A stretch of 64,000 bases of DNA from Pseudomonadota bacterium (GTDB lineage: Bacteria > Pseudomonadota > Gammaproteobacteria > Xanthomonadales > SZUA-38), in assembly GCA_039033415.1 (NCBI GenBank), contig JBCCCR010000009.1, forward strand, positions 62,001 through 126,000, written 5' to 3'. The notes below the pieces were generated by a model, which was not told the DNA's origin, searched no databases, and saw only the letters and a program-made list of their open reading frames with translations. Below are positions 1 to 64,000 of this stretch, in pieces (the first letter of the stretch is position 1; the number at the start of each line of letters is the position of its first letter). The position numbers and the translations under genes are program-made.

Positions 1-1162
1 GACTGCCCGTCTTGTCAGCGACGTAAAACGACGTCATCTCGTTCGCAAAGTTGCCAACCGCCAGCGCCAGAGTGCCGCTGGCCAGGCTCCAGGTTGCGTC
101 CACGCCCATGGCGCCGGTGGATTTACCGGTGTTGTCGAAGGCAACGCCGCTGCTCTGCCCCTGCTCACTGAAACGGCCGCTGCCGTCGTTCACGTATAGA
201 AAATTGCGGGTGGTGTCGTTGGCGACAAACAGGTCGACGTCGCCATCGCGGTCAAAGTCGCGCGGCAGCACCGCCAGCGACTTAGCGCTGCCCTCGGGCA
301 CCTCGTGCAAACCGGCAGCTTCCGACCGATCAATAAAACTGCCGTCACCCTGGTTGATAAACAGCCTCGGCAGCGAGCCGGGAAAGTTGGTCGGAGGGCC
401 GTATGCTCGGCCGAGCCCGGCTATCTCGTAGTTGGCCTCTCGATCGAGCTGCGGGCTCCACTGAACGTAGTTGACCACCACCAGATCAGGCCAGCCATCG
501 CCGTTAACGTCCGTAAAGCTGGCTCCGGTGCTCCATTCGCTGTCAGTGCCCGCCCCGGCCGCCTCCGGCACCGCCCGGAAACCCGCGCCGTCCAGGTTTT
601 CAAACAACAGGTTGGCCCCAACTGTGGTCAGAAAGATATCCGGGTCACCGTCAGCGTCAGGGTCGCCGATGGCCATTCCCATGACGTAGGCATCGGTCGT
701 CAGACCGACCGCCCGGTCGACGCGAAGAAAGCCCCCCTGACCGTCATTGCGGAAAAGGCCCACCGTCTGCTCGAGCCGCTCCGTCCCCTCGTCGAATGGC
801 CAACGATTGCCGCCCGTCAGCAGAACGTCGGCGTCACCGTCGAGATCAAAATCCAGAAACGCCACACCGCCGATCATCGTTTCGGGCAGGTAGCGCTCGC
901 CGAAAGCGCCGTTTTCAAACTCAAAGTCCAGTCCGGCCGCGGCAGCACGCTCCACAAAGTAAAAACCCGGCAGCGGGACGGCGGGCGTTTCCTGCGTGTT
1001 GGCCAGCGGCGCCTCGGGCGTGCTCTCCTCGGGCATGACCTCCTCGACGGACTCTCTGGTGAACCACCAGCCTGTTGCGACGAGCAGCGCTATGCCTCCG
1101 AGTGCCAAAAGGGAGCGGCGGAACCAGAGGCTGATGATCGTGTCGTCTTGCGCTTCAGTCAT
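1..1162 (-). CDS. FG-GAP/VCBS repeat protein, CRTAC1 (ASPIC/UnbV)-like, 3' end outside window
   Basis: Partial gene: 387 codons are visible and the frame is still open at base 1. The start ATG at 1162 overlaps the stop of the upstream cytochrome gene by 8 bp, which suggests translational coupling. The N-terminus has one membrane anchor (about residues 13-31, LLALGGIALLVATGWWF). The body then carries FG-GAP/VCBS calcium-binding beta-propeller repeats, seen as DFDLDGDADVLLTGG, GDPDADGDPDIFLTT, DVNGDGWPDLVVVN and DFDRDGDVDLFVAND. The order and spacing match the CRTAC1-type proteins that usually end in an ASPIC/UnbV domain, but that C-terminus is not in the window. It is probably an exported or periplasm-facing binding protein. 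The function is unknown; the context (pentaheme cytochrome, TPR lipoprotein) suggests a surface or periplasmic redox-associated assembly. Confidence 0.85.
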   Translation of the reverse strand, partial: MTEAQDDTIISLWFRRSLLALGGIALLVATGWWFTRESVEEVMPEESTPEAPLANTQETPAVPLPGFYFVERAAAAGLDFEFENGAFGERYLPETMIGGVAFLDFDLDGDADVLLTGGNRWPFDEGTERLEQTVGLFRNDGQGGFLRVDRAVGLTTDAYVMGMAIGDPDADGDPDIFLTTVGANLLFENLDGAGFRAVPEAAGAGTDSEWSTGASFTDVNGDGWPDLVVVNYVQWSPQLDREANYEIAGLGRAYGPPTNFPGSLPRLFINQGDGSFIDRSEAAGLHEVPEGSAKSLAVLPRDFDRDGDVDLFVANDTTRNFLYVNDGSGRFSEQGQSSGVAFDNTGKSTGAMGVDATWSLASGTLALAVGNFANEMTSFYVADKTGS

Positions 1163-3908
1163 CGGTGGCAATCAGATCTAGGGCGATCTCCAGGGGATAG
1201 ACCGCCACCGGTTCAGCCGCCACCGCCGCGGCCGGATAGCGGGCCCGCGCCGCCGCAATCGCGCGATCAGCAGCATTGTCGTCAACCCGGTAGCGATCGT
1301 GCATCTGCGCATGATGCTCAGCTTCGCTTTGGTTGCCCAGCGCCAGCAGGACGCGCGACAGGCCGTAATGACTGCCGGCTCGCTCCGGATCGGCGTCCAG
1401 GACACGGCGGTAAGCATCGCGTGCGGAGGCCAGCGCTGCATCCCGGTCGGGTCCGGCCGCCAGCGCACGGCTCAGGGTGTAGTAGGCCCCGCCAAGCTTC
1501 TCCCAGAGGCGATAGTCTCGAGAGAAGTCCATGCCGGCACTGCGGGCCGCCGCAAACGGCGTGGTCGCAAGCTGCTCGAGCGTGTCGATCGCTTGCTCGA
1601 TGAAACCGTTTTGTAAATTGAGCTCAGCCGTCAGCCAGCCGTGCACCCACGGGAAAGCCAGGTTCTCCGACGCCGCCTGCTGGAGCGTCCTTTCCGCCTC
1701 GGCCAGCCGACCTTCCCGAAGGTACACTCGAGCCAGGTTCAGCAGGCCGTGGCCGGTAGCGGTCTCACCGGGGAGCGTTGCCACCTCTTGAAAGGCCGCC
1801 TCCGCCTGGCGCAAAGCGCCGCTTTCCGGTTTCCGCAGCAGGCCGATGCCGTAATTGTTCCAGCGACGCCAGGTTGATGGGTCACCCACGCCGCGCATCG
1901 CGCTCGCCGCCGCAATATCGATGATCGGGAGCGGATTGGCGGCACCCGGTGAGTCCGTGAAGCGCCGGTAGTATTGCGTGTCAAATTTCCGGTATCGCAG
2001 CCGGGCCTCGAAGGAGATTTCGCCCAGCAGGCTCGGCGGAATATTGAAGCGGTAGAAAACTACGTCCGAGGCGCCTGGCGGTATTTGATGGTTGTATAGC
2101 GTCGTAAAAATGTCTTCCGCGTTGCGTTCAGCGATCCGGTAACCGTCGCGGTCCAGCACAAAGGCATTCACAAAATGAGCCGCCGGGTCGACCTCACCTT
2201 GGCTGTTCATACCGCCCGAAACCGCAATCGGCTCGCCGTTGTGCAGCACGGACACCTCCAGCCAGATCTGGTTGGAATCGGCGGTGCCCTGGGTAAACAG
2301 GTGTCCCATCCCTTGGGTGCTTAGCACCACTTCCAGCAGGTAGTCCCGCCCACGCTGCAGCGGATCGGTGATGGAGCTCAAGGGTGCGAGCTGGGGCCCG
2401 TCGATACTGCCCTCGCGCAGGCCGAACAGATCGATGCTGACCGATCCTTCGACCATCTCCCGATGCTGCTCAAAGATACGATCGGGATGGTCGAGCAGCG
2501 AACCCAGGGCGGTATTGCCAGAGGCAAACAGATGGTTGTGAATCGCCGGCTCGCTCTCACCCGGTTCGACGCTGGCGGCAAAGTCATTGGAAGCCACCCG
2601 AGGCATGTGGCACCCGTTACAGCCCGCTTCAGCCTGCTTCGGGTAATAAAAACTCGAAACGCTAGACCCCGACACGCCGCTCAGCAAGAACGAATCGTAG
2701 TGGTTCTGGCCACGGAGCCACCGGTATTGATTGAGGGCCTCGGGCAAGTGCACTTTGTGACAGGTCGCGCAAAACTCCGGCTCACCGTGAAGGGATTTAA
2801 GCAGCGTGCGCTTGTGAAACGACGGGTTGGCTTTGACCAAAAAGCGGTTGACCCAGCGCAGCGTGGCCGACTCGGAAAACGTAAACGGATAGTACTCCGG
2901 CGCTCCGATCACGTAATCGGCGTTGCCCCGCGGGCTGTTGATGTGTTCGATCGCGTGACAGGCCACACAAGTGATCCCCGCCTGAGACGTGGGGTCGGCC
3001 ACATCATCGAAGTCTGGATCGTTGAACGCGCCCGAGAAAAACGGCACCGGATCGTGGCAGCCCGCGCAAAATCGTGCGCCCTGAACCGATCCGTCGCGGG
3101 CCAGCATCTTCTGGCGAGTCTGGCGAACCGAAAAAAGATAGGCCGGATTGTTGAACGAGGCCAGGTGATGGGCCGAGAACTCCCACTGTGCGTGGGTGTC
3201 CTCGTGACACTCGGCGCAGTATTGATCGGTCATCAGCAGCTCAGCCGGGATGAGCTCCGCGTTCGCCGTTCGCGCCAGAGAAGGCGAAAAATATTGCTCG
3301 CTCGCCTGCGGCAGCGACGTCGATTGGCTTTGCCAGATGACGCCAACGCCCACCAGCGCCAGCAGCGACGCCAGCCCCGCGACCGCCCCACCCCGGCGCC
3401 ACCGGATGGCTTTCCCCGCCAGCCGATGGAGCACAAACAGCCACACCACCAGCAGCGGCGCCGCCACGTGCAGCCAGTAGGCTGTCGCCCGCACCTGCCC
3501 ATCGGTCAGCGCAATTCCCGGCAGCCCGCGCGTCAGCACCAGGCCGGACAACAGCAGCACCACCCCGGCGAACAAGATGCCCTGGCCTGCCCTTACCGCC
3601 CGTCGGTTGGGCCGTCGATGGGCTCGGCGGTAGTGGCCCGCCGCATAAATGAGCGCGGGCACCACAAACAGCAGCCCGAGCACAACGTGGGCCAAAAACA
3701 TGTACTGGAAAAACGTGTCCTGAAGCGCGCGGCCCGTAAAGAACTCCAGCAGAGAAACCGCGGACAGGTAGATCGCGTTGATGCTAAGCAGCGCAAAAAG
3801 TGTCAGCACGGCAGTCAACACCGGCTTCAGGCGCGGACCGATGACGTCCTTGTACATCTTGCCCCGGCCCGGTCGGCTTTGCGGGGTGTCAGCCGGCGTC
3901 ACGCTCAT
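1155..3908 (-). CDS. Membrane-bound pentaheme c-type cytochrome with C-terminal TPRs
   Basis: 917 residues from ATG 3908. That start overlaps the upstream stop by one base (TGATG); a longer in-frame start at 4043 lies inside the upstream gene and is less likely. About five transmembrane segments fill residues 15-185, with histidines in the second (AHVVLGLL) and fourth (YWLHVAAPLL), as in cytochrome b-type heme ligation. Five CXXCH heme c sites follow: CAECH 231, CAGCH 281, CVACH 314, CATCH 380 and CNGCH 430. The C-terminal third has TPR-like helices (LLNLARVYLREGRLAEAERTL). Role inferred: a quinol- or membrane-linked electron carrier with periplasmic hemes; no substrate can be assigned. It is coupled on both sides to FG-GAP proteins, so the three products probably form a complex. 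Multiheme cytochrome of uncertain family. Confidence 0.85.
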   Translation of the reverse strand: MSVTPADTPQSRPGRGKMYKDVIGPRLKPVLTAVLTLFALLSINAIYLSAVSLLEFFTGRALQDTFFQYMFLAHVVLGLLFVVPALIYAAGHYRRAHRRPNRRAVRAGQGILFAGVVLLLSGLVLTRGLPGIALTDGQVRATAYWLHVAAPLLVVWLFVLHRLAGKAIRWRRGGAVAGLASLLALVGVGVIWQSQSTSLPQASEQYFSPSLARTANAELIPAELLMTDQYCAECHEDTHAQWEFSAHHLASFNNPAYLFSVRQTRQKMLARDGSVQGARFCAGCHDPVPFFSGAFNDPDFDDVADPTSQAGITCVACHAIEHINSPRGNADYVIGAPEYYPFTFSESATLRWVNRFLVKANPSFHKRTLLKSLHGEPEFCATCHKVHLPEALNQYRWLRGQNHYDSFLLSGVSGSSVSSFYYPKQAEAGCNGCHMPRVASNDFAASVEPGESEPAIHNHLFASGNTALGSLLDHPDRIFEQHREMVEGSVSIDLFGLREGSIDGPQLAPLSSITDPLQRGRDYLLEVVLSTQGMGHLFTQGTADSNQIWLEVSVLHNGEPIAVSGGMNSQGEVDPAAHFVNAFVLDRDGYRIAERNAEDIFTTLYNHQIPPGASDVVFYRFNIPPSLLGEISFEARLRYRKFDTQYYRRFTDSPGAANPLPIIDIAAASAMRGVGDPSTWRRWNNYGIGLLRKPESGALRQAEAAFQEVATLPGETATGHGLLNLARVYLREGRLAEAERTLQQAASENLAFPWVHGWLTAELNLQNGFIEQAIDTLEQLATTPFAAARSAGMDFSRDYRLWEKLGGAYYTLSRALAAGPDRDAALASARDAYRRVLDADPERAGSHYGLSRVLLALGNQSEAEHHAQMHDRYRVDDNAADRAIAAARARYPAAAVAAEPVAVYPLEIALDLIATDD

Positions 3909-6900
3909 CAGCGACCCGACCGAAAGCGCGTGTTGTAGCGGGCGTGAAGCACCGCAGAACGGTCCTGCTCCACGTCCGACGCGGACGGCAGCGGCCCTAC
4001 CGTCTCGCCGTACTGGGTAAAGAGATCCATATCTTTCGCCCATCCGTGGAAGGTCACCAGCAGCTTTCGGCTCATGCCGGACGCGGGCGGTGGCAGCGAA
4101 TAGTCAAAGACTAGCTCAAGCGCATCCCCGGGGCCGATAATCGCCAACGCGTTGTCCCGCTCGGCCACCAGCTCGGTTGCCGGCCCGAGTGCCGTGTAGT
4201 GGCCGCGCTGATAGCGGGTGTCCCAGAACGTGTCACGGCGCGCGAATTCGTAGGCTGGCTGCATCTGTGGCCCGTTGGTGCGCCGCGCAAAGCCAACATG
4301 GCTGACGCGCGCCTCGGTGAGCGTTAACCTCCGATGCTGGACCCCGGTCGGCAGATCGGTCTCTATGACCGCCAGCCGATCGAAGTAGATCTGCTGCTGG
4401 GTTCGCAGGCGAAGGCGCGAGACGCCGGCCGGCAGACCGGTGAGCGGCAGCGTCGCCGCCCGAGGCATACCCGCCGGATAGCCAAACGACGGGCGCCAGG
4501 CGACCCACTGTCCGTCTTGCTCCAGCTCCAGCGATACCGCGTCGTAGACTCGGTCTGCCTGCCAGGCCGCAAAGAGCGTCTGCGAATATCCGTATTCCAC
4601 CCAACCGTCAAACACCAGCGCCGGCGCATTCAGCGCGGCGAGGTCTTGCTCAAAATCCAGCGTTATGACCTGTGACGTCTTCAGCAGCCCGGTCAACTGG
4701 GGGTCGAGCGCCGGCAATGGTGCCGCCTTTCGGTCAGTCGCCAGGATTTCTTCTCTGATGTCGACACCTCGATGGTCGACCGCGGCCGCCGGCTCGACGT
4801 ACCGCTTTGCCCAGAGTAGCTCGCCGGTGGCCTGGACTTCGTCAGTCGCCATACGCTCATCGAGCCTTGGCTCCCACTCGGTCGGAAAATCCAGCGCCGT
4901 CACTGACACGTGGTCGAGGTAAGCGGATTCCTCCATCGGCTCCGCGATCATCAGCCGCAAAGGGCCACTCCCGGTTTCTGGCGCGTCGATGAGCAGCTTT
5001 TCCCAGGGTCGCGGTGCCGCGTACTCGCCAAAACCCAGATTGAAGCCCATCCCGCCAACGCCGAGCACGTCGGTGACAAACCGATACGCTTCGCCGTCCC
5101 ACTGAAACAGCACTGGGCAGCTCGCCAGCTGACGCTGAGTTTCTGTGATGGAATGCAGGCCCGGGCCCAGGTCGATCTCGGTTTGGTAGACACCGTCAGA
5201 CCAGTCCAGCGTCACGGCGGCCAGCGCGTCAGCACCACCCAGCCCCACCGTCACCGGCAGCAGGTTCTGGCCGGGCATTGCGGTGGTCGAGGCGTTCCCC
5301 AGCACCTGCCAGCGGGATGCCGTTTGCGCCACCACCCGAGTCCCCAGGCCACTGGCGTTGGAACGCATCGACTGACCGGGATCTGTCAATCCGGAAAGGG
5401 CCAGCGTGGCAAACGCAAACCGACCGCTCCCCGGAGGTAGCAAGGTGACCTGGCTCTCGTTGGAAATCAGCAGCCCCGGCCCCTGCTCCGTGTCGCTCAC
5501 GGTCGGACCCAGCACAAGGCCGTTTCCCTCAGCGAGCTTGACCCCGTCGTCCAGCGAAATGAGCTGCCACCGCTGCGCGTCACCCACCAGCAGCTGCGGC
5601 GTGCCTGCACCCACAAAATCGTGCAGCAGAAATCGCTCCGGCCGATCAAAGCCGTGGGCGAAGGCCTGCTCGGCGGTCCAGCCTGCGTCTGTGTCTCGCC
5701 AAACGGTGACCTTATCACCCCTGATCGCAATCGCCTCCAGCTGACCGTCGACGTCGAGGTCGGCGAGCGTCAGTGCCAGTACCGCCTCCTGCGCCCACGG
5801 CGGCAGCGGGTCAGGGGGCGCGCTGTAACGCCACAGGCGATCGTTCAGAAGCACCTGCTGGCCTGTCTCTCCGACCAGTACAAGATCGAGGTCCCGGTCC
5901 CGGTCCAGATCGGTCGCTAGGACCTGGCGCGCCGGGATCAACGGCGGCAGATAGTCGTCCAGCCGACGAAAGCTGCCGTTACCGTTATTGCTGATCAGCA
6001 GACCCGGACGTTCCGTCCCGATCAGCAGCACGTCCAGGTCGCCGTCATGGTCCGCGTCGAGGACCGCCAGGTCTTGCCACCCGTCAGCACCGACCAGGGG
6101 GTCGTCGGGCAGCACCTCAACCCAGTCCTGTCCGTCCTGCGACTGAATCCAAAGTCCATCCGTTGCCAGCAGCAGACGATCGGCGGATCCGTCCCCGTTC
6201 ATGTCGCCCCAGGCCGAAGCTTGTGGCGCCTGGCTTGGCGTAGCAAGCGGCGCGCACTCGCTGAGGCTGCAGGACCACACCGCGCGCTCTCCGACCAGCG
6301 TTAGCGCCACGCTCAGCGAACCATCCTTAGGTTTTGCCAGCGTGCTTCCGTGCACCGCTGGAACGTCAGCCGCAATAAGCACCGGTTCACCAAATGCGGG
6401 GCCTTTGGGCGCTCTTCCCGGAGACGTTCCCTCACCCCGGTCACTCGCTGGCCCCTGGCCGGGGGGCGAAACCGGGCGGGCCATCGCCAGCGGCCCCATG
6501 CGCGTGTACTTGATCTCAGCCAGACGGCTTTGCGGATTATCTTCAAGACGCTCATAAACCGCTAGCGCCTGCCTCGCCTCCTGACGCTGCCCCAGCCGCT
6601 GCCGCGCCAGAAACTGGCCATAGAAAGCGCTTCGGAGATAGCTGTCCTGACGACCCGCGGTTTCGAATCGCTCCAGCGCCTGTTCAGCAGCGCCGGTCTG
6701 AAGCAGCACCTGGCCAAGGAAATAATTGGCGTAGGCATCGCCGGGAACCAGTTCTGACGCAGCGCGGAATCGTTCCAGGGCCGCCTCGGTACGTCCCTGA
6801 TTGAAATGCAGGATCCCGGCCATGAAGTTCGCCCGAGCCTGCTCAGGCCCTGTAACCGTCAGCAGCGGTTCAAGGAGTTCCAACGCCGTCGCCTCATCCC

Positions 6901-7225
6901 CGGGGTTTTGCCGATTCAGCGTTGCGACGGCCAGGTTGACCCTCGCCATCGGCCACTCGGGCGCCTGGACATAGAGCTCGCGAAACACGTCAGCTGCTGC
7001 CGGATAGTCGAAGCGTCCCATCAGCGCAACACCGCGGTTGTTCAAACGCTGCAGCTCGGGATCTTGCTCCGGCGCCTTGTTGCACGCGGTGATGGTCAGC
7101 AGTCCGGCGAGCACCACGCGCAACGAAATGCGCGAGGCAAGAGAGAGCCCGCTTGACGAAAGCGTCAGGGAGCGCCGGCGGTTAAGGCGGTTCTGAGACT
7201 TCGGATTACTACACATCAAGAACAT
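3908..7225 (-). CDS. TPR and FG-GAP repeat lipoprotein, first gene of the cytochrome module
   Basis: Up to 1105 residues. A lipoprotein signal is visible (RVVLAGLLTITAC, lipobox ITAC), but it lies about 36 residues after the first ATG. A TTG start just before RVVLAG would give a more normal signal peptide, so the start is uncertain. Residues about 55-230 are TPRs (RGVALMGRFDYPAAADVF, GRTEAALERFRAASEL). A beta-propeller section follows with Asp-rich FG-GAP loops (DADHDGDLDVLLIG, DLDRDRDLDLVLVG, DLDVDGQLEAI). The C-terminal third (from CPVLFQWDGEAYRFVTDVLG) is a conserved-looking domain I cannot name. The stop shares one base with the cytochrome start. It lies 28 nt after the nitrilase gene. 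Probably outer-membrane or periplasmic and a partner of the pentaheme cytochrome; the function is otherwise unknown. Confidence 0.8.
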   Translation of the reverse strand: MFLMCSNPKSQNRLNRRRSLTLSSSGLSLASRISLRVVLAGLLTITACNKAPEQDPELQRLNNRGVALMGRFDYPAAADVFRELYVQAPEWPMARVNLAVATLNRQNPGDEATALELLEPLLTVTGPEQARANFMAGILHFNQGRTEAALERFRAASELVPGDAYANYFLGQVLLQTGAAEQALERFETAGRQDSYLRSAFYGQFLARQRLGQRQEARQALAVYERLEDNPQSRLAEIKYTRMGPLAMARPVSPPGQGPASDRGEGTSPGRAPKGPAFGEPVLIAADVPAVHGSTLAKPKDGSLSVALTLVGERAVWSCSLSECAPLATPSQAPQASAWGDMNGDGSADRLLLATDGLWIQSQDGQDWVEVLPDDPLVGADGWQDLAVLDADHDGDLDVLLIGTERPGLLISNNGNGSFRRLDDYLPPLIPARQVLATDLDRDRDLDLVLVGETGQQVLLNDRLWRYSAPPDPLPPWAQEAVLALTLADLDVDGQLEAIAIRGDKVTVWRDTDAGWTAEQAFAHGFDRPERFLLHDFVGAGTPQLLVGDAQRWQLISLDDGVKLAEGNGLVLGPTVSDTEQGPGLLISNESQVTLLPPGSGRFAFATLALSGLTDPGQSMRSNASGLGTRVVAQTASRWQVLGNASTTAMPGQNLLPVTVGLGGADALAAVTLDWSDGVYQTEIDLGPGLHSITETQRQLASCPVLFQWDGEAYRFVTDVLGVGGMGFNLGFGEYAAPRPWEKLLIDAPETGSGPLRLMIAEPMEESAYLDHVSVTALDFPTEWEPRLDERMATDEVQATGELLWAKRYVEPAAAVDHRGVDIREEILATDRKAAPLPALDPQLTGLLKTSQVITLDFEQDLAALNAPALVFDGWVEYGYSQTLFAAWQADRVYDAVSLELEQDGQWVAWRPSFGYPAGMPRAATLPLTGLPAGVSRLRLRTQQQIYFDRLAVIETDLPTGVQHRRLTLTEARVSHVGFARRTNGPQMQPAYEFARRDTFWDTRYQRGHYTALGPATELVAERDNALAIIGPGDALELVFDYSLPPPASGMSRKLLVTFHGWAKDMDLFTQYGETVGPLPSASDVEQDRSAVLHARYNTRFRSGR

Positions 7226-7253
7226 CAGCTAAAGCGGCAGCGAGCGTCGTCCG

Positions 7254-8249
7254 TCAGGACGTTTTGCTTTGGACAATTCGCTGCTTGAGGGATTCAATAT
7301 GGATTTCCTGTTCCTGGCCATCCTGCCAGGCGTGCGCCGGGGTCAGTCCCGGCTCCTTCAAGTACGGATACGCTTCGCTGCGGGTATGAGCCCGCATGTC
7401 GTGGCCCTGGCGACGGGCACGCTCCTCGCGAAGCTGAGTGATGTTGATCGGCGCCACCACCACCTTTTCGCCCGGGCCAGGGTCTGCCTGGGCGAGGAGC
7501 CGTCCGTCATAGTCCACCACCATGCTGCCGCCCGGCCATCCAAAAGGCGGGTAGTTTTTCATATCCGCCGCCTGGTTTGAAGCCACCACGTAGGCCGTAT
7601 TTTCCAGCGCCCGGGTCCGGTTGATCAGCGTCCACCAGTCCAGTGGGGCGGCCGTACCCCAGGGGTCCATGTAGGCTGAAACCCGCACCAGGATTTCTGC
7701 ACCGTTGAACGTGAGCTGACGAAGCACCTCAGGGAACAGCCAGTCGTAGCAGATCGCCACGCCGATCCGACCGATCTCCGTATCGGCCACGGGAAACAGC
7801 GGCTCGGGGTAATCGGCGACGTCGTGCGGGCTCGCATGCACCTCCCACGGGATCCAGGGATTGACCTTGCGATATTTCAGCAAGATGCCCTCAGGGCCAA
7901 TCAGGACGGACGTGTTAAAAACGTGGGAAGGCCAGCGCGGATCAACCTCGAGAAAACTTCCCGACTGCAGGTAGATATTCAGCTCACGGCATAGCTCGTG
8001 ATATTGAGCGGTGTGTTCATTGGGTACCTCAACCGCGAGGTGCTTGAGCAAGGCCGAGGGGGAGTCGTGAATCGGCGCCGCGTGGGCAAACTCTGGGAAG
8101 CTGAACAACCGGACGTCGTGAAATGGCCCATAGCCTTCGACCGTCTGACGGATGATGGTGCACATCCGATCCACCCGCGAGGCGATTTCCCTGCGATGGA
8201 CCGGATTGGGAAAATTGGTTTGGCAGGCGGCCGCGTAGAAAAGCGTCAT
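7254..8249 (-). CDS. Nitrilase-superfamily carbon-nitrogen hydrolase
   Basis: 331 residues, a normal length for the CN-hydrolase fold. The Glu-Lys-Cys triad is visible: Glu in FSFPEFAHA, Lys in LKYRKVNPW and Cys in VAICYDWLFPEV. Such enzymes hydrolyse amides, nitriles or carbamoyl groups. The substrate cannot be read from the sequence; the cytosolic aliphatic-amidase/carbamoylase branches are possible. The start overlaps the upstream lipoprotein gene by 4 bp (ATGA), so the two are probably co-translated. No signal peptide is seen. The C-terminus (EEIHIES-type tail) is unremarkable. Confidence 0.9.
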   Translation of the reverse strand: MTLFYAAACQTNFPNPVHRREIASRVDRMCTIIRQTVEGYGPFHDVRLFSFPEFAHAAPIHDSPSALLKHLAVEVPNEHTAQYHELCRELNIYLQSGSFLEVDPRWPSHVFNTSVLIGPEGILLKYRKVNPWIPWEVHASPHDVADYPEPLFPVADTEIGRIGVAICYDWLFPEVLRQLTFNGAEILVRVSAYMDPWGTAAPLDWWTLINRTRALENTAYVVASNQAADMKNYPPFGWPGGSMVVDYDGRLLAQADPGPGEKVVVAPINITQLREERARRQGHDMRAHTRSEAYPYLKEPGLTPAHAWQDGQEQEIHIESLKQRIVQSKTS

Positions 8250-8686
8250 CGCCAGTCGGCGCTAATCAGGCGCCAGCCGTCGTCGGTATCGACCCAGCCG
8301 GCGGTGACTTCCAGGAGCTCAGCGTTCTCGGGCAGCCAGGCTCGCGGACCCCCGGTCAACAGCACTTTCATGGTGGTGGTGGCGCGCTGATCCATCAGAG
8401 TCAGGTCGAGGTCGGTGATCGTGCTGCCAATATTCTGATGCGTCATCATCTGCATGCGCAAAATGCCGTCGAGCGAGCGTCGGTCGAACTGGCCCCGCTG
8501 GCCGCCAAAATTGCTGTCGACCCGCTCCATAAAAGCGCCGCGATCGCCGTTTTCGGCCGCCTCCTGCATGGCGTTTATGGTGTCTCGAAGTCGCTGCTCG
8601 GCCGGCGCACGCTCGCAGCCGGCAAGAAGGAGCGCTGCCGCAAGCGCCACGCACGTCGCGGCGACGTTGCGGCCGATGCTCATCAT
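8246..8686 (-). CDS. Small predicted lipoprotein of unknown function
   Basis: 147 residues from ATG 8686 (a longer version starts at 8728). I prefer the shorter form because MMSIGRN starts a compact signal peptide ending in the lipobox LLAGC. The mature part is about 120 residues with helix-rich N-terminal sequence (LRDTINAMQEAAENGDRGAFMERV) and a beta-rich end (GWVDTDDGWRLISADWR). That pattern is reminiscent of NTF2-like/SnoaL-fold periplasmic proteins, but I cannot prove that relationship. It sits between the glutamate-cysteine-ligase-like gene (30-70 bp upstream) and the nitrilase (4-bp overlap), so it belongs to the same transcription unit. Confidence 0.7.
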   Translation of the reverse strand: MMSIGRNVAATCVALAAALLLAGCERAPAEQRLRDTINAMQEAAENGDRGAFMERVDSNFGGQRGQFDRRSLDGILRMQMMTHQNIGSTITDLDLTLMDQRATTTMKVLLTGGPRAWLPENAELLEVTAGWVDTDDGWRLISADWR

Positions 8687-8758
8687 ATTCAGAAAACCGC
8701 TCAGGCGCGGCCACGGTGCTACGGTCATTCCGATCCGCCAAACGGTCGACGCGCCGTC

Positions 8759-10672
8759 TTACTGATCTTCAAGAATCGCCTCCAGCACCTGGCCAGCGAC
8801 GTCGATCAGGTCAGCCTCCGTGACCACCCCCACCAGCTTGCGATCCTTCACCACCGGCAGACAGCCAATACCCCGATCTCTCAGGTAGCGAATAGCGTCT
8901 ACCGTGCGGCAGTCCGGCGCCACGCAGAACGGGTCAGGCTCCATAATGTCTCGCACCGGCGCCGACTGCTCGTTTTGCCTCAGCCCGCGAGCCACAATCC
9001 GCAGGAGATCGTGGTGCGAGACCAGCCCGACCAACTCCCCGCTGTCGTCTTCGACCGGCACGTGGCGAATGTGTTTCCACTCCATCAAGCTGGCCGCAAA
9101 ATCCACCAGGTCATCCGCTCGCACCGTAAACAGATCGGTGGTCATAAACTGGCTGACCGAGCGGTAGCTGTCGCGCCAGTCGAGGCTTTCGGTGACCTGG
9201 GCGATGGGCCATTCGCTAACGGGCGTCTCGTCGCGCTGATTCACGACAATAGCCTCGGTCAGGTTGCGCATTTTTTGATCGGTGGTGCGCCCGCCGCCCA
9301 TGGCCTCCAGCGAGCTCATCACCCACCGGGACCCGGTCTGGCGGGTCTCCAGGCGCCGTTCGATGACGCCCATGTATCGATCGATGTCGGCGGCATCGAT
9401 GCCGACACGCTTAAGGCCCGACCGCGCCCGCGGAACCAGCTGATCACGCAGCAGATCGACGGCGCTGATCCCCTCTTCATCCAGCCAGGTGAATTGAGAC
9501 CGCAGTCCGTTGGTGGCCGCCGCAAAAAAGTTGGAACGCGCGTCTTCAAACTTGAGACGCTGCGTGATCTCCTCCGCCTCGTCCGCGAGATCGGACATCA
9601 GGCCAAAAAACAGCGCCGAGTTTGCCACCTCGTCCAGGACCGTTGGCCCTGACGGCAGTATCCGATGTTCGATTCGCAGGTGCGGCTTGCCTTCGGTAAT
9701 GCCGTAGCAGGCCCGGTTCCACCGGTAGACGGTGCCGTTGTGGAGACGCAGCGCGTTGAGTCCCGGCGCCCTGCCCGCCTCAATTTCTGCCATCGGATCG
9801 GCACCTGAGTCGGTGGTCAGCACCACGCGGAATCGAGCGATATCCTCCTGGAAAATCTCCAGCACCGATTTTTCGATCCAGTGGTCGCCAAAATGCACGC
9901 GAGGCTGCAGGCCACGGGAACGATGGACATCGGAGCGCGTGTCGATGGAGTGCTCAAAAACCGCGATCCGCGACTCCTGCCATAGTCGCTTGCCCAGCAG
10001 GGTCGGTGAGTTCACCGCTGCCGCCAAGACCGGGCCAGTAATCGCCTGCGCCACGTTGTAGAGGTTGGCAAACTCATCTGGCGCCACCTGAAAATGAATC
10101 TGAAACGACGCGTTGCAGGCCTCCAGCATCACGTTGTCGTGGGTGAGGTCCAGCCGGTCGGGTCCTTCGATATCGAGGTTGAACTCCGAGCCACGCAGCT
10201 GCCGGATAGCATCGTTCAACGCCCGGTAGCGCGGCATCGGCACCATGGAGTCGAGGCTGAGATGCGACTGCGCCAGCGTCGGCAAGATGCCGCAGAGGAC
10301 CACCGCCTCACCGCGCGCAGCCGCCGCGCTGCGGGCGATTTCCATCACCTCCAGCGCTTCGTTCTCCATCCGCCGCAGGCAGTCTCCGCCCAGTTCCAGC
10401 GGCGAAAGATTAGCTTCGAGGTTGAATTTGCCGAGCTCGAAGGTAAAGCGCTCGTCGGTGATCGCTTCCATCATTTGCTCGGCGGTCATGCTGGGTTTTC
10501 GTGCGCGGTCAACCAGGAACATCTCCTGCTCCGCGCCGATACGCCGGATACCGGTTTCGAACAGGTTTCTGTTGAGCATCTCCTCCAAAGCGCGCAGGTC
10601 CGTCAGCAGCGCCTTCATAAAGTCGCGCTTGACCTGTTCGTTTGTGCTGGAATCGACTGACTGTTCGCCCAT
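8759..10672 (-). CDS. Glutamate-cysteine ligase (GCS2-like) fused to a CBS-domain pair
   Basis: 637 residues. The first about 480 look like the carboxylate-amine ligase / GCS2 family: RIGAEQEMFLVD near residue 45, FNLEANLSPLELGG, LTHDNVMLEACNASFQIHFQ and RIEHRILPSGPTVLDE. These supply the Mg-ATP and glutamate-binding residues typical of the family. The last about 130 residues are two CBS motifs (MTTDLFTVRADDLVDFAASLMEW, and DIMEPDPFCVAPDCRTVDAIRYL), which usually bind adenine nucleotides as a regulatory Bateman module. The amine substrate is not predictable: these YbdK-like enzymes join glutamate to an amine, not always cysteine. First gene of a tight co-directional run leading to the nitrilase. 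Confidence 0.85.
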   Translation of the reverse strand: MGEQSVDSSTNEQVKRDFMKALLTDLRALEEMLNRNLFETGIRRIGAEQEMFLVDRARKPSMTAEQMMEAITDERFTFELGKFNLEANLSPLELGGDCLRRMENEALEVMEIARSAAAARGEAVVLCGILPTLAQSHLSLDSMVPMPRYRALNDAIRQLRGSEFNLDIEGPDRLDLTHDNVMLEACNASFQIHFQVAPDEFANLYNVAQAITGPVLAAAVNSPTLLGKRLWQESRIAVFEHSIDTRSDVHRSRGLQPRVHFGDHWIEKSVLEIFQEDIARFRVVLTTDSGADPMAEIEAGRAPGLNALRLHNGTVYRWNRACYGITEGKPHLRIEHRILPSGPTVLDEVANSALFFGLMSDLADEAEEITQRLKFEDARSNFFAAATNGLRSQFTWLDEEGISAVDLLRDQLVPRARSGLKRVGIDAADIDRYMGVIERRLETRQTGSRWVMSSLEAMGGGRTTDQKMRNLTEAIVVNQRDETPVSEWPIAQVTESLDWRDSYRSVSQFMTTDLFTVRADDLVDFAASLMEWKHIRHVPVEDDSGELVGLVSHHDLLRIVARGLRQNEQSAPVRDIMEPDPFCVAPDCRTVDAIRYLRDRGIGCLPVVKDRKLVGVVTEADLIDVAGQVLEAILEDQ

Positions 10673-10769
10673 TGGCGCGCCCCTTATTCTGTGCCGTAAA
10701 TCTGCAGAGCCATTGGTTTTCCGCCGGAGCGCCGGCTTTACCCCGGCCGAACGCGCCGCCCCGCGCCCA

Positions 10770-11432
10770 TTATGAAAGCGCTGACCGGGTCAGCACAAAT
10801 TCCTGCATGCCGTTGCGCAGCAGGAAGGAGCGATTTGGGGAAAAACTCGGCCAAGCGCGCTTCAGCACATTGGGGACATGGCGATCGGTGCGGGTAACCT
10901 CACTGCTGCCTGGATCGACAAGCAGCGTCGCCTCGTCCACCACGCTGTAGCGGCCCGGCTGGTCGGCGTAGGGCGTTCGGGTGGCCATGCATACCAGCAG
11001 CGGACAGGGCGTGCCGGTGTGCGCTTCAAGCCAGGTACCGAGCACGGACAGCTCATCCGAGGCCATGTAGTTTGGCAGGTCCCAGGCCAGTACACCGTCG
11101 AAAGGACCCCAGTCGCGATAGGCCTCAAGCGCCATTTCGAAAGCGGTGCCCTTAAGCGAGATGTCGAGATCCATGACGCTGAAGCTGGCGCCGAGCTTTT
11201 GGAAGAACCCTAGGGTCTGAGCATGGACCTTTCCCAGATCCAGGATACGGGGTGATTCGAGCCCGCTTTGCGCCAGGCTCTCGATCCAAAGCTTGAAAGC
11301 CCGCGATTCGTAGCCGACGGGCGCATCAGAAGCTGGGTCCGAGGCATCCGGACCCAGCGGTTGAAACTGGGTTTCAGACTTTCCCGGGAAGCTTCGCGTC
11401 AGTAGTCGGGCCAGCAGGTTTGGCATTGTCAC
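10770..11432 (-). CDS. Degenerate class I SAM-methyltransferase-like protein
   Basis: 220 residues. A Rossmann-like pattern is visible: ILDLGKVHAQTLGFFQKLGASFSVMDLDI is the position of methyltransferase motif I followed by an acidic end of beta-2, but the usual GxGxG loop is replaced (DLGKVHAQ). FDGVLAWDLPNYM resembles the motif IV strand. Methyltransferase activity is therefore doubtful; it may bind SAM or only keep the fold. The start overlaps the 3' end of the bactofilin gene by 59 bp, and no better internal ATG exists before the fold begins, so the overlap is probably real. Function unknown. Confidence 0.65.
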   Translation of the reverse strand: MTMPNLLARLLTRSFPGKSETQFQPLGPDASDPASDAPVGYESRAFKLWIESLAQSGLESPRILDLGKVHAQTLGFFQKLGASFSVMDLDISLKGTAFEMALEAYRDWGPFDGVLAWDLPNYMASDELSVLGTWLEAHTGTPCPLLVCMATRTPYADQPGRYSVVDEATLLVDPGSSEVTRTDRHVPNVLKRAWPSFSPNRSFLLRNGMQEFVLTRSALS

Positions 11433-11889
11433 CTGAGTCTTTTTTGGCGGCCGGAGCCGGCGCGGAGGCGGGTCGGTTCTTGGGCGACATATCGATATTG
11501 CCCTTGAACTGGGCCCCGTCTTCCAGCCCTACTCTCGGAGCCTGTATGTTACCCAAAACATGACCGGAACGGCGCACTTCAATCTGTTCTTCGCCGACCA
11601 GGTCACCTTCGACGCGACCCTCAACGATGATGACGGCCGCTTTGATGTGCGCCTTCACCACGCCGCTGCCGCCCACGGTGACCACGTTGTCCGGCAAGGC
11701 AATGTCGCCTTCAACCTTCCCCTCAACCAGCAGGTCTTCGGTGCCGGCAATGTTGCCATTGACCGTCAGCGAGCTGCCGATGACGGCCGGCGGAGCGGTC
11801 GAAAAACTCGCGGTGCCGGCGCTCTCCTGGCCGCCGGCCTCAGCGAACGGGGGAGCGCTGGATTTGTCACTTTCGTCTTTTTTCCACAT
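11374..11889 (-). CDS. Bactofilin (polymer-forming cytoskeletal protein)
   Basis: 171 residues. The central about 100 residues are the beta-helical bactofilin (DUF583) repeat: SSLTVNGNIAGTEDLLVEGKVEGDI, then VVTVGGSGVVKAHIKAAVIIVEGRVEGDLVG and VRRSGHVLGNIQAP. Disordered tails flank it: Ser/Ala-rich at the N-terminus and Ala/Pro/Lys-rich at the C-terminus. Bactofilins form nucleotide-independent filaments that scaffold cell-shape, stalk or wall enzymes. There is no transmembrane segment. It is divergent from fadD and overlaps the next gene by 59 bp, so the two may be made together. Confidence 0.9.
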   Translation of the reverse strand: MWKKDESDKSSAPPFAEAGGQESAGTASFSTAPPAVIGSSLTVNGNIAGTEDLLVEGKVEGDIALPDNVVTVGGSGVVKAHIKAAVIIVEGRVEGDLVGEEQIEVRRSGHVLGNIQAPRVGLEDGAQFKGNIDMSPKNRPASAPAPAAKKDSGDNAKPAGPTTDAKLPGKV

Positions 11890-12046
11890 GGCTGGTCTGC
11901 CTTACTCTCAATGAATGGTCCGAAGGCCGGAGTCTAGCGCCAAAATCTCTCAATTGCTGCCACCTGGACCACAGAAATTTGCGGGATTGTCCAAGCCTGC
12001 TGACCCCACCCCCGCAATGCTATATTACCGCGCTCGATCCTCACGC

Positions 12047-13723
12047 ATGGTAGGCACCGACTTGAAACCCTGGCTATCGAACTACACCGAAGGCGTACCG
12101 GAATTCATCGACATCAGCGAGTTCAACTCCATCGTTGACGTGCTGGAGCAGACGGTTGCGAAGTTCGCCGACCGACCGGCGTACTCCAACATGGGCAAGA
12201 CGCTGAGCTATCGCGACCTGGACCGCCTCAGCAGCCAGTTTGGCGCGTATCTCAAACACGAACTCGGCCTTCAGCCCGGTGAGCGGATGGCCATCATGAT
12301 GCCGAATCTGCTGCAGTACCCGATCGTGCTGTTCGGCGCCCTCCGGGCCGGCTTGACGGTGGTCAACACCAATCCGCTCTACACCGCCAGGGAACTCAAA
12401 CATCAGCTCAACGACTCTGGAGCGGTGGCGGTGCTGGCGCTGGAAAACTTTGCCGCAACGCTTGAGAAGGTGGTGCCCGAAACCGGTGTAAAGCATGTCC
12501 TGCTGACCGCCTTGGGAGACTGCCTGGATTTTCCCAAGCGGCAGATCACCAATTTTGTCGTCAGACACGTCAAAAAGCTGGTCCCTGCGCACGGCCTGAA
12601 CAACGCCACGTGGTTTAACGACGCGCTCGCGAAAGGCAAAGGTCATTCGCTGACCAAGGCGGAGCTGGATCACGGCAGCCTGGCGTTTTTGCAGTACACC
12701 GGTGGCACCACGGGCGTTGCCAAGGGCGCCATGCTCTCGCACGGCAACATTGTCGCCAACATGCAGCAATCGTCAGCCTGGGTTGGCACGGCCATCGAGC
12801 CGGGGCAAGAAGTCATTATTACCGCCCTGCCGCTGTACCATATCTTCGCGCTCACCTCGAACTGCCTGGTCTACATGAAGTTTGGCGCGCACAACCACCT
12901 GATCACCAACCCCCGCGATATGGACGGGTTTGTCGATGAGCTGGGGAAAATTCCGTTTACGACCCTCACCGGGGTCAACACCCTGTTCAACAGCCTGCTC
13001 AACCACCCGCGCTTTGGCCAGCTGGATTTTTCAACGCTTAAGGTGACCCTGGGTGGCGGCATGGCGGTACAGCGGGCGGTTGCGGAGCGCTGGAAAGAGG
13101 TCACGGGCTGCCCCCTCGTCGAAGCCTACGGACTGACGGAAACCTCTCCGGGCGCCTGTATCAACCCGGTGCACATGCAGGAATACAACGGTTATATCGG
13201 CCTGCCGATTTCCTCGACCGAAGCGGTCATCAAGGACGAAGACGGAAATAACCTGCCTCCCGGCGAGTCGGGAGAGCTGTGCATTAAAGGCCCACAGGTG
13301 ATGCAGGGTTACTGGCAGCGTCAGGAGGAGACCGACAAGGTGATGACCGACGACGGCTACCTGCGCACCGGCGACATGGCCGTGATGACCGAAGACGGTT
13401 TCTTTAAGATCGTCGATCGCAAGAAGGACATGATCCTCGTTTCAGGCTTTAACGTGTATCCCAATGAAATTGAGGATGTGGTGGCCGCCCATCCGGGTGT
13501 CGTTGAGGTGGCTGCGATCGGCCAACCCGATGACAAATCGGGTGAAGTCGTCAAGATCTGTGTCGTCAAGAAAGATCCGGAGCTGACCGAAAAAGCGCTG
13601 CGCGATTATTGCAAAGAGCAGCTGACTGGCTACAAGGTGCCGCGAGTTGTGGTGTTTATGGATGAACTGCCCAAGACCAACGTCGGCAAGATTCTGCGCC
13701 GCGAGCTGCGCGACAGCCAGTAG
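12047..13723 (+). CDS. fadD: Long-chain fatty-acid-CoA ligase
   Basis: 558 residues from ATG 12047; an in-frame ATG at 11915 would add a nonsense-like leader. Matches the ANL adenylating family: the P-loop [18 protein letters not shown], the A5 region [10 protein letters not shown], the A7/A8 motifs [10 protein letters not shown] and [23 protein letters not shown], and the A10 lysine in [12 protein letters not shown]. It activates fatty acids to acyl-CoA with ATP and CoA at the inner membrane face, feeding beta-oxidation. N-terminal [12 protein letters not shown] is typical of FadD. Convergent with the PilZ gene with only 3 bp between the stops; no terminator is visible there. Confidence 0.93.
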
Positions 13724-13726
13724 CGA

Positions 13727-14077
13727 TTACTCGGCGCTGCGCTCGGCGTCCAGGGCATCCGCGTAGGCGCCAAGCAGCGTCCAAAGCGGCACCTCACTCT
13801 CGGGCGGGATGTGGGAGAACTCAAGGCCGACGTTCTCCCGATCGTAGCGCACCACCTTGCCGAACAGCGCGATCGTCTTCTGTTCGGCCAGCAGCAGCTC
13901 CACGCTCATCTCGTCACCGAGCGAACCCTCCCAATCGTCCGGTCGGCGCATCAGCAAGCCGCTGGCAGAGATATCAACCACCTCGCTGTCCCAGAGTTCA
14001 CCCTGGCGCAGCACCACGACCTCGGCGCGAAGGCTCATGCGCCGATAGCGAGTGCCGATGTCTTTCTGCTTGAGCAT
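13727..14077 (-). CDS. PilZ-domain protein
   Basis: 116 residues covering one PilZ domain. An Arg-rich N-terminal switch (RYRRMSLRAEVVVL) is followed by DISASGLLMRRP, which fits the RxxxR and [D/N]xSxxG cyclic-di-GMP binding motifs. Such single-domain proteins act as c-di-GMP receptors or adaptors for motility, pili or exopolysaccharide. The partner cannot be deduced. It lies 20 nt downstream of dinB on the same strand, so it may be read through from the lysS-dinB transcript. Confidence 0.88.
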   Translation of the reverse strand: MLKQKDIGTRYRRMSLRAEVVVLRQGELWDSEVVDISASGLLMRRPDDWEGSLGDEMSVELLLAEQKTIALFGKVVRYDRENVGLEFSHIPPESEVPLWTLLGAYADALDAERSAE

Positions 14078-14097
14078 GGCTGGTCAGTATACCCGGT

Positions 14098-15273
14098 CTA
14101 ATCCTGAGTTTTGCCCGGTGGTTTGACGAGCGCTGCCGGTTTGAGTCCAGCGTCCTGAAAGCGCTCGCTGATCCGATCTTTGAGCTTGTCGATGGTTGCC
14201 GACTCGCTCGGACCAAACAGATCGTCCTGGCGCTGACTTTCCTTTAGCTGACTGACGCCCACGCCCAGCAGGCGAATCGCGCAGTCTGGATGCCTGCGCC
14301 ACCAGCGGCTGAACAACCCTCGGGCAGCCCGGCTGATGCTTTGATCGTCATCGACGGCCGTGTGCAGCGAAAGCTGGCGGCTGAGCGTGGTGAAATCTGC
14401 AAGGCGAATCTTTACCCGAACCACCTGCCCGCTGATGCCCTTGCGACGCAGGCGCGCGCCGACCGCCGCGGATAGACTCAAGAGCTGGCGGTCACAGGCG
14501 TCAAATTCGGTGAGATCGCGGCCGTAGGTTTCCTCATGGCTGACCGACTTGTCCTCACGGTCCGGCACTACCGGCCGCTCGTCGAGCCCCTGTGCCAGCT
14601 CGCTCAGACGATCCGCGTGTTTCCCCAAAAGCGACCGGAGGCGTCCGTCCGGCTGCCGTCGAAGGTCGCCGATGGTGGTGACGCCGATGGTCGCCAGTCG
14701 CTCTGCGGCTTTTTTGCCCACCCCCCAGATCCGCCTGACCGGCAGCGGGTCGAGGAACGGCTGCGGCGGATGAGGCACTACCGTCAAGCCGTCGGGCTTG
14801 TCGAGATCTGACGCCACCTTCGCCAGGAACTTGTTGCTGGCCACCCCCACCGACGCAGTCAGGTTGAGCGTTTCGTCAATCCCCTGCCGGATCTTGGTTG
14901 CGATGTCGATTCCGCTGCCGTGGAGCTTTTTGCTGGCGGTCACGTCGAGGAACGCTTCATCGAGCGACAGCGCTTCGACCAGCGGCGTGTAGCGGTGAAA
15001 GACAGCAAAGACCTGGCGGGACACCTCGGCGTAGACTCCCATGCGATTGGGAACAATCAGCAGGTCGGCGCACAGCCGCCGGGCTCGCGACACCGGCATC
15101 GCCGAGTGAATGCCAAACCCTCGGGCCTCGTAGCTTGCGGCGGCAACCACACCCCGCGCACCGGCGCCGCCCACCACCAGCGGCTTGCCGCGAAGCTCGG
15201 GGTTATCCCGCTGCTCGACCGACGCGTAAAACGCATCCATGTCCACGTGGAGAATGGTGCGTAGCGCCGTCAC
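14098..15273 (-). CDS. dinB: DNA polymerase IV (Y-family)
   Basis: 391 residues, somewhat longer than the about 350-residue E. coli enzyme because of a C-terminal tail. Catalytic acidic residues are visible in HVDMDAFYASVEQ and LSLDEAFLDVT; ASYEARGFGIHSAMP is the finger region, and VGVASNKFLAKVASDLDKPDG plus the helix-hairpin-helix RRIWGVGKKAAERLATIG are typical. Translesion synthesis past minor-groove lesions; error-prone. The final residues could hold a beta-clamp contact (DDLFGP is a plausible clamp-binding pentapeptide region). 24 nt downstream of lysS. No LexA box is evident. Confidence 0.93.
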   Translation of the reverse strand: MTALRTILHVDMDAFYASVEQRDNPELRGKPLVVGGAGARGVVAAASYEARGFGIHSAMPVSRARRLCADLLIVPNRMGVYAEVSRQVFAVFHRYTPLVEALSLDEAFLDVTASKKLHGSGIDIATKIRQGIDETLNLTASVGVASNKFLAKVASDLDKPDGLTVVPHPPQPFLDPLPVRRIWGVGKKAAERLATIGVTTIGDLRRQPDGRLRSLLGKHADRLSELAQGLDERPVVPDREDKSVSHEETYGRDLTEFDACDRQLLSLSAAVGARLRRKGISGQVVRVKIRLADFTTLSRQLSLHTAVDDDQSISRAARGLFSRWWRRHPDCAIRLLGVGVSQLKESQRQDDLFGPSESATIDKLKDRISERFQDAGLKPAALVKPPGKTQD

Positions 15274-15297
15274 GGTCTCAGCGGCGGCGGCCGGGAA

Positions 15298-16812
15298 TCA
15301 CTGAATTTTCTCCGGGCGCATGTAGGGGAACAGCAGCACATCTCGGATCGACGCTGAGTCGGTCAACAGCATCACCAGCCGATCGATGCCAATCCCCTCA
15401 CCCGCCGCCGGCGGCATGCCGTATTCGAGCGCGCGGACATAGTCCGCGTCGTACTGCATCGCCTCCTGGTCGCCGGCTTCGCTGTTCGCCACCTGCTGCT
15501 GAAAGCGTCGGGCCTGATCTTCCGGATCGTTAAGCTCCGAGAAGCCGTTCGCAATTTCCCGACCGGCGATGATGAGCTCAAAGCGGTCCGTCAGCTCAGG
15601 ATCGCTGTCGCTGCAGCGCGATAGCGGGGACACCTCGGTGGGATAGTCGGTGATGAAGGTCGGCTGAGTAAGCTCTCCCTCCACGGTCTTTTCGTAGATT
15701 TCGATCTGCAGCTTGCCCCAGCCCCAGCTGTCCTCGAGAGGAATTTGCAGACGCTCCGCGTGCCGACGCAGTATCGCCACGTCGCGCAGTTCGCTCTCCT
15801 GGATGTCCGGGTTATGGTCGAGCACCGCTTGGGCCACCGACAACCGGGTAAACGGCTGACCGAAGTCCAGATCCTGGCCTTGATAAGTCAGCGCCGTCTG
15901 GCCCAGCACGTGCTCTGCCAGCCCGCGCAGCAACGCCTCGGTGAGATCCATCAAATCGTGGTAGGTCGCGTAGGCCCAGTAAAACTCCAGCATGGTGAAC
16001 TCGGGGTTATGCCGGGTCGACACACCTTCGTTGCGGAAATTCCGGTTGATCTCGAACACCCGCTCAAAGCCGCCCACCGTGAGGCGCTTTAGATAAAGCT
16101 CCGGCGCCACGCGAAGGTACAGATCGAGATTCAGGGCGTTGTGATGCGTGGTAAACGGTCTGGCCGCGGCGCCGCCGGCGATGTAGTGCATCATCGGGGT
16201 TTCCACTTCCAGAAATTCGCGCGCCTCAAAAAACTCGCGAATGTACTTCACGATCGCCGTCCGCTGACGAAACACCGCTCGCGAAGATTCGTTGACGATC
16301 AGGTCGACGTAGCGCTGGCGATAGCGCATCTCCTGGTCGGTCAGGCCGTGAAACTTTTCCGGGAGCGGCCGCAGGCATTTGCTGAGCAGCTTCAGCTCGC
16401 TGACCGCCACCGACAGCTCGCCTTTGTTGGTGCGATACATCACGCCAGTCAGGCCGACGACGTCGCCGAGATCCCAGCGTTTGAACTGCGCGTAGACGCC
16501 TTCCGGCAGGCCGTCGCGCTGCAGAAAGAGCTGGAGGTCACCGGACCCATCGCGCAGCGTGGCAAAACTCGCCTTGCCCATGACCCGGCGTGCCATCAGC
16601 CTGCCGGCCAGGCTGACCTCAAACGCGCCTTCTTCGAGCGCCTCCTTGGTGTGCTCACCGTACCGGCCCCGAAGCTCGGTACAGCGATTCGCCGGCGTGA
16701 AGCCGTTTGGATAGGCAATGCCGGCTTGACGAAGCTCCGAGAGCTTCTGGCGCCGCTCGGCGATGAGACGGTTTTCGTCTTCCGGTTGGTGGTTGTTGGA
16801 GTCGTCGCTCAT
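15298..16812 (-). CDS. lysS: Lysyl-tRNA synthetase, class II
   Basis: 504 residues, normal for bacterial LysRS. An OB-fold anticodon-binding domain (about 60-170: [30 protein letters not shown]) precedes the class II core, with motif 2 [24 protein letters not shown] (sequence around residue 250) and motif 3 [16 protein letters not shown] near the end. Charges tRNA-Lys. The start ATG overlaps the prfB stop by 4 bp (ATGA), the classical prfB-lysS arrangement. Confidence 0.97.
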
Positions 16813-17904
16813 AGTCCCTGCTTCAGGCTCGCCTCAATAAAGTTGTCCAGATCGCCGTCCAGCACCGCCTGCGTATTGCCGGTTTCGTGGGCGGTGCGAA
16901 GATCTTTGATCCGAGATTGATCCAGCACGTAGGAGCGGATCTGGCTGCCCCAGCCAATGTCGGACTTAGCGTCCTCTGCGGCCTGCTGATCCGCCTGCTG
17001 TTTCTGCATCTCCACCTCAAACAGCCGGGCCTTCAGCTGCTTCATGGCCGTGGCCTTATTCTTGTGCTGGCTACGGTCGTTCTGGCACTGCACCACAACG
17101 TTGGTTGGCAGGTGCGTGATCCGAACCGCCGATTCGGTCCGGTTGACGTGCTGACCGCCGGCGCCGCTGGCGCGATACACATCGATCCGCAGATCGGCGG
17201 GGTTGATATCAATTTCGATTGAGTCATCGATTTCCGGCGAGACAAACACCGCGGCAAACGAGGTGTGGCGACGGTTGCCCGAATCGAACGGCGACTTGCG
17301 CACCAGGCGATGTACGCCGGTCTCGGTGCGGGCCCAGCCAAAGCAGTAGTCACCCTTGACGTGGATTGTGGCGCTCTTGATGCCTGCGACGTCACCAGCA
17401 GAACACTCGATCAGTTCCGTATCCCAGCCGTGGCGTTCACACCAGCGCAGATACATGCGCAGCAGTATTTCAGCCCAGTCCTGGGCTTCGGTGCCGCCAG
17501 AGCCGGCCTGAATATCAATGAAGGCGTTGCCCGGGTCCATTTCCCCCGAAAACATGCGCTGGAATTCCAGCGCCGCCGTGGATTTTTCCAGCCGGGCCGC
17601 ATCCTGCTCGACGGCGGTGACGGTTTCTTCGTCCTCTTCAGCCTCCGCCATTTCGAGCAGATCGACGGCGTCGGTCACCCCCTGACTGATTTCATCCAGC
17701 GTTTCGATGACGCCGCTTAAGCGCGACCGCTCCTGGCCGAGCTGCTGGGCGCGCTCGGGATCATTCCAGATCTCCGGGTTTTCCAGCTCAAGATTGACTT
17801 CGTCCAGACGCTCACGCTTTTCAGCGTAGTCAAAGATACCCCCTGAGCGCAGCCTCGCGCGTCGCGATATCGTCCAGTTGAGCTTTGAGCGGACCCAGTT
17901 CCAT
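16809..17904 (-). CDS. prfB: Peptide chain release factor 2, made by programmed +1 frameshift
   Basis: The true start is ATG 17904 with an AGGA ribosome site 8 nt upstream. Frame 0 encodes 24 residues ending in LRGYL, then an in-frame TGA at 17832-17830. Reading then slips +1 and continues [13 protein letters not shown] for 340 more residues, giving 364, against 365 in E. coli. The RF2 hallmarks are present: SPF-type tripeptide in KSPFDSG and the GGQ motif in [17 protein letters not shown]2 terminates at UGA and UAA, so the in-frame UGA makes an autoregulatory circuit. A continuous frame opening at 17924 lacks homology in its first 31 residues and is a false start. Coupled to lysS by a 4-bp overlap. 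Confidence 0.96.
17827..17845 (-). promoter_or_regulatory. prfB programmed +1 frameshift site
   Basis: Read on the minus strand: AGGGGG, TAT, CTT, TGA, C. The Shine-Dalgarno-like AGGGGG sits directly upstream of the CTT slip codon, and the stop is UGA followed by C, the weak-termination context. This is the same layout as the characterised E. coli prfB site (AGGGGG-TAT-CTT-TGA-C). Low RF2 lets the ribosome slip from CUU to UUU and continue. Confidence 0.95.
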
Positions 17905-17995
17905 TGCGTTTTCCTGCACGCCAAAAAGCCGCGTATTGTAGCAGAGCCGACTGCCTCGTTTCGCGGTCAGCGAGCCCTATTCAGGTGGCCGACCT

Positions 17996-19711
17996 TCAGG
18001 CCGGCTGGAGGTGTCGGACGTTGAGCTGGAGCGATTGGCGACCACGAAACTCATTGAGTTCCAGCGCAAATACGAGGTGCAGGGCGTGGCCCAGATCGCG
18101 AACGTGGTCGGCATCGTAGCCGAACGCGATCGCGTCCACTTCAACGCCGTCGAGCTTCACGCGCATCTTGCTGTGTCCCCGGCCAACCCCGCGCAGGGTG
18201 ACCACGCTTACCGGATTGTCGAACTGAGGCTCAGCAAACCCCTGCCCCCACGGACCGCCGCTGGCCAGGGCTTGTGCCAGCTCCGCCGAAAGGTCGTCAG
18301 CGCTCAACGGACCATCGGTGCGAAGGGTCTGCGTCAGCTGGTCGGCCTCCAGCCGCTGCGAGGCCACCGTTTCAAAGGCCGCTTCAAACGCCGCCAGGCT
18401 ACGCTCGCTGAGAGTGAGTCCTGCCGCCATGGCGTGGCCACCAAACCGCTGGATCAACCCAGGCGCCCGCGCATCTACCTCAGCGATCGCGTCTCGGATA
18501 TGAAAGCCACGAATCGATCGCGCCGAACCTTTCCACGTCTCGGCGCCGGGGGCTTCCGGCGCAAAGGCCACCACAGGCCGGTGATGGCGATCCTTCAGTC
18601 GCGACGCTACCAGCCCGACGATCCCCTGGTGCCACTGGGGGTCCCACAGGCTCAAAGAAAAGCGTTCGGACCAGTCAGGCGCTTCCGCCAGCCCGTCCGA
18701 GACCTCCAACGCCTGCGCCTGCATGTCGTCCTGCAGGCTACGCCGCTCGCTGTTCAGGCGATCGAGCTCCGCTGCCAGCGACGCGGCACGGTCCGGGTCA
18801 TCGGTCGTTAGACACTCGATACCGGCCGCCATGTCTTCCAGCCGGCCGGCCGCATTCAGCCTCGGGGCCAGCCCAAACCCAAGGTCAGCCGCCGTCGCCC
18901 GCCCGAGATCCCGCCCCGCCGCCTGCGCCAGCGCCGAAATACCCGGGACGCAGCGGCCGGCGCGCATGCGTCGCAAACCGTTTTCGACCAGGATGCGATT
19001 GTTGACGTCCAGCTGGACGAGATCAGCGACCGTTCCCAGCGCAACAAGATCGAGCCATTGGCCCAGATTCACGTCCCCCGCCCTCGCCACGCCGCGGTCG
19101 ACCAGTTCGGCCCGAACGGCCGCCAGCAGGTAGAACATCACGCCGACCCCGGCGAGATGTTTCGAAGGAAAGTGATCGTCCGGCAGATTGGGATTCACCA
19201 CCGCGTTGGCTGCCGGCAGCTTGGGGCCCGGCAGGTGATGGTCAGTGATGACTACCTGCATCCCCAGATCGCGGGCGGCCTGGGTCCCGGCAAGGCTGGC
19301 GATGCCGTTGTCGACTGTCACGATCAGGTCCGGGCTCAGGTCCCGCAGGTGGGCCACAAGGCTCGGCGTCAGACCATAGCCGTCAGCAAACCGGTTGGGC
19401 ACGCGAAAGTGCAGATCTGCGGCTCCCAGCGCTGCGAGACCCCGCATGGCCAGAGCGCTGCCGGTGGCACCGTCAGCGTCGAAGTCACCAACGATGACAA
19501 TCCGCTGGTGCTGGGCGATCGCGTCAGCGGTCAGCGACGCGGCCTCAACGAGCCCACCGAGCGTCTCCCGGTGGTGCAGGCGGTTCAGTCGATGGTTGAG
19601 GTCGTCGAAGCGGTCGACGCCGCGAGCTAGGTAAACACGCTCTAAAACAGGATGAAGTTTACCGCTTAAATCATTGTTTTTAAGCGGTATTTCTCGACGT
19701 AAAATGCGCAC
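17996..19711 (-). CDS. recJ: Single-stranded-DNA-specific exonuclease RecJ
   Basis: 571 residues from a GTG start at 19711; E. coli RecJ is 577 and aligns from the first residues (ILRRE near RRREV; VYLARGV near LYASRGV). DHH-family motifs are visible: VIVGDFDADGATGSA (motif I), VTVDNGIAS (II), VITDHHLPG (III, DHH) and NAAGRLEDM; RFGGHAMAAGLTL is the DHHA1 motif. A Mn/Mg-dependent 5'-3' ssDNA exonuclease in recombination and mismatch repair. The greA stop is at 19713, so recJ is directly downstream in the same operon. An 11-bp inverted repeat falls in its first 20 codons. Confidence 0.95.
   Translation of the reverse strand: MRILRREIPLKNNDLSGKLHPVLERVYLARGVDRFDDLNHRLNRLHHRETLGGLVEAASLTADAIAQHQRIVIVGDFDADGATGSALAMRGLAALGAADLHFRVPNRFADGYGLTPSLVAHLRDLSPDLIVTVDNGIASLAGTQAARDLGMQVVITDHHLPGPKLPAANAVVNPNLPDDHFPSKHLAGVGVMFYLLAAVRAELVDRGVARAGDVNLGQWLDLVALGTVADLVQLDVNNRILVENGLRRMRAGRCVPGISALAQAAGRDLGRATAADLGFGLAPRLNAAGRLEDMAAGIECLTTDDPDRAASLAAELDRLNSERRSLQDDMQAQALEVSDGLAEAPDWSERFSLSLWDPQWHQGIVGLVASRLKDRHHRPVVAFAPEAPGAETWKGSARSIRGFHIRDAIAEVDARAPGLIQRFGGHAMAAGLTLSERSLAAFEAAFETVASQRLEADQLTQTLRTDGPLSADDLSAELAQALASGGPWGQGFAEPQFDNPVSVVTLRGVGRGHSKMRVKLDGVEVDAIAFGYDADHVRDLGHALHLVFALELNEFRGRQSLQLNVRHLQPA
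19660..19689. repeat. Perfect inverted repeat inside the 5' end of recJ
   Basis: Arms TACCGCTTAAA (19660-19670) and TTTAAGCGGTA (19679-19689) match over 11 bp, with an 8-nt loop. It lies just after the greA stop, within codons 8-18 of recJ. No T-run follows on either strand, so it is not a typical terminator. It could form an mRNA hairpin that attenuates recJ translation or transcription, or be a dyad operator. Confidence 0.6.
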
Positions 19712-19712
19712 A

Positions 19713-20192
19713 TCAGGCGCTGTAGGAAACGCTCAGGATCTCGTACTCGCGCTCGCCGCCGGGCGCCACCACGTCTACGACGTCACCTTCTTCTTTGCCG
19801 ATGAGGGCACGAGCGATAGGGGAACTGACGGAGATGAGCTGTTTCTGGATGTCAGCTTCTATATCGCCGACGATCTGATACTTGAGCTGCTTGCCCGACT
19901 CCAGGTCTTCCAGCTCAACCAGCGCGCCAAAAACCACCCGGGCACCCGGATTAAGCTTCGAGACGTCGATCACCTCAGCGTTGGACAGGGTGCGCTCCAG
20001 GTCCGAGATGCGACCCTCGATAAAACCCTGCTGCTCTTTCGCGGCGTGATACTCAGCGTTCTCCTTGAGATCGCCATGAGCCCGCGCCTCGGCAATTGCA
20101 TTGATGACCGCTGGCCGCTCTTCGGATTTCAGCCGCTCAAGCTCTTTTCGAAGGCGTTCTGAGCCTTGCTTCGTGATGGGTGGACGTCTCAT
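19713..20192 (-). CDS. greA: Transcript cleavage factor GreA
   Basis: 159 residues, the usual length. An N-terminal antiparallel coiled coil ([39 protein letters not shown]) carries the catalytic acidic tip (the DLKENAEYH-type GreA motif), followed by the FKBP-like C-terminal domain ([22 protein letters not shown]). It enters the RNA polymerase secondary channel and stimulates cleavage of backtracked RNA. The start overlaps the carB stop by 4 bp (ATGA). Confidence 0.96.
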
Positions 20193-23100
20193 TTCTTCAG
20201 CTCCTGATGCAGATCGCCCAGCGCGTTAACCCGGGTCTTTTCCAGGTAGTCTAACGCGTGTAGCGTGGCTCGAGCGCCTGCAACGGTCGTTGAATAGTTG
20301 ACCCGGAAGTTTAAGGCCTCCCGACGGATCGAGAAGGAGTCCTGGATCGCGCGGCGCCCTTCTGTCGTGTTGCAGATGAACTGCACCTCGTTGTTCTTGA
20401 TGATATCAACAATGTGCGGGCGGCCTTCCTGGACCTTGTTGATCCTCTCACAGTCGATGCCGGCCGCGACCAGCGCCTTCCACGTGCCGTCGGTGGCGAT
20501 CAGGCTAAAACCTTTCCGGATCAGGTCACGCCCCAGCGACAGGACCCGCGACTTGTCCGCGTCCCGCACGCTGATGAACGCCTGACCGCTGGTCGGCATC
20601 ACCACTCCGGCCCCGACCTTTGCCTTGGCATACGCCGACCCGAAGGAACGACCGATGCCCATGACCTCTCCGGTGGACCGCATCTCCGGTCCGAGCAGCG
20701 GATCCACCCCCGGAAACTTGAGGAACGGAAACACCGGTTCTTTCACCGAGAAGAAGTCCGGCACCACCTCACTCTCGATGCCCTGGCTGGCCAGCGACTG
20801 GCCCGCCATACAGCGCGCCGAGACTTTGGCGAGCTGCACGCCACACGCCTTGGAAACAAAAGGTACAGTTCGTGAGGCCCGCGGATTGACCTCCAGCACA
20901 AAAATGGTGTCACCCTGAATGGCAAACTGCGTGTTCATCAGGCCCACCACCTTGAGCGCATGGGCCATTTTTTCGACCTGTTCGCGCAGCTTGTCCTGCA
21001 TACCCGGACTCAGCGAGTGGGCCGGCAGCGAGCAGGACGAGTCGCCGGAGTGCACGCCGGCCTCCTCGATGTGTTCCATGATGCCGCCGATCACCACCTG
21101 CTCACCGTCACAGATCGCGTCGACGTCCACCTCGGTGGCATGATCCAGGAAGCGGTCCAGCAGCACCGGAGAGTCGTTGGACACCCGGACAGCCTCGGAC
21201 ATATAGCGCTTCAGATCGGTCTCGCCGTAGACAATCTCCATCGCCCGTCCGCCCAGCACGTACGAGGGCCGAACGACCAGCGGGTAACCAATCTCGCGGG
21301 CCAGCGCTAACGCCTCCTCAGCATTACGGGCCGTGCGGTTGGCCGGCTGACGCAGCTCAAGGTCTTTGAGCAGACGCTGAAACCGCTCCCGGTCTTCCGC
21401 CAGGTCGATGCTGTCGGGCTGGGTGCCGATAATCGGCACGCCGGCCGCTTCGAGCGCCCGGGCCAGCTTGAGCGGCGTCTGTCCGCCAAACTGGACGATG
21501 ACGCCCTCAGGTTTTTCGAGCGCCACAATCTCCAGCACGTCCTCGAGCGTCAGTGGCTCGAAGTAGAGCCGGTCGGACGTGTCGTAGTCGGTTGAGACGG
21601 TCTCCGGGTTGCAGTTGACCATGATGGTCTCGAAGCCGTCATCCCGCAGCGCCAGTGCCGCGTGCACGCAGCAATAGTCGAACTCAATGCCCTGCCCGAT
21701 ACGATTCGGCCCGCCGCCGAGCACTATGATCTTGCGCCGGTCGGAAGGCTCCGACTCGCAGACCTGCTCATAGGTGGAGTACATGTAGGCCGTGGCTGAC
21801 GAAAATTCGGCCGCACACGAGTCAACGCGCTTGTAAACGGGCCGGATGTTCAGGGAGTGGCGCAGATGACGAACGGCCTTCTCGTCGCTGTTGAGCAATT
21901 CGGCCATGCGCGAATCTGAGAAGCCAAGCCGCTTGTATTCGGTCAGGCGCTCGGCCGTCAGGTATTCGATGCCTTTCTCCTGAAGCGTTTGCTCCAGGCG
22001 TATCAGACGCTCGATCTGCGCAAGAAACCACGGATCGATGAACGTCAGGCGGTGCAGTTCATCCAGCGAATAACCAAAGCGGAATCCGTCTGCAACGTAG
22101 CGAATGCGGTCGGGGCCGGGCTGGCCGAGCTCCCGCGCCAGCTGGTCGCGAGACGCCTCGTCCTGGCTGTGAAGGATTGGCGTCAGGCCATCGCAGCCGG
22201 TCTCGAGGCTGCGCATCGCCTTTTGGAGCGATTCTGAGAAGGTGCGGCCGATGGCCATCGCTTCCCCCACCGACTTCATCTGGGTAGTGAGCCTCGCGTC
22301 CGCGTTGGCAAACTTCTCGAACGCAAAGCGGGGTATTTTGGTGACCACGTAGTCGATGGCAGGCTCAAACGATGCCGGCGTGGCGCCGCCGGTGATCTCG
22401 TTGGCCAGCTCGTCGAGCGTGTAGCCCACCGCGAGCTTTGCCGCCACCTTGGCGATGGGAAAACCGGTGGCTTTGGAGGCCAGCGCCGAGGACCGCGACA
22501 CTCGCGGGTTCATCTCGATCACGATCATCCGGCCGTTCTTGGGATTGATCGCAAACTGCACGTTGGAGCCGCCCGTCTCTACCCCAATTCTGCGCAGCAC
22601 CGCCAGCGAAGCGTCGCGCATCCGCTGGTATTCCTTGTCGGTCAGGGTCAGCGCCGGAGCAATGGTGATGGAGTCCCCGGTGTGAACACCCATGGGATCC
22701 AGGTTCTCGATCGAGCAGATGATGATGCAGTTGTCGGCCCGATCGCGGACCACCTCCATCTCAAACTCTTTCCAGCCGAGCACCGACTCCTCGATCAGCA
22801 CCTGGTTGGTTCGCGACAGCTCAAGGCCACGCGTCACGATCTCAACAAACTCTTCGCGGTTGTAGGCGATACCACCGCCGCTTCCACCCATCGTGAAGGA
22901 CGGGCGGATAATGATCGGGTAGCCATACTCCGGCTGACGCTCCAGCGCTTCTTCCAGGCTGCCGACGATCGTCGAGCGGCAAACCTCCAGATCGATATCG
23001 CGCATGGCGTCCGCAAAACGCTCGCGGTCCTCGGCCATGTCGATGGCGTCTGGCGAGGCGCCGATCAGCTGCACGCCGTGTTTATCGAGGACGCCGTTGC

Positions 23101-23410
23101 TCACCAGATCCAGGGCGCAGTTGAGGGCGGTCTGGCCTCCCATGGTGGGCAGCACCGCGTCGGGCTTCTCCACCTCAATAATTCGCTCAACCGACCGCCA
23201 GTTGATGGGCTCCACGTAAACCGCGTCCGCCGTTTCGGGATCGGTCATGATGGTTGCCGGGTTGGAGTTCACCAGGATGACCCGGTAGCCTTCCTCCCGC
23301 AGCGCCTTACAGGCCTGCGTACCCGAGTAATCGAACTCACAAGCCTGCCCGATCACAATCGGGCCCGCGCCGATAATCAGGATGTTTTTGATGTCAGAGC
23401 GCTTAGGCAT
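20189..23410 (-). CDS. carB: Carbamoyl-phosphate synthase large subunit
   Basis: 1073 residues, matching the duplicated ATP-grasp architecture. The N-terminal half ([29 protein letters not shown]) makes carboxyphosphate/carbamate, the second half ([25 protein letters not shown]) phosphorylates carbamate, and a C-terminal MGS allosteric domain ends near residue 1073. It uses ammonia channelled from CarA. The start overlaps the 3' end of carA by 8 bp. Supplies carbamoyl phosphate for pyrimidine and arginine synthesis. Confidence 0.97.
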
Positions 23411-24542
23411 TGGCGTGCTCCTTCATCAGGTCGATGAACTCATCGAACAGGGAGCGAATATCGTGAGGGCCCGGGCTGGCCTCCGGGTGCCCCTGAAAGC
23501 CAAAGGCCGGACTGGCGTTGTGCCGAACTCCCTGCAGCGACCCGTCAAACAACGAACGGTGGGTGGCCGTCAGGTGCTCGGGCAGCGTCTCTTCGTCGAC
23601 CGCAAAGCCGTGATTCTGGCTGGTGATAAACACCCGGCCACTGGCCACTTCCGCCACCGGATGGTTGGCCCCGTGGTGGCCAAATTTCATCTTCACGGTC
23701 TTTGCCCCGCTCGCCAATGCGAGCAGCTGATGGCCCAGACAGATGCCAAAGGTGGGTACCTTCTGTTCGAGAAACGTCCTGATCGCGTCGATCGCGTAGG
23801 TGCAGGGCTCCGGGTCTCCCGGCCCGTTGGACAGGAACACGCCGTCTGGCTTGAGCGCCAGCGCCTCTGGGGCGGGCGTCTCGGCGGGCACCACCGTCAG
23901 CTCGCAACCGCGGTCCGCGAGCAGCCGAAGGATGTTTCGTTTGACCCCAAAATCGTAGGCCACCACCTTAAACGAGGTCGGTGCCGCCGTCCGAAACGCG
24001 TTGGCGTCCAGATCGAAGCCGCCTTCGCTGAAAGCATAAGGCTTCTCGGTGGTAACGACCCGCGCCAGATCCATGCCCTTCAGACCAGGAAAGCTGCGGG
24101 CCTTTTCCACCAGCACCTCCGGGTCAAGGTCCTCGCCGACCCCGATGCAGCCATTCTGCGCTCCGCCGTCGCGCAGCAGCCGCGTCAGGTGACGGGTATC
24201 GATATCCCAGATGCCCCGAATCTGCTCGCTGAGCATGTATTGACCCAGATCGGTTTCGCTGCGCCAGCTGCTGGCCCGTAGGGGCAGGTCCCGGATAATC
24301 AGTCCGGCGGCGGCAGGGACACCGCTCTCGCGATCGGAGTCGTTGCAGCCCGTGTTGCCGATGTGCGGACAGGTCAGCGTGACGAGCTGGCGGCTGTAGG
24401 ACGGATCCGTCAGGATCTCCTGGTAACCCGACATAGCGGTGTTGAACACCACCTCGCCGTCACTGACGCCGTCGGGGCCAAGACCGCGCCCGTGAAAAAC
24501 GGCGCCGTCAGCCAGCGCGAGTACTGCGGGCCGGGAACTCAT
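23403..24542 (-). CDS. carA: Carbamoyl-phosphate synthase small (glutaminase) subunit
   Basis: 379 residues. An N-terminal CarA-specific domain ([14 protein letters not shown]) is followed by a class I glutamine amidotransferase with nucleophile Cys in [15 protein letters not shown] and the His/Glu pair in [13 protein letters not shown]. Hydrolyses glutamine and passes ammonia to CarB. Overlaps carB by 8 bp. Lies 196 bp downstream of dapB; this gap holds no gene, and I see no clear pyrimidine attenuator in it. Confidence 0.97.
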
Positions 24543-24738
24543 GAAAGTGGAAAAAGGACGGCCGGAGCGCGATGCGGGGCCAATGCAGAACGGAGCAGAG
24601 ATGACGTATTCACGGGCGTGGAAGTTTACGCAAGCGGGGCGCTGGCGTCTATCGCCAAACCAGAGATTTTTGCCGAGTGGACCCTACGGTTTTTTCTGTG
24701 GATTGGGCCTGCGAGACGAACGGTTCGGCCCAAATGCG

Positions 24739-25533
24739 CTATCCGTAGACGTCGGTGAGAGCGTAGCGTCCGGGCGGCTGTTTGACGATCCAGCGGGCTG
24801 CCGCCAGGGCGCCGTCAACAAAGGCGGCGCGTGACGCCGCGCGATGGGTCAGCTCCAGGCGCTCGTGCTCAAGCGCCACGTGAACCGTATGGTCTCCCAC
24901 CACCTCACCACCCCGTAAGCCGGTGATGCCGATCTCCCCGGGAACCCGACTGGCGTCCGCACCCTGGCGCAGCACCTGGACCACGTCCGCCGGGGTCTGG
25001 CCGCGAGCGCTCGCCACCGCTTCGGCCAGCGCCAGGGCCGTCCCCGACGGGGAATCTTTCTTATGGCGGTGGTGCATCTCCACAATTTCGACGTCAGCTT
25101 GCTCGCCGAGCGCTGCCGCGACCTCGCGGCAGAGACGGGTGAGCAGCGCAACCCCGGGGCTCATATTGGCCGCCCACAACACCGGGACGGATTCCGCCGC
25201 CTCATCGAGGGCCTTTTGCTGAGCTTCGTCCAGGGCGGTGGTGCCGGAAACTACGGGAATCTTTCGCTCAGCGCACTGCGGGAGCCAGTACTCGAGCACC
25301 TGCGCGTTGGAAAAGTCGATTAGAACGTCCGCTTCGTTGAGCGTGGACCCGGCGACAACATCAATCGGCCCCAGGCCCGCGAGGTCTCCGATGTCACGGC
25401 CATAAAGCGGGCTTTCGCGCCGCACCAGGGCGCTGCTGAGCGTCAAATCTTCCGCTTCGTGAACGCGGGTGACCGTCTGCAGGCCCATGCGGCCTGCGGC
25501 ACCCAGCACGGCAATCGCGAGAACGCCGCTCAT
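24739..25533 (-). CDS. dapB: 4-hydroxy-tetrahydrodipicolinate reductase
   Basis: 264 residues. The Rossmann motif AVLGAAGRMG begins at residue 8; the substrate-binding signature EMHHRHKKDSPSGTAL and the GG-loop GLRGGEVVGDHTV are intact. NAD(P)H-dependent reduction in lysine and meso-diaminopimelate synthesis. The start codon shares one base with the dnaJ stop (TAATG), so the gene is coupled to the chaperone operon, an order common in Gammaproteobacteria. Confidence 0.96.
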   Translation of the reverse strand: MSGVLAIAVLGAAGRMGLQTVTRVHEAEDLTLSSALVRRESPLYGRDIGDLAGLGPIDVVAGSTLNEADVLIDFSNAQVLEYWLPQCAERKIPVVSGTTALDEAQQKALDEAAESVPVLWAANMSPGVALLTRLCREVAAALGEQADVEIVEMHHRHKKDSPSGTALALAEAVASARGQTPADVVQVLRQGADASRVPGEIGITGLRGGEVVGDHTVHVALEHERLELTHRAASRAAFVDGALAAARWIVKQPPGRYALTDVYG

Positions 25534-26642
25534 TAGGTCATGTTGTCAAAGAACTGCTTGACGGAATCGACCCAGGACGAGCTTTTGGGATGGCTGGTGC
25601 TTTCGCCCAGGCTTTCCTCAAACTCCTTCAGTAGCTCTTTCTGCCGGGCGTTGAGCTTGACCGGCGTTTCAAGCACCACGCGGCACATCAGATCACCCTT
25701 GGCGTGACTGCGCACCGACTGAACGCCCTTGCCGCGCAGCCGGAAGGTCCGGCCGGTCTGGGTCTCCGACGGCACCTTGAGCATGACGTGGCCGTCCAGC
25801 GTGGGCACCTTCAGCTCACCGCCGAGGGCGGCGGTGCCGATGCGGATGGGGATCTCGCAGTACAGATTATCCCCCTCGCGATGGAAGATCGGATGGGTGC
25901 GAACCTGGACCTCGACATACAGATCTCCGGCCGGTGCGCCACGCTCCCCGGCCTCTCCTTCACCGGACAGGCGGATGCGGTCGCCATCGTCGACGCCGGC
26001 GGGAATTTTCACGGACAGCGTCTTCGTGTCCTTGATCCTGCCCACGCCGCCGCAGTTGTCGCAAGGCGTTTCGATGACCTGCCCGCGCCCGTGACAGGTC
26101 GGACAAGTCTGCTGGACCGAAAAGATCCCCTGCTGCATGCGCACCTGACCCACACCACCACAGGTCTGACATGTCCGCATCTTGCCGTCTTTGGAGCCGG
26201 TACCGTTGCAGACGTGACAGTTGACGGTGGTGGGAACCCGAATCTCTTTGGTGACCCCGGACACCGCCTCCTCGAGATCGAGCTCGATCGGAAAGCGCAG
26301 GTCGGCTCCGCGACGACTCTGCTGGCGGCGACGCCCGCCGCCACCAAAGATATCGCCGAAGATGTCGCCGAAGATATCACCGACGTCCCCACTGAAGCCG
26401 CCACCCATCCCGGCCTGATTGCTCACGCCGTCGTGGCCGAACTTGTCGTAGGCGGCCCGCTTCTGGCTGTCGGACAGCACCTCGTAGGCCTCCTTGGCCT
26501 CCTTAAACTTTTCCTGAGCGGCCGCATCATCCGGATTTCGGTCCGGATGATGCTTCATGGCCAGGCGCCTGAAAGCTTTCTTCAGGGCCGCCTCATCGGC
26601 GTCACGATCGACGCCCAGCACTTCGTAATAGTCGCGCTTCAT
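25533..26642 (-). CDS. dnaJ: Chaperone DnaJ
   Basis: 369 residues. J-domain with HPD ([11 protein letters not shown]), a G/F linker containing a long [12 protein letters not shown] run, four CxxCxGxG zinc motifs ([32 protein letters not shown]), and C-terminal substrate-binding beta domains. Stimulates DnaK ATPase and delivers unfolded clients. 32 bp downstream of dnaK and fused by stop/start overlap to dapB. Confidence 0.97.
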
Positions 26643-26674
26643 GCCCGCTCAGCCAGCCAGGATCAGATCCTGAC

Positions 26675-28606
<1,932 letters not shown>

Positions 28607-28692
28607 CAGATCGCTCCAAAAAATAACTGAGAGTGGTTTGGCTTCCCCGGGCATCAGACCCGATGGTTAGCACATTTCTAAACTGTTCAACT

Positions 28693-28720
28693 ATGTGGGG
28701 ATTGTGTGAGGAAATTCCAA
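28693..28720 (-). promoter_or_regulatory. Putative sigma-32 (heat-shock) promoter of dnaK
   Basis: On the minus strand TTGGAA is followed after 14 nt by CCCCACAT. This resembles the sigma-32 consensus CTTGAAA / CCCCATnT at an allowed spacing, about 85 nt upstream of the dnaK start. It would let dnaKJ be induced separately from hrcA-grpE. Confidence 0.5.
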
Positions 28721-28749
28721 TTCTTTGTCGGAAGTTTCCGGCGAACGCG

Positions 28750-29454
28750 CTAACCCTCGGGCGGCGCCTGCGCTACGAGTACTCTGGCGGGCCGCAGCAG
28801 CCGGCCGTTGAGCACAAAACCCTTTTGCACCACCTGGACCACCGAGTCGGGTTCACACTCCGCTGTGGGTATCATGCTGAGCGCTTCGTGACGCTCCGGA
28901 TCGAACGGCTGGCCGTCCGGCACCACTTCTTCGAGACCGTGTTTGGCGAGGACCTTGTTCAGCATCTTGAAGGTGAGCTCCGTGCCTTCCTTCATCTGTT
29001 CGATGGTGACCTGTTCCCCTTCTGCGGCGAGCAGCCCACGCTCGAGGCTTTCGATCACGTCGATCATGTCGGTCATCAGCTTTTCGAGCGCAAACTTGCG
29101 CGCGTTGTCGGCGTCCCGCGCAGCCCGCTTGCGGACGTTGTCCATCTCCGCCCGAGCGCGCAACGTTTCATCAACCGCCTTCTGCCGTTCACTTTGCGCC
29201 TGCTCGAGCAACTTCGCTGGATCGATGGCTTCAGGCTCTGCAGTCCCAGGCGCCTCTTCAGCTTCGCCGCCCTCGAGACCCTCGGCCTGCGTTTCGGCAC
29301 CTCCTGAACCCTTGGTCGGCGCGTCTTCAGCGGCAAACACCGACGCCCCCTCGGCACCCTCAGGGTTCTGCGCGGACGCCTGTTCAGCGGCATCGCCGGC
29401 TGGCTGACCGCTTGGCTGCGTTTCGGGCTCGGATCTATCTTGCGGACTATTCAT
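28750..29454 (-). CDS. grpE: Nucleotide exchange factor GrpE
   Basis: 234 residues, longer than the about 200 of E. coli because of an acidic, Ala/Glu/Gln-rich disordered N-terminus (about 80 residues). A long dimerising coiled coil (LLEQAQSERQKAVDETLRARAEMDNVRKRAARDA, about residues 90-125) and the C-terminal beta wing (LNKVLAKHGLEEVVPDGQPFDPERHEALSM) are typical. Accelerates ADP release from DnaK and acts as a thermosensor. Between hrcA and dnaK on the same strand. Confidence 0.95.
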   Translation of the reverse strand: MNSPQDRSEPETQPSGQPAGDAAEQASAQNPEGAEGASVFAAEDAPTKGSGGAETQAEGLEGGEAEEAPGTAEPEAIDPAKLLEQAQSERQKAVDETLRARAEMDNVRKRAARDADNARKFALEKLMTDMIDVIESLERGLLAAEGEQVTIEQMKEGTELTFKMLNKVLAKHGLEEVVPDGQPFDPERHEALSMIPTAECEPDSVVQVVQKGFVLNGRLLRPARVLVAQAPPEG

Positions 29455-29586
29455 TCCCTACTCCCTTGTTCTGGGTCTGCAGGCCCGACCGACGCCGATT
29501 CACCAGCGCGGGGGCTCACCCCTTTCGACCACCCGCGTAAGCGCGGAAAACGTCGCCGACCTCAAAATATCCCCCGGAGATAAGGC

Positions 29587-30624
29587 CTAGGTGGCCTGAT
29601 TCAAGACGGTGCCAAGAATTTTTGCCGTACTGTCGACCACCGAAATCACCTTCTGGTAGGCCATCCGCGTCGGACCGATGACACCCAGGACACCCACCAC
29701 CTGGCCGTCGACACGATACGGCGCCCCGACCAGCGAACACGATTCGAACGCATCAGACTCTGACTCGCTGCCGATAAAAAGCTGCACCCCGTCCGCTTCG
29801 GCGCAGCGATCGAGAAGATCGAGCATTTCCCGCTTTTCCTGAAACGCCTCAAACAGCGACTTGAGCTTCTCCAGATCCGACAGGTCGTCGTAGCCGATCA
29901 GGTTGTTTTGCCCGCTGACGACCACGTCTTTCGCCGGGCGCGCCCCAAGGGCACTGCCAGCGAGCTCAATCGCCTGCTCCATCACCCGATCCATCTCGCG
30001 CCGAGCCAGCACCAGATCATCCATCAAGCGGCGTTTGATCTCCGCCAGCGGCAGCCCGGCATACTCCTGATTAAGCGCGTTGGCGGCTCGCTCGAGCTCC
30101 GCCTGATCAAACCCGCGGTCGAGCGCCAGCACCCGGTTCTGCACCTCACCGCCCGTCAGCACCACGACGGCCAGCACCTGCTGGCTGTCGATCGGCACAA
30201 ACTCGATCTTTTGAAAGCTGAACAGGTCGCGTCGAGGCACCGTCACCACGCCGACAAAATTGGTGAGGCTGGACAGCATGCTGGACACCTCGCCGATCAC
30301 CTCCGGCACCGACGAATGCTCGTTGAGCCGGCTATGAATATGCTCTGCCAGGTGGGCTTCGGCCGATTCGGCCGTCAGCATCGTCTCGACGAAGAAACGG
30401 TAGCCCCGGGGTGTGGGAATCCGACCCGCTGACGTGTGGGGCGAATGGATAAAGCCGCGCCGCTCGAGCTCCGCCATGACGTTTCGAATGGTGGCCGAGC
30501 TGAGCTCCAGACCGGCGTGCCCGGCCAGCAGCTTGGAGCCTACGGGTCGTCCGGCATCGATATATTGACGCACCAACACGCCCAGCAGGTGCCGTGCGCG
30601 GTCGTCCAGCTTCGTCCCGCTCAT
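29587..30624 (-). CDS. hrcA: Heat-inducible transcription repressor HrcA
   Basis: 345 residues. An N-terminal winged helix (HLLGVLVRQYIDAGRPVGSKLLAG, SSATIRNVMAELERRGFIHSPHTSAGRIPT) is followed by the GAF-like HrcA domain ending IGPTRMAYQKVISVVDSTAKIL. In other bacteria it represses groE/dnaK operons through the CIRCE inverted repeat. I find no full CIRCE (TTAGCACTC-N9-GAGTGCTAA) in this window, so its target is probably elsewhere, for example groESL. Divergent from recN with about 90 bp between. Confidence 0.95.
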   Translation of the reverse strand: MSGTKLDDRARHLLGVLVRQYIDAGRPVGSKLLAGHAGLELSSATIRNVMAELERRGFIHSPHTSAGRIPTPRGYRFFVETMLTAESAEAHLAEHIHSRLNEHSSVPEVIGEVSSMLSSLTNFVGVVTVPRRDLFSFQKIEFVPIDSQQVLAVVVLTGGEVQNRVLALDRGFDQAELERAANALNQEYAGLPLAEIKRRLMDDLVLARREMDRVMEQAIELAGSALGARPAKDVVVSGQNNLIGYDDLSDLEKLKSLFEAFQEKREMLDLLDRCAEADGVQLFIGSESESDAFESCSLVGAPYRVDGQVVGVLGVIGPTRMAYQKVISVVDSTAKILGTVLNQAT

Positions 30625-30714
30625 GATTCTTATGTTGTGTCACTCGCCTTCGATGGCAAGTCCTTCGGCAAAATCGCCGTGATCAGCCACCCGCGCTCAG
30701 GCTAAAATGCCCGG

Positions 30715-32388
30715 ATGTTGACCCACCTTGCCATCCGTGACTTCGCGCTGATCGAGCAGCTCGATCTGGATTTCAGCGCGGGATTCAGCGTCCTGACGGG
30801 CGAGACCGGCGCCGGCAAGTCGATTCTACTCGACGCGCTGCAGCTGGTGCTGGGCGGGCGCGCCAGCGCCGGCGTGTTGCGCGCGGGGGCCTCCAAGGCC
30901 GATGTGTCCGCGGCGTTCGACGTGCGTGAACGTCCGGCGGTCAAAGCCTGGCTCAGCGATCACGACCTCGAGCCGGAGGATGCCGAACTGCTCCTGAGAC
31001 GGGTCGTTAACGCCGATGGCCGCTCCCGCGCCTACGTCAACGGCGTGCAGACGCCGATCCAGAAGATGCGTGAGCTGGGCGAGCGGCTGGTGGAAATTCA
31101 CGGGCAGCACGAGTTCCAGACCTTGGTTCGGGCGCCGGAGCAGCTAAGGCTGCTGGACCTGTTCGCCAACAACATCCGGCTTTTGAGCGATGTCCAGGCC
31201 GCCTTCGGTCGTTGGCGCGACCTCAACGCGGAGCTTGAGGCCCTGCGCAGCTCAGCCGCCATGTCCCCGGCGGAGCTGGATCTGCTGCGACATCAGGTGG
31301 ACGAGCTGGAGCGGGTTGCGGTAGAGCCGCAGATGCTGGAAACACTCCACGCGGAACATCGTCAGCTCGCCAGCGCTGAGTCCCTTATGGCCTCCACGGG
31401 TCAGGCGGCGGAAACCCTGGCTGACGCGGTGACCCCGCAGCTGTCCGCCGTGGTCAACGACCTCAAACGACAGCAGTCCACCATGGCGGCCCTCAGCGAG
31501 CCGCTAGATCTGCTGGAGAGCGCGCTGCTCCAGGCGCAGGAGGCGGAGTCGGTTTTGTCGCGGCAGGTGCGCGAGCTCGAGGCTAACCCGCAGCGGGTTG
31601 CAGAACTTGACCGGCAGCTGGACGAAATCCACAGCTTGGCCCGGAAACACCGCCTGGCCGCCGAAGATCTCGCTGGACATCTGGGTGCCCTGCGCTCGCG
31701 CTGCGAGGCGGCAGCGGACGCGGACGAGACGGAACAGGTGTTGCTCAAGGCCTTGACGGAAACGGAAGCAGCCTATCGAGAAGCGGCCGCCACCTTGTCC
31801 AAAGCCCGACAGCGGGCGGCTAAAAAGCTGGGCACTGAGATCACCAAGACGATCAGCGAAGTCGGCATGGATCAGGCGCAGTTTGCGGTGGACGTATCGT
31901 TTGATGCACAAAAGCCCCCGTCGCGCACCGGGCTCGACAGCGTCGCGTTTCTCATCCAAACCAACCCCGGCTCCAAGGCGGGCACGCTCGACCGGGTGGC
32001 ATCCGGCGGCGAGCTTTCGCGGGTGGCGCTGGCGGTGAAGGTCGCGCTGGCGGCGAACGAACGGGGTCGGACGATGATTTTTGATGAGGTTGACGCAGGC
32101 GTGGGCGGTGCCACGGCGCAGCGCGTCGGGCAAAAGCTGCGGGAACTGGCGGCCACCGGTCAGGTGCTGAGCGTCACCCACCTCCCCCAGGTAGCCGCCT
32201 GTGGGCATCAGCACTACCGCGTGGAGAAAGAACAACACAAGAAGTCGACGCTGACGCGCGTGCTGGCGCTCGACGACGACGCTCGCCTGCAGGAACTATC
32301 GCGGATGCTGGGCGGCGTCGAGATCACCGAGCAGACGGTCGCCCACGCCGCAGAAATGCTATCGCAGGGAGAAGGCGGCGCCCGGTAG
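30715..32388 (+). CDS. recN: DNA repair ATPase RecN
   Basis: 557 residues, SMC-like. Walker A in LTGETGAGKSILLDAL at the N-terminus, a long central coiled coil (about 150-370), then the ABC signature ASGGELSRVALAVK and Walker B TMIFDEVDAGVGG near the C-terminus. Acts at double-strand breaks in RecA-dependent repair. SOS control is usual in other bacteria, but I see no obvious LexA box in the short divergent gap with hrcA. Confidence 0.96.
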   Translation: MLTHLAIRDFALIEQLDLDFSAGFSVLTGETGAGKSILLDALQLVLGGRASAGVLRAGASKADVSAAFDVRERPAVKAWLSDHDLEPEDAELLLRRVVNADGRSRAYVNGVQTPIQKMRELGERLVEIHGQHEFQTLVRAPEQLRLLDLFANNIRLLSDVQAAFGRWRDLNAELEALRSSAAMSPAELDLLRHQVDELERVAVEPQMLETLHAEHRQLASAESLMASTGQAAETLADAVTPQLSAVVNDLKRQQSTMAALSEPLDLLESALLQAQEAESVLSRQVRELEANPQRVAELDRQLDEIHSLARKHRLAAEDLAGHLGALRSRCEAAADADETEQVLLKALTETEAAYREAAATLSKARQRAAKKLGTEITKTISEVGMDQAQFAVDVSFDAQKPPSRTGLDSVAFLIQTNPGSKAGTLDRVASGGELSRVALAVKVALAANERGRTMIFDEVDAGVGGATAQRVGQKLRELAATGQVLSVTHLPQVAACGHQHYRVEKEQHKKSTLTRVLALDDDARLQELSRMLGGVEITEQTVAHAAEMLSQGEGGAR

Positions 32389-32408
32389 CGGCCGAGGCCG
32401 AGTCAAAG

Positions 32409-32813
32409 TCAAGTTTTCTTGCGAACGTAAAGCACCATGGTGTGGTCTGCCAGCTCGTAGCCCCGCTCTTCGCACAGCTCGTGCTGAAGCCGCTCCATCT
32501 CTTCGGAAAAAAACTCCATCACCTCACCCGAATCGATATCCACCATATGGTCGTGGTGCTCGCCAGAATCGAGTTCAAAGACCGATTTGTCGCTCTCGAA
32601 GTCGTGTTTGACGACCAGACCCGCCGCCTCAAACTGGTTGAGCACGCGATACACGGTTGCCAGCCCGATATCCTCTCCGAGCTCGAGAAGCTTCCGATAA
32701 ATGTCTTCGGCGCTCAGGTGCCGGGTTTCGCTCGAATCCAGAATTTCGAGGATCTTGACACGTGGCAGGGTGACCTTAAGACCGGCCTTACGCAGTTCGT
32801 TTCGATCGGGCAT
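32409..32813 (-). CDS. fur: Ferric uptake regulator Fur
   Basis: 134 residues. A DNA-binding winged helix (ELRKAGLKVTLPRVKILEIL, IGLATVYRVLNQFEAAGLV) and the metal site HHDHM are conserved. The structural-zinc CxxC that follows this site in E. coli Fur is DIDS here, so both cysteines are absent; Pseudomonas Fur also departs from the CxxC at this spot. Iron-dependent repressor of uptake genes. Convergent with recN, 20 bp apart, and divergent from bamE. Confidence 0.95.
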   Translation of the reverse strand: MPDRNELRKAGLKVTLPRVKILEILDSSETRHLSAEDIYRKLLELGEDIGLATVYRVLNQFEAAGLVVKHDFESDKSVFELDSGEHHDHMVDIDSGEVMEFFSEEMERLQHELCEERGYELADHTMVLYVRKKT

Positions 32814-32950
32814 GGATTTTTGTTGTCCGCGTTAAATGGGCGAATTCACCGCGACAGCCCACGCATACAGCGCTCTGTGTCACGAATGGAAGCTTAACAA
32901 GCGCTATTGTATCATCGCGCCCCACGAGTTAAGGCTGGCGGTATATTTCC

Positions 32951-33325
32951 TTGCGCCCACTATTTCGCATTGCACGTCTGACGATGGTTCTCACCGCGCT
33001 TGCCGCGCTGGGTGGCTGTAATTTCATTTATAAGATCGATATTCAGCAAGGCAGCGTGCTTGATCAGGACATGGTGAATGATCTGCGTCCCGGAATGACC
33101 AAACGTCAGGTCTCGCTGGTGATGGGCACGCCGGCCATTGCCAGCCCGTTCCGCCAGGACCGCTGGAACTACGTCAACACAGTGTCCTTCCGTGGCGGCC
33201 CCGAGCAGCTCAAGACGCTATCGCTGCTGTTCGAAGACAACCGCCTGGTCAAAATCGAGGGCGACTATCTGCCGGAAGACTCCGAGATGGCGGATTCCGC
33301 GGAGGAGTCCGAGCCGGCCAGCTAG
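32951..33325 (+). CDS. bamE: Outer-membrane assembly lipoprotein BamE (SmpA/OmlA)
   Basis: 124 residues from TTG 32951; ATG 32984 is an alternative but leaves a very short signal. A lipoprotein signal ends in the lipobox LGGC at about residue 23. The fold signature follows: YKIDIQQGSVLDQDMVNDLRPGMTKRQVSLVMGTP and DRWNYVNTV. It stabilises the BAM beta-barrel assembly complex at the outer membrane. Divergent from fur, as in Xanthomonas and Pseudomonas. Confidence 0.94.
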   Translation: MRPLFRIARLTMVLTALAALGGCNFIYKIDIQQGSVLDQDMVNDLRPGMTKRQVSLVMGTPAIASPFRQDRWNYVNTVSFRGGPEQLKTLSLLFEDNRLVKIEGDYLPEDSEMADSAEESEPAS

Positions 33326-33376
33326 GCCTCAGCCAGCTAAACTTCAGAGAGGGTCGTCGCTCCGCGACCACGTCGG

Positions 33377-33814
33377 CTAAACCTGGCCGAAAACCGTGTT
33401 GGCGCGCTGCACAAAGTCGGTGACCAGCCGCTTGGCCACCCAGGAAAAGCCGCCCGAGAACGCTGATGCCAGCAGGTCCGAGGCCAGCTCAAAATCCAGC
33501 TGAAGCCCAACCCGGGAGCCGTCGTCTCCCAGCTGCCGGAACGACCACTGACCCTCGAAGCGACGAAACGGCCCGTCGACCGCCTGCATATTGATGTGGG
33601 TCGGCTCATTTAAGGCGTTGCGGGTGGTAAAAGCCTGGCGAATACCCGCGATATTTACGCTCACCCGAGCGACCATGGCGTTTTCAGCCTGCTCCAGCAC
33701 TTCCGTGCCGGTGCACCAGTTCAGAAATTCGGGGTAGCGGGCAACCTGGTTCACCAGGCGATACATATCCGCAGCGCTGTGTTCGACCAGCGCGGAGCGT
33801 TCAATCAGCGGCAT
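33377..33814 (-). CDS. ratA: RatA / COQ10-like START-fold protein
   Basis: 145 residues. Typical family start ([33 protein letters not shown]) and the polyketide-cyclase/START fold. In E. coli the homologue was described as a ribosome-association toxin; homologues of Coq10 bind ubiquinone, so a quinone-chaperone role is an alternative. Lies between bamE and the divergent smpB, the conserved gene neighbourhood for this family. Confidence 0.92.
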
Positions 33815-33884
33815 GGCGCGAGCATATCACGCGAGGGCGAATGTCAGTACAATACGCCGCCGCCGCGAGCGGCGAGAAAAACTC

Positions 33885-34361
33885 ATGGCCAAAAAACCCA
33901 AAAAACCCGTCAACGACAACACCATCGCGCGCAACAAGCGAGCGCGCTTTGAGTATTTTGTTGAAGAAGAGTTTGAAGCTGGCCTGGCGCTCGAAGGCTG
34001 GGAGGTGAAGGCGCTGCGCGAGGCGCGCATCAGCTTTGGCGAGAGCTACGTGTTGCTGAAAGACGGTGAAGCGTTCCTGTTTGGTGCGCACATCTCGCCG
34101 CTGGTCTCCGCCTCAACCCACGTCAAGGCCGATCCGGTCAGAACCCGCAAGCTGCTGCTGCACCGCAAGGAGCTCGACAAGCTGATCGGCGCGGTGGAGC
34201 GCAAGGGATACTCACTGATTCCGCTGACGCTCTACTGGAAAAAGGGCCGAGTAAAGGCCGCGATTGGACTGGCCAAGGGTAAGAAACTCCACGACAAGCG
34301 CACTACGGAAAAGGATCGCGACTGGAAGCGCGATCAGGCCCGTATCCTCAAGCACTCCTGA
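33885..34361 (+). CDS. smpB: SsrA-binding protein SmpB
   Basis: 158 residues from ATG 33885 ([33 protein letters not shown] is the conserved opening; an upstream ATG at 33813 precedes non-conserved sequence). The OB-type core ([21 protein letters not shown]) and basic C-terminal tail ([17 protein letters not shown]) are normal. Binds tmRNA for trans-translation; the partner RNA is 7.5 kb downstream. Confidence 0.97.
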
Positions 34362-34432
34362 CAGCCAGCGGAACGTCAAACGGCGCGGAGCCATGCCCCA
34401 CCCCGTTTTCCAACGCATCATGGCTACTCCGA

Positions 34433-34453
34433 AGCGGCTTATTCGAAGCCGCT
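34433..34453. repeat. Hairpin spanning the stop codon of the giant secreted protein gene
   Basis: AGCGGCTT (34433-34440) and AAGCCGCT (34446-34453) are perfect 8-bp arms around a 5-nt loop that contains the TAA stop of the minus-strand gene. Lies in the convergent gap after smpB. No T-run, so at most a weak or Rho-assisted bidirectional terminator. Confidence 0.5.
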
Positions 34454-37400
34454 CTGGAAGACCACCTGCGGCAGCACCGGGACCTCAACCACCGTGAGGT
34501 TGTCCCCGGTGGCGTCCTGCTCCGTGCTGTCGACATCGATCTGATAGCCAAAGGCCTCCGGGTCGAAGTTGGCGTCGGGCAGTAGCGCTACCGACAGCGC
34601 CACCGTCTCGTCCGGCGCCAGCGTGCCGAAGCTGCAGGTGGTGGTGTCCATGTCGTGGCTGCAGGTGCCTTTGCTGGTGCTGACCGACATCAGCTCGACC
34701 CCTTCCGGCAACACGCCGGCAAACACCACGTTGGTGGCTTCCAACGGCGTCACCGGGTCTTCCGGCAGCTCGTTGGTCACGTTGATGTTCAGCGTGGTCA
34801 CCTGGCCCGGCAGGACGGGGGCGTCGCTCTCCGGCACCGCCTCCAGCGAGACGTCAACCATGGGCAACACCGTGATCTGCGCAACGAGCGCGTCTGCTGA
34901 ATCGCTGCCGGCACCGGTCTCGTCAATCACGTTGAGGCCCACCTCGTAGACGCCGGGGGCGAGGAACACGTGATCACCCAGCACCTGCCCGGTGCCGCCC
35001 GCGGTGAGCGTAATGATCGGGTCTTCGCGCGGCGCGTTGGGATCTGACGGCGGCGCCTGATTGGCCGAATCGTTGGTGCCGTCACCCCAGCTGATCGTCA
35101 GAAAATGAGCCTGACCCGCGTCCGGGTCGTCGTACTCCGCCATCAGGCCAGCGGGGAAACCCAGGCCCGCCTCAAAACCCTGGTTGATGACCTGGCCCTT
35201 GAGCAGCTTAGAGATCGCCTTGGGCAGGAACTTCGAGCCGTCGTCCATAAAACGCAGCACGGGCTTGTCGTTTACGGGATTGACCGTGATGTTTACCGTG
35301 GCCCGGTTGGACACGTCGCGACCATCGCTGACCTCAAAAACCAGCTGGTCGGTGCCGTTGAAGTCCGGCGCGGGAATGTAGGTCCGCATCTCGCCACTGC
35401 CGGTGAGCGTTCCGTTGCTCGGGCCATCGACCACCGTGTAGGTGAGCGTATCCAGGCCGTTGAAATCAACCCCGGCAATACCGTCCGGGTCGCTGGCCAG
35501 CAGGTTGACGTCAGCGGTGGTGTCCTCGTCGAGCACCACGGCGTCGTCGAAAGCCTCCGGGGCCCGGAAGTTGCGGCTGACCGCGATGGTGGCCGTGCCG
35601 ACGTTGCTGTCTGCCAGGCCGTCGTCCGCGCGGAAGGTAAAGCTGTCGGTGCCCTGGAAACCGTTGTCCGAGCTGTAGGACACCACCACAGAATTCTCCG
35701 TGATGTCTTTGAACGGCGCGGTCTCAAACACATGCATTAGCTCGCGGTCTCGATCGAGCACGTAGAACTGGGTGGAGTTGACGCTGATATCCAAGGGCCG
35801 ACCCATGTCGCCCAGCACAAAACAGCTGCCGTCACAGACCGACGCCGCTTCACCGGCAAAGTCGCCGAGGGCGGTAAAGCGCTGCACGCGGCTGTTGTCG
35901 TAGTCGGTGACGTAGAGTGTGTCTTCCGGATCGAGCGCAATCCCGGTCGGTGTGTTGAACTGCCCCGGCAGGCTGCCACTGGTTTGCGAAACGTTGCAGG
36001 GCGTGGCGTCGCTGCAGGAAAAGCCGAAGCTGCGGCCGTTTTCGTCATCACACCCAGGGCCGCTGTCACACTTACCGAGCCAACCGATGTAGGCACCGGG
36101 ATTCAGGGTGTTGCCATCCACCGTGGTCGGGGCAAATTTGTGAATCCGGTCGTCGCCGGAGTCGACGACGTAAACGTTGCCCAGCGAGTCCAGTTCAATG
36201 TTGAACCCTCGGCTGGAGCTTCCAGCCACTGACGGTTCGCCGGACAGGAACGACTCATTGTTTTTGAGCGTACCCAGCAGCGACGGCCGGAAGTCATTGC
36301 CGCGACCGTCATAGACGAACACGCGCTGTTTGTTCGTGGAAAAGATCAGGCCCGTATTGCTGTCCGTCTTGGCGTCCAGCAGCCGGCCGCTCGGCGCCTC
36401 CAGGTTGCGGTTGTCGACCACGTTCAGATCACCGTCCAGCTTGCGGTAGATGAGCGGCAGGTCGTTCTGCTCCGGCTGGGCGACATAGATAAAGCCGCTG
36501 TCGTCCAGCGTCAGGCGCTTGGCCCCGCTCAGCTCGCTCCCGGCAAACTCCCCGAGGAACTCCCCGGTAGGACTCCACTTGCTGATCCGCGCCTGTGTGT
36601 CAGCACCGCCGCCGCCGCTGCAGAAAAAACGCTCGTCGAGCACAAACGAAATACCGTCATCGGTCACGTGCACAAACTCCGGCTCGTAGACGAAGTCGAC
36701 GGGCACCTCACCGGGCCCACCGGTGCCGCAGAAGCGGGCGGCAATTTCGTTGATGGCCGGATCAAAGTTATTGAGAATTTCACCGACTTCGTTGTCAGGC
36801 CGAACCCGATAGTCCTCGATAAAGTACGGCACCAGTGGCGCCACAAAAAAGCCATTCCCCGGCAGGCTGACGATGTCGAACTTCAGCGGATCGAACATGC
36901 CGGACACCACGTCCGGGTCGCTGCCAGTGAGCGTCAGGTCGATCACTTCCGAAGTCAGGGCGCTGGAGGACACATCTTGGACTGAAGGCGCCTGGTTGGT
37001 GCCCGGAGCCTTGACCGTGATCCACTGAGGCTTGGAGTCGCTGTTGCCCGAGCTGTCGGTGGCGGTCCACAGCACCTGCGTTCTGCTGTTGACCGGGAAA
37101 GTCGTCGGCGCCGTGTTGGTGAGCGCCGGGTTCGGATCCGCGACGTCAAACACCACCGCGGTACCGATATCGACGTCTGCCTGCGTTGCCGGATCGTTCG
37201 ACTCGATCACCCGTGCGGGCGGCACCAGGATGATGGGCGCGCGGGTGTCCTGTACCACAATCTTCTGTGAGAACGTCGTCTCACCAGGATTACCCGGGCC
37301 TTCGGGATGAAGATCGCTCGCCGTCCAGTTAACGAAATTGGTGCCAATTTCCAGCAGCAGCGGCGCGTCGTTGCCAACGCTGATCGGCGCATCACACGGA

Positions 37401-38377
37401 TCGGACTCCACGATCCAGCTTCGGAAGCGATCGCGGTGCACGGCAAAGCGCTCGCCGCCAAAGCTGTTGGCTTCCAGCACCACCGGATTCTGGTCGTTAT
37501 CGATTCCCGGATCCGGTATGTAATCGATCACCGGCGGGTTGACGTCGTTGACTGTGAACGTGCGCCGCTGCTCGTGCACCGCCGTGTCGAAGCTGTTGTC
37601 GAGGATGAAGCGCACCGCCTCGCTGTCGCTGCTGAACTCATCGCCAACGGCATCCAGCGTGATGACGCCCGCCTCAATGCCGGCGTTGATCAGGAACAGA
37701 CCGCCGATTTCCAGCGCGCGGGCGGCGGTTTTGGGGTCGGTCTGAATCTCAAAAAAGCTCTTAAAGTATTTGACTTCATTGGTGATGTAGAACAGCGCCA
37801 GCGGCAGCGCAACGTCGATCACCGGATTGAGCTGCGTGGCCGCCTCCCAGACGATCGGGTGATTGCCCGAGGGGTAAACCACGATGCGGTCACTTTCGCT
37901 CCAGTCCTCGAGATAGAAGTTGTCGACGCGAACCTTCACCTCCGCATTGGCATGCCCGACGACGGGCGGCTGAGGATCGCTGAAGGCGCCCCAGTTGGTG
38001 GGCAGGGAGCGGATATCGGCGATGCCGAACAGGTTGTCGTACTCCGCCTCCTTCTGCGGGAGAAAGAAGTTGTAGTGGCAGCCGTCCGGGCTTTGTGGAT
38101 TCACGGGCGTCGGGTTAACCGTGATCAGCTTGGCCGGCAGGGTCTTGATCACGATATCGATCCCGATGGTGGCAAGGTCGGCCACGTTGCCGATGAACCC
38201 CGGCAGGAAAGACGTTGGCAGCAGCGCAAAGTGTGTCGCGGCCCAGGCCGTGTAGGCGTCCTCGTAGCCGTCGTTGTCCTCAATTTCCGCAATAGCCGGG
38301 TTGAGGCCCGCACCACCAATGGCTAAACAGATTCCCAGCGCCAGCGGCACCCGGCGTTTAAGCAAGTCCTTTAACAT
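34439..38377 (-). CDS. Giant secreted multi-repeat protein (HYR, NHL-like, tandem-95/cadherin-like, DUF11)
   Basis: 1312 residues from ATG 38377 (MLKDLLKRRVPLALGICLAIGG, a signal peptide ending near NPAIAE; a start at 38497 adds a non-signal leader). Recognisable parts: a HYR-like module (DTRAPIILVPPARVIESNDPA ... VLWTATDSSGNSDS), a central NHL-type propeller (GFIYVAQPEQ, GNVYVVDSGDDRIHKFAP, LYVTDYDNSRVQRF), tandem-95/cadherin-like repeats (VVLDEDTTADVNLLASDPDG), a PKD-like part, and a DUF11-like beta domain at the end. The last residues are VFQSGFE, a possible sorting or anchoring tail. Adhesive or surface-structural role inferred. Divergent from the ECF sigma-kinase pair, which may control it. 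Confidence 0.85.
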   Translation of the reverse strand: MLKDLLKRRVPLALGICLAIGGAGLNPAIAEIEDNDGYEDAYTAWAATHFALLPTSFLPGFIGNVADLATIGIDIVIKTLPAKLITVNPTPVNPQSPDGCHYNFFLPQKEAEYDNLFGIADIRSLPTNWGAFSDPQPPVVGHANAEVKVRVDNFYLEDWSESDRIVVYPSGNHPIVWEAATQLNPVIDVALPLALFYITNEVKYFKSFFEIQTDPKTAARALEIGGLFLINAGIEAGVITLDAVGDEFSSDSEAVRFILDNSFDTAVHEQRRTFTVNDVNPPVIDYIPDPGIDNDQNPVVLEANSFGGERFAVHRDRFRSWIVESDPCDAPISVGNDAPLLLEIGTNFVNWTASDLHPEGPGNPGETTFSQKIVVQDTRAPIILVPPARVIESNDPATQADVDIGTAVVFDVADPNPALTNTAPTTFPVNSRTQVLWTATDSSGNSDSKPQWITVKAPGTNQAPSVQDVSSSALTSEVIDLTLTGSDPDVVSGMFDPLKFDIVSLPGNGFFVAPLVPYFIEDYRVRPDNEVGEILNNFDPAINEIAARFCGTGGPGEVPVDFVYEPEFVHVTDDGISFVLDERFFCSGGGGADTQARISKWSPTGEFLGEFAGSELSGAKRLTLDDSGFIYVAQPEQNDLPLIYRKLDGDLNVVDNRNLEAPSGRLLDAKTDSNTGLIFSTNKQRVFVYDGRGNDFRPSLLGTLKNNESFLSGEPSVAGSSSRGFNIELDSLGNVYVVDSGDDRIHKFAPTTVDGNTLNPGAYIGWLGKCDSGPGCDDENGRSFGFSCSDATPCNVSQTSGSLPGQFNTPTGIALDPEDTLYVTDYDNSRVQRFTALGDFAGEAASVCDGSCFVLGDMGRPLDISVNSTQFYVLDRDRELMHVFETAPFKDITENSVVVSYSSDNGFQGTDSFTFRADDGLADSNVGTATIAVSRNFRAPEAFDDAVVLDEDTTADVNLLASDPDGIAGVDFNGLDTLTYTVVDGPSNGTLTGSGEMRTYIPAPDFNGTDQLVFEVSDGRDVSNRATVNITVNPVNDKPVLRFMDDGSKFLPKAISKLLKGQVINQGFEAGLGFPAGLMAEYDDPDAGQAHFLTISWGDGTNDSANQAPPSDPNAPREDPIITLTAGGTGQVLGDHVFLAPGVYEVGLNVIDETGAGSDSADALVAQITVLPMVDVSLEAVPESDAPVLPGQVTTLNINVTNELPEDPVTPLEATNVVFAGVLPEGVELMSVSTSKGTCSHDMDTTTCSFGTLAPDETVALSVALLPDANFDPEAFGYQIDVDSTEQDATGDNLTVVEVPVLPQVVFQSGFE

Positions 38378-38546
38378 CTCATCCGATCTCCATGTCTGGC
38401 CCGCTGCGTTTCTGCCGCAGAAAAGTGCTCGCACAGGCCGGTCCTTCTTGGCCTGCTCTCCCCAATGGCGGAATTGTTCGATGAATCGGGTCATCACTTG
38501 CGGCTAAACTAAAGATCGATGGTTTTTTCACCGCTAAGTGCCGCTT

Positions 38547-39083
38547 ATGTCCGCGCCCACTAATCCGCCCGAGGAAGGTTCCCGGGAAGACGCTGGCCCG
38601 CTCTGGTCGGCCCTTTACGAACGCCTTAAATCGATTGCCGTAGCGCAGCTGGCGGCGGAGTTCAGCCCGGGCGCCCTGCAGCCCACCGCGCTGGTGAACG
38701 AAGCCTGGCTGCGCATGGCGGACCTGAAGCTCCAGTGGGAAAGCCACGGCCACTTCCTCGCCATGGCGTCTCGGGTCATGCGCCGAGTGCTGGTGGATCA
38801 GGCGCGGGCCAGCAAGGCCGCCAAACGCGACGCGCGACTGCGCGTCACGCTCACCTCGCAGCTCGGCAACGAGTCGGCGGTTGACCTGCTGGACGTTCAT
38901 GAGGCGCTGAAGGCACTCACCGCGGAGGACCCCCGCAAAGCTCAGGTGATCGAGATGCACTATTTTGGCGGCATGACCTATCCGGAAATTGCGCCCGTGC
39001 TGGCGGTGTCGGAGGCGACGGTCAAACGCGACCTGCGCACGGCACGGGCCTGGCTCACGGCTGAGCTGTCGAGCCACCGGTAA
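38547..39083 (+). CDS. ECF-type RNA polymerase sigma factor
   Basis: 178 residues from ATG 38547 (GTG 38538 is also in frame). Regions 2 and 4 are visible: LQPTALVNEAWLRM, then FLAMASRVMRRVLVDQARAS, and the C-terminal helix-turn-helix MTYPEIAPVLAVSEATVKRDLRTARAWL. This is the ECF group commonly paired with a downstream Pkn2-type kinase. 4 bp upstream of the kinase gene and divergent from the giant secreted gene. Likely directs expression of surface genes when the kinase is signalled; no anti-sigma factor is seen. Confidence 0.93.
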   Translation: MSAPTNPPEEGSREDAGPLWSALYERLKSIAVAQLAAEFSPGALQPTALVNEAWLRMADLKLQWESHGHFLAMASRVMRRVLVDQARASKAAKRDARLRVTLTSQLGNESAVDLLDVHEALKALTAEDPRKAQVIEMHYFGGMTYPEIAPVLAVSEATVKRDLRTARAWLTAELSSHR

Positions 39084-39087
39084 ACGT

Positions 39088-41769
39088 ATGAGCGATCGTC
39101 CGGCCGAGCCGATTAGTCCCGAAGGAGAGCCCGAGCGGATCGACTTCGACACGCTGGACCGCTTGTTCAACGAGGCGCTGGGGCTGCCGCAGGAGCAGTG
39201 GCCCAAGTTCATCGCCGAGCACTGCGGTGCCGATCCGGAGGCAGGCCAGCGGCTGCTGGCCATGCTCAATGCAGACCAGGCGCATGACACCCGGTCGGAC
39301 CCGCTGGGCAACGCCATCTCGGATCAGCGCAGTCATCTCAACCCGGCGGCTCTCCCCGAGATGATTGGGCCCTACAAAGTGGAAGAAGAGCTCGGGCGCG
39401 GCGGCATGGGCGCTGTCTATCGAGCCACCCGTCAGCACGAGGGCTACGAACAGCAGGTGGCGATCAAGCTGCTGCACGCGGGAACCGCTCCGGGCGTGGT
39501 GCGCGAGCGCTTTCAAATCGAACAGGCGGTGCTCGCCCGCCTGCGCCACAGCGCCATCGCCGCCCTGATCGACGCGGGCGAAACCGACGATGGCCTCCCC
39601 TATGTCGCGATGGAATACGTGGCCGGAGAGAACATCACCGACTATGCCACGCACCGGCAGCTTAATGAGCGTGATCGGGTCAAGCTGTTTATTCAGCTCT
39701 GTGGCGCGGTTCGCTACGCCCACAGCAACCTGATCGTCCACCGGGACATCAAGCCGGACAACGTGCTGGTGGACCCGCAGGGCATGATCAAGCTGCTCGA
39801 TTTCGGTATCGCGAAGCTGCTGCCCACCGACGGCGCCCAGGACGCTGCAGGGACGCTAACCCGCGCGGGCGCAATGACGCCAACGTACGCCTCCCCGGAG
39901 CAGGTGCGCGGCCAGCCGATCACCATCGCGTCCGACATCTATTCCCTCGGCGTGCTGCTCTATGAGCTTCTCGCCGGTGAACTGCCTTACGTGGTAGACA
40001 ACAGCGCGAGCACGCTGGAGCTGGAGCGCCAGATTTGCGAGACCGACCCCCTGCCCCCCAGTCGGCGCTTAAGCACCGGCCAACCGCCAGGCGGCGGCAC
40101 CAACAACGTCAATCCACGGCGGCTGCGAGGAGACCTAGACCGGATCGTGCTCAAGGCGATGCGCAAGGAGCCAGAGCGTCGCTACGAATCAGCGGCGCAG
40201 CTGGCTGACGACCTTCAGCGATTCCTGGAGGGACGAACGGTTTCAGCGCGCCCCGACTCCATGAGCTATCGCCTACAGAAACTGATCTCGCGCAATCCAA
40301 TGGGCGCCGCAGCCAGCGGTCTGCTGCTCATGAGCCTCTTGGCGTTTACGTTCACCACGCGCTGGCAGTCGCTGCAAATCGAAGCCGAGCGCGACGCGGC
40401 GAGGCAGGAAGCGGAGGCGGCCCGTCAGGTCGCAGACTTCATGGTTGGCCTGTTCGAGCACTCAGACCCACGAACCAGCGACATGAAGGAGGTGACGGCC
40501 CGAGACTTATTGGACGAGGCTGCGTCGACGATCGGTCAAGAAATGGCGGCTGCACCGATCAATCGCGCGCGCCTGATGCACATCATCGGCATGGCCTACG
40601 TGAACCAGGGCGACTACTCGGGCGGCATGGTGCTGATGGAAAAGGCGCTTAACGTGCGCCGGGAGGTCTTCGGTAACGACAGCCTAGAGGTGGCCGATTC
40701 GCTCAACCGCATGGGCAACTTCCACCGCGAGTTCGGCCAGCCTGAGAAGGCGGAAACGGCGCTGCGGGAAGCATTGGAGATCCGCGAGCGCCTGGCATCC
40801 GGCCCGGACACCGACCTGGCCGACTCCTATAACAACTTTGGCCTGTTCCTTCGCGGAAGCGGCAAATACGACGAGGCGGTCGAGATGCTTAACCGCTCCC
40901 GGCTAATGCACGAGGCGGTTACCGGGCCTGACTCGCTCAACCTCGGGGCTCCGCTACACAATCTCGCGCAGGCTCACCACGCGCTCGGTGAATATCGGCA
41001 AGCCAAAAAGCTGCTGGAACGCTCCCTTGAGATCAAGCGCAACCAGGGCATGGAAAACCGGGCCACCTTCGCCAATTCGCTGGCAGCTCTCGCAGCGGTG
41101 GAAACCGACCTCGGACTTTTCGATACAGCGATCGAGCATCGCGCTCTCGCGCTAGAGATTCGTCGAACCGCCTTCGCGGACGCGCATCCAAGCCTGGTTG
41201 CGGGATTAACAGGGATGGCCGCCACGCTGATTGCCGTCGAGCGCCTGGACGAGGCCGAGGCACTGCTCGATGAGGCGCTGCCGCTTGCCGAACAAATCTC
41301 ACAGACCCAGGTGGCACGGGTACAGATGCAGATCGGTAATCTGCTGATGGCCAGAGCGCATTTTCCGCAGGCCGTCTCAAGGTTGGAATCCGCCTTGGCG
41401 ACCCGCGTAGATCAATTGGGTGAAACCCACCCGGGCGTCTGGCGAGCTCGCCATAAGCTGGGAGAGGCACTGCTCGCCTCGGGCAAGCTAGTCGAGGCTG
41501 CAACAATGCTGGAGCAAGCGCATCGATCCATCAGCGACAAGCTGCCGGACAACCACCCCGAGACGCTTGCTTCGACCGTGGCTTTAGCCGCTCTTCAGGA
41601 GGCGCTGGGCGAGCACTCAGAATCGGAGCGACTAGCGAGGTCAGCCGCCAGCCAAACGCCCTCGGAAACGTCCTGGCTGGCCGACAAAGAGATCAAGCGC
41701 GCAAGGTCCATATTGGCGCGAATTGCCGGTGAGGACCTTGCAAAACACCTTGAAAAAACCGCCGGTTAG
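39088..41769 (+). CDS. Membrane Ser/Thr protein kinase with C-terminal TPRs
   Basis: 893 residues from ATG 39088. A Pkn2/Hanks kinase: glycine loop ELGRGGMGAVYRA, VAIKLL lysine, catalytic HRDIKPDN at H218-N225, DFGIAKLL, and APE-like SPEQVRG. One transmembrane helix (AAASGLLLMSLLAFTF) follows the kinase near residue 415, then an extracytoplasmic region of about 430 residues of TPRs (YVNQGDYSGGMVLMEKAL, GQPEKAETALREALEI, GKYDEAVEMLNRS). The first about 90 residues are a disordered/adaptor segment (ERIDFDTLDRLFNEALGLP). It probably phosphorylates or recruits the neighbouring ECF sigma factor. Tail lies just upstream of ssrA. Confidence 0.94.
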   Translation: MSDRPAEPISPEGEPERIDFDTLDRLFNEALGLPQEQWPKFIAEHCGADPEAGQRLLAMLNADQAHDTRSDPLGNAISDQRSHLNPAALPEMIGPYKVEEELGRGGMGAVYRATRQHEGYEQQVAIKLLHAGTAPGVVRERFQIEQAVLARLRHSAIAALIDAGETDDGLPYVAMEYVAGENITDYATHRQLNERDRVKLFIQLCGAVRYAHSNLIVHRDIKPDNVLVDPQGMIKLLDFGIAKLLPTDGAQDAAGTLTRAGAMTPTYASPEQVRGQPITIASDIYSLGVLLYELLAGELPYVVDNSASTLELERQICETDPLPPSRRLSTGQPPGGGTNNVNPRRLRGDLDRIVLKAMRKEPERRYESAAQLADDLQRFLEGRTVSARPDSMSYRLQKLISRNPMGAAASGLLLMSLLAFTFTTRWQSLQIEAERDAARQEAEAARQVADFMVGLFEHSDPRTSDMKEVTARDLLDEAASTIGQEMAAAPINRARLMHIIGMAYVNQGDYSGGMVLMEKALNVRREVFGNDSLEVADSLNRMGNFHREFGQPEKAETALREALEIRERLASGPDTDLADSYNNFGLFLRGSGKYDEAVEMLNRSRLMHEAVTGPDSLNLGAPLHNLAQAHHALGEYRQAKKLLERSLEIKRNQGMENRATFANSLAALAAVETDLGLFDTAIEHRALALEIRRTAFADAHPSLVAGLTGMAATLIAVERLDEAEALLDEALPLAEQISQTQVARVQMQIGNLLMARAHFPQAVSRLESALATRVDQLGETHPGVWRARHKLGEALLASGKLVEAATMLEQAHRSISDKLPDNHPETLASTVALAALQEALGEHSESERLARSAASQTPSETSWLADKEIKRARSILARIAGEDLAKHLEKTAG

Positions 41770-41780
41770 TCCAATATATT
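41750..41780 (+). promoter_or_regulatory. Possible sigma-70 promoter of ssrA
   Basis: TTGAAA at 41750 and TATATT at 41775 are good -35 and -10 matches, but they are 19 bp apart, which is long. The initiation point would be about 40 nt upstream of the mature tmRNA. Overlaps the last codons of the kinase gene. Confidence 0.35.
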
Positions 41781-41827
41781 GAACATTCGTCGTGGTTTGC
41801 TGCCAAAGGGGCAGTGAACCCACCCGT

Positions 41828-42190
41828 GGGGGCGTACTGGCTTCGACGTCGGTCGCGAAACCGCAAGGTGCATGCCGAGGACGCAAGGATCCTCGTTAAT
41901 CCCGTTGCAAACTTATAGTTGCCAACGACGACAACTACGCACTCGCCGCCTAAAAACCGGTAGTTTGCCGTTCCACTGAGGCCGTGCCTGTGCGGCGCAG
42001 ATTCGGAACGTCACCTTTCACAGGATCGCGATGAAGCGCGCCCGGCGTGGATTCGTTAAAACCTATCCGGGACCGCTGTGCGTTTTCCCCGCCGTCAGGT
42101 AGCGCCCAGTTAAATTAAAGGACGGCTAAGCATGTAGATCCTGAGGCAGAGGACTGACGGACGCGGGTTCGACTCCCGCCGCCTCCACCA
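41828..42190 (+). ncRNA. ssrA: tmRNA (transfer-messenger RNA)
   Basis: About 363 nt. The tRNA-like acceptor is made by 5' GGGGGCG (41828) pairing with CGCCTCC before the encoded CCA (42188-42190), and the T-arm GGGTTCGACTCCC lies at 42165-42177. The tag reading frame is GCC-AAC-GAC-GAC-AAC-TAC-GCA-CTC-GCC-GCC-TAA at 41921-41953, giving ANDDNYALAA. With SmpB it rescues stalled ribosomes and tags peptides for ClpXP. The last 19 bp are the core at which the downstream island integrated. Confidence 0.97.
42172..42190 (+). repeat. attL: attL core (ssrA 3' end)
   Basis: 19 bp ending in CCTCCACCA, identical to 51233-51251. The ssrA gene is complete on this side. Confidence 0.92.
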
Positions 42191-42201
42191 ATACACCTTC
42201 C

Positions 42202-42227
42202 AAAGCCGTCCCAGGACGGCTTTTTTA
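42202..42227 (+). terminator. Rho-independent terminator of ssrA
   Basis: Stem AGCCGTCC / GGACGGCT with a 2-nt loop, followed by six T. It lies 12 nt after the tmRNA end and inside the island, so the mobile element supplies the tmRNA terminator. Confidence 0.88.
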
Positions 42228-42302
42228 TTAACTAAATTCAAGCATTTGTGCTAATTTTAGTTCCTATAACATCCTAGGAAATCCGATAGCAGCCCCCTAC
42301 CC

Positions 42303-42311
42303 TTAGGGGCA
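42303..42311. repeat. Candidate integrase arm-type site, left 1
   Basis: TTAGGGGCA, in the same orientation as the right-end copy at 51165-51174. Confidence 0.45.
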
Positions 42312-42345
42312 CACAAAGGTAGAGAGCCGCTATTCTGGAAGTGAG

Positions 42346-42355
42346 TTGCCCCTAA
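42346..42355. repeat. Candidate integrase arm-type site, left 2, over the int start
   Basis: TTGCCCCTAA, the reverse complement of TTAGGGGCAA. It ends on the first base of the int ATG, so binding of the integrase here could shut off its own synthesis. Confidence 0.45.
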
Positions 42356-43542
42356 TGGCACGAACGACCACCCCGCTCACCGTCGCGGAAGTGAAAAACG
42401 CAAAGGCTGAGACGAAGAGCAAGAGACTGTTTGACGGCAGAGGCCTCTACCTGGAGGTAACGCCCAAAGGCGGGAAGTACTGGCGTTTCAAGTATCGGTT
42501 CGAAAATCGAGAGAAGCGAATCAGCCTGGGCACCTTTCCCGAGATCACCCTCGCCGAGGCCCGGGACCGACGAGAAGAAGCCAGGCGACAGGTCGCCCAC
42601 GGTATTGATCCCAGCGCCGTCCGAAAAGCGCAAGCTTCAGCCAATAAGGACTCGTTCGAGGCCATTGCAGCTGAGTGGATGATCCAGAAGGAAAAGGAGT
42701 TGTCGCCAGGTCATCTGAGAACGATCCGCTCCCGCCTGGACCGAGACATCTTGCCCTTCCTGGGCAAGAGTCCAATCACGAAAATCACCGCCCCAGACGT
42801 TCTCTCCGCGCTGCGACGAGTTGAGAATCGCGGCGCCATCGAGTCAGCCCACCGGATCAAGACTATCGTCAGCCAGGTTTTCCGCTACGCCATCAGCACT
42901 GGACAGGCCGTTTCGAACCCAGCACGCGACCTAGGTGACGCTCTGCCGAAAGCAAAGGCAAAGCACTTCCCAGCGATCACCAAACCGACCGAGGTTGCCG
43001 AGTTGCTCAAGACGATCGAGAACTACAAAGGTACGCTCATCGTATCCACAGCGCTCAAGCTCGCTCCTTTAGTCTTCGTCCGACCAGGGGAGTTGCGCCA
43101 CGCGAAATGGGAAGAAATAGACCTCGAATCTGCTGAATGGCGATTCATCGCAACGAAGACCAACACCGAGCATATCGTTCCGTTAGCGACTCAGGCAGTC
43201 AGCCTGCTGGAAAAAATCCAGATGGTGACCGACAGAGGCCCCTACGTTTTTCCGAGCGCGAGAACGCCGAAGGGAACCCGACCGATGAGTGACAATGCAC
43301 TTCTAGCGGCTTTTAGAAGATTGGGCATTCCCAAAGAGCGGATGACCGTGCACGGATTCCGTGCGATGGCCAGAACGCTCCTGGACGAGGAATTAGGGTT
43401 TGCACCTCACCTAATCGAGCATCAGCTTGCTCACGCCGTTCGCGACCCACTCGGGAGAGCATACAACCGGACAGCCCACCTAAACGAACGAAGAGCCATG
43501 ATGCAAGCGTGGGCTGACTATTTGGAGAAGTTACCGCGCTGA
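42355..43542 (+). CDS. int: P4-type tyrosine integrase
   Basis: 395 residues from ATG 42355 (TTG 42346 is in frame but precedes a non-conserved stretch). The N-terminal DUF4102 arm-binding domain (LTVAEVKNAKAETKSKRLFDGRGLYLEVTPKGGKYWRFKYRF) precedes a core-binding domain and the catalytic region with ARG-type RPGELRHAKWEEIDL, HGFRAMARTLLDEELG, HQLAHAVRDPLG and the Tyr in RAYNRTAHLNERRAMMQAW. Integrates the island at ssrA. First gene after the att core, as is usual. Confidence 0.95.
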   Translation: MARTTTPLTVAEVKNAKAETKSKRLFDGRGLYLEVTPKGGKYWRFKYRFENREKRISLGTFPEITLAEARDRREEARRQVAHGIDPSAVRKAQASANKDSFEAIAAEWMIQKEKELSPGHLRTIRSRLDRDILPFLGKSPITKITAPDVLSALRRVENRGAIESAHRIKTIVSQVFRYAISTGQAVSNPARDLGDALPKAKAKHFPAITKPTEVAELLKTIENYKGTLIVSTALKLAPLVFVRPGELRHAKWEEIDLESAEWRFIATKTNTEHIVPLATQAVSLLEKIQMVTDRGPYVFPSARTPKGTRPMSDNALLAAFRRLGIPKERMTVHGFRAMARTLLDEELGFAPHLIEHQLAHAVRDPLGRAYNRTAHLNERRAMMQAWADYLEKLPR

Positions 43543-43861
43543 CCTATATCTATCTATAGGAAAAACAAAAACCTGTTCCTCGCGTCGGGCTCTATAGCAT
43601 TGGGCTGGACCAACAAAAATAAACTGCGTTGCTAACGAACGAACGGTGTCGTGATGAAGACAGGAGGCAAGTTTCCGATTGATCCACTCGACTAATATAT
43701 GCCGTGACCGATCCCGAGGTCTTCGCCAAACGTTAGGGCTAAACCGTGTATTTGTCATCTATCATCCGGCTGATGAAAACCCAAGCCGCTAGCGCCCAGA
43801 AAACTAGGCTAAGATCTAGTGCCACGCGCGTCGTTCGCGAATCGCCCTCTTCAAATCGCGG
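43543..43861. other. 319-bp gap between int and the methyltransferase gene
   Basis: AT-rich, holds no convincing gene or terminator hairpin. A 62-codon frame at 43746 overlaps the methyltransferase 3' end and lacks any sign of coding. Int is convergent with the methyltransferase here. Confidence 0.5.
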
Positions 43862-46273
43862 TTACAAAGATCGAGGAGCGCCGAGCTTTATGTTTAGGAC
43901 CCCTCTTACTAAAGCGGATGCAGAACTCCAATAGGCGTGCCCAAATCCCTGACTACTATTCACGGCGCCAAACGGCGCCGCGGCCCAACGCGCAGCACGG
44001 CCAGTGTCAGCGAGAAAACGCATGATTTGATCCTCAATAAATTCGTTGGTCTGGAAATATGGAAACTGCCTGCCATGGCGAGCCTGTAGCGGAATTGCTG
44101 CAGCCACCTCTCCGCCATCTTTCGTTGCGTCAATAAGCGTTGGAAATAGCTTTGAAAATAAGTCGATCATTCCCGCATTGCCCCCTTCCGATGTGTTGAA
44201 TCCATAGGGCGGGTCGCCGATTATGAGATCTGCAAACTGTTTCATACGCGCCAAAACATCCAAACTGTCTTCAACGCTTACATATAAAATCCCGGATTCT
44301 GGAGATGAGACGAATTCGCGAATAATATTTTCCGCTTCACAGGAATCTTGCGGAGATGCAATTCTAAAACAAGAGTACTTTTGGATCTGGCTTTGAGCTA
44401 TTGTCGTATAACTTGAGAATATCTGCTTGCTATCAGTTTTTTTTGATAGTGAAAACAAACTCGGTTCGAGATGATGAAGATCGCCCTCATCCGCCAATCC
44501 GGTAGCCTTGTTGAGCTCTCGAATCAGAGCTGTCATCTCTGACTCCAGGAGACTAGCTAGTCTTTCTGGGTGCTGAGCTATGCTTGTGGCATTTAGATAG
44601 ATTCCGCGCCAAATTGCATAAACAAAGAGTCGTATCGACAATAGCTCTTCATCATCTGACGATAAAAACTCGAAGAGACTACGTGGGCCTCCGGCTTCGG
44701 ATAAGTCCGCTATTTTTGCAGCAAATTCTCTCCCGTCGTGGGCTTCTCCCAGAAAATCCAACGATCTATTGATCTCGTTTATCGCAAACTGAGTAGGGTA
44801 TGCGGTTGGATCTTTGATAGCCTCCGAATCGTAAGATTCAAGAATTCTATCGGGCGCCAAGTTCTCATCTGCTTCTCGAATTTTGCTGCAGATCATCGCC
44901 AAATTAAGTAGGCCCTTTGCCTGCGACATCTTTTCGATATTGCCGAAGAATCGAATGTTGTCTCGGGCCATGTAAGGGGCAATTATGTTTTTGTCCAATC
45001 CAATGATTTTCGCTCTCGGGAAACGTACCAAAGCGTCCATCAGGAAGCCTCCTGATCCAGCAAAAGGGTCCAAGATCACAAGTCCTTCGCCCCCGGTTTG
45101 GGCCTCCTCGCGGAGCTGTATCTCGCATGAATTAATGATGGCGGAGGACAACGTGGTTGGAATTGTGATTGGCGCGATCCAGCCCGGCTTCCGCTCTTTG
45201 AAAATGTTTAGAGGTGTTCCGTTCTTGAAGTATTGAGCATAGATTCCGAGATATTGCTTAGTACCCTTCCCGAATCGGTTGGATGTTGTATCGAGGTATA
45301 TGTCAAAGTCATTGATCATCCACACCGAACAATCGCTTCGACACTCCACATCTAGTTCCTCGTCATCGCCCGGCACCGGAATCACGACTTTGGAGCGGTG
45401 CTTTGCGCCAAGATCGGCCATAACACTTACTAGCGGAACGTCTTCGATGTAATACTTTCGCAAATCAATCTGTAACTCTGCTAAACCATTACGTGTTGAT
45501 AAGACGCTACCTTTTTTGCGCTTTTGACTGATGGTCGACTCAGAGAGTACGTTCACTAGCATTTTGTTCTTGTCGTCCTCGGGGCTGAAGCCGTCCAGAA
45601 ATTTCTCAAACGCCCGATAAACGTCGCCACCGAACATTTTGGACGAATTCCTATAAATAAGTGGAATTCCTGCTGAATGAGCATAGCCGCATTCCGCGAA
45701 AACTTTTCGAACATCGCAAAATAGAGTTTCTGGAAAGTGAATCAGTCCACTGCAAAAATATCGATCAAAAACAACGCTTTTCTCAAGGGTATCGCGATAC
45801 AAGCGCAAAAACCTCTGCACAAATTCAGTGCACTTTTCGACATAGCCCAAGGCTTCTTTACTGCTATCAATATTTATGTCGCTGAAGAAGAACTCATCTA
45901 TTCCGGCAGCCTTGTCTATCAGATCAGCAATTTCAATATCGGTGTAACACTTGATTGATATCCTACAATCCGCGGTGTGGCGGCTATGTTTATTGATTAG
46001 GTTTGCAAGCTCTATATAGAAGAGATTTGTGACATCAGCGTTCTTCTGTGAGACGAAAAACAATGAACCAGAATAGCGGGAGAAATCTGGGCTACTTGCA
46101 AACGAATTGTACGGATTCCTGTAGTACCAGTGTTTTTTCAGGCTGGTAACGAAGCGGGGTTTGCTACAGGTTCTCGTTTGCTCTTGGCTTCCCGAAAACG
46201 TCGACTCCTCCAACGCTTGATAAAGGGCTAGTTCAAGGCCATTGGAATCAGCAACTAGTTTGTCGAATAACAC
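43862..46273 (-). CDS. Large SAM-dependent amino-methyltransferase of unknown target
   Basis: 803 residues from GTG 46273, which has a strong GGGAGG ribosome site 5-8 nt upstream. Motif I DPFAGSGGF is at 402-410 and the next strand GLDKN at 425-429. The catalytic DPPY (IIGDPPYGFN) comes only at 687-690, about 260 residues later; in most amino-MTases the gap is under 100. The segment between, and the first about 390 residues, match no domain I know and may be target recognition or a regulatory lid. DPPY predicts N6-adenine or N4-cytosine methylation of DNA, or base methylation of RNA as in the Trm11/UPF0020 group. No restriction endonuclease is next to it. Divergent from the RNR-like gene. Confidence 0.75.
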   Translation of the reverse strand: MLFDKLVADSNGLELALYQALEESTFSGSQEQTRTCSKPRFVTSLKKHWYYRNPYNSFASSPDFSRYSGSLFFVSQKNADVTNLFYIELANLINKHSRHTADCRISIKCYTDIEIADLIDKAAGIDEFFFSDINIDSSKEALGYVEKCTEFVQRFLRLYRDTLEKSVVFDRYFCSGLIHFPETLFCDVRKVFAECGYAHSAGIPLIYRNSSKMFGGDVYRAFEKFLDGFSPEDDKNKMLVNVLSESTISQKRKKGSVLSTRNGLAELQIDLRKYYIEDVPLVSVMADLGAKHRSKVVIPVPGDDEELDVECRSDCSVWMINDFDIYLDTTSNRFGKGTKQYLGIYAQYFKNGTPLNIFKERKPGWIAPITIPTTLSSAIINSCEIQLREEAQTGGEGLVILDPFAGSGGFLMDALVRFPRAKIIGLDKNIIAPYMARDNIRFFGNIEKMSQAKGLLNLAMICSKIREADENLAPDRILESYDSEAIKDPTAYPTQFAINEINRSLDFLGEAHDGREFAAKIADLSEAGGPRSLFEFLSSDDEELLSIRLFVYAIWRGIYLNATSIAQHPERLASLLESEMTALIRELNKATGLADEGDLHHLEPSLFSLSKKTDSKQIFSSYTTIAQSQIQKYSCFRIASPQDSCEAENIIREFVSSPESGILYVSVEDSLDVLARMKQFADLIIGDPPYGFNTSEGGNAGMIDLFSKLFPTLIDATKDGGEVAAAIPLQARHGRQFPYFQTNEFIEDQIMRFLADTGRAARWAAAPFGAVNSSQGFGHAYWSSASALVRGVLNIKLGAPRSL

Positions 46274-46322
46274 TCAGACTCCCTCCCGAGAAAAATTTAC
46301 CCCATAAGATAGTAGCTATTTG

Positions 46323-46380
46323 TTCGTTGCCGGTAAACGAAACTCGCCTTAATATGGCTATCAGGCAAGTGATGGCTATC
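46323..46380. promoter_or_regulatory. Repeat-rich control region between the methyltransferase and RNR-like genes
   Basis: A 9-bp direct repeat ATGGCTATC at 46354-46362 and 46372-46380 (18-bp period) lies just upstream of the RNR-like ATG 46392. Next to it is an inverted repeat TTCGTT (46323) / AACGAA (46336). They sit where a shared operator for both divergent genes would be expected. Confidence 0.4.
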
Positions 46381-46391
46381 GGCACCAACCA

Positions 46392-47900
46392 ATGCCACTC
46401 GAAAAACCAACTCAAACGGCATTAGGTTTGCCGCAGCGAGACTACGATATTCTCGGGGAGACGCTCTCTGACGCAATGCGTCGAATAAGAAATGCGTGTT
46501 TCGACGACCGCTATCAGAATCTGGTCAATAAGGTAGCCAACTCAAGTACTGGCGCGTCGAGGTTTGCAGACCGAGTCAATAACCGACAAGTGGTTCCAGG
46601 GACGCCAATCCTGCTCAATATGGGAGCTCCCTCGCTCGCTTTGGCTTCCTGTACGGCTCGAGCGGTTTCGTGCGACTGGTCTGCCAGCGCCCTATTGAAA
46701 GACTGCCTGCATGCGCATCGACATGGCATCGGTGTCGGGTTTGACTTGGACAAGCTGCAAGACCCGGTGGGATTTTTGAATGAATCAAATAGAGTGTTTT
46801 TAAGGCAACACTCACAGGAGAATCTCAAGAGACCTGTTGGCGATTCGGCTTCCCTCTATTGGAACCATCCAGATATCGCGGCATTCGTCGAAATCAAGAA
46901 CTCAGACCCATCCCAGAAATGGCTTGCAAACTTTTCAGTAAAGCTCGATCAGGCATTCTTCGACAAAGTCAAGACTTGTGGCAAGACCTCACGGCTTCTA
47001 GACAGAATCGCCTACTCTGCCTGGCTCACCGGAGATCCAGGTGTAATTTTTTCGGATCGACTCAACAAGAAAGAGCTACCTGGAAATCCATACACAACGG
47101 TGGCCCCATGTGGTGAAACAGGACTGATGGATGGCGATCTTTGCCACTTTGCGTATGTCAATTTGAACGCGTTTTTCAAGAAAAATCGAGAGATTGATTT
47201 CCGGAGGCTCCGATCAGCCGTGCACGATACCGTTGACTTCCTGGACTATTGTTTGTGTTGGACAAGCTTTCAATCAGGCTATCAATACAAGCTTGATATG
47301 CTCAGCGAAAGAAAGCGGATAGCTGTGGGAATCTGCGGCTATTCTGATGCTCTTCATAAAACCAATACCAACTACGGCTCCCACAGAGCGTTGGTTTTGG
47401 CAGAAACATTGATGGCCGCGGTTAACCTATTCTCAAAGGAGAGGTCGGCTCAACTAGCGAAGTGCCCAAGTGATCAAGATATTGGACCGACCTATGCCCC
47501 TAAAAACACTCGACTAGGGCTTGGAATAAGATCTGGCCTGGTACGCAAAGCAAGTACCTTCGTGAAGGCCAATCGCACAAAGCACAGCACCACTACCGCG
47601 ATTCCACCTTCTGGCCGTGCCGCCAGAGTGATAGGCGCATCTCCGAGCCTAGAGGCGTATGCGCCTGGAGCACCAAACACAATTAGCATTGTGCCAGTTC
47701 TGGACCAACTGAATACGACAAATGCTTTCTTAAAATATGTCGATGAATCAGTCTCAAAGACAGTCCACCTCAAAAATTCTGCGACGGTAACTGACGCAAA
47801 GAATGTGATTACGGCAGCGTGGAAGTCTGGCCTAAAGTCAATTTCAATATACCGAGATGGCTGTCGACATGACCAACCTTTTCCCATGTGCGTTACCTAA
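46392..47900 (+). CDS. Compact class-II ribonucleotide reductase-like protein with altered active site
   Basis: 502 residues; class II NrdJ enzymes are usually 600-1000. Family features: GTPILLNMG and LASC (Cys87, the redox Cys), GIGVGFDLDKL, WLTGDPGVIFSDRLN, APCGE (238-242), Cys251 11 residues after the thiyl Cys240 as in NrdJ, and the C-terminal YVDESVSKTVHLKNSATV ... SISIYRDGCR. Known enzymes read NPCGE; the Asn is Ala238 here, and the phosphate loop APTGT-type reads PPSGR. Cys240 and Glu242 remain. A Cys-x9-Cys tail (GCRHDQPFPMC) could be a redox tail. Normal NDP/NTP reduction is therefore doubtful; it may act on a modified nucleotide or sense nucleotides. Co-transcribed with the Nudix gene 3 nt downstream. 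No ATP-cone and no NrdB partner are visible. Confidence 0.8.
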   Translation: MPLEKPTQTALGLPQRDYDILGETLSDAMRRIRNACFDDRYQNLVNKVANSSTGASRFADRVNNRQVVPGTPILLNMGAPSLALASCTARAVSCDWSASALLKDCLHAHRHGIGVGFDLDKLQDPVGFLNESNRVFLRQHSQENLKRPVGDSASLYWNHPDIAAFVEIKNSDPSQKWLANFSVKLDQAFFDKVKTCGKTSRLLDRIAYSAWLTGDPGVIFSDRLNKKELPGNPYTTVAPCGETGLMDGDLCHFAYVNLNAFFKKNREIDFRRLRSAVHDTVDFLDYCLCWTSFQSGYQYKLDMLSERKRIAVGICGYSDALHKTNTNYGSHRALVLAETLMAAVNLFSKERSAQLAKCPSDQDIGPTYAPKNTRLGLGIRSGLVRKASTFVKANRTKHSTTTAIPPSGRAARVIGASPSLEAYAPGAPNTISIVPVLDQLNTTNAFLKYVDESVSKTVHLKNSATVTDAKNVITAAWKSGLKSISIYRDGCRHDQPFPMCVT

Positions 47901-47903
47901 TCC

Positions 47904-48353
47904 ATGTCTTCTAACGCGCTGCAGAGCATTATTTGCCCAAAGCTTTGCTTGCTTAACCCGGCGTCAAAAGAGTTTTTGCTCTGCAAGAGAAAAGGAGAAG
48001 CGGACTTTGACCGCACCTATTCTTTTCCCGGCGGTAAAACAGAATTGTCCGACGAGTCGATTGAGGCCGGTATCCAGCGAGAGTTAGCCGAGGAACTTGG
48101 ATCAGTCTTTGCTTACGAACTTTCCTCCCAACTGTGTTTCCTAGTTGAGTACGTCAGAAGTGACAGCAAACATATGACTCTGCCTCACTTCTTCGGCGTT
48201 GCTTCAAAGGAGCAACACATCGATCTTAACGCAGAAGAATACAATGACTATGCTTGGACTCGGATAGAGGACATGGCGAAAATATCAGTAATCAAGAATG
48301 TACCAATGATCTGCGCCCTGCACCCTCTATTGAGCGCTCAGCGTGTTCAGTAG
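47904..48353 (+). CDS. Nudix hydrolase
   Basis: 149 residues. Nudix box GKTELSDESIEAGIQRELAEELG is seen (G, then six instead of the usual five residues, then E-x7-REL-x-EEL), so a one-residue insertion in the loop. Metal-dependent pyrophosphohydrolase on a nucleoside diphosphate-X. Its start is 3 nt after the RNR-like stop, so the pair is almost certainly co-translated and may share a nucleotide substrate. Convergent with the peptidase gene, 51 bp apart. Confidence 0.9.
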   Translation: MSSNALQSIICPKLCLLNPASKEFLLCKRKGEADFDRTYSFPGGKTELSDESIEAGIQRELAEELGSVFAYELSSQLCFLVEYVRSDSKHMTLPHFFGVASKEQHIDLNAEEYNDYAWTRIEDMAKISVIKNVPMICALHPLLSAQRVQ

Positions 48354-48404
48354 TCCGGATATGTGTTTCGGCAAGCGACTATGAAGCCTGTAAAGAAATC
48401 TCAG

Positions 48405-50675
48405 CTAATCAACATCCACGAAGATCTCGTTAGCAGAGTCGGTAAATCCCCTTGAATCCAGAAAACGCTTGACCGCCTCTACTTCAGAAGGGCCACGATT
48501 CTCTTTATCCATTGCGTAACGGCCAGAATTATTGTTGAGGCTCCATCGTTCATCTAGAAATCGCAACTCGCCGGCAATTCTTGCGGGCGCGCCGTTGATA
48601 AGAGTCGGATGCCCAAGCTCCATTGGCGTTCCGTCAGAATCCTCGCCAATTACATCCAGGCTCCCGACGTAAATGTCACCAAACTCGTCAACCACCCAGT
48701 TATAGACGGTCTGTCGGTCCAACTGTTTGAGAGTCACTTCAACGTCGACAGAGTAGTTGCGCGATATACAAAAATGCTGAGCAGGCTTCCTCAATTCGTA
48801 AAGGTTCTTTTCCTCGTGAGAGTAGATTTCAGTCGGAAACGCCAAGTCCCCGAAAATTCTGTCTGCTAGTGGGAGACGCTGGCGCTGCTTTATAAACTGC
48901 TCCCAAGCCAAAAGCATATCCAGAGTCTCCGCACTACTCTCGAATTCTTGCTTAGTTGTTTTTAGCCCCATTGATTCGTAGGCCAGGGTCAACCGACGAA
49001 ACCATTCTGTGTCATGGGAAACAACGCCAATCATTCCCGCGCTAATCGTTTCGCTAGCTCCGCCCGATGACGAAGTCGCGTCCACTAAAATGTCGAAACG
49101 AGTAATCGTTTCTGTTCTATATCGGATGCACCAAAAGAATCTCGGCAGTCGAGAAACCAGCAACTCAAACATTTCATCTTTCAAGTCCTCTGATTGGACC
49201 TGCTTTGATACGTCAAGCATCTCAGCTTTGTAGTCGTTCTGGTCTACGAGGAAAAGCTCCCAGCATGCCTCGTTCTGCATTGTCCAGTAAGGATCTGAGC
49301 CAATCAGCATTATTAGTGATTGAATATAGCGCCGAAACCGGAGCAAGTCTTCGAGGACTTGGCGGAATGGATTTCTAATCTTATGGTATAAGCCCAGGTG
49401 AACCGTACGCGGAACATAAACCAAATCATCCACTAAGTTACCCGCGTTACTCTTGCCGCCGGAGCCTGTATCTACGACATAGGGGCAAAGCACCTCTAGA
49501 ACGTCGCCTTCACTATTTTCTACGGCTTCGAAAGTAAGTCTCGCGAATGGACCAAGCGCGTCATCGTGACAGTAAAGCTTACGAATGGAGCAAGCTGAGT
49601 TTCGATGGCCGTAAAGTTCAGAACCAGGGTCGCCGGCGATCCTCAAGTCCTCAGCGTACTCGAATCCAGTTACGGTAATCAGGTGCCCATCAAGCTTTGG
49701 CCCCAGTTTCCCATCGCAGCGTTTGTACACGTCTACCCCCAGCAATAGAGGCTCCCTTTTTCGGGCTTGGTAGGCGTAAATGAGCGCTCTGAGGCGGTTG
49801 TTTCTGAAACTTGGTGAGTTTTTACTGTCCACCCTCGTTGGCGACACGGCGTATTGAACATACTCCAGATCAAATGCCGCGAGGGCATTTTTTACCAAGT
49901 CGGGAGTGAGACCATGTGTCCCGGAAAGCCGGAAGTCCTTTGCACGCCCCCATGATTGGGCCATTCGGGTGATGCTAGATGGTGATGGAATTTGTGTTTT
50001 TCGTGATGTCGGTACGCCATAAAAGTAGGACCACAACGCGCTTGATGCGCATGCGGCTACCGAACTGTCTTGCTCTTGAAACGGCAGGGTGGTCGGGATA
50101 GTTAGTTCCAATCCGAACAGGTTGACTGATTCCGACGTCGTAGTTTTGTATTCCCTGGAGAGTGCGCGCGAATCGCACTCGTCAGTTGCTTTATCGCCGG
50201 GAGAATAAGTATTTAGGCAAGTCCGTCCTACGAGTGCATTTTCGAGTGGCCGCACTACGACGAACCCGAGGTAGGCCTCGCTTAAAGAGGATTGAGACAA
50301 CGACGTCTCGGCTTGTCCTCTTATCAGCGCGATCAACTCTTTGCGGTAGAACGGCCTATTGTGGCTGGGATTCGCCTTCCCGCTAAAAAAATGCAGCCGG
50401 GTGCACAGTTTCCCAAAGTCGCGATGGCTTCGGACGTGGAAATTCGCGTAGTCTTCGAGAAAGTGCCGGTCTACGTATTCCTTTTCAATTACTACTGAAA
50501 GAGCTTTTTGTCGCGACAGATATCCGATGAGGTAAGAGACTTGTTTCTTTCGGAATATTGCCCGCAAATCCACATTCGAGCCAGCTAGAACTTGGCGAAC
50601 GATGCGGCCAAAAAGCGGCTTGGAAAATCCACAAACCTGTAAGCGGTCGTTGTAAAGAGGCAACTTCCCAATCAT
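48405..50675 (-). CDS. Unknown 756-residue protein with papain/C39-like cysteine peptidase core
   Basis: No signal peptide or membrane segment. Residues about 195-350 contain a papain-type pattern: FQEQDSSVAACASSALW, with Gln202 and Cys209, then DGHLITVTGF (His331) and AGDPGS (Asp349), in the order oxyanion-Gln, Cys, His, Asp. The remaining about 190 N-terminal and 400 C-terminal residues match nothing I recognise; the C-terminal part looks like a mixed alpha/beta domain with a possible sensor role. C39 transporters cut leader peptides, but no ABC transporter or membrane part is here. Function not assigned; a proteolytic effector is one possibility. 40 bp downstream of the 54-residue gene. 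Confidence 0.6.
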   Translation of the reverse strand: MIGKLPLYNDRLQVCGFSKPLFGRIVRQVLAGSNVDLRAIFRKKQVSYLIGYLSRQKALSVVIEKEYVDRHFLEDYANFHVRSHRDFGKLCTRLHFFSGKANPSHNRPFYRKELIALIRGQAETSLSQSSLSEAYLGFVVVRPLENALVGRTCLNTYSPGDKATDECDSRALSREYKTTTSESVNLFGLELTIPTTLPFQEQDSSVAACASSALWSYFYGVPTSRKTQIPSPSSITRMAQSWGRAKDFRLSGTHGLTPDLVKNALAAFDLEYVQYAVSPTRVDSKNSPSFRNNRLRALIYAYQARKREPLLLGVDVYKRCDGKLGPKLDGHLITVTGFEYAEDLRIAGDPGSELYGHRNSACSIRKLYCHDDALGPFARLTFEAVENSEGDVLEVLCPYVVDTGSGGKSNAGNLVDDLVYVPRTVHLGLYHKIRNPFRQVLEDLLRFRRYIQSLIMLIGSDPYWTMQNEACWELFLVDQNDYKAEMLDVSKQVQSEDLKDEMFELLVSRLPRFFWCIRYRTETITRFDILVDATSSSGGASETISAGMIGVVSHDTEWFRRLTLAYESMGLKTTKQEFESSAETLDMLLAWEQFIKQRQRLPLADRIFGDLAFPTEIYSHEEKNLYELRKPAQHFCISRNYSVDVEVTLKQLDRQTVYNWVVDEFGDIYVGSLDVIGEDSDGTPMELGHPTLINGAPARIAGELRFLDERWSLNNNSGRYAMDKENRGPSEVEAVKRFLDSRGFTDSANEIFVDVD

Positions 50676-50714
50676 GAAAACAGGAGAAACTAACGCTCAC
50701 ACAGAGAGCCCGAA

Positions 50715-50879
50715 TTACCTCGGGTTGTGGAAGCAAAATTCGCGTTCTTTGTCCTCGTCTGACAGATCGAAATCGCGTCGCATCGTCTCAACTTCGTCTT
50801 CTAGGTCCGGGAAGAATTCCTTTACTTTTCGTGCAAACGCCTCGGATTTCTCCAAATCTTGTTTTTCTTGGGCTGCCAT
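50715..50879 (-). CDS. 54-residue acidic protein upstream of the peptidase-like gene
   Basis: ATG 50879 (a TTG start at 50954 would make 79 residues). Highly charged, helix-like, Glu/Asp/Lys-rich (MAAQEKQDLEKSEAFARKV...), ending CFHNPR with one Cys. No known domain. Its position 40 bp upstream of the peptidase-like gene on the same strand is like an inhibitor, antitoxin or peptide substrate, but nothing in the sequence proves it. Confidence 0.5.
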   Translation of the reverse strand: MAAQEKQDLEKSEAFARKVKEFFPDLEDEVETMRRDFDLSDEDKEREFCFHNPR

Positions 50880-51232
50880 TTTGGTGTCTGGGTTGTTGTC
50901 TGTTTTGGGATAAAAAACCGCCGCATGATATTCCGAAGTAGCAAGGGGAGTCAAAATCGGCTGTTCGGCAGCAAAAACTCTCTGAAAACCAACGCCTTAA
51001 AAACTAGATGTGACTTCTTGCAACGCCATCTCATCTGATTGACTCAACCTACATTGAGAAGAATAGCTAACGACTGCCAATAGGAAATTACCTGGGTACA
51101 GACAAATTTCGGCAATTTTCCACCTGCGACCCGTGCCAAGCCACAAGAAAACTTAGGTTGCGTTTTAGGGGCAATTCAATGAATATTTGGAACGTATAAC
51201 CTTTTTTATCAGTGATTTATATCATTTATTGC
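50880..51232. other. AT-rich right end of the island
   Basis: 353 bp with no convincing gene. It holds the candidate arm site TTAGGGGCAA and an 8-mer TAGGAAAT (51081) that also occurs at the left end (42275). Confidence 0.5.
51165..51174. repeat. Candidate integrase arm-type site, right
   Basis: TTAGGGGCAA, about 60 bp inside attR. Matches the left-end sites at 42303 (9 of 9 bases) and, inverted, at 42346 (10 of 10). Confidence 0.45.
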
Positions 51233-51251
51233 ACTCCCGCCGCCTCCACCA
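51233..51251 (+). repeat. attR: attR core (displaced ssrA 3' end)
   Basis: Exact 19-bp copy of the ssrA 3' end; the bases on either side differ. Confidence 0.92.
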
Positions 51252-51260
51252 CTTTTAGGT

Positions 51261-51277
51261 TTGCCGCTCTGCGGCAA
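51261..51277 (+). repeat. Hairpin after attR, possible relic of the original ssrA terminator
   Basis: TTGCCGC / GCGGCAA with a 3-nt loop, 10 bp after the att copy, without a good T-run. It is in the place the tmRNA terminator would have had before integration. Confidence 0.35.
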
Positions 51278-51364
51278 TCTGCCGACCGGCTGTTCCACAG
51301 CGTTAGCAACGGGAGACTTCCCTAGCTAACCGCAGCCGCACTCACAGGTAGTTTGCCAAGACTC

Positions 51365-54300
51365 CTACAATTCAAAGCCATCAGCAAAAACGGCTTCCTC
51401 CAGCTCAACCAAGACCGCTTGGCCGCTGAGGCAGTTGTTGCTGTAGACCGACTCGCCGCTGACGGCCTGCACGCAGGCCCCGATAAAGCCGGTGAATCCG
51501 TTGCCGGGGAGCTGAATGTCTTGTGACAGCGGCAGCTCTTCACCGGCCAGGATTGGGCCAATGGGTACCCGGATAAGCTCGGCGTCGGCTTCGTCGATCG
51601 CGGCATCCGGGGACAGGCGGAACACCACCTCGGTGGCCGCCGCATCCTGGCCGCCGTCATTGCGCACCGTCAGGCTCAGCGTCACGCGACCATTGCGACT
51701 GATCCCGGTGTCCACGCTGCCGTCTTGCGCTAGCAGGTCGACCGGTCCTTCACATGCGCTGGCGCGGCTGGCGCTGGCGGTCACCGGAGCCGAGGTTGCA
51801 CCCTCGTCGTCCACGGCAAACACACCTACCTCGTAAGTGCCCGCACCGGCGCACAGCGCCTCGGTGCTAATGGCCCAGTCGCTGCCGCTGCCGCTGAGAT
51901 TCACGCTGACTTCCTCGCCCGAAGGACGGGTCACCAGCGCCACCACTTCAGCAACCGTGCCGGTGGTGGTGACCTGGGCAACGCTCAGGGGCGTTGCCAC
52001 AGCGGTCAGCGTTGCCGGCAGCGTGATCTCTCCAATCAGCGGATCGTCACCGGCCAGCAGGATGCCGTTGCCCAAAGAAAACAGTCGCGACCGAAACCCG
52101 TCGATGAACTCGTTGACGATCCCGTTGCCGTTGTCGTCCAGACCGGGGGTCTGGCTGTTGGAGCGATACCGCAGCGCGCTTCGCGCGACCAGAAACGCAC
52201 TACGCAGGCGCGCCCCGTTCAGCACCTGGTTCCAGAAAAAGCGCGAAAACGAAATCTGTCCATTCTGCTGGAACGTCGCGGCCTGTCCGGCGGCTGTCGA
52301 CACGATTACGCTGCGGCGTTTGTCCACGGGAGGCACCAGCGCACTGGCAAAGCTGCCGGCGTTGTCCGCATCGATCACCACCGTTATCTCTCCCGGCAGC
52401 GTCTCCTGCGCCGTATCCAGAAAACTGTCCAGCGCCGACGGAGAGAGTGTGTCGACGCCCGACAGCACCAGACTGCCGCCCTCCTCCGGCGCAATCAGGT
52501 AGAGGATCAGGTCCTGCGCATTTTCGGTGCCGAAGTTTTCGATGGCGTCCTGCAGGGCCGCAAGAGACGGATTTCCGTCACGCCCGGAGGAACCGGCAAA
52601 AGTCAGGAACCGCAGGGAGTCGCAGCTGTCATCCAGACAGCTTTCCCCGTCTGGGCCGTAACCCTGCTGCAGCAGCGCCCGATAGGCCAGCTCGCTGTTC
52701 ACCCGACCGGCGGTGCCCAGGAGACCAGGACCAGCCGCGCCGGCCAGGATAATGGCCTTTCGCCGCAGCGGATTGTCGACCGTCACCGAGGTCAGCGTTG
52801 CGTTGCTGGTATTGCCAAAGCTGTCGCTGGCGTAAACGGCAATGTTATAGGTCCCAGGAACGTTGAAAATATCGGCGGTGACGGTGAACTCATCGCCGCC
52901 CACCGCAACAAACTCCAGCTGCGGTAACCCCTCAATGGGATTATCGGGCGATGCCGGGATAAACCCCGGCGGCCGCAGAATCGCAAACACCCGCTGTACA
53001 CCGTCCGGGTCCAGCACCGTCGCGCTCAGCGTTGCGCTACTGCCGCTGTCGATGATCTGCGCCCCTGACAGCGCCTGAATCGACGGCGCTTCTCCGGCAA
53101 GGAGAATGTCGCTGCCGATGATCTGCCCGGCCACCGCATCGAGGTCGGCCTGTTCGTTGGCCACGCCGTTGGCGTTGGCGTCGACCTGTGGCGTCTGATC
53201 TTGAAAGGACTCAGAAACCAGGGTCGAGGCAGACTCAAAAGCCACCCCGACCGTTTCGCCGCTCAGAATCTGGCCCCAGAATCCGTTCGAGAACGACAGC
53301 GATCCCTGGCTGACAAAGTAAGCGTTCTGGCTGCCCATGGCGCTGGTGATCACCGTGCGTCCGGGCGACGCCAGCGGCGCAATGAAGGAACCCGACTGGC
53401 AAGCGTCATAGATTACGGTCAGCGGGACACCGGGGTTGGCCGCCTGGAATTCGTCCAGCAACGCATCGAGCTCACCCGAGGCCAGCAGTTCCGTGCCGCT
53501 CATCCGAAAGGTCTGGTCACCACCGTGGTCCACCAGGTACACCAGCAGACTGTCGATATCCTCGACAAAGTCGCCGCGCAGCGCTGCCGCCAGCTCCGCC
53601 ACTGTGGCATCACCATCCACGTCATCCGCCAACCCGTTCTGGTCCAGATCCAGGCTCTGGTCAGCGGAGAGGTATTGAATGCGATCTTTGGTATAGCCGC
53701 TGAAGCTCAGCACGCGCACGGCAAAATTGGCGTTGGCCTGGGTGGCTTCCCACAGGGCGTTACCCGGATAGGGTCCGCCACCGGTCACCACGATGGCCCG
53801 GTCTTGCGACGGCAACCCCGGCGGCGCCAGGATTTGAAGCCGATCGTTCCCCGCTTCGGCCACGTGGAGTCGGTTGTCCCCGGTGATCGCCAGGCCCACT
53901 GGCAGATAGAGACTGCCCGGGTAATGACCGCGCTGTCCCACCGCAATAAACGGGTTCAGGTCAGGATCAAAGATCAGCACCCGGTCTCTGAACAGGTCCG
54001 ATGCAAAGACCCGCCCGTCAGCCGCAACCGTCAGGCCCTGCACCAGGTCCATGCGATCGCCGTTGAACAGCGGATCAAACACCTCCTGCTGGATCACGCC
54101 AGCCGGCGACACGCGCATGATGCGGCCGTCGAACGCGGTGCCGGCAAAGTCGGTACCTCGGTCGGTGATATACACCGAGCCGTTGCCCGCGGCGATGGCG
54201 CCGACCCGCTTGAATCCGTCCGACGCCCCGACAATGGATGTCCAGGTGGTTTGGTGTACACAGGAGTTGGAGAATACGGCCACGCTCGGCGCACCGGAGG

Positions 54301-56134
54301 CGTCGTCCAGTACGTAGACCGTGCCACCCGCGTCGACAGCTACGTCAATCGGGCTGCCTATTCCGGCCGGCGAATCGCAGCGGGAGATAAGATCGCCGGT
54401 GGTCGACAGGCGCACCAAATCGTTCTGGGCCGAATCGGTCACCCACAGATCGCCGGAAGGTCCGATGGCCAGGCCCCGTGGGTTGAAGGACCCAGCGTCA
54501 GAAACGCTGTCAAGCTGACGCCGCAGAACACCCTGACTGTTGAATACCTGGATCCGACGGTTTTGCTCATCGGTGACGTAAGAGTTGCCGAAGGCATCCA
54601 CCGCCACATCGACCGGGATCCGGAACTGGCCAGGCCCCCGGCCGGCGGAACCAAAGCTGTAGCGCAGGACACCGTCGGATCCCCGGAGCTCGATCCGGTT
54701 CGTGGCGAAGCCCGAGATAACCACTGACGAATCGGCAAGGGTTGCCACGTCCGCGACCTGACCGGTATCTACGCGAAATTCGCGAACCAGGCCCCCTGTT
54801 CCCGGATCATAAGTCTTGATGACGCCGAAAGCGTCCTCGACCACCAGCAGAAGTCCGCTGCGTCCGTCGATGTGTGCCGCCAGAGCCCGGGTCAGCGGAA
54901 AGGGGCTCTGCCCGCCGTCGACGAACAGACGCCGAAAGTTACCCTCCAGGTCGAACACCTGGATGCGCTGGTTAAAGGTATCTACCACAAAGACCTCACC
55001 GCGCACCTGATCCACGGCCAAGCCGAAAGGCCCATTGAAGCCCGGCTGATCGGCACCGAACTCGCCAATTCCCGCACCCTCACTACCCCAGGAAAACAGC
55101 TCCGTTCCCTCGGGGTTGTACTTGGTCACTTGGAACTCACTGGAGCGGAGCACGTAAATGTTGCCTTCACTATCCAGATCCACCGCAACCGGGTTGCCCG
55201 AGATGCCGAGAATCTCCATCAGCAAATTGCCGTCTGGATCGAACTTGACGAGCTTTTGCCTCGAGTTGTCTAGCACATAAAGGTTTTCATCCGAATCGAG
55301 GCTCACGTCTGACAGGCTCCGAAACTGACCCGGCCCCGAGCCCTCGCCGCCAAAACGCTGCACCAGCGCGCCGTCCGCCGCGTACTTCTGCACGTCAAAA
55401 CTCAGAATGTCGGTAAAGTAAAGGAAACCCCGGGTGTCCGTGGAGATGCCGGAGTTATTGAAATACCAGGGGCGCTTGAGCTGCGGGAGCATCCGCTCAT
55501 AGGCCAACGGGGGCTTGGCGGTGCCGTTAACCGTCACACCGGTACCACCGGCACCTAGGCCAACCAAATCCATAAACTCAAAATCATCGACGGTGTTGTC
55601 CGGGTAAAGGCGGATCTCCACGGAGCTGGCGATGTCCGGCGGCAGCGAGGTCAGGTCGAACAGCAGGTCAAAAGGCGTCGTCGCATCGTCAGGGATCGGC
55701 TGCACGTCCACATCCGACGAAAAGCCGTCCAGGCTCGTGCGCAGGCGCACAAACAGTCCGGACGCGATGGAAAAACTGCCGGCCGAATAGCTCAACGATT
55801 CAAAGTTCAGCACATTCAGCGGACCAGGCGTCAGCGTAAACGTCAGGTATTCATCGGCGTTAAACGGCTGATCGGCGAACACGGGCCAAAATGGCGCTCG
55901 GTTGGCAAAGGCGTTTGGCATGTTCTGCTGCAGCATGCTGGCACTGAGACCCGGATCAACCACGTCCGTCGGCATGGGCGTGGAGTCAAAAAGACAGGTC
56001 GGAAGGAATGGGTCGAAGCAGTTGGTTGGCTGTTCATCGGTGAGGTCGGGCGCATAACGAACCAGGATGTCAGCAGAAGCCTCGCCGGCGGTCATCAGCA
56101 GGACCAGCAGCGCGGCCGAAATTTTCTTCAGCAA
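51365..56134 (-). CDS. Giant secreted NHL-repeat protein with tandem caspase-like domains
   Basis: 1589 residues. A signal peptide (MLKKISAALLVLLMTAGEASAD) leads into a beta-sandwich N-terminal part. About 12 NHL repeats (GFLYFTDILSFDVQKY, NIYVLRSSEFQVTKY, SYVTDEQNRRIQVF) form one or two propellers to about residue 790. A clan-CD caspase-like domain follows with catalytic His870 (YLVDHGGD) and Cys912 (IYDACQSGS), separated by 42. A second copy (about 1130-1330) has Pro1216 and Asp1257 at those places, so it is dead. An Ig-like/DUF11-like tail ends in AVFADGFEL, the same type of ending as the other giant protein. It may be a secreted self-processing or surface protease. Located right beside attR. 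Confidence 0.85.
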   Translation of the reverse strand: MLKKISAALLVLLMTAGEASADILVRYAPDLTDEQPTNCFDPFLPTCLFDSTPMPTDVVDPGLSASMLQQNMPNAFANRAPFWPVFADQPFNADEYLTFTLTPGPLNVLNFESLSYSAGSFSIASGLFVRLRTSLDGFSSDVDVQPIPDDATTPFDLLFDLTSLPPDIASSVEIRLYPDNTVDDFEFMDLVGLGAGGTGVTVNGTAKPPLAYERMLPQLKRPWYFNNSGISTDTRGFLYFTDILSFDVQKYAADGALVQRFGGEGSGPGQFRSLSDVSLDSDENLYVLDNSRQKLVKFDPDGNLLMEILGISGNPVAVDLDSEGNIYVLRSSEFQVTKYNPEGTELFSWGSEGAGIGEFGADQPGFNGPFGLAVDQVRGEVFVVDTFNQRIQVFDLEGNFRRLFVDGGQSPFPLTRALAAHIDGRSGLLLVVEDAFGVIKTYDPGTGGLVREFRVDTGQVADVATLADSSVVISGFATNRIELRGSDGVLRYSFGSAGRGPGQFRIPVDVAVDAFGNSYVTDEQNRRIQVFNSQGVLRRQLDSVSDAGSFNPRGLAIGPSGDLWVTDSAQNDLVRLSTTGDLISRCDSPAGIGSPIDVAVDAGGTVYVLDDASGAPSVAVFSNSCVHQTTWTSIVGASDGFKRVGAIAAGNGSVYITDRGTDFAGTAFDGRIMRVSPAGVIQQEVFDPLFNGDRMDLVQGLTVAADGRVFASDLFRDRVLIFDPDLNPFIAVGQRGHYPGSLYLPVGLAITGDNRLHVAEAGNDRLQILAPPGLPSQDRAIVVTGGGPYPGNALWEATQANANFAVRVLSFSGYTKDRIQYLSADQSLDLDQNGLADDVDGDATVAELAAALRGDFVEDIDSLLVYLVDHGGDQTFRMSGTELLASGELDALLDEFQAANPGVPLTVIYDACQSGSFIAPLASPGRTVITSAMGSQNAYFVSQGSLSFSNGFWGQILSGETVGVAFESASTLVSESFQDQTPQVDANANGVANEQADLDAVAGQIIGSDILLAGEAPSIQALSGAQIIDSGSSATLSATVLDPDGVQRVFAILRPPGFIPASPDNPIEGLPQLEFVAVGGDEFTVTADIFNVPGTYNIAVYASDSFGNTSNATLTSVTVDNPLRRKAIILAGAAGPGLLGTAGRVNSELAYRALLQQGYGPDGESCLDDSCDSLRFLTFAGSSGRDGNPSLAALQDAIENFGTENAQDLILYLIAPEEGGSLVLSGVDTLSPSALDSFLDTAQETLPGEITVVIDADNAGSFASALVPPVDKRRSVIVSTAAGQAATFQQNGQISFSRFFWNQVLNGARLRSAFLVARSALRYRSNSQTPGLDDNGNGIVNEFIDGFRSRLFSLGNGILLAGDDPLIGEITLPATLTAVATPLSVAQVTTTGTVAEVVALVTRPSGEEVSVNLSGSGSDWAISTEALCAGAGTYEVGVFAVDDEGATSAPVTASASRASACEGPVDLLAQDGSVDTGISRNGRVTLSLTVRNDGGQDAAATEVVFRLSPDAAIDEADAELIRVPIGPILAGEELPLSQDIQLPGNGFTGFIGACVQAVSGESVYSNNCLSGQAVLVELEEAVFADGFEL

Positions 56135-56274
56135 TTTATTCCCCTTCCCTGAGTACCCGGGGCCAGAATACCACCGTTAGCGAAAGAGGTTTCGGGCTGC
56201 CAGCAACCGTCGGGCCGGGCCCTGCTTGGGGCACCAGAACCAGCGGCCGCCGATGTAAAACGCTGCGGCGGGCG

Positions 56275-57801
56275 TCAGCGGCTTACCGGCTTCTCTCCGG
56301 GAGCCGTTGAAGTCCCAGCCTGCTGCTGCGCTCGATCCCGCCAGAAGTCGGCGTTGGCAATCCCCAGTTCATCAGGATCAAAGGTGTAGCGTTTGACCCC
56401 CAGTGCCTGCTGCCGCTCATAGTCTCTTAACGCTTTGATCGCCGGCCCACCCAGAAAAAAGATCACCAGGATGCCCACGATGTTGAGCCACGCCATGACG
56501 CCGACGCCGATGTCCCCCAGTGCCCAGGCCAGATCCGCCGTGCGGATTGAGCCATAGAACACCATGCCGAGCAGCATCACCTTCAGCAGCAGCAGCGAAC
56601 CTGGGATGTTCAGTGTTCTCCGGATGTAGGCCACGTTGGTTTCCGCTACGTAGTAATAGGCGAGGATCGTGGTGAACGCGAAGAAGAATAGTGCCACCGC
56701 AACAAACACCTTGCCGATGTCGGGGAATACGCCTTCGAGTGCCAGCTGCGTGTAGGCGGGGCTGTTAGCGGCAACGTCTGCCGCGAGGTTTTGGACCAGG
56801 AAACCACCCTCCCCCCCGTGCACGTTGTAGGCGCCGGTGATCAGGATCATGAATGCGGTAGCGCTGCACACGAACAGCGTGTCGACGTAGACCGAGAAAG
56901 CCTGAACCAGACCCTGCTGCGCCGGATGCTCCACCTCGGCCGCGGCGGCCGCGTGCGGACCCGAGCCCTGCCCTGCCTCATTGGAGTAAACGCCGCGCTT
57001 TACGCCCCAACCGATTGCTGCGCCCACACCCGCCATCGGGGTAAAGGCATCGCTAACAATGAGCATGATGATGCCCGGAAGTTCGCTGACGTTCATGCCA
57101 ATCACGACCAACGCGAGAATCATATAGGCCGCCGCCATAAACGGGACCACAAACTGCGTGAAGCCGGCGATGCGTTTGACGCCACCAAAGATAATGGCGG
57201 CGAGGATCACCACAACCGCGGATGCCGTGATGAGTTTGGTGGTGCTCAACTCCGAACCGAACAGGTCCAGGACCCGCCCAGGCCCGAACGCGACTTCTGC
57301 AGCACTGGCCATCGCGTTGGCCTGCACCCCGGGCAGCAGCAGCCCTACCGCCAGAACGGTGAAAACTGCGAACAGCCAGCCGTACCACTTCTGGCCGAGC
57401 GCCTTTTCGAAATAGAACGCTGGACCGCCCCGGTACTGCCCCTCATCGACCTCTTTGTAGATCTGCCCCATGGCAGACTCGATGTAGGCCGTGGCGGCAC
57501 CAAGGAAGGCGACTACCCACATCCAAAAAACGGCGCCAGGGCCCCCAAACCCGATCGCCGCCGCTACGCCGGCGATGTTGCCGGTGCCCACTCGTCCCGA
57601 GAGTGAAACAGCCAAAGCCTGAAAGGTCGAGATCCCCTGCTCGGAGCTGCCTCCGGTGCGCAGCAGCCGAATCATCTCGACAAAATGGCGAACCTGCACA
57701 AAGCGGGTCACGACTGAGAAAAACAGGCCTGCGCCCAGGCACAGATAGATCAATGCCGGACTCCAGACGAGGCCGGATAGAGCGTCAACAAATGATTGCA
57801 C
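56275..57801 (-). CDS. Alanine/sodium symporter, AGCS family
   Basis: 508 residues from GTG 57801, which has an AAGG ribosome site 6 nt upstream; a start at 57885 adds a non-conserved leader. Characteristic AGCS features: VSLSGRVGTGNIAGVAAAIGFGGPGAVFWMWVVAFLGA near residue 60-100, GGPAFYFEKALGQKWYG, and SNEAGQGSGPHAAAAAEV. About 10-11 transmembrane helices. Na+-coupled uptake of alanine or glycine at the inner membrane. Divergent from the PQQ enzyme gene. Confidence 0.93.
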   Translation of the reverse strand: MQSFVDALSGLVWSPALIYLCLGAGLFFSVVTRFVQVRHFVEMIRLLRTGGSSEQGISTFQALAVSLSGRVGTGNIAGVAAAIGFGGPGAVFWMWVVAFLGAATAYIESAMGQIYKEVDEGQYRGGPAFYFEKALGQKWYGWLFAVFTVLAVGLLLPGVQANAMASAAEVAFGPGRVLDLFGSELSTTKLITASAVVVILAAIIFGGVKRIAGFTQFVVPFMAAAYMILALVVIGMNVSELPGIIMLIVSDAFTPMAGVGAAIGWGVKRGVYSNEAGQGSGPHAAAAAEVEHPAQQGLVQAFSVYVDTLFVCSATAFMILITGAYNVHGGEGGFLVQNLAADVAANSPAYTQLALEGVFPDIGKVFVAVALFFFAFTTILAYYYVAETNVAYIRRTLNIPGSLLLLKVMLLGMVFYGSIRTADLAWALGDIGVGVMAWLNIVGILVIFFLGGPAIKALRDYERQQALGVKRYTFDPDELGIANADFWRDRAQQQAGTSTAPGEKPVSR

Positions 57802-57985
57802 AAAAAACCTTAGGTCAGCTTCAAAAAGGGGTTGCCCGAAGGTGCGCCAGTCTAGCACCCAAAGTGGTGAGCCGAGCGCGCACAAAAGTCTTCAGCGCCA
57901 TCGGACGCCGTGTATGATCGTTGGGAACGAGCCGAGTTGCATCGGCATTCGCTTCCATAGCGGCAGTTTACTGAAAGGCGGACGA

Positions 57986-59953
57986 ATGAGCGCAGTGTAT
58001 TTCAAAACGAGGAAACGTTGTCTCGACCGGCCCGTTCGCCTTACGCTCATATTGTTCCTACTGTTCTCCCCGGCCGCCCTAGCGCAACCTAGCGGTGCCC
58101 ATCAGGCACTGCTGACCAACGAAGGCTGGACCAGCTTCGGGGGTGTAGCTTCCGGTGGGCAGTATTCGGCGCTCGACGAGATCAATCTCGCTAACGTCAA
58201 GGGCCTTAAGCGAGCCTGGACGAGCCGCACCGGCGACGTGGTCGAGGGGCCTGCTATCGAAGGGGGTTCGTCTTTTGAGGGAACGCCGCTGTACTGGGAC
58301 GGCAAGCTATTTGTCTGTACGCCCATGCACCGCGTGCTTGCCCTGGAGCCCGACACGGGCAAGGTGATCTGGCGCTTCGACGCTCTGAGCACGCTGGCCG
58401 AGCCTCCACCCCGTTTTGCCGCCAACTGCCGCGGTGTGTCGCTCTGGGTTGACCCAAATGCTGAAGCGGGCGCGAGCTGTCGTGCGCGAATCATTAAGCC
58501 GGACATCTTCGCGCGCCTTATCGCGATCGATGCACAAACCGGCAAAGCCTGCGAAGGGTTTGGCGATAAGGGGGTTGTGCGCCTGAATGACCTCGACAAC
58601 AGCGGTGAAGGCGACCTTTACCTCACGTCTCCGCCGGCGGTGCTGGGCAACCTGATCATCACCGGCAGCGTGGTCGGCGACAACATCGTCGCCAATGCGG
58701 CGGACGGCTACGTACGGGCCTTCGACGCACGCACCGGCAAGCTGGCCTGGTCATTTAGTCCAATTCCCGTTGCGCTCAGTGGAAAAACGGGCGGCGCTAA
58801 CGTGTGGTCTTTGATTGCGGTGGACGAAGAGCGAAACCTCGTGTTCCTCCCGACCTCGAGCCCCAGTGTGGATCCGTATGGCGCCAATCGCACCGAGCCG
58901 ATTCCGCTGGCCAATGCCGTGGTTGCGCTGGACGGTCGCAATGGTGAGGTGGTCTGGAGCTTTCAGACGGTGCACCACGATCTCTTCGACTATGACCTGC
59001 CGGCCCAGCCGATACTGTTTGACCTTAGCAAAGACGGCGAAACCATCCCAGCCGTTGCGCAGATTACTAAACTGGGTTTCGTCTTTGTGCTCGATCGGCG
59101 CACCGGTAAACCGCTCCACCCCGTCGAAGAACAGCCGGTGCCAACCAGCGACATTCCCAACGAGCGAGCATCGCCCACGCAGCCCATACCCACAAAACCG
59201 GCGCCGTTCGCCCGCCAGCACATCGACCCGGATGACATGTTTGGCCTGACGCCAGTGGACAAGCTAGCCTGCCGACGCCGTTTTGATTCGCTGCGCTACA
59301 AGGGGTTGTTCACCCCACCGAGCGAGCAGGGTTCTATCCAGCTCCCCTCCGCCCTCGGTGGTGGGAACTGGGGTGGCGCTTCGCTGGATCCGCGCAGCAA
59401 CACGCTGATTGTCAAAACCCAAAACCTCGCCACCATCATGAAGCTGGTGCCCGCGGACCCGGCCGAAACCCGGCCGATCGGTCCGCCAGTCGAGTTCCTT
59501 AAAAAGCCGCTCAACCAAACGCCCTATCGGCTGGACGGCGAGTTCTTCCTGTCGCCGCTGGGCATCCCGTGTACGCCGCCACCGTGGGGTGAACTCGTTG
59601 GCATTGATCTGGACAGCGGCGAGCACCTCTGGCGGCAGCCGCTGGGCCGCTATCCAATCACCGATGGCTTACGCACGCAGGCGTCATGGGGTTCACCCAA
59701 CGTTGGCGGGCCGCTGGCGACAGGTGGTGGCCTGGTGTTTATCGGCGCGGGCATGGACTCGACCTTTCGCGCGCTGGACACCACAACGGGTGAGCTGCTC
59801 TGGCAAGACGAAGACCTGCCCGCACCCGCCATGGCGGTGCCGATGACCTACCGCCATAACGGGCAGCAATACGTGGTCGTTGCGGCAGGCGGCAACTCAT
59901 TAGCAGGGACCAAACAATCTGACGCGATTGTGGCTTATCGTCTCGGCCGATGA
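57986..59953 (+). CDS. PQQ-dependent glucose-dehydrogenase-like quinoprotein
   Basis: 656 residues from ATG 57986. A signal peptide (LTLILFLLFSPAALAQ) makes it periplasmic; the five membrane helices of membrane GDH are absent. The eight-bladed propeller signatures are seen (AWSFSPIPVALSG, NGEVVWSFQTVHHDLFDYDLPAQPIL, WGSPNVGGPLATGGGLVFIGAGMD, PMTYRHNGQQYVVVAAGGNSLAG), and the W/H and GG patterns around the PQQ pocket fit the family. Oxidises sugars or alcohols and passes electrons to the respiratory chain. No PQQ synthesis genes in view. Confidence 0.88.
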   Translation: MSAVYFKTRKRCLDRPVRLTLILFLLFSPAALAQPSGAHQALLTNEGWTSFGGVASGGQYSALDEINLANVKGLKRAWTSRTGDVVEGPAIEGGSSFEGTPLYWDGKLFVCTPMHRVLALEPDTGKVIWRFDALSTLAEPPPRFAANCRGVSLWVDPNAEAGASCRARIIKPDIFARLIAIDAQTGKACEGFGDKGVVRLNDLDNSGEGDLYLTSPPAVLGNLIITGSVVGDNIVANAADGYVRAFDARTGKLAWSFSPIPVALSGKTGGANVWSLIAVDEERNLVFLPTSSPSVDPYGANRTEPIPLANAVVALDGRNGEVVWSFQTVHHDLFDYDLPAQPILFDLSKDGETIPAVAQITKLGFVFVLDRRTGKPLHPVEEQPVPTSDIPNERASPTQPIPTKPAPFARQHIDPDDMFGLTPVDKLACRRRFDSLRYKGLFTPPSEQGSIQLPSALGGGNWGGASLDPRSNTLIVKTQNLATIMKLVPADPAETRPIGPPVEFLKKPLNQTPYRLDGEFFLSPLGIPCTPPPWGELVGIDLDSGEHLWRQPLGRYPITDGLRTQASWGSPNVGGPLATGGGLVFIGAGMDSTFRALDTTTGELLWQDEDLPAPAMAVPMTYRHNGQQYVVVAAGGNSLAGTKQSDAIVAYRLGR

Positions 59954-60021
59954 CGCTGATGGCCAGCGCAGCCGGCAATTTGCTACCGTGGCAGCCTTTT
60001 CCGGCACTGGGTGTGTGAACC

Positions 60022-60789
60022 GTGATTAAGAAAATTCTGCTGGTCCTGCTGCTCGTCATTCTCGCTGGCGCGGCATACCTCTATAGCTCCATGCTGGCCA
60101 ACATCCCAGAGAGCCGGCTCCAGCTTCAGCCTGCCCAGACGGTCGCCTCATCAGAAGCGCCGGTGCTGCTGTTTGGCGCCACGCGCAATACCGGGTTAGA
60201 GCTTGCCAAGAAACTGCATGCCCGGGGCGAGAAGGTCGTCGCGTTTGTTCGCCCAACGTCCGATCGGAGCGCGCTGGAGGCGCTGGGCGCGGAGTTCCTC
60301 GAAGGCGACGCGATGGACGAGGCCTCGGTGATTGCCGCAGCTCAATCCCAGCCATTCAGGGCTGTCGTGACCACGGTCGGCTGCCTGAAGTGCGTTCCCC
60401 CGGTCGACTTAACGGGCAATCGGCACATCATCGACGCGGCGAAAACCGCCGGGATTGATCGCGTCCTGCTGGTGACCACCATCGGCGCTGGGGACAGCGC
60501 TGAAGTCTTACCGCTGCCTAGTAAACAGATCCTCAAGGAGATCCTGCCGCTGAAGACCCAGGCGGAAGATCATCTGCGCGCGAGCGGCCTGAACCACATC
60601 ATCATCAGACCCGGTGGCCTGCTCAGCGGCCAGGCGTCGGGGAACGGCATGCTGTCCGATGCCCCCGAGGCGTTTGGCTACATCGACCGCAGTGATCTTG
60701 CGGACCTGATGCTGGCCTGTCTGGATTCGAGTGTCTGCGACGGCAAAACGCTGGCCGCTATCGATAGCGAGCGCAAAACCTACTGGTAA
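60022..60789 (+). CDS. Membrane-anchored NAD(P)-binding (NmrA/SDR-like) protein
   Basis: 255 residues from GTG 60022. An N-terminal membrane anchor (KILLVLLLVILAGAAYLYSS) precedes an atypical-SDR Rossmann domain: LLFGATRNTGLELAKKLHARGEKVVAFVRP, then LEGDAMDEASV and VVTTVGC. No YxxxK catalytic pair is visible, so it may be a regulator or isomerase rather than a dehydrogenase. A periplasmic or membrane-surface location is odd for a nucleotide-binding fold; the anchor could be cytoplasm-facing. Convergent with the serine hydrolase, 22 bp apart. Confidence 0.8.
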   Translation: MIKKILLVLLLVILAGAAYLYSSMLANIPESRLQLQPAQTVASSEAPVLLFGATRNTGLELAKKLHARGEKVVAFVRPTSDRSALEALGAEFLEGDAMDEASVIAAAQSQPFRAVVTTVGCLKCVPPVDLTGNRHIIDAAKTAGIDRVLLVTTIGAGDSAEVLPLPSKQILKEILPLKTQAEDHLRASGLNHIIIRPGGLLSGQASGNGMLSDAPEAFGYIDRSDLADLMLACLDSSVCDGKTLAAIDSERKTYW

Positions 60790-60811
60790 GCCGCTGCCGG
60801 CGGCCGTTGAA

Positions 60812-62134
60812 TCACCGGTTCAACAGGTACTCCGCCACCGCCTGATAGGCCGGCAGCGATGTGGGGTCGATCTTGCCGTTCTTGGCCGTGGGAAAGGACG
60901 CGAACCTCACCAGTACCATGTCAGCCATCGGATCGATGTAAATCGTTTGGCCGTGCACGCCGCGAGCCGCGAACGCGCCGTGGTCGTTATGAAACACCCA
61001 CCACATGCCGCGATAGCTGCCGCCTTCCAGGGTTGTGTAGCCGGCTTTAGCAAAGTGGTCCTTGTCACCGCCACGACGGATTCCGCCCACCACCTCGGCG
61101 GGAAACAGGCGCTGCCCGTCGACGACACCTCCGTTCAGCAGCAATAGTCCGATCCGCCCCAGGTCTCGTAGGCCGGCACTCAGGCCACCGCCGGCAAACG
61201 GCGTCCCCTTCCCGTCCACCGTCATGTATCCGTCCTGCTCCGTGCCGATTTTGCTCCAGATGCGCTCTGACAACAGCTCGGTGACCTCCTGACCCGAAAC
61301 TCGGGAGACAATCCAGCCTAGAACATCCGTGTTCACGGTTTTGTAGGCAAACGCCTGGCCATGCTCACCCGCTGGACGGACCGTCTGGAGGTATTCGAAG
61401 TAGCCGTCCGGGCCGGAGTAGTCCTTTGGCTTCGGCAGCGGGCTGGCCGCCTGGGAGTAAATCCAGATTTCCGCCTTCGGATCAGCGTAGTCTTCGCTGT
61501 AGTCGAGCGACGTGGTCATGTCCATCACCTGTCGCACCGTCGCGCTGCCAAAAGCACTCGACGACAGCTCAGGCACGATGGTTGAGACTAGCGCAGCTTC
61601 ATCCAGCGCCCCTTCAGCGACCAGAATTTCCGCCAGCAGGCCGGTCATCGACTTGGTCATCGACATCGCGCCATGCTTGCCCGCTTCGTCCAGGCAGCCC
61701 AGATAACGTTCATAGACCACCTTCCCACGATGGATGATCAGCATGCCGTCGGTGTAGTTCGCGGCTAGCGATGCCTCCCAGGTCATCGGTTCGGTCGACC
61801 CCATCGGCATGAAGGTGACCTGATCGATCCCTGCGTCCAGCGCGTAGGTCAGTTCTGAGGGTGCTCCGAGCCCCCGACTTACCTGCTCCGTCGGCAAAAA
61901 CTCGCGTAGATGGCACACCGTCCAACGGAGCTTGGGAAAGCTGAAGTAATTCGAATCGGGCTGGGTGATGAGCTTATCGGGCGGCGGGGGAAAACCCTCC
62001 ATCCATCCCATCACCGCCGGGTCGGACTCAGCCGCCGACAGATGCTCCGCTGCCTGCACCGCGCTGATCGGCAGTAGGAAAAGTCCAAAAAACACAAATG
62101 GCACCGGGACAAGCCGGATTCGGCCCGAACGCAT
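60812..62134 (-). CDS. Secreted serine hydrolase, class C beta-lactamase family
   Basis: 440 residues from ATG 62134, with GAGG 5 nt upstream; the longer start at 62197 is less likely. Signal peptide (VPVPFVFFGLFLLPISAVQAAEH). SxxK motif MSMTKSMTG (catalytic Ser) and YKTVNTDVLGWIVSR (the Tyr-x-Asn position) are visible; the third motif is HGQTIYID. Resembles 6-aminohexanoate-dimer hydrolase and esterase EstB-type enzymes more than true beta-lactamases. Substrate unknown. Confidence 0.88.
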   Translation of the reverse strand: MRSGRIRLVPVPFVFFGLFLLPISAVQAAEHLSAAESDPAVMGWMEGFPPPPDKLITQPDSNYFSFPKLRWTVCHLREFLPTEQVSRGLGAPSELTYALDAGIDQVTFMPMGSTEPMTWEASLAANYTDGMLIIHRGKVVYERYLGCLDEAGKHGAMSMTKSMTGLLAEILVAEGALDEAALVSTIVPELSSSAFGSATVRQVMDMTTSLDYSEDYADPKAEIWIYSQAASPLPKPKDYSGPDGYFEYLQTVRPAGEHGQAFAYKTVNTDVLGWIVSRVSGQEVTELLSERIWSKIGTEQDGYMTVDGKGTPFAGGGLSAGLRDLGRIGLLLLNGGVVDGQRLFPAEVVGGIRRGGDKDHFAKAGYTTLEGGSYRGMWWVFHNDHGAFAARGVHGQTIYIDPMADMVLVRFASFPTAKNGKIDPTSLPAYQAVAEYLLNR

Positions 62135-62279
62135 AGTTACCTCACAAAACCGCTGGCGTTGGCTGGAGCTGTCGGGAAGGACAGCTCGGGAAGTCACAAT
62201 TATAGCGGGACAGCTTTCGCTCCTCGACCGATTGTGAGATCAGCCGCTACAATCAAATGCTTTGACGCGGGAGGTCTCT

Positions 62280-64000
62280 TTGCGCCGCAGGGTGGTCGTT
62301 TTCTCCGGTTTCGTGCTGGCCGGACTCACCGCTGTTGGTCTCTTCCTCCTACTGGCCGACCTTGGCTTCCTCCGAGATCGGCTAACGTCGGCGGCGAGCC
62401 GGTCGCTGGGCCGCGAAGTACGGATCAGCGGCCCGCTGTCGCTGCGGCTGGGGCGCCAGATCCAGCTAGTTGCCAGCGACGTTTCGATTGCCAATCCGCC
62501 CTGGGCCAGCCAGCCTGAGTTGTTTAAAGCGACCGAGCTTGAGGCCGACATCCGGCTCCGCTCGCTGCTGGAGGGGCCCGTTCAGATCGATCGCCTGGCG
62601 CTGACGGGCGCTGCTGTGGCGCTAGAAGGGCTGCCCGACGGCCGACGAACCTGGGACTTTCCCTGGAGCGCTTCATCAGCAGGATCACCGTCAACAAGCG
62701 CCCCGATGCCTCAACTCTCAGCGCTCAGTGCTCAGGACCTCACGATTCAGGTGTCGCTGCCGGAGCTCACTCAGGTCAGCCTGCTTACCCTGGAGACAAC
62801 CCAGTTCGGCCGTGACGGCGATCGTTTTGACGTGACGCTGTCAGGCGAGGTCAACAACGTCGACCTGACGCTGGAAGGCCATCTCGCACCCTCAACATCT
62901 ATGGGAACCCAACGCCGCCAGGATCTCACCCTCGATGCCAGCCTTGGAGAGATTTCTCTCACTGGCACAGCCCGCGGCATCGATACACAAACCGTCTCAC
63001 TGACATCCGCGGAGCTGACGGTGGCGGGGCCCGACGCAGCCTACCTACTCGAGACGCTGAACCTGCCTGACTTCACCTCCGGCCCCCTGGATCTGTTGGT
63101 TGAGCTAACGCCCGGAGACGAGCGGAACCAGGCAAGCCTGGCAGGCCACCTTGGCGAATACGAGATGGGAGCCGCCGGGTGGTTTCGGGACCTCCGAGGC
63201 GCGGGCGGTTTCGAGATCACCGGGACGGTCGCGGGTCCAGAGCTGAAGCTGCTGCGCCCTGCCCTCAAAATTTTTGAGCTGGCTGAGGCGCCGTTCCTCT
63301 TTGCGGGAACAGTTCGCTCGGATGGCCAGGCGTTTGCGGTGGAGCCCCTGAGGCTGACGGTTGACGGCAAGGTCGTCCGTGGCGAAGGAAAACTGCTGAA
63401 GGGAGACACCGGACAACAGCTTCAGCTCGCCCTGGCGAGCGACGACCTCTCAACCGAGGTGACGATCAACCTTTCCGTCCCAAGTTCGATCCAGGGCGCC
63501 GAGCTGACCGTCATGATGCAAGGCGCAGACGCCGGCGCGGTCGCCGGAACTGTCGGGCTGCCAGGCCTTTCGGCGATGCCCTTCAAGGCATTCGGACATG
63601 GCGTGATCGACGGTGGGGCGCTGGCGGTCGACCGGGCGCGCGTCGAGATTCTGGACGAACAGCTTGACATCAACGGTCGTCTGGCGGGCCGCGAGACGGA
63701 GTTGGACCTGGAAGCCAGCGACATCACCCTATCCGCGTGGTTTGACGGCAACGCTGTGCCTTTCCCCGATCTGGAACATGTCTACGGCACGGGCCGGTTC
63801 CGCGCGTCGCAGGAGGCATCAACGCTGACCGATCTGGCGCTGACCTCCGGAAATTTGCGCTTCGGGGGCACCATGACCTGGCCGATCGGGCGTAAGGAGA
63901 CGCAGCTCGATCTGTCAGTCTCGGGTCCGGACGCCGCAGGGGCAGCGGAGGCTTTGGGCGCGGGAGGCCTGCCCGCGCTGCCGTTTGTCCTGTCCGGGAG
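62280..64000 (+). CDS. AsmA-family protein, 3' end outside window
   Basis: Partial, 573 codons visible. TTG start at 62280 with GGGAGG 5-8 nt upstream. One N-terminal membrane helix (VVFSGFVLAGLTAVGLFLLLADL), then the AsmA opening (LTSAASRSLGREVRISGPLSLRLGRQIQLVASDVSIANPPWAS) and repeated beta-rich Ala/Leu-rich units (EADIRLRSLLEGPVQIDRLALTGAAVALEG). AsmA-like proteins span the periplasm and are linked to phospholipid transport to the outer membrane. Lies divergent from the serine hydrolase. Confidence 0.9.
   Translation, partial: MRRRVVVFSGFVLAGLTAVGLFLLLADLGFLRDRLTSAASRSLGREVRISGPLSLRLGRQIQLVASDVSIANPPWASQPELFKATELEADIRLRSLLEGPVQIDRLALTGAAVALEGLPDGRRTWDFPWSASSAGSPSTSAPMPQLSALSAQDLTIQVSLPELTQVSLLTLETTQFGRDGDRFDVTLSGEVNNVDLTLEGHLAPSTSMGTQRRQDLTLDASLGEISLTGTARGIDTQTVSLTSAELTVAGPDAAYLLETLNLPDFTSGPLDLLVELTPGDERNQASLAGHLGEYEMGAAGWFRDLRGAGGFEITGTVAGPELKLLRPALKIFELAEAPFLFAGTVRSDGQAFAVEPLRLTVDGKVVRGEGKLLKGDTGQQLQLALASDDLSTEVTINLSVPSSIQGAELTVMMQGADAGAVAGTVGLPGLSAMPFKAFGHGVIDGGALAVDRARVEILDEQLDINGRLAGRETELDLEASDITLSAWFDGNAVPFPDLEHVYGTGRFRASQEASTLTDLALTSGNLRFGGTMTWPIGRKETQLDLSVSGPDAAGAAEALGAGGLPALPFVLSG

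Follow-up and report, generated by a model that had tools for sequence, protein, structure and literature searches.

The RNR-like gene of the window (the whole stretch of 64,000 nucleotides that was analysed) belongs to a rare and hitherto unnamed branch of ribonucleotide reductases (RNRs), and is not a lone decayed copy. From comparison of the sequences we lean towards a functional, neofunctionalised class II AdoCbl-dependent enzyme, which would act on a non-standard nucleotide substrate and whose sugar-modified product would be used in genetic conflict. The protein probably acts within a mobile conflict cassette, and its product there is probably an unusual nucleotide that may serve in antiviral defence; of these steps, the antiviral one is the least certain.

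Active site of the APCGE protein

The gene and the codons of its active-site positions are located as follows.

46392-47900, + strand: class II RNR-like protein (APCGE), 502 aa, ORF intact
46650-46652, + strand: C87 codon, first Cys of the redox pair; Cys in 9 of 9 family and 27 of 27 canonical proteins
46830-46841, + strand: loop 2 codons R147-P148-V149-G150 (canonical RRGA), from column comparison
47103-47105, + strand: Ala238 codon (canonical Asn), from the pattern match at 47103 and column comparison
47109-47111, + strand: C240 codon, thiyl Cys, invariant
47115-47117, + strand: E242 codon, general base Glu, invariant
47142-47144, + strand: C251 codon, second Cys of the redox pair, invariant
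47604-47618, + strand: phosphate loop codons P405-P-S-G-R409 (canonical APTGT/S), from column comparison

The 502-aa protein matched Pfam PF02867 (3.6e-36, 125 bits, cut-off 23.9), and its nearest NCBIfam model was TIGR02504 NrdJ, with 195.4 bits, far below the equivalog cut-off of 399.95. The AlphaFold2 model (pLDDT 70.2, pTM 0.77, weak in residues 358-400 and 422-432) aligned with the T. maritima NrdJ structure 1XJE over 458 residues, with a Z score of 33.0 and an rmsd of 3.0. These results agree with the initial annotation of the gene, made from its sequence, as a class II RNR relative. The protein is also shorter than NrdJ, as had been pointed out there, but NrdJ-type proteins ranged from about 600 to 1000 aa in this analysis, so the short length alone says little. 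A frameshift was considered as the cause of the divergent residues 357-395 and was not supported, since the other two frames gave no better reading of this stretch. The APCGE codon pattern was present in none of 100 shuffles of the window. The source genome also encodes a canonical NrdJ, as well as other proteins with a B12 domain, and at least three relatives come from genomes that have a second RNR or an NrdD; the RNR-like protein is therefore an extra enzyme. PADLOC gave no match for the RNR-like proteins of the window, L052, L053 and L027.

By phmmer, residues 198-358 aligned with 278-437 of 1XJE, in a register that places A238 on N320, C240 on C322, E242 on E324 and C251 on C333. A238 does not fall outside the Asn position, and the reading of the motif as NPCGE with Ala for Asn, with the Cys, the Glu and the spacing to C251 kept, holds. 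In 1XJE, Asn320 and Glu324 bind the substrate 3'-OH (PMC4728125, Table 4), and the loop 2 Arg207 of T. maritima (Arg298 in E. coli) reaches the substrate phosphate (PMC4728125).

The active-site columns were compared between nine family proteins and 27 comparison proteins, the Tistrella and viral contig proteins being added later (11 in all). C87, C240, E242 and C251 are invariant in all 11 of these diverged family-type proteins, including the Hyphomicrobiales protein L027. Position 238 is Ala in eight and Pro in one of the nine family proteins, and Asn in 25 of the 27 canonical ones; to our knowledge, nearly all class I and class II RNRs have this Asn of NPCGE. In loop 2, residues 148-150 are PVG in the family versus RGA in the canonical proteins, of which all 27 have the loop 2 Arg; the window protein retains R147, which could stand in for it. 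Position 405 is Pro in the family versus Ala, and position 409 is Arg in all nine family proteins versus Thr or Ser. With the Tistrella and viral contig proteins the latter count became nine Arg and two Thr, and Arg at 409 is thus not universal in the family. A238 and P148 hold across the 11 proteins with one exception each, both in L054. The changes at 148-150, 238 and 405 are coordinated in the family, and the phosphate loop of the window protein is PPSGR versus the canonical [A/P]PTG[T/S], altered as first described.

The family proteins end 39-58 residues past the SKT motif, without CxxC, and most comparison proteins have further C-terminal Cys. The tail of the window protein, of 48 aa, contains no CxxC and two lone Cys, C489 and C500. 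With the C-terminal Cys tail absent, C87 and C251 would exchange electrons with another reductant, or the reaction would differ.

The retained chemistry together with the rebuilt pocket suggests an active enzyme with another substrate than the standard nucleotide, while the use of cobalamin would follow from family membership. Between the two options first offered, an inactive sensor or decoy and an enzyme with a different substrate, these comparisons favour the second, as the radical and redox residues are invariant and the substrate-contact elements have changed together.

Relatives and phylogeny

Similarity scans of viral contigs, genome contigs and 299 genomes of the order gave no close relative of the window protein, and most of the proteins retrieved with NF005401 were ordinary NrdJ-like ones. 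Because direct scans gave no close relative, codon patterns were used, with a non-Asn first residue in xPCGExxLxxxxxC....[VI]NL. Ten stretches matched among 84,980 species genomes, and five of them (L026, L029, L032, L034 and L035) encode proteins matching the window protein at 1e-42 to 1e-78. The matches L028, L030, L031 and L033 do not belong to the family: they are partial ORFs or RNRs of another kind in which a residue is changed. L030 has DPCGE in an ordinary-looking NrdJ, and a viral NrdJ outside the clade (L025, 1-1539) has YPCGE for NPCGE, so isolated Asn substitutions also occur in ordinary-looking NrdJ. Several Micrarchaeota matches at 1e-86 to 1e-105 were rejected as canonical NPCGE or NPCSE enzymes.

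Additional members were found in a patescibacterial genome (L048/L049), in a second one with APCAE (L064/L065), on the conjugative plasmid pTM3 of Tistrella mobilis (L068) and on a viral contig (L097). The search for more members with the substitution thus gave nine relatives in all, from Patescibacteria-type MAGs, one Micrarchaeon, pTM3 and the viral contig, in which the loss of Asn is kept, plus an eleventh protein, L027, that shares APCGE and has PPTGR. Members occurred in 1 of 299 Pseudomonadota genomes and in 2 of 380 Patescibacteria, one of those two being the search centre.

In a tree computed with the trait columns removed, the ten members including the window protein lie on one side of a branch with support 99/99. 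L027 falls outside this clade on a very long branch; a single origin of L027 with the clade gave an AU p of 0.09, and L027 was left out of the clade count. Across the ten members, Asn is replaced by Ala (once by Pro), the loop 2 RRGA by RP(V/A), and the phosphate loop reads PP[TSG]G[R/T]. The window copy is the most divergent member, with an end branch of 2.75.

A compact, active NrdJ, in which another residue or a main-chain contact replaces Asn and which makes ordinary deoxynucleotides for a mobile element or under stress, is not a likely account of this clade. It would fit the retention of every chemistry residue, the activity of class III RNR with other contacts replacing Asn and Glu (PMC4493059) and the frequency of RNR genes in phages. 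However, the alterations affect three separate substrate-contact elements together and persist in the clade, and the proteins lack the C-terminal redox Cys tail. In addition, a canonical RNR is already encoded by several of the host genomes, and the Nudix, GreA and kinase neighbours described below are absent from the 17 ordinary NrdJ loci that were searched.

Gene neighbourhoods and the ssrA island

Nucleotide or transcription genes are present in all 11 neighbourhoods. Kinases occur in eight (in one of them fused), Nudix genes in seven (including the S-NUDIX of L027), GreA-like genes in four and CYTH genes in three. NMP-kinase-like genes adjoin L051, L052, L054, L065 and L027, a kinase-like domain is fused in front in L050, and PfkB kinases are found at L068 and L097. 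Nudix genes lie at L050, L052, L065 (three times), L068, L097 and in the window, CYTH genes at L049, L051 and L053, and proteins with a GreA/GreB C-terminal domain at L049, L050, L052 and L054; at L097, the PfkB and Nudix genes were assigned by their similarity to those at L068. L051 also has a weak nucleoside deoxyribosyltransferase-like gene beside it, and a similar gene is present at L049. Neighbour content differs between lineages. Within 4 kb of 17 canonical NrdJ loci, the same profile search detected neither Nudix nor GreA-like nor NMP-kinase genes. This control is only indicative, since the neighbours of the family itself supplied the profiles.

The tip of canonical GreA carries two acidic residues. 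The GreA-like proteins of the family have a [WF]HD motif where the coiled-coil tip would be, and given this motif they may be a variant class. Two family kinases match PADLOC PDC-M51B (1.5e-29 and 1.6e-24), the PADLOC names VakA and PDC-M51B not being used as proof. Effector-type genes are present in two cassettes, namely a TIR PF10137 gene at L068, whose match is just under the Pfam cut-off (24.6 versus 24.7 bits), and a 2TM-Sa_NUDIX gene at L027.

The Hyphomicrobiales operon (L027, 2827-6597) has the order kinase, APCGE RNR-like, DUF402, 2TM-Sa_NUDIX, and its last protein matches PADLOC DRT and CBASS effector models. The Tistrella operon (L071, 7850-12787; pTM3 512849-517786) has four genes, Nudix, APCAE RNR-like, PfkB and TIR-like.

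The window copy lies in an element bounded by 19-bp repeats, with the following features.

41828-42190, strand not given: tmRNA (ssrA), by ARAGORN
42172-42190, no strand: attL, last 19 bp of the tmRNA (ssrA) gene, identical direct repeat at 51233-51251
42346-43542, + strand: tyrosine-recombinase integrase of the island (Pfam Phage_integrase, Phage_int_M, Arm-DNA-bind_3)
43862-46273, - strand: methyltransferase-like protein, 803 aa, cargo (weak UPF0020, 2.5e-5; PADLOC mad2, 1.7e-8)
47904-48353, + strand: Nudix hydrolase (Pfam NUDIX, 1.3e-11)
48405-50675, - strand: 756-aa protein, cargo, no Pfam family above cut-off
51233-51251, no strand: attR, 19-bp copy of the tmRNA 3' end, direct repeat

The att repeats bound a complete element of 9.06 kb with its own integrase, and its GC content is 0.49 versus 0.62 in the flanks. 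Another genome of the genus carries BREX genes (brxL, pglZ, pglX; L095, 1-10701) downstream of this ssrA, which places the island at a site used for defence cargo. The 803-aa protein had no relative among 72,556 plasmids. The 756-aa protein may be a conflict protein that has not yet been characterised. Relatives that align with most of it, at about 25% identity, are encoded on plasmids of Shewanella and Pseudomonas; the one on Shewanella pS19501 adjoins a TrlF-family gene, and the one on P. aeruginosa p4782_002 adjoins multiubiquitin/ThiF genes.

The Nudix gene starts (ATG at 47904) 3 nt after the RNR-like stop at 47900, as initially annotated, and its product shares 35-37% identity (about 1e-25) with the Nudix proteins encoded beside the patescibacterial relatives L052 and L065. 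The RNR-like/Nudix pairing is therefore conserved across phyla, consistent with the specialised nucleotide role that had been proposed from it. No kinase was found in the window island and no GreA partner was detected; as this copy is also the most divergent, it may have degenerated or may depend on enzymes of the host.

Less likely again than a compact NrdJ is a salvage, house-cleaning or special-precursor pathway, in which the RNR-like enzyme, the kinase and the Nudix protein remove or build a modified nucleotide with no conflict involved. In its favour, the contigs of most relatives belong to small genomes and show no visible effector genes, and genes of the Nudix, CYTH and deoxyribosyltransferase-like kinds are typically found in sanitising pathways; against it stand the rare and scattered occurrence reported above and the fact that members are carried by an island, by a conjugative plasmid and by a viral contig. 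An inactive sensor or decoy, binding nucleotides (or cobalamin) and signalling without turnover, is quite improbable, for although Asn is lost, E. coli N437 variants are reportedly inactive and two relatives adjoin effector-type genes, the invariance of the thiyl Cys, the Glu and both redox Cys in all 11 diverged proteins is unexpected without radical chemistry.

Proposed mechanism and comparison with known systems

For the preferred reading, an active enzyme with another substrate, cobalamin cleavage would generate a thiyl radical at C240, which would abstract H3' from a nucleotide other than a standard NDP, with E242 as the base and C87 and C251 giving or taking electrons. The kinase-enzyme-Nudix set points to a nucleotide product needing charging and removal: the substrate or product would be supplied or charged by the partner kinase, and its hydrolysis by the Nudix (or CYTH) protein would serve sanitation or immunity. 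The outcome would be a sugar-modified nucleotide for genetic conflict, for example a poison of viral polymerases, from which the GreA-like factors of four relatives may rescue the cell's own RNA polymerase. In the window, the RNR-like and Nudix pair is cargo of the 9-kb integrative island. The antiviral reading is suggested by the mobile carriage, the effector-type genes in two cassettes, the PADLOC candidate matches of the kinases and the GreA-like genes. As a whole, a conflict cassette in which a cobalamin RNR derivative makes a polymerase-poisoning sugar-modified nucleotide, a kinase charges it, Nudix or CYTH destroys it and a GreA-like factor rescues RNA polymerase, as the cobalamin counterpart of viperin, is a tentative and rather doubtful proposal. 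Literature searches found no description of such a cassette, which does not show that there is none.

A clade that drops the Asn yet keeps every radical residue is a natural test of the role of Asn, and also of the capacity of the RNR scaffold for other chemistry. Should the product prove to be an antiviral nucleotide, this would be a new radical enzyme family for nucleotide-based immunity. The question is testable, as a complete four-gene version is present in a named isolate, Tistrella mobilis KA081020-065.

Compared with NrdJ (T. maritima 1XJE; TIGR02504), the window protein shares the fold, the thiyl Cys, the Glu, the redox Cys pair and PF02867, and differs by Ala for Asn320, by Pro-Val for Arg207-Gly208 of loop 2 in the alignment, by PPSGR, by the absence of a C-terminal CxxC tail and by a score well under the 400-bit equivalog cut-off. 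NrdD, the class III RNR, works without the Asn/Glu contact pair (PMC4493059), but it is a glycyl radical enzyme with another sequence and motif, whereas the RNR-like protein has the class II PCGE and Glu. With viperin-type synthesis (pVip and kinases) the likeness would be one of proposed logic only, that is, a radical enzyme acting on a nucleotide, a dedicated kinase, found here beside or fused to the enzyme in eight of 11 cases but not in the window island, and mobile DNA. The enzyme family differs and another cofactor is expected, the radical SAM CxxxCxxC motif being absent from the 502-aa sequence by inspection and no radical SAM family being matched in Pfam, NCBIfam or PADLOC.
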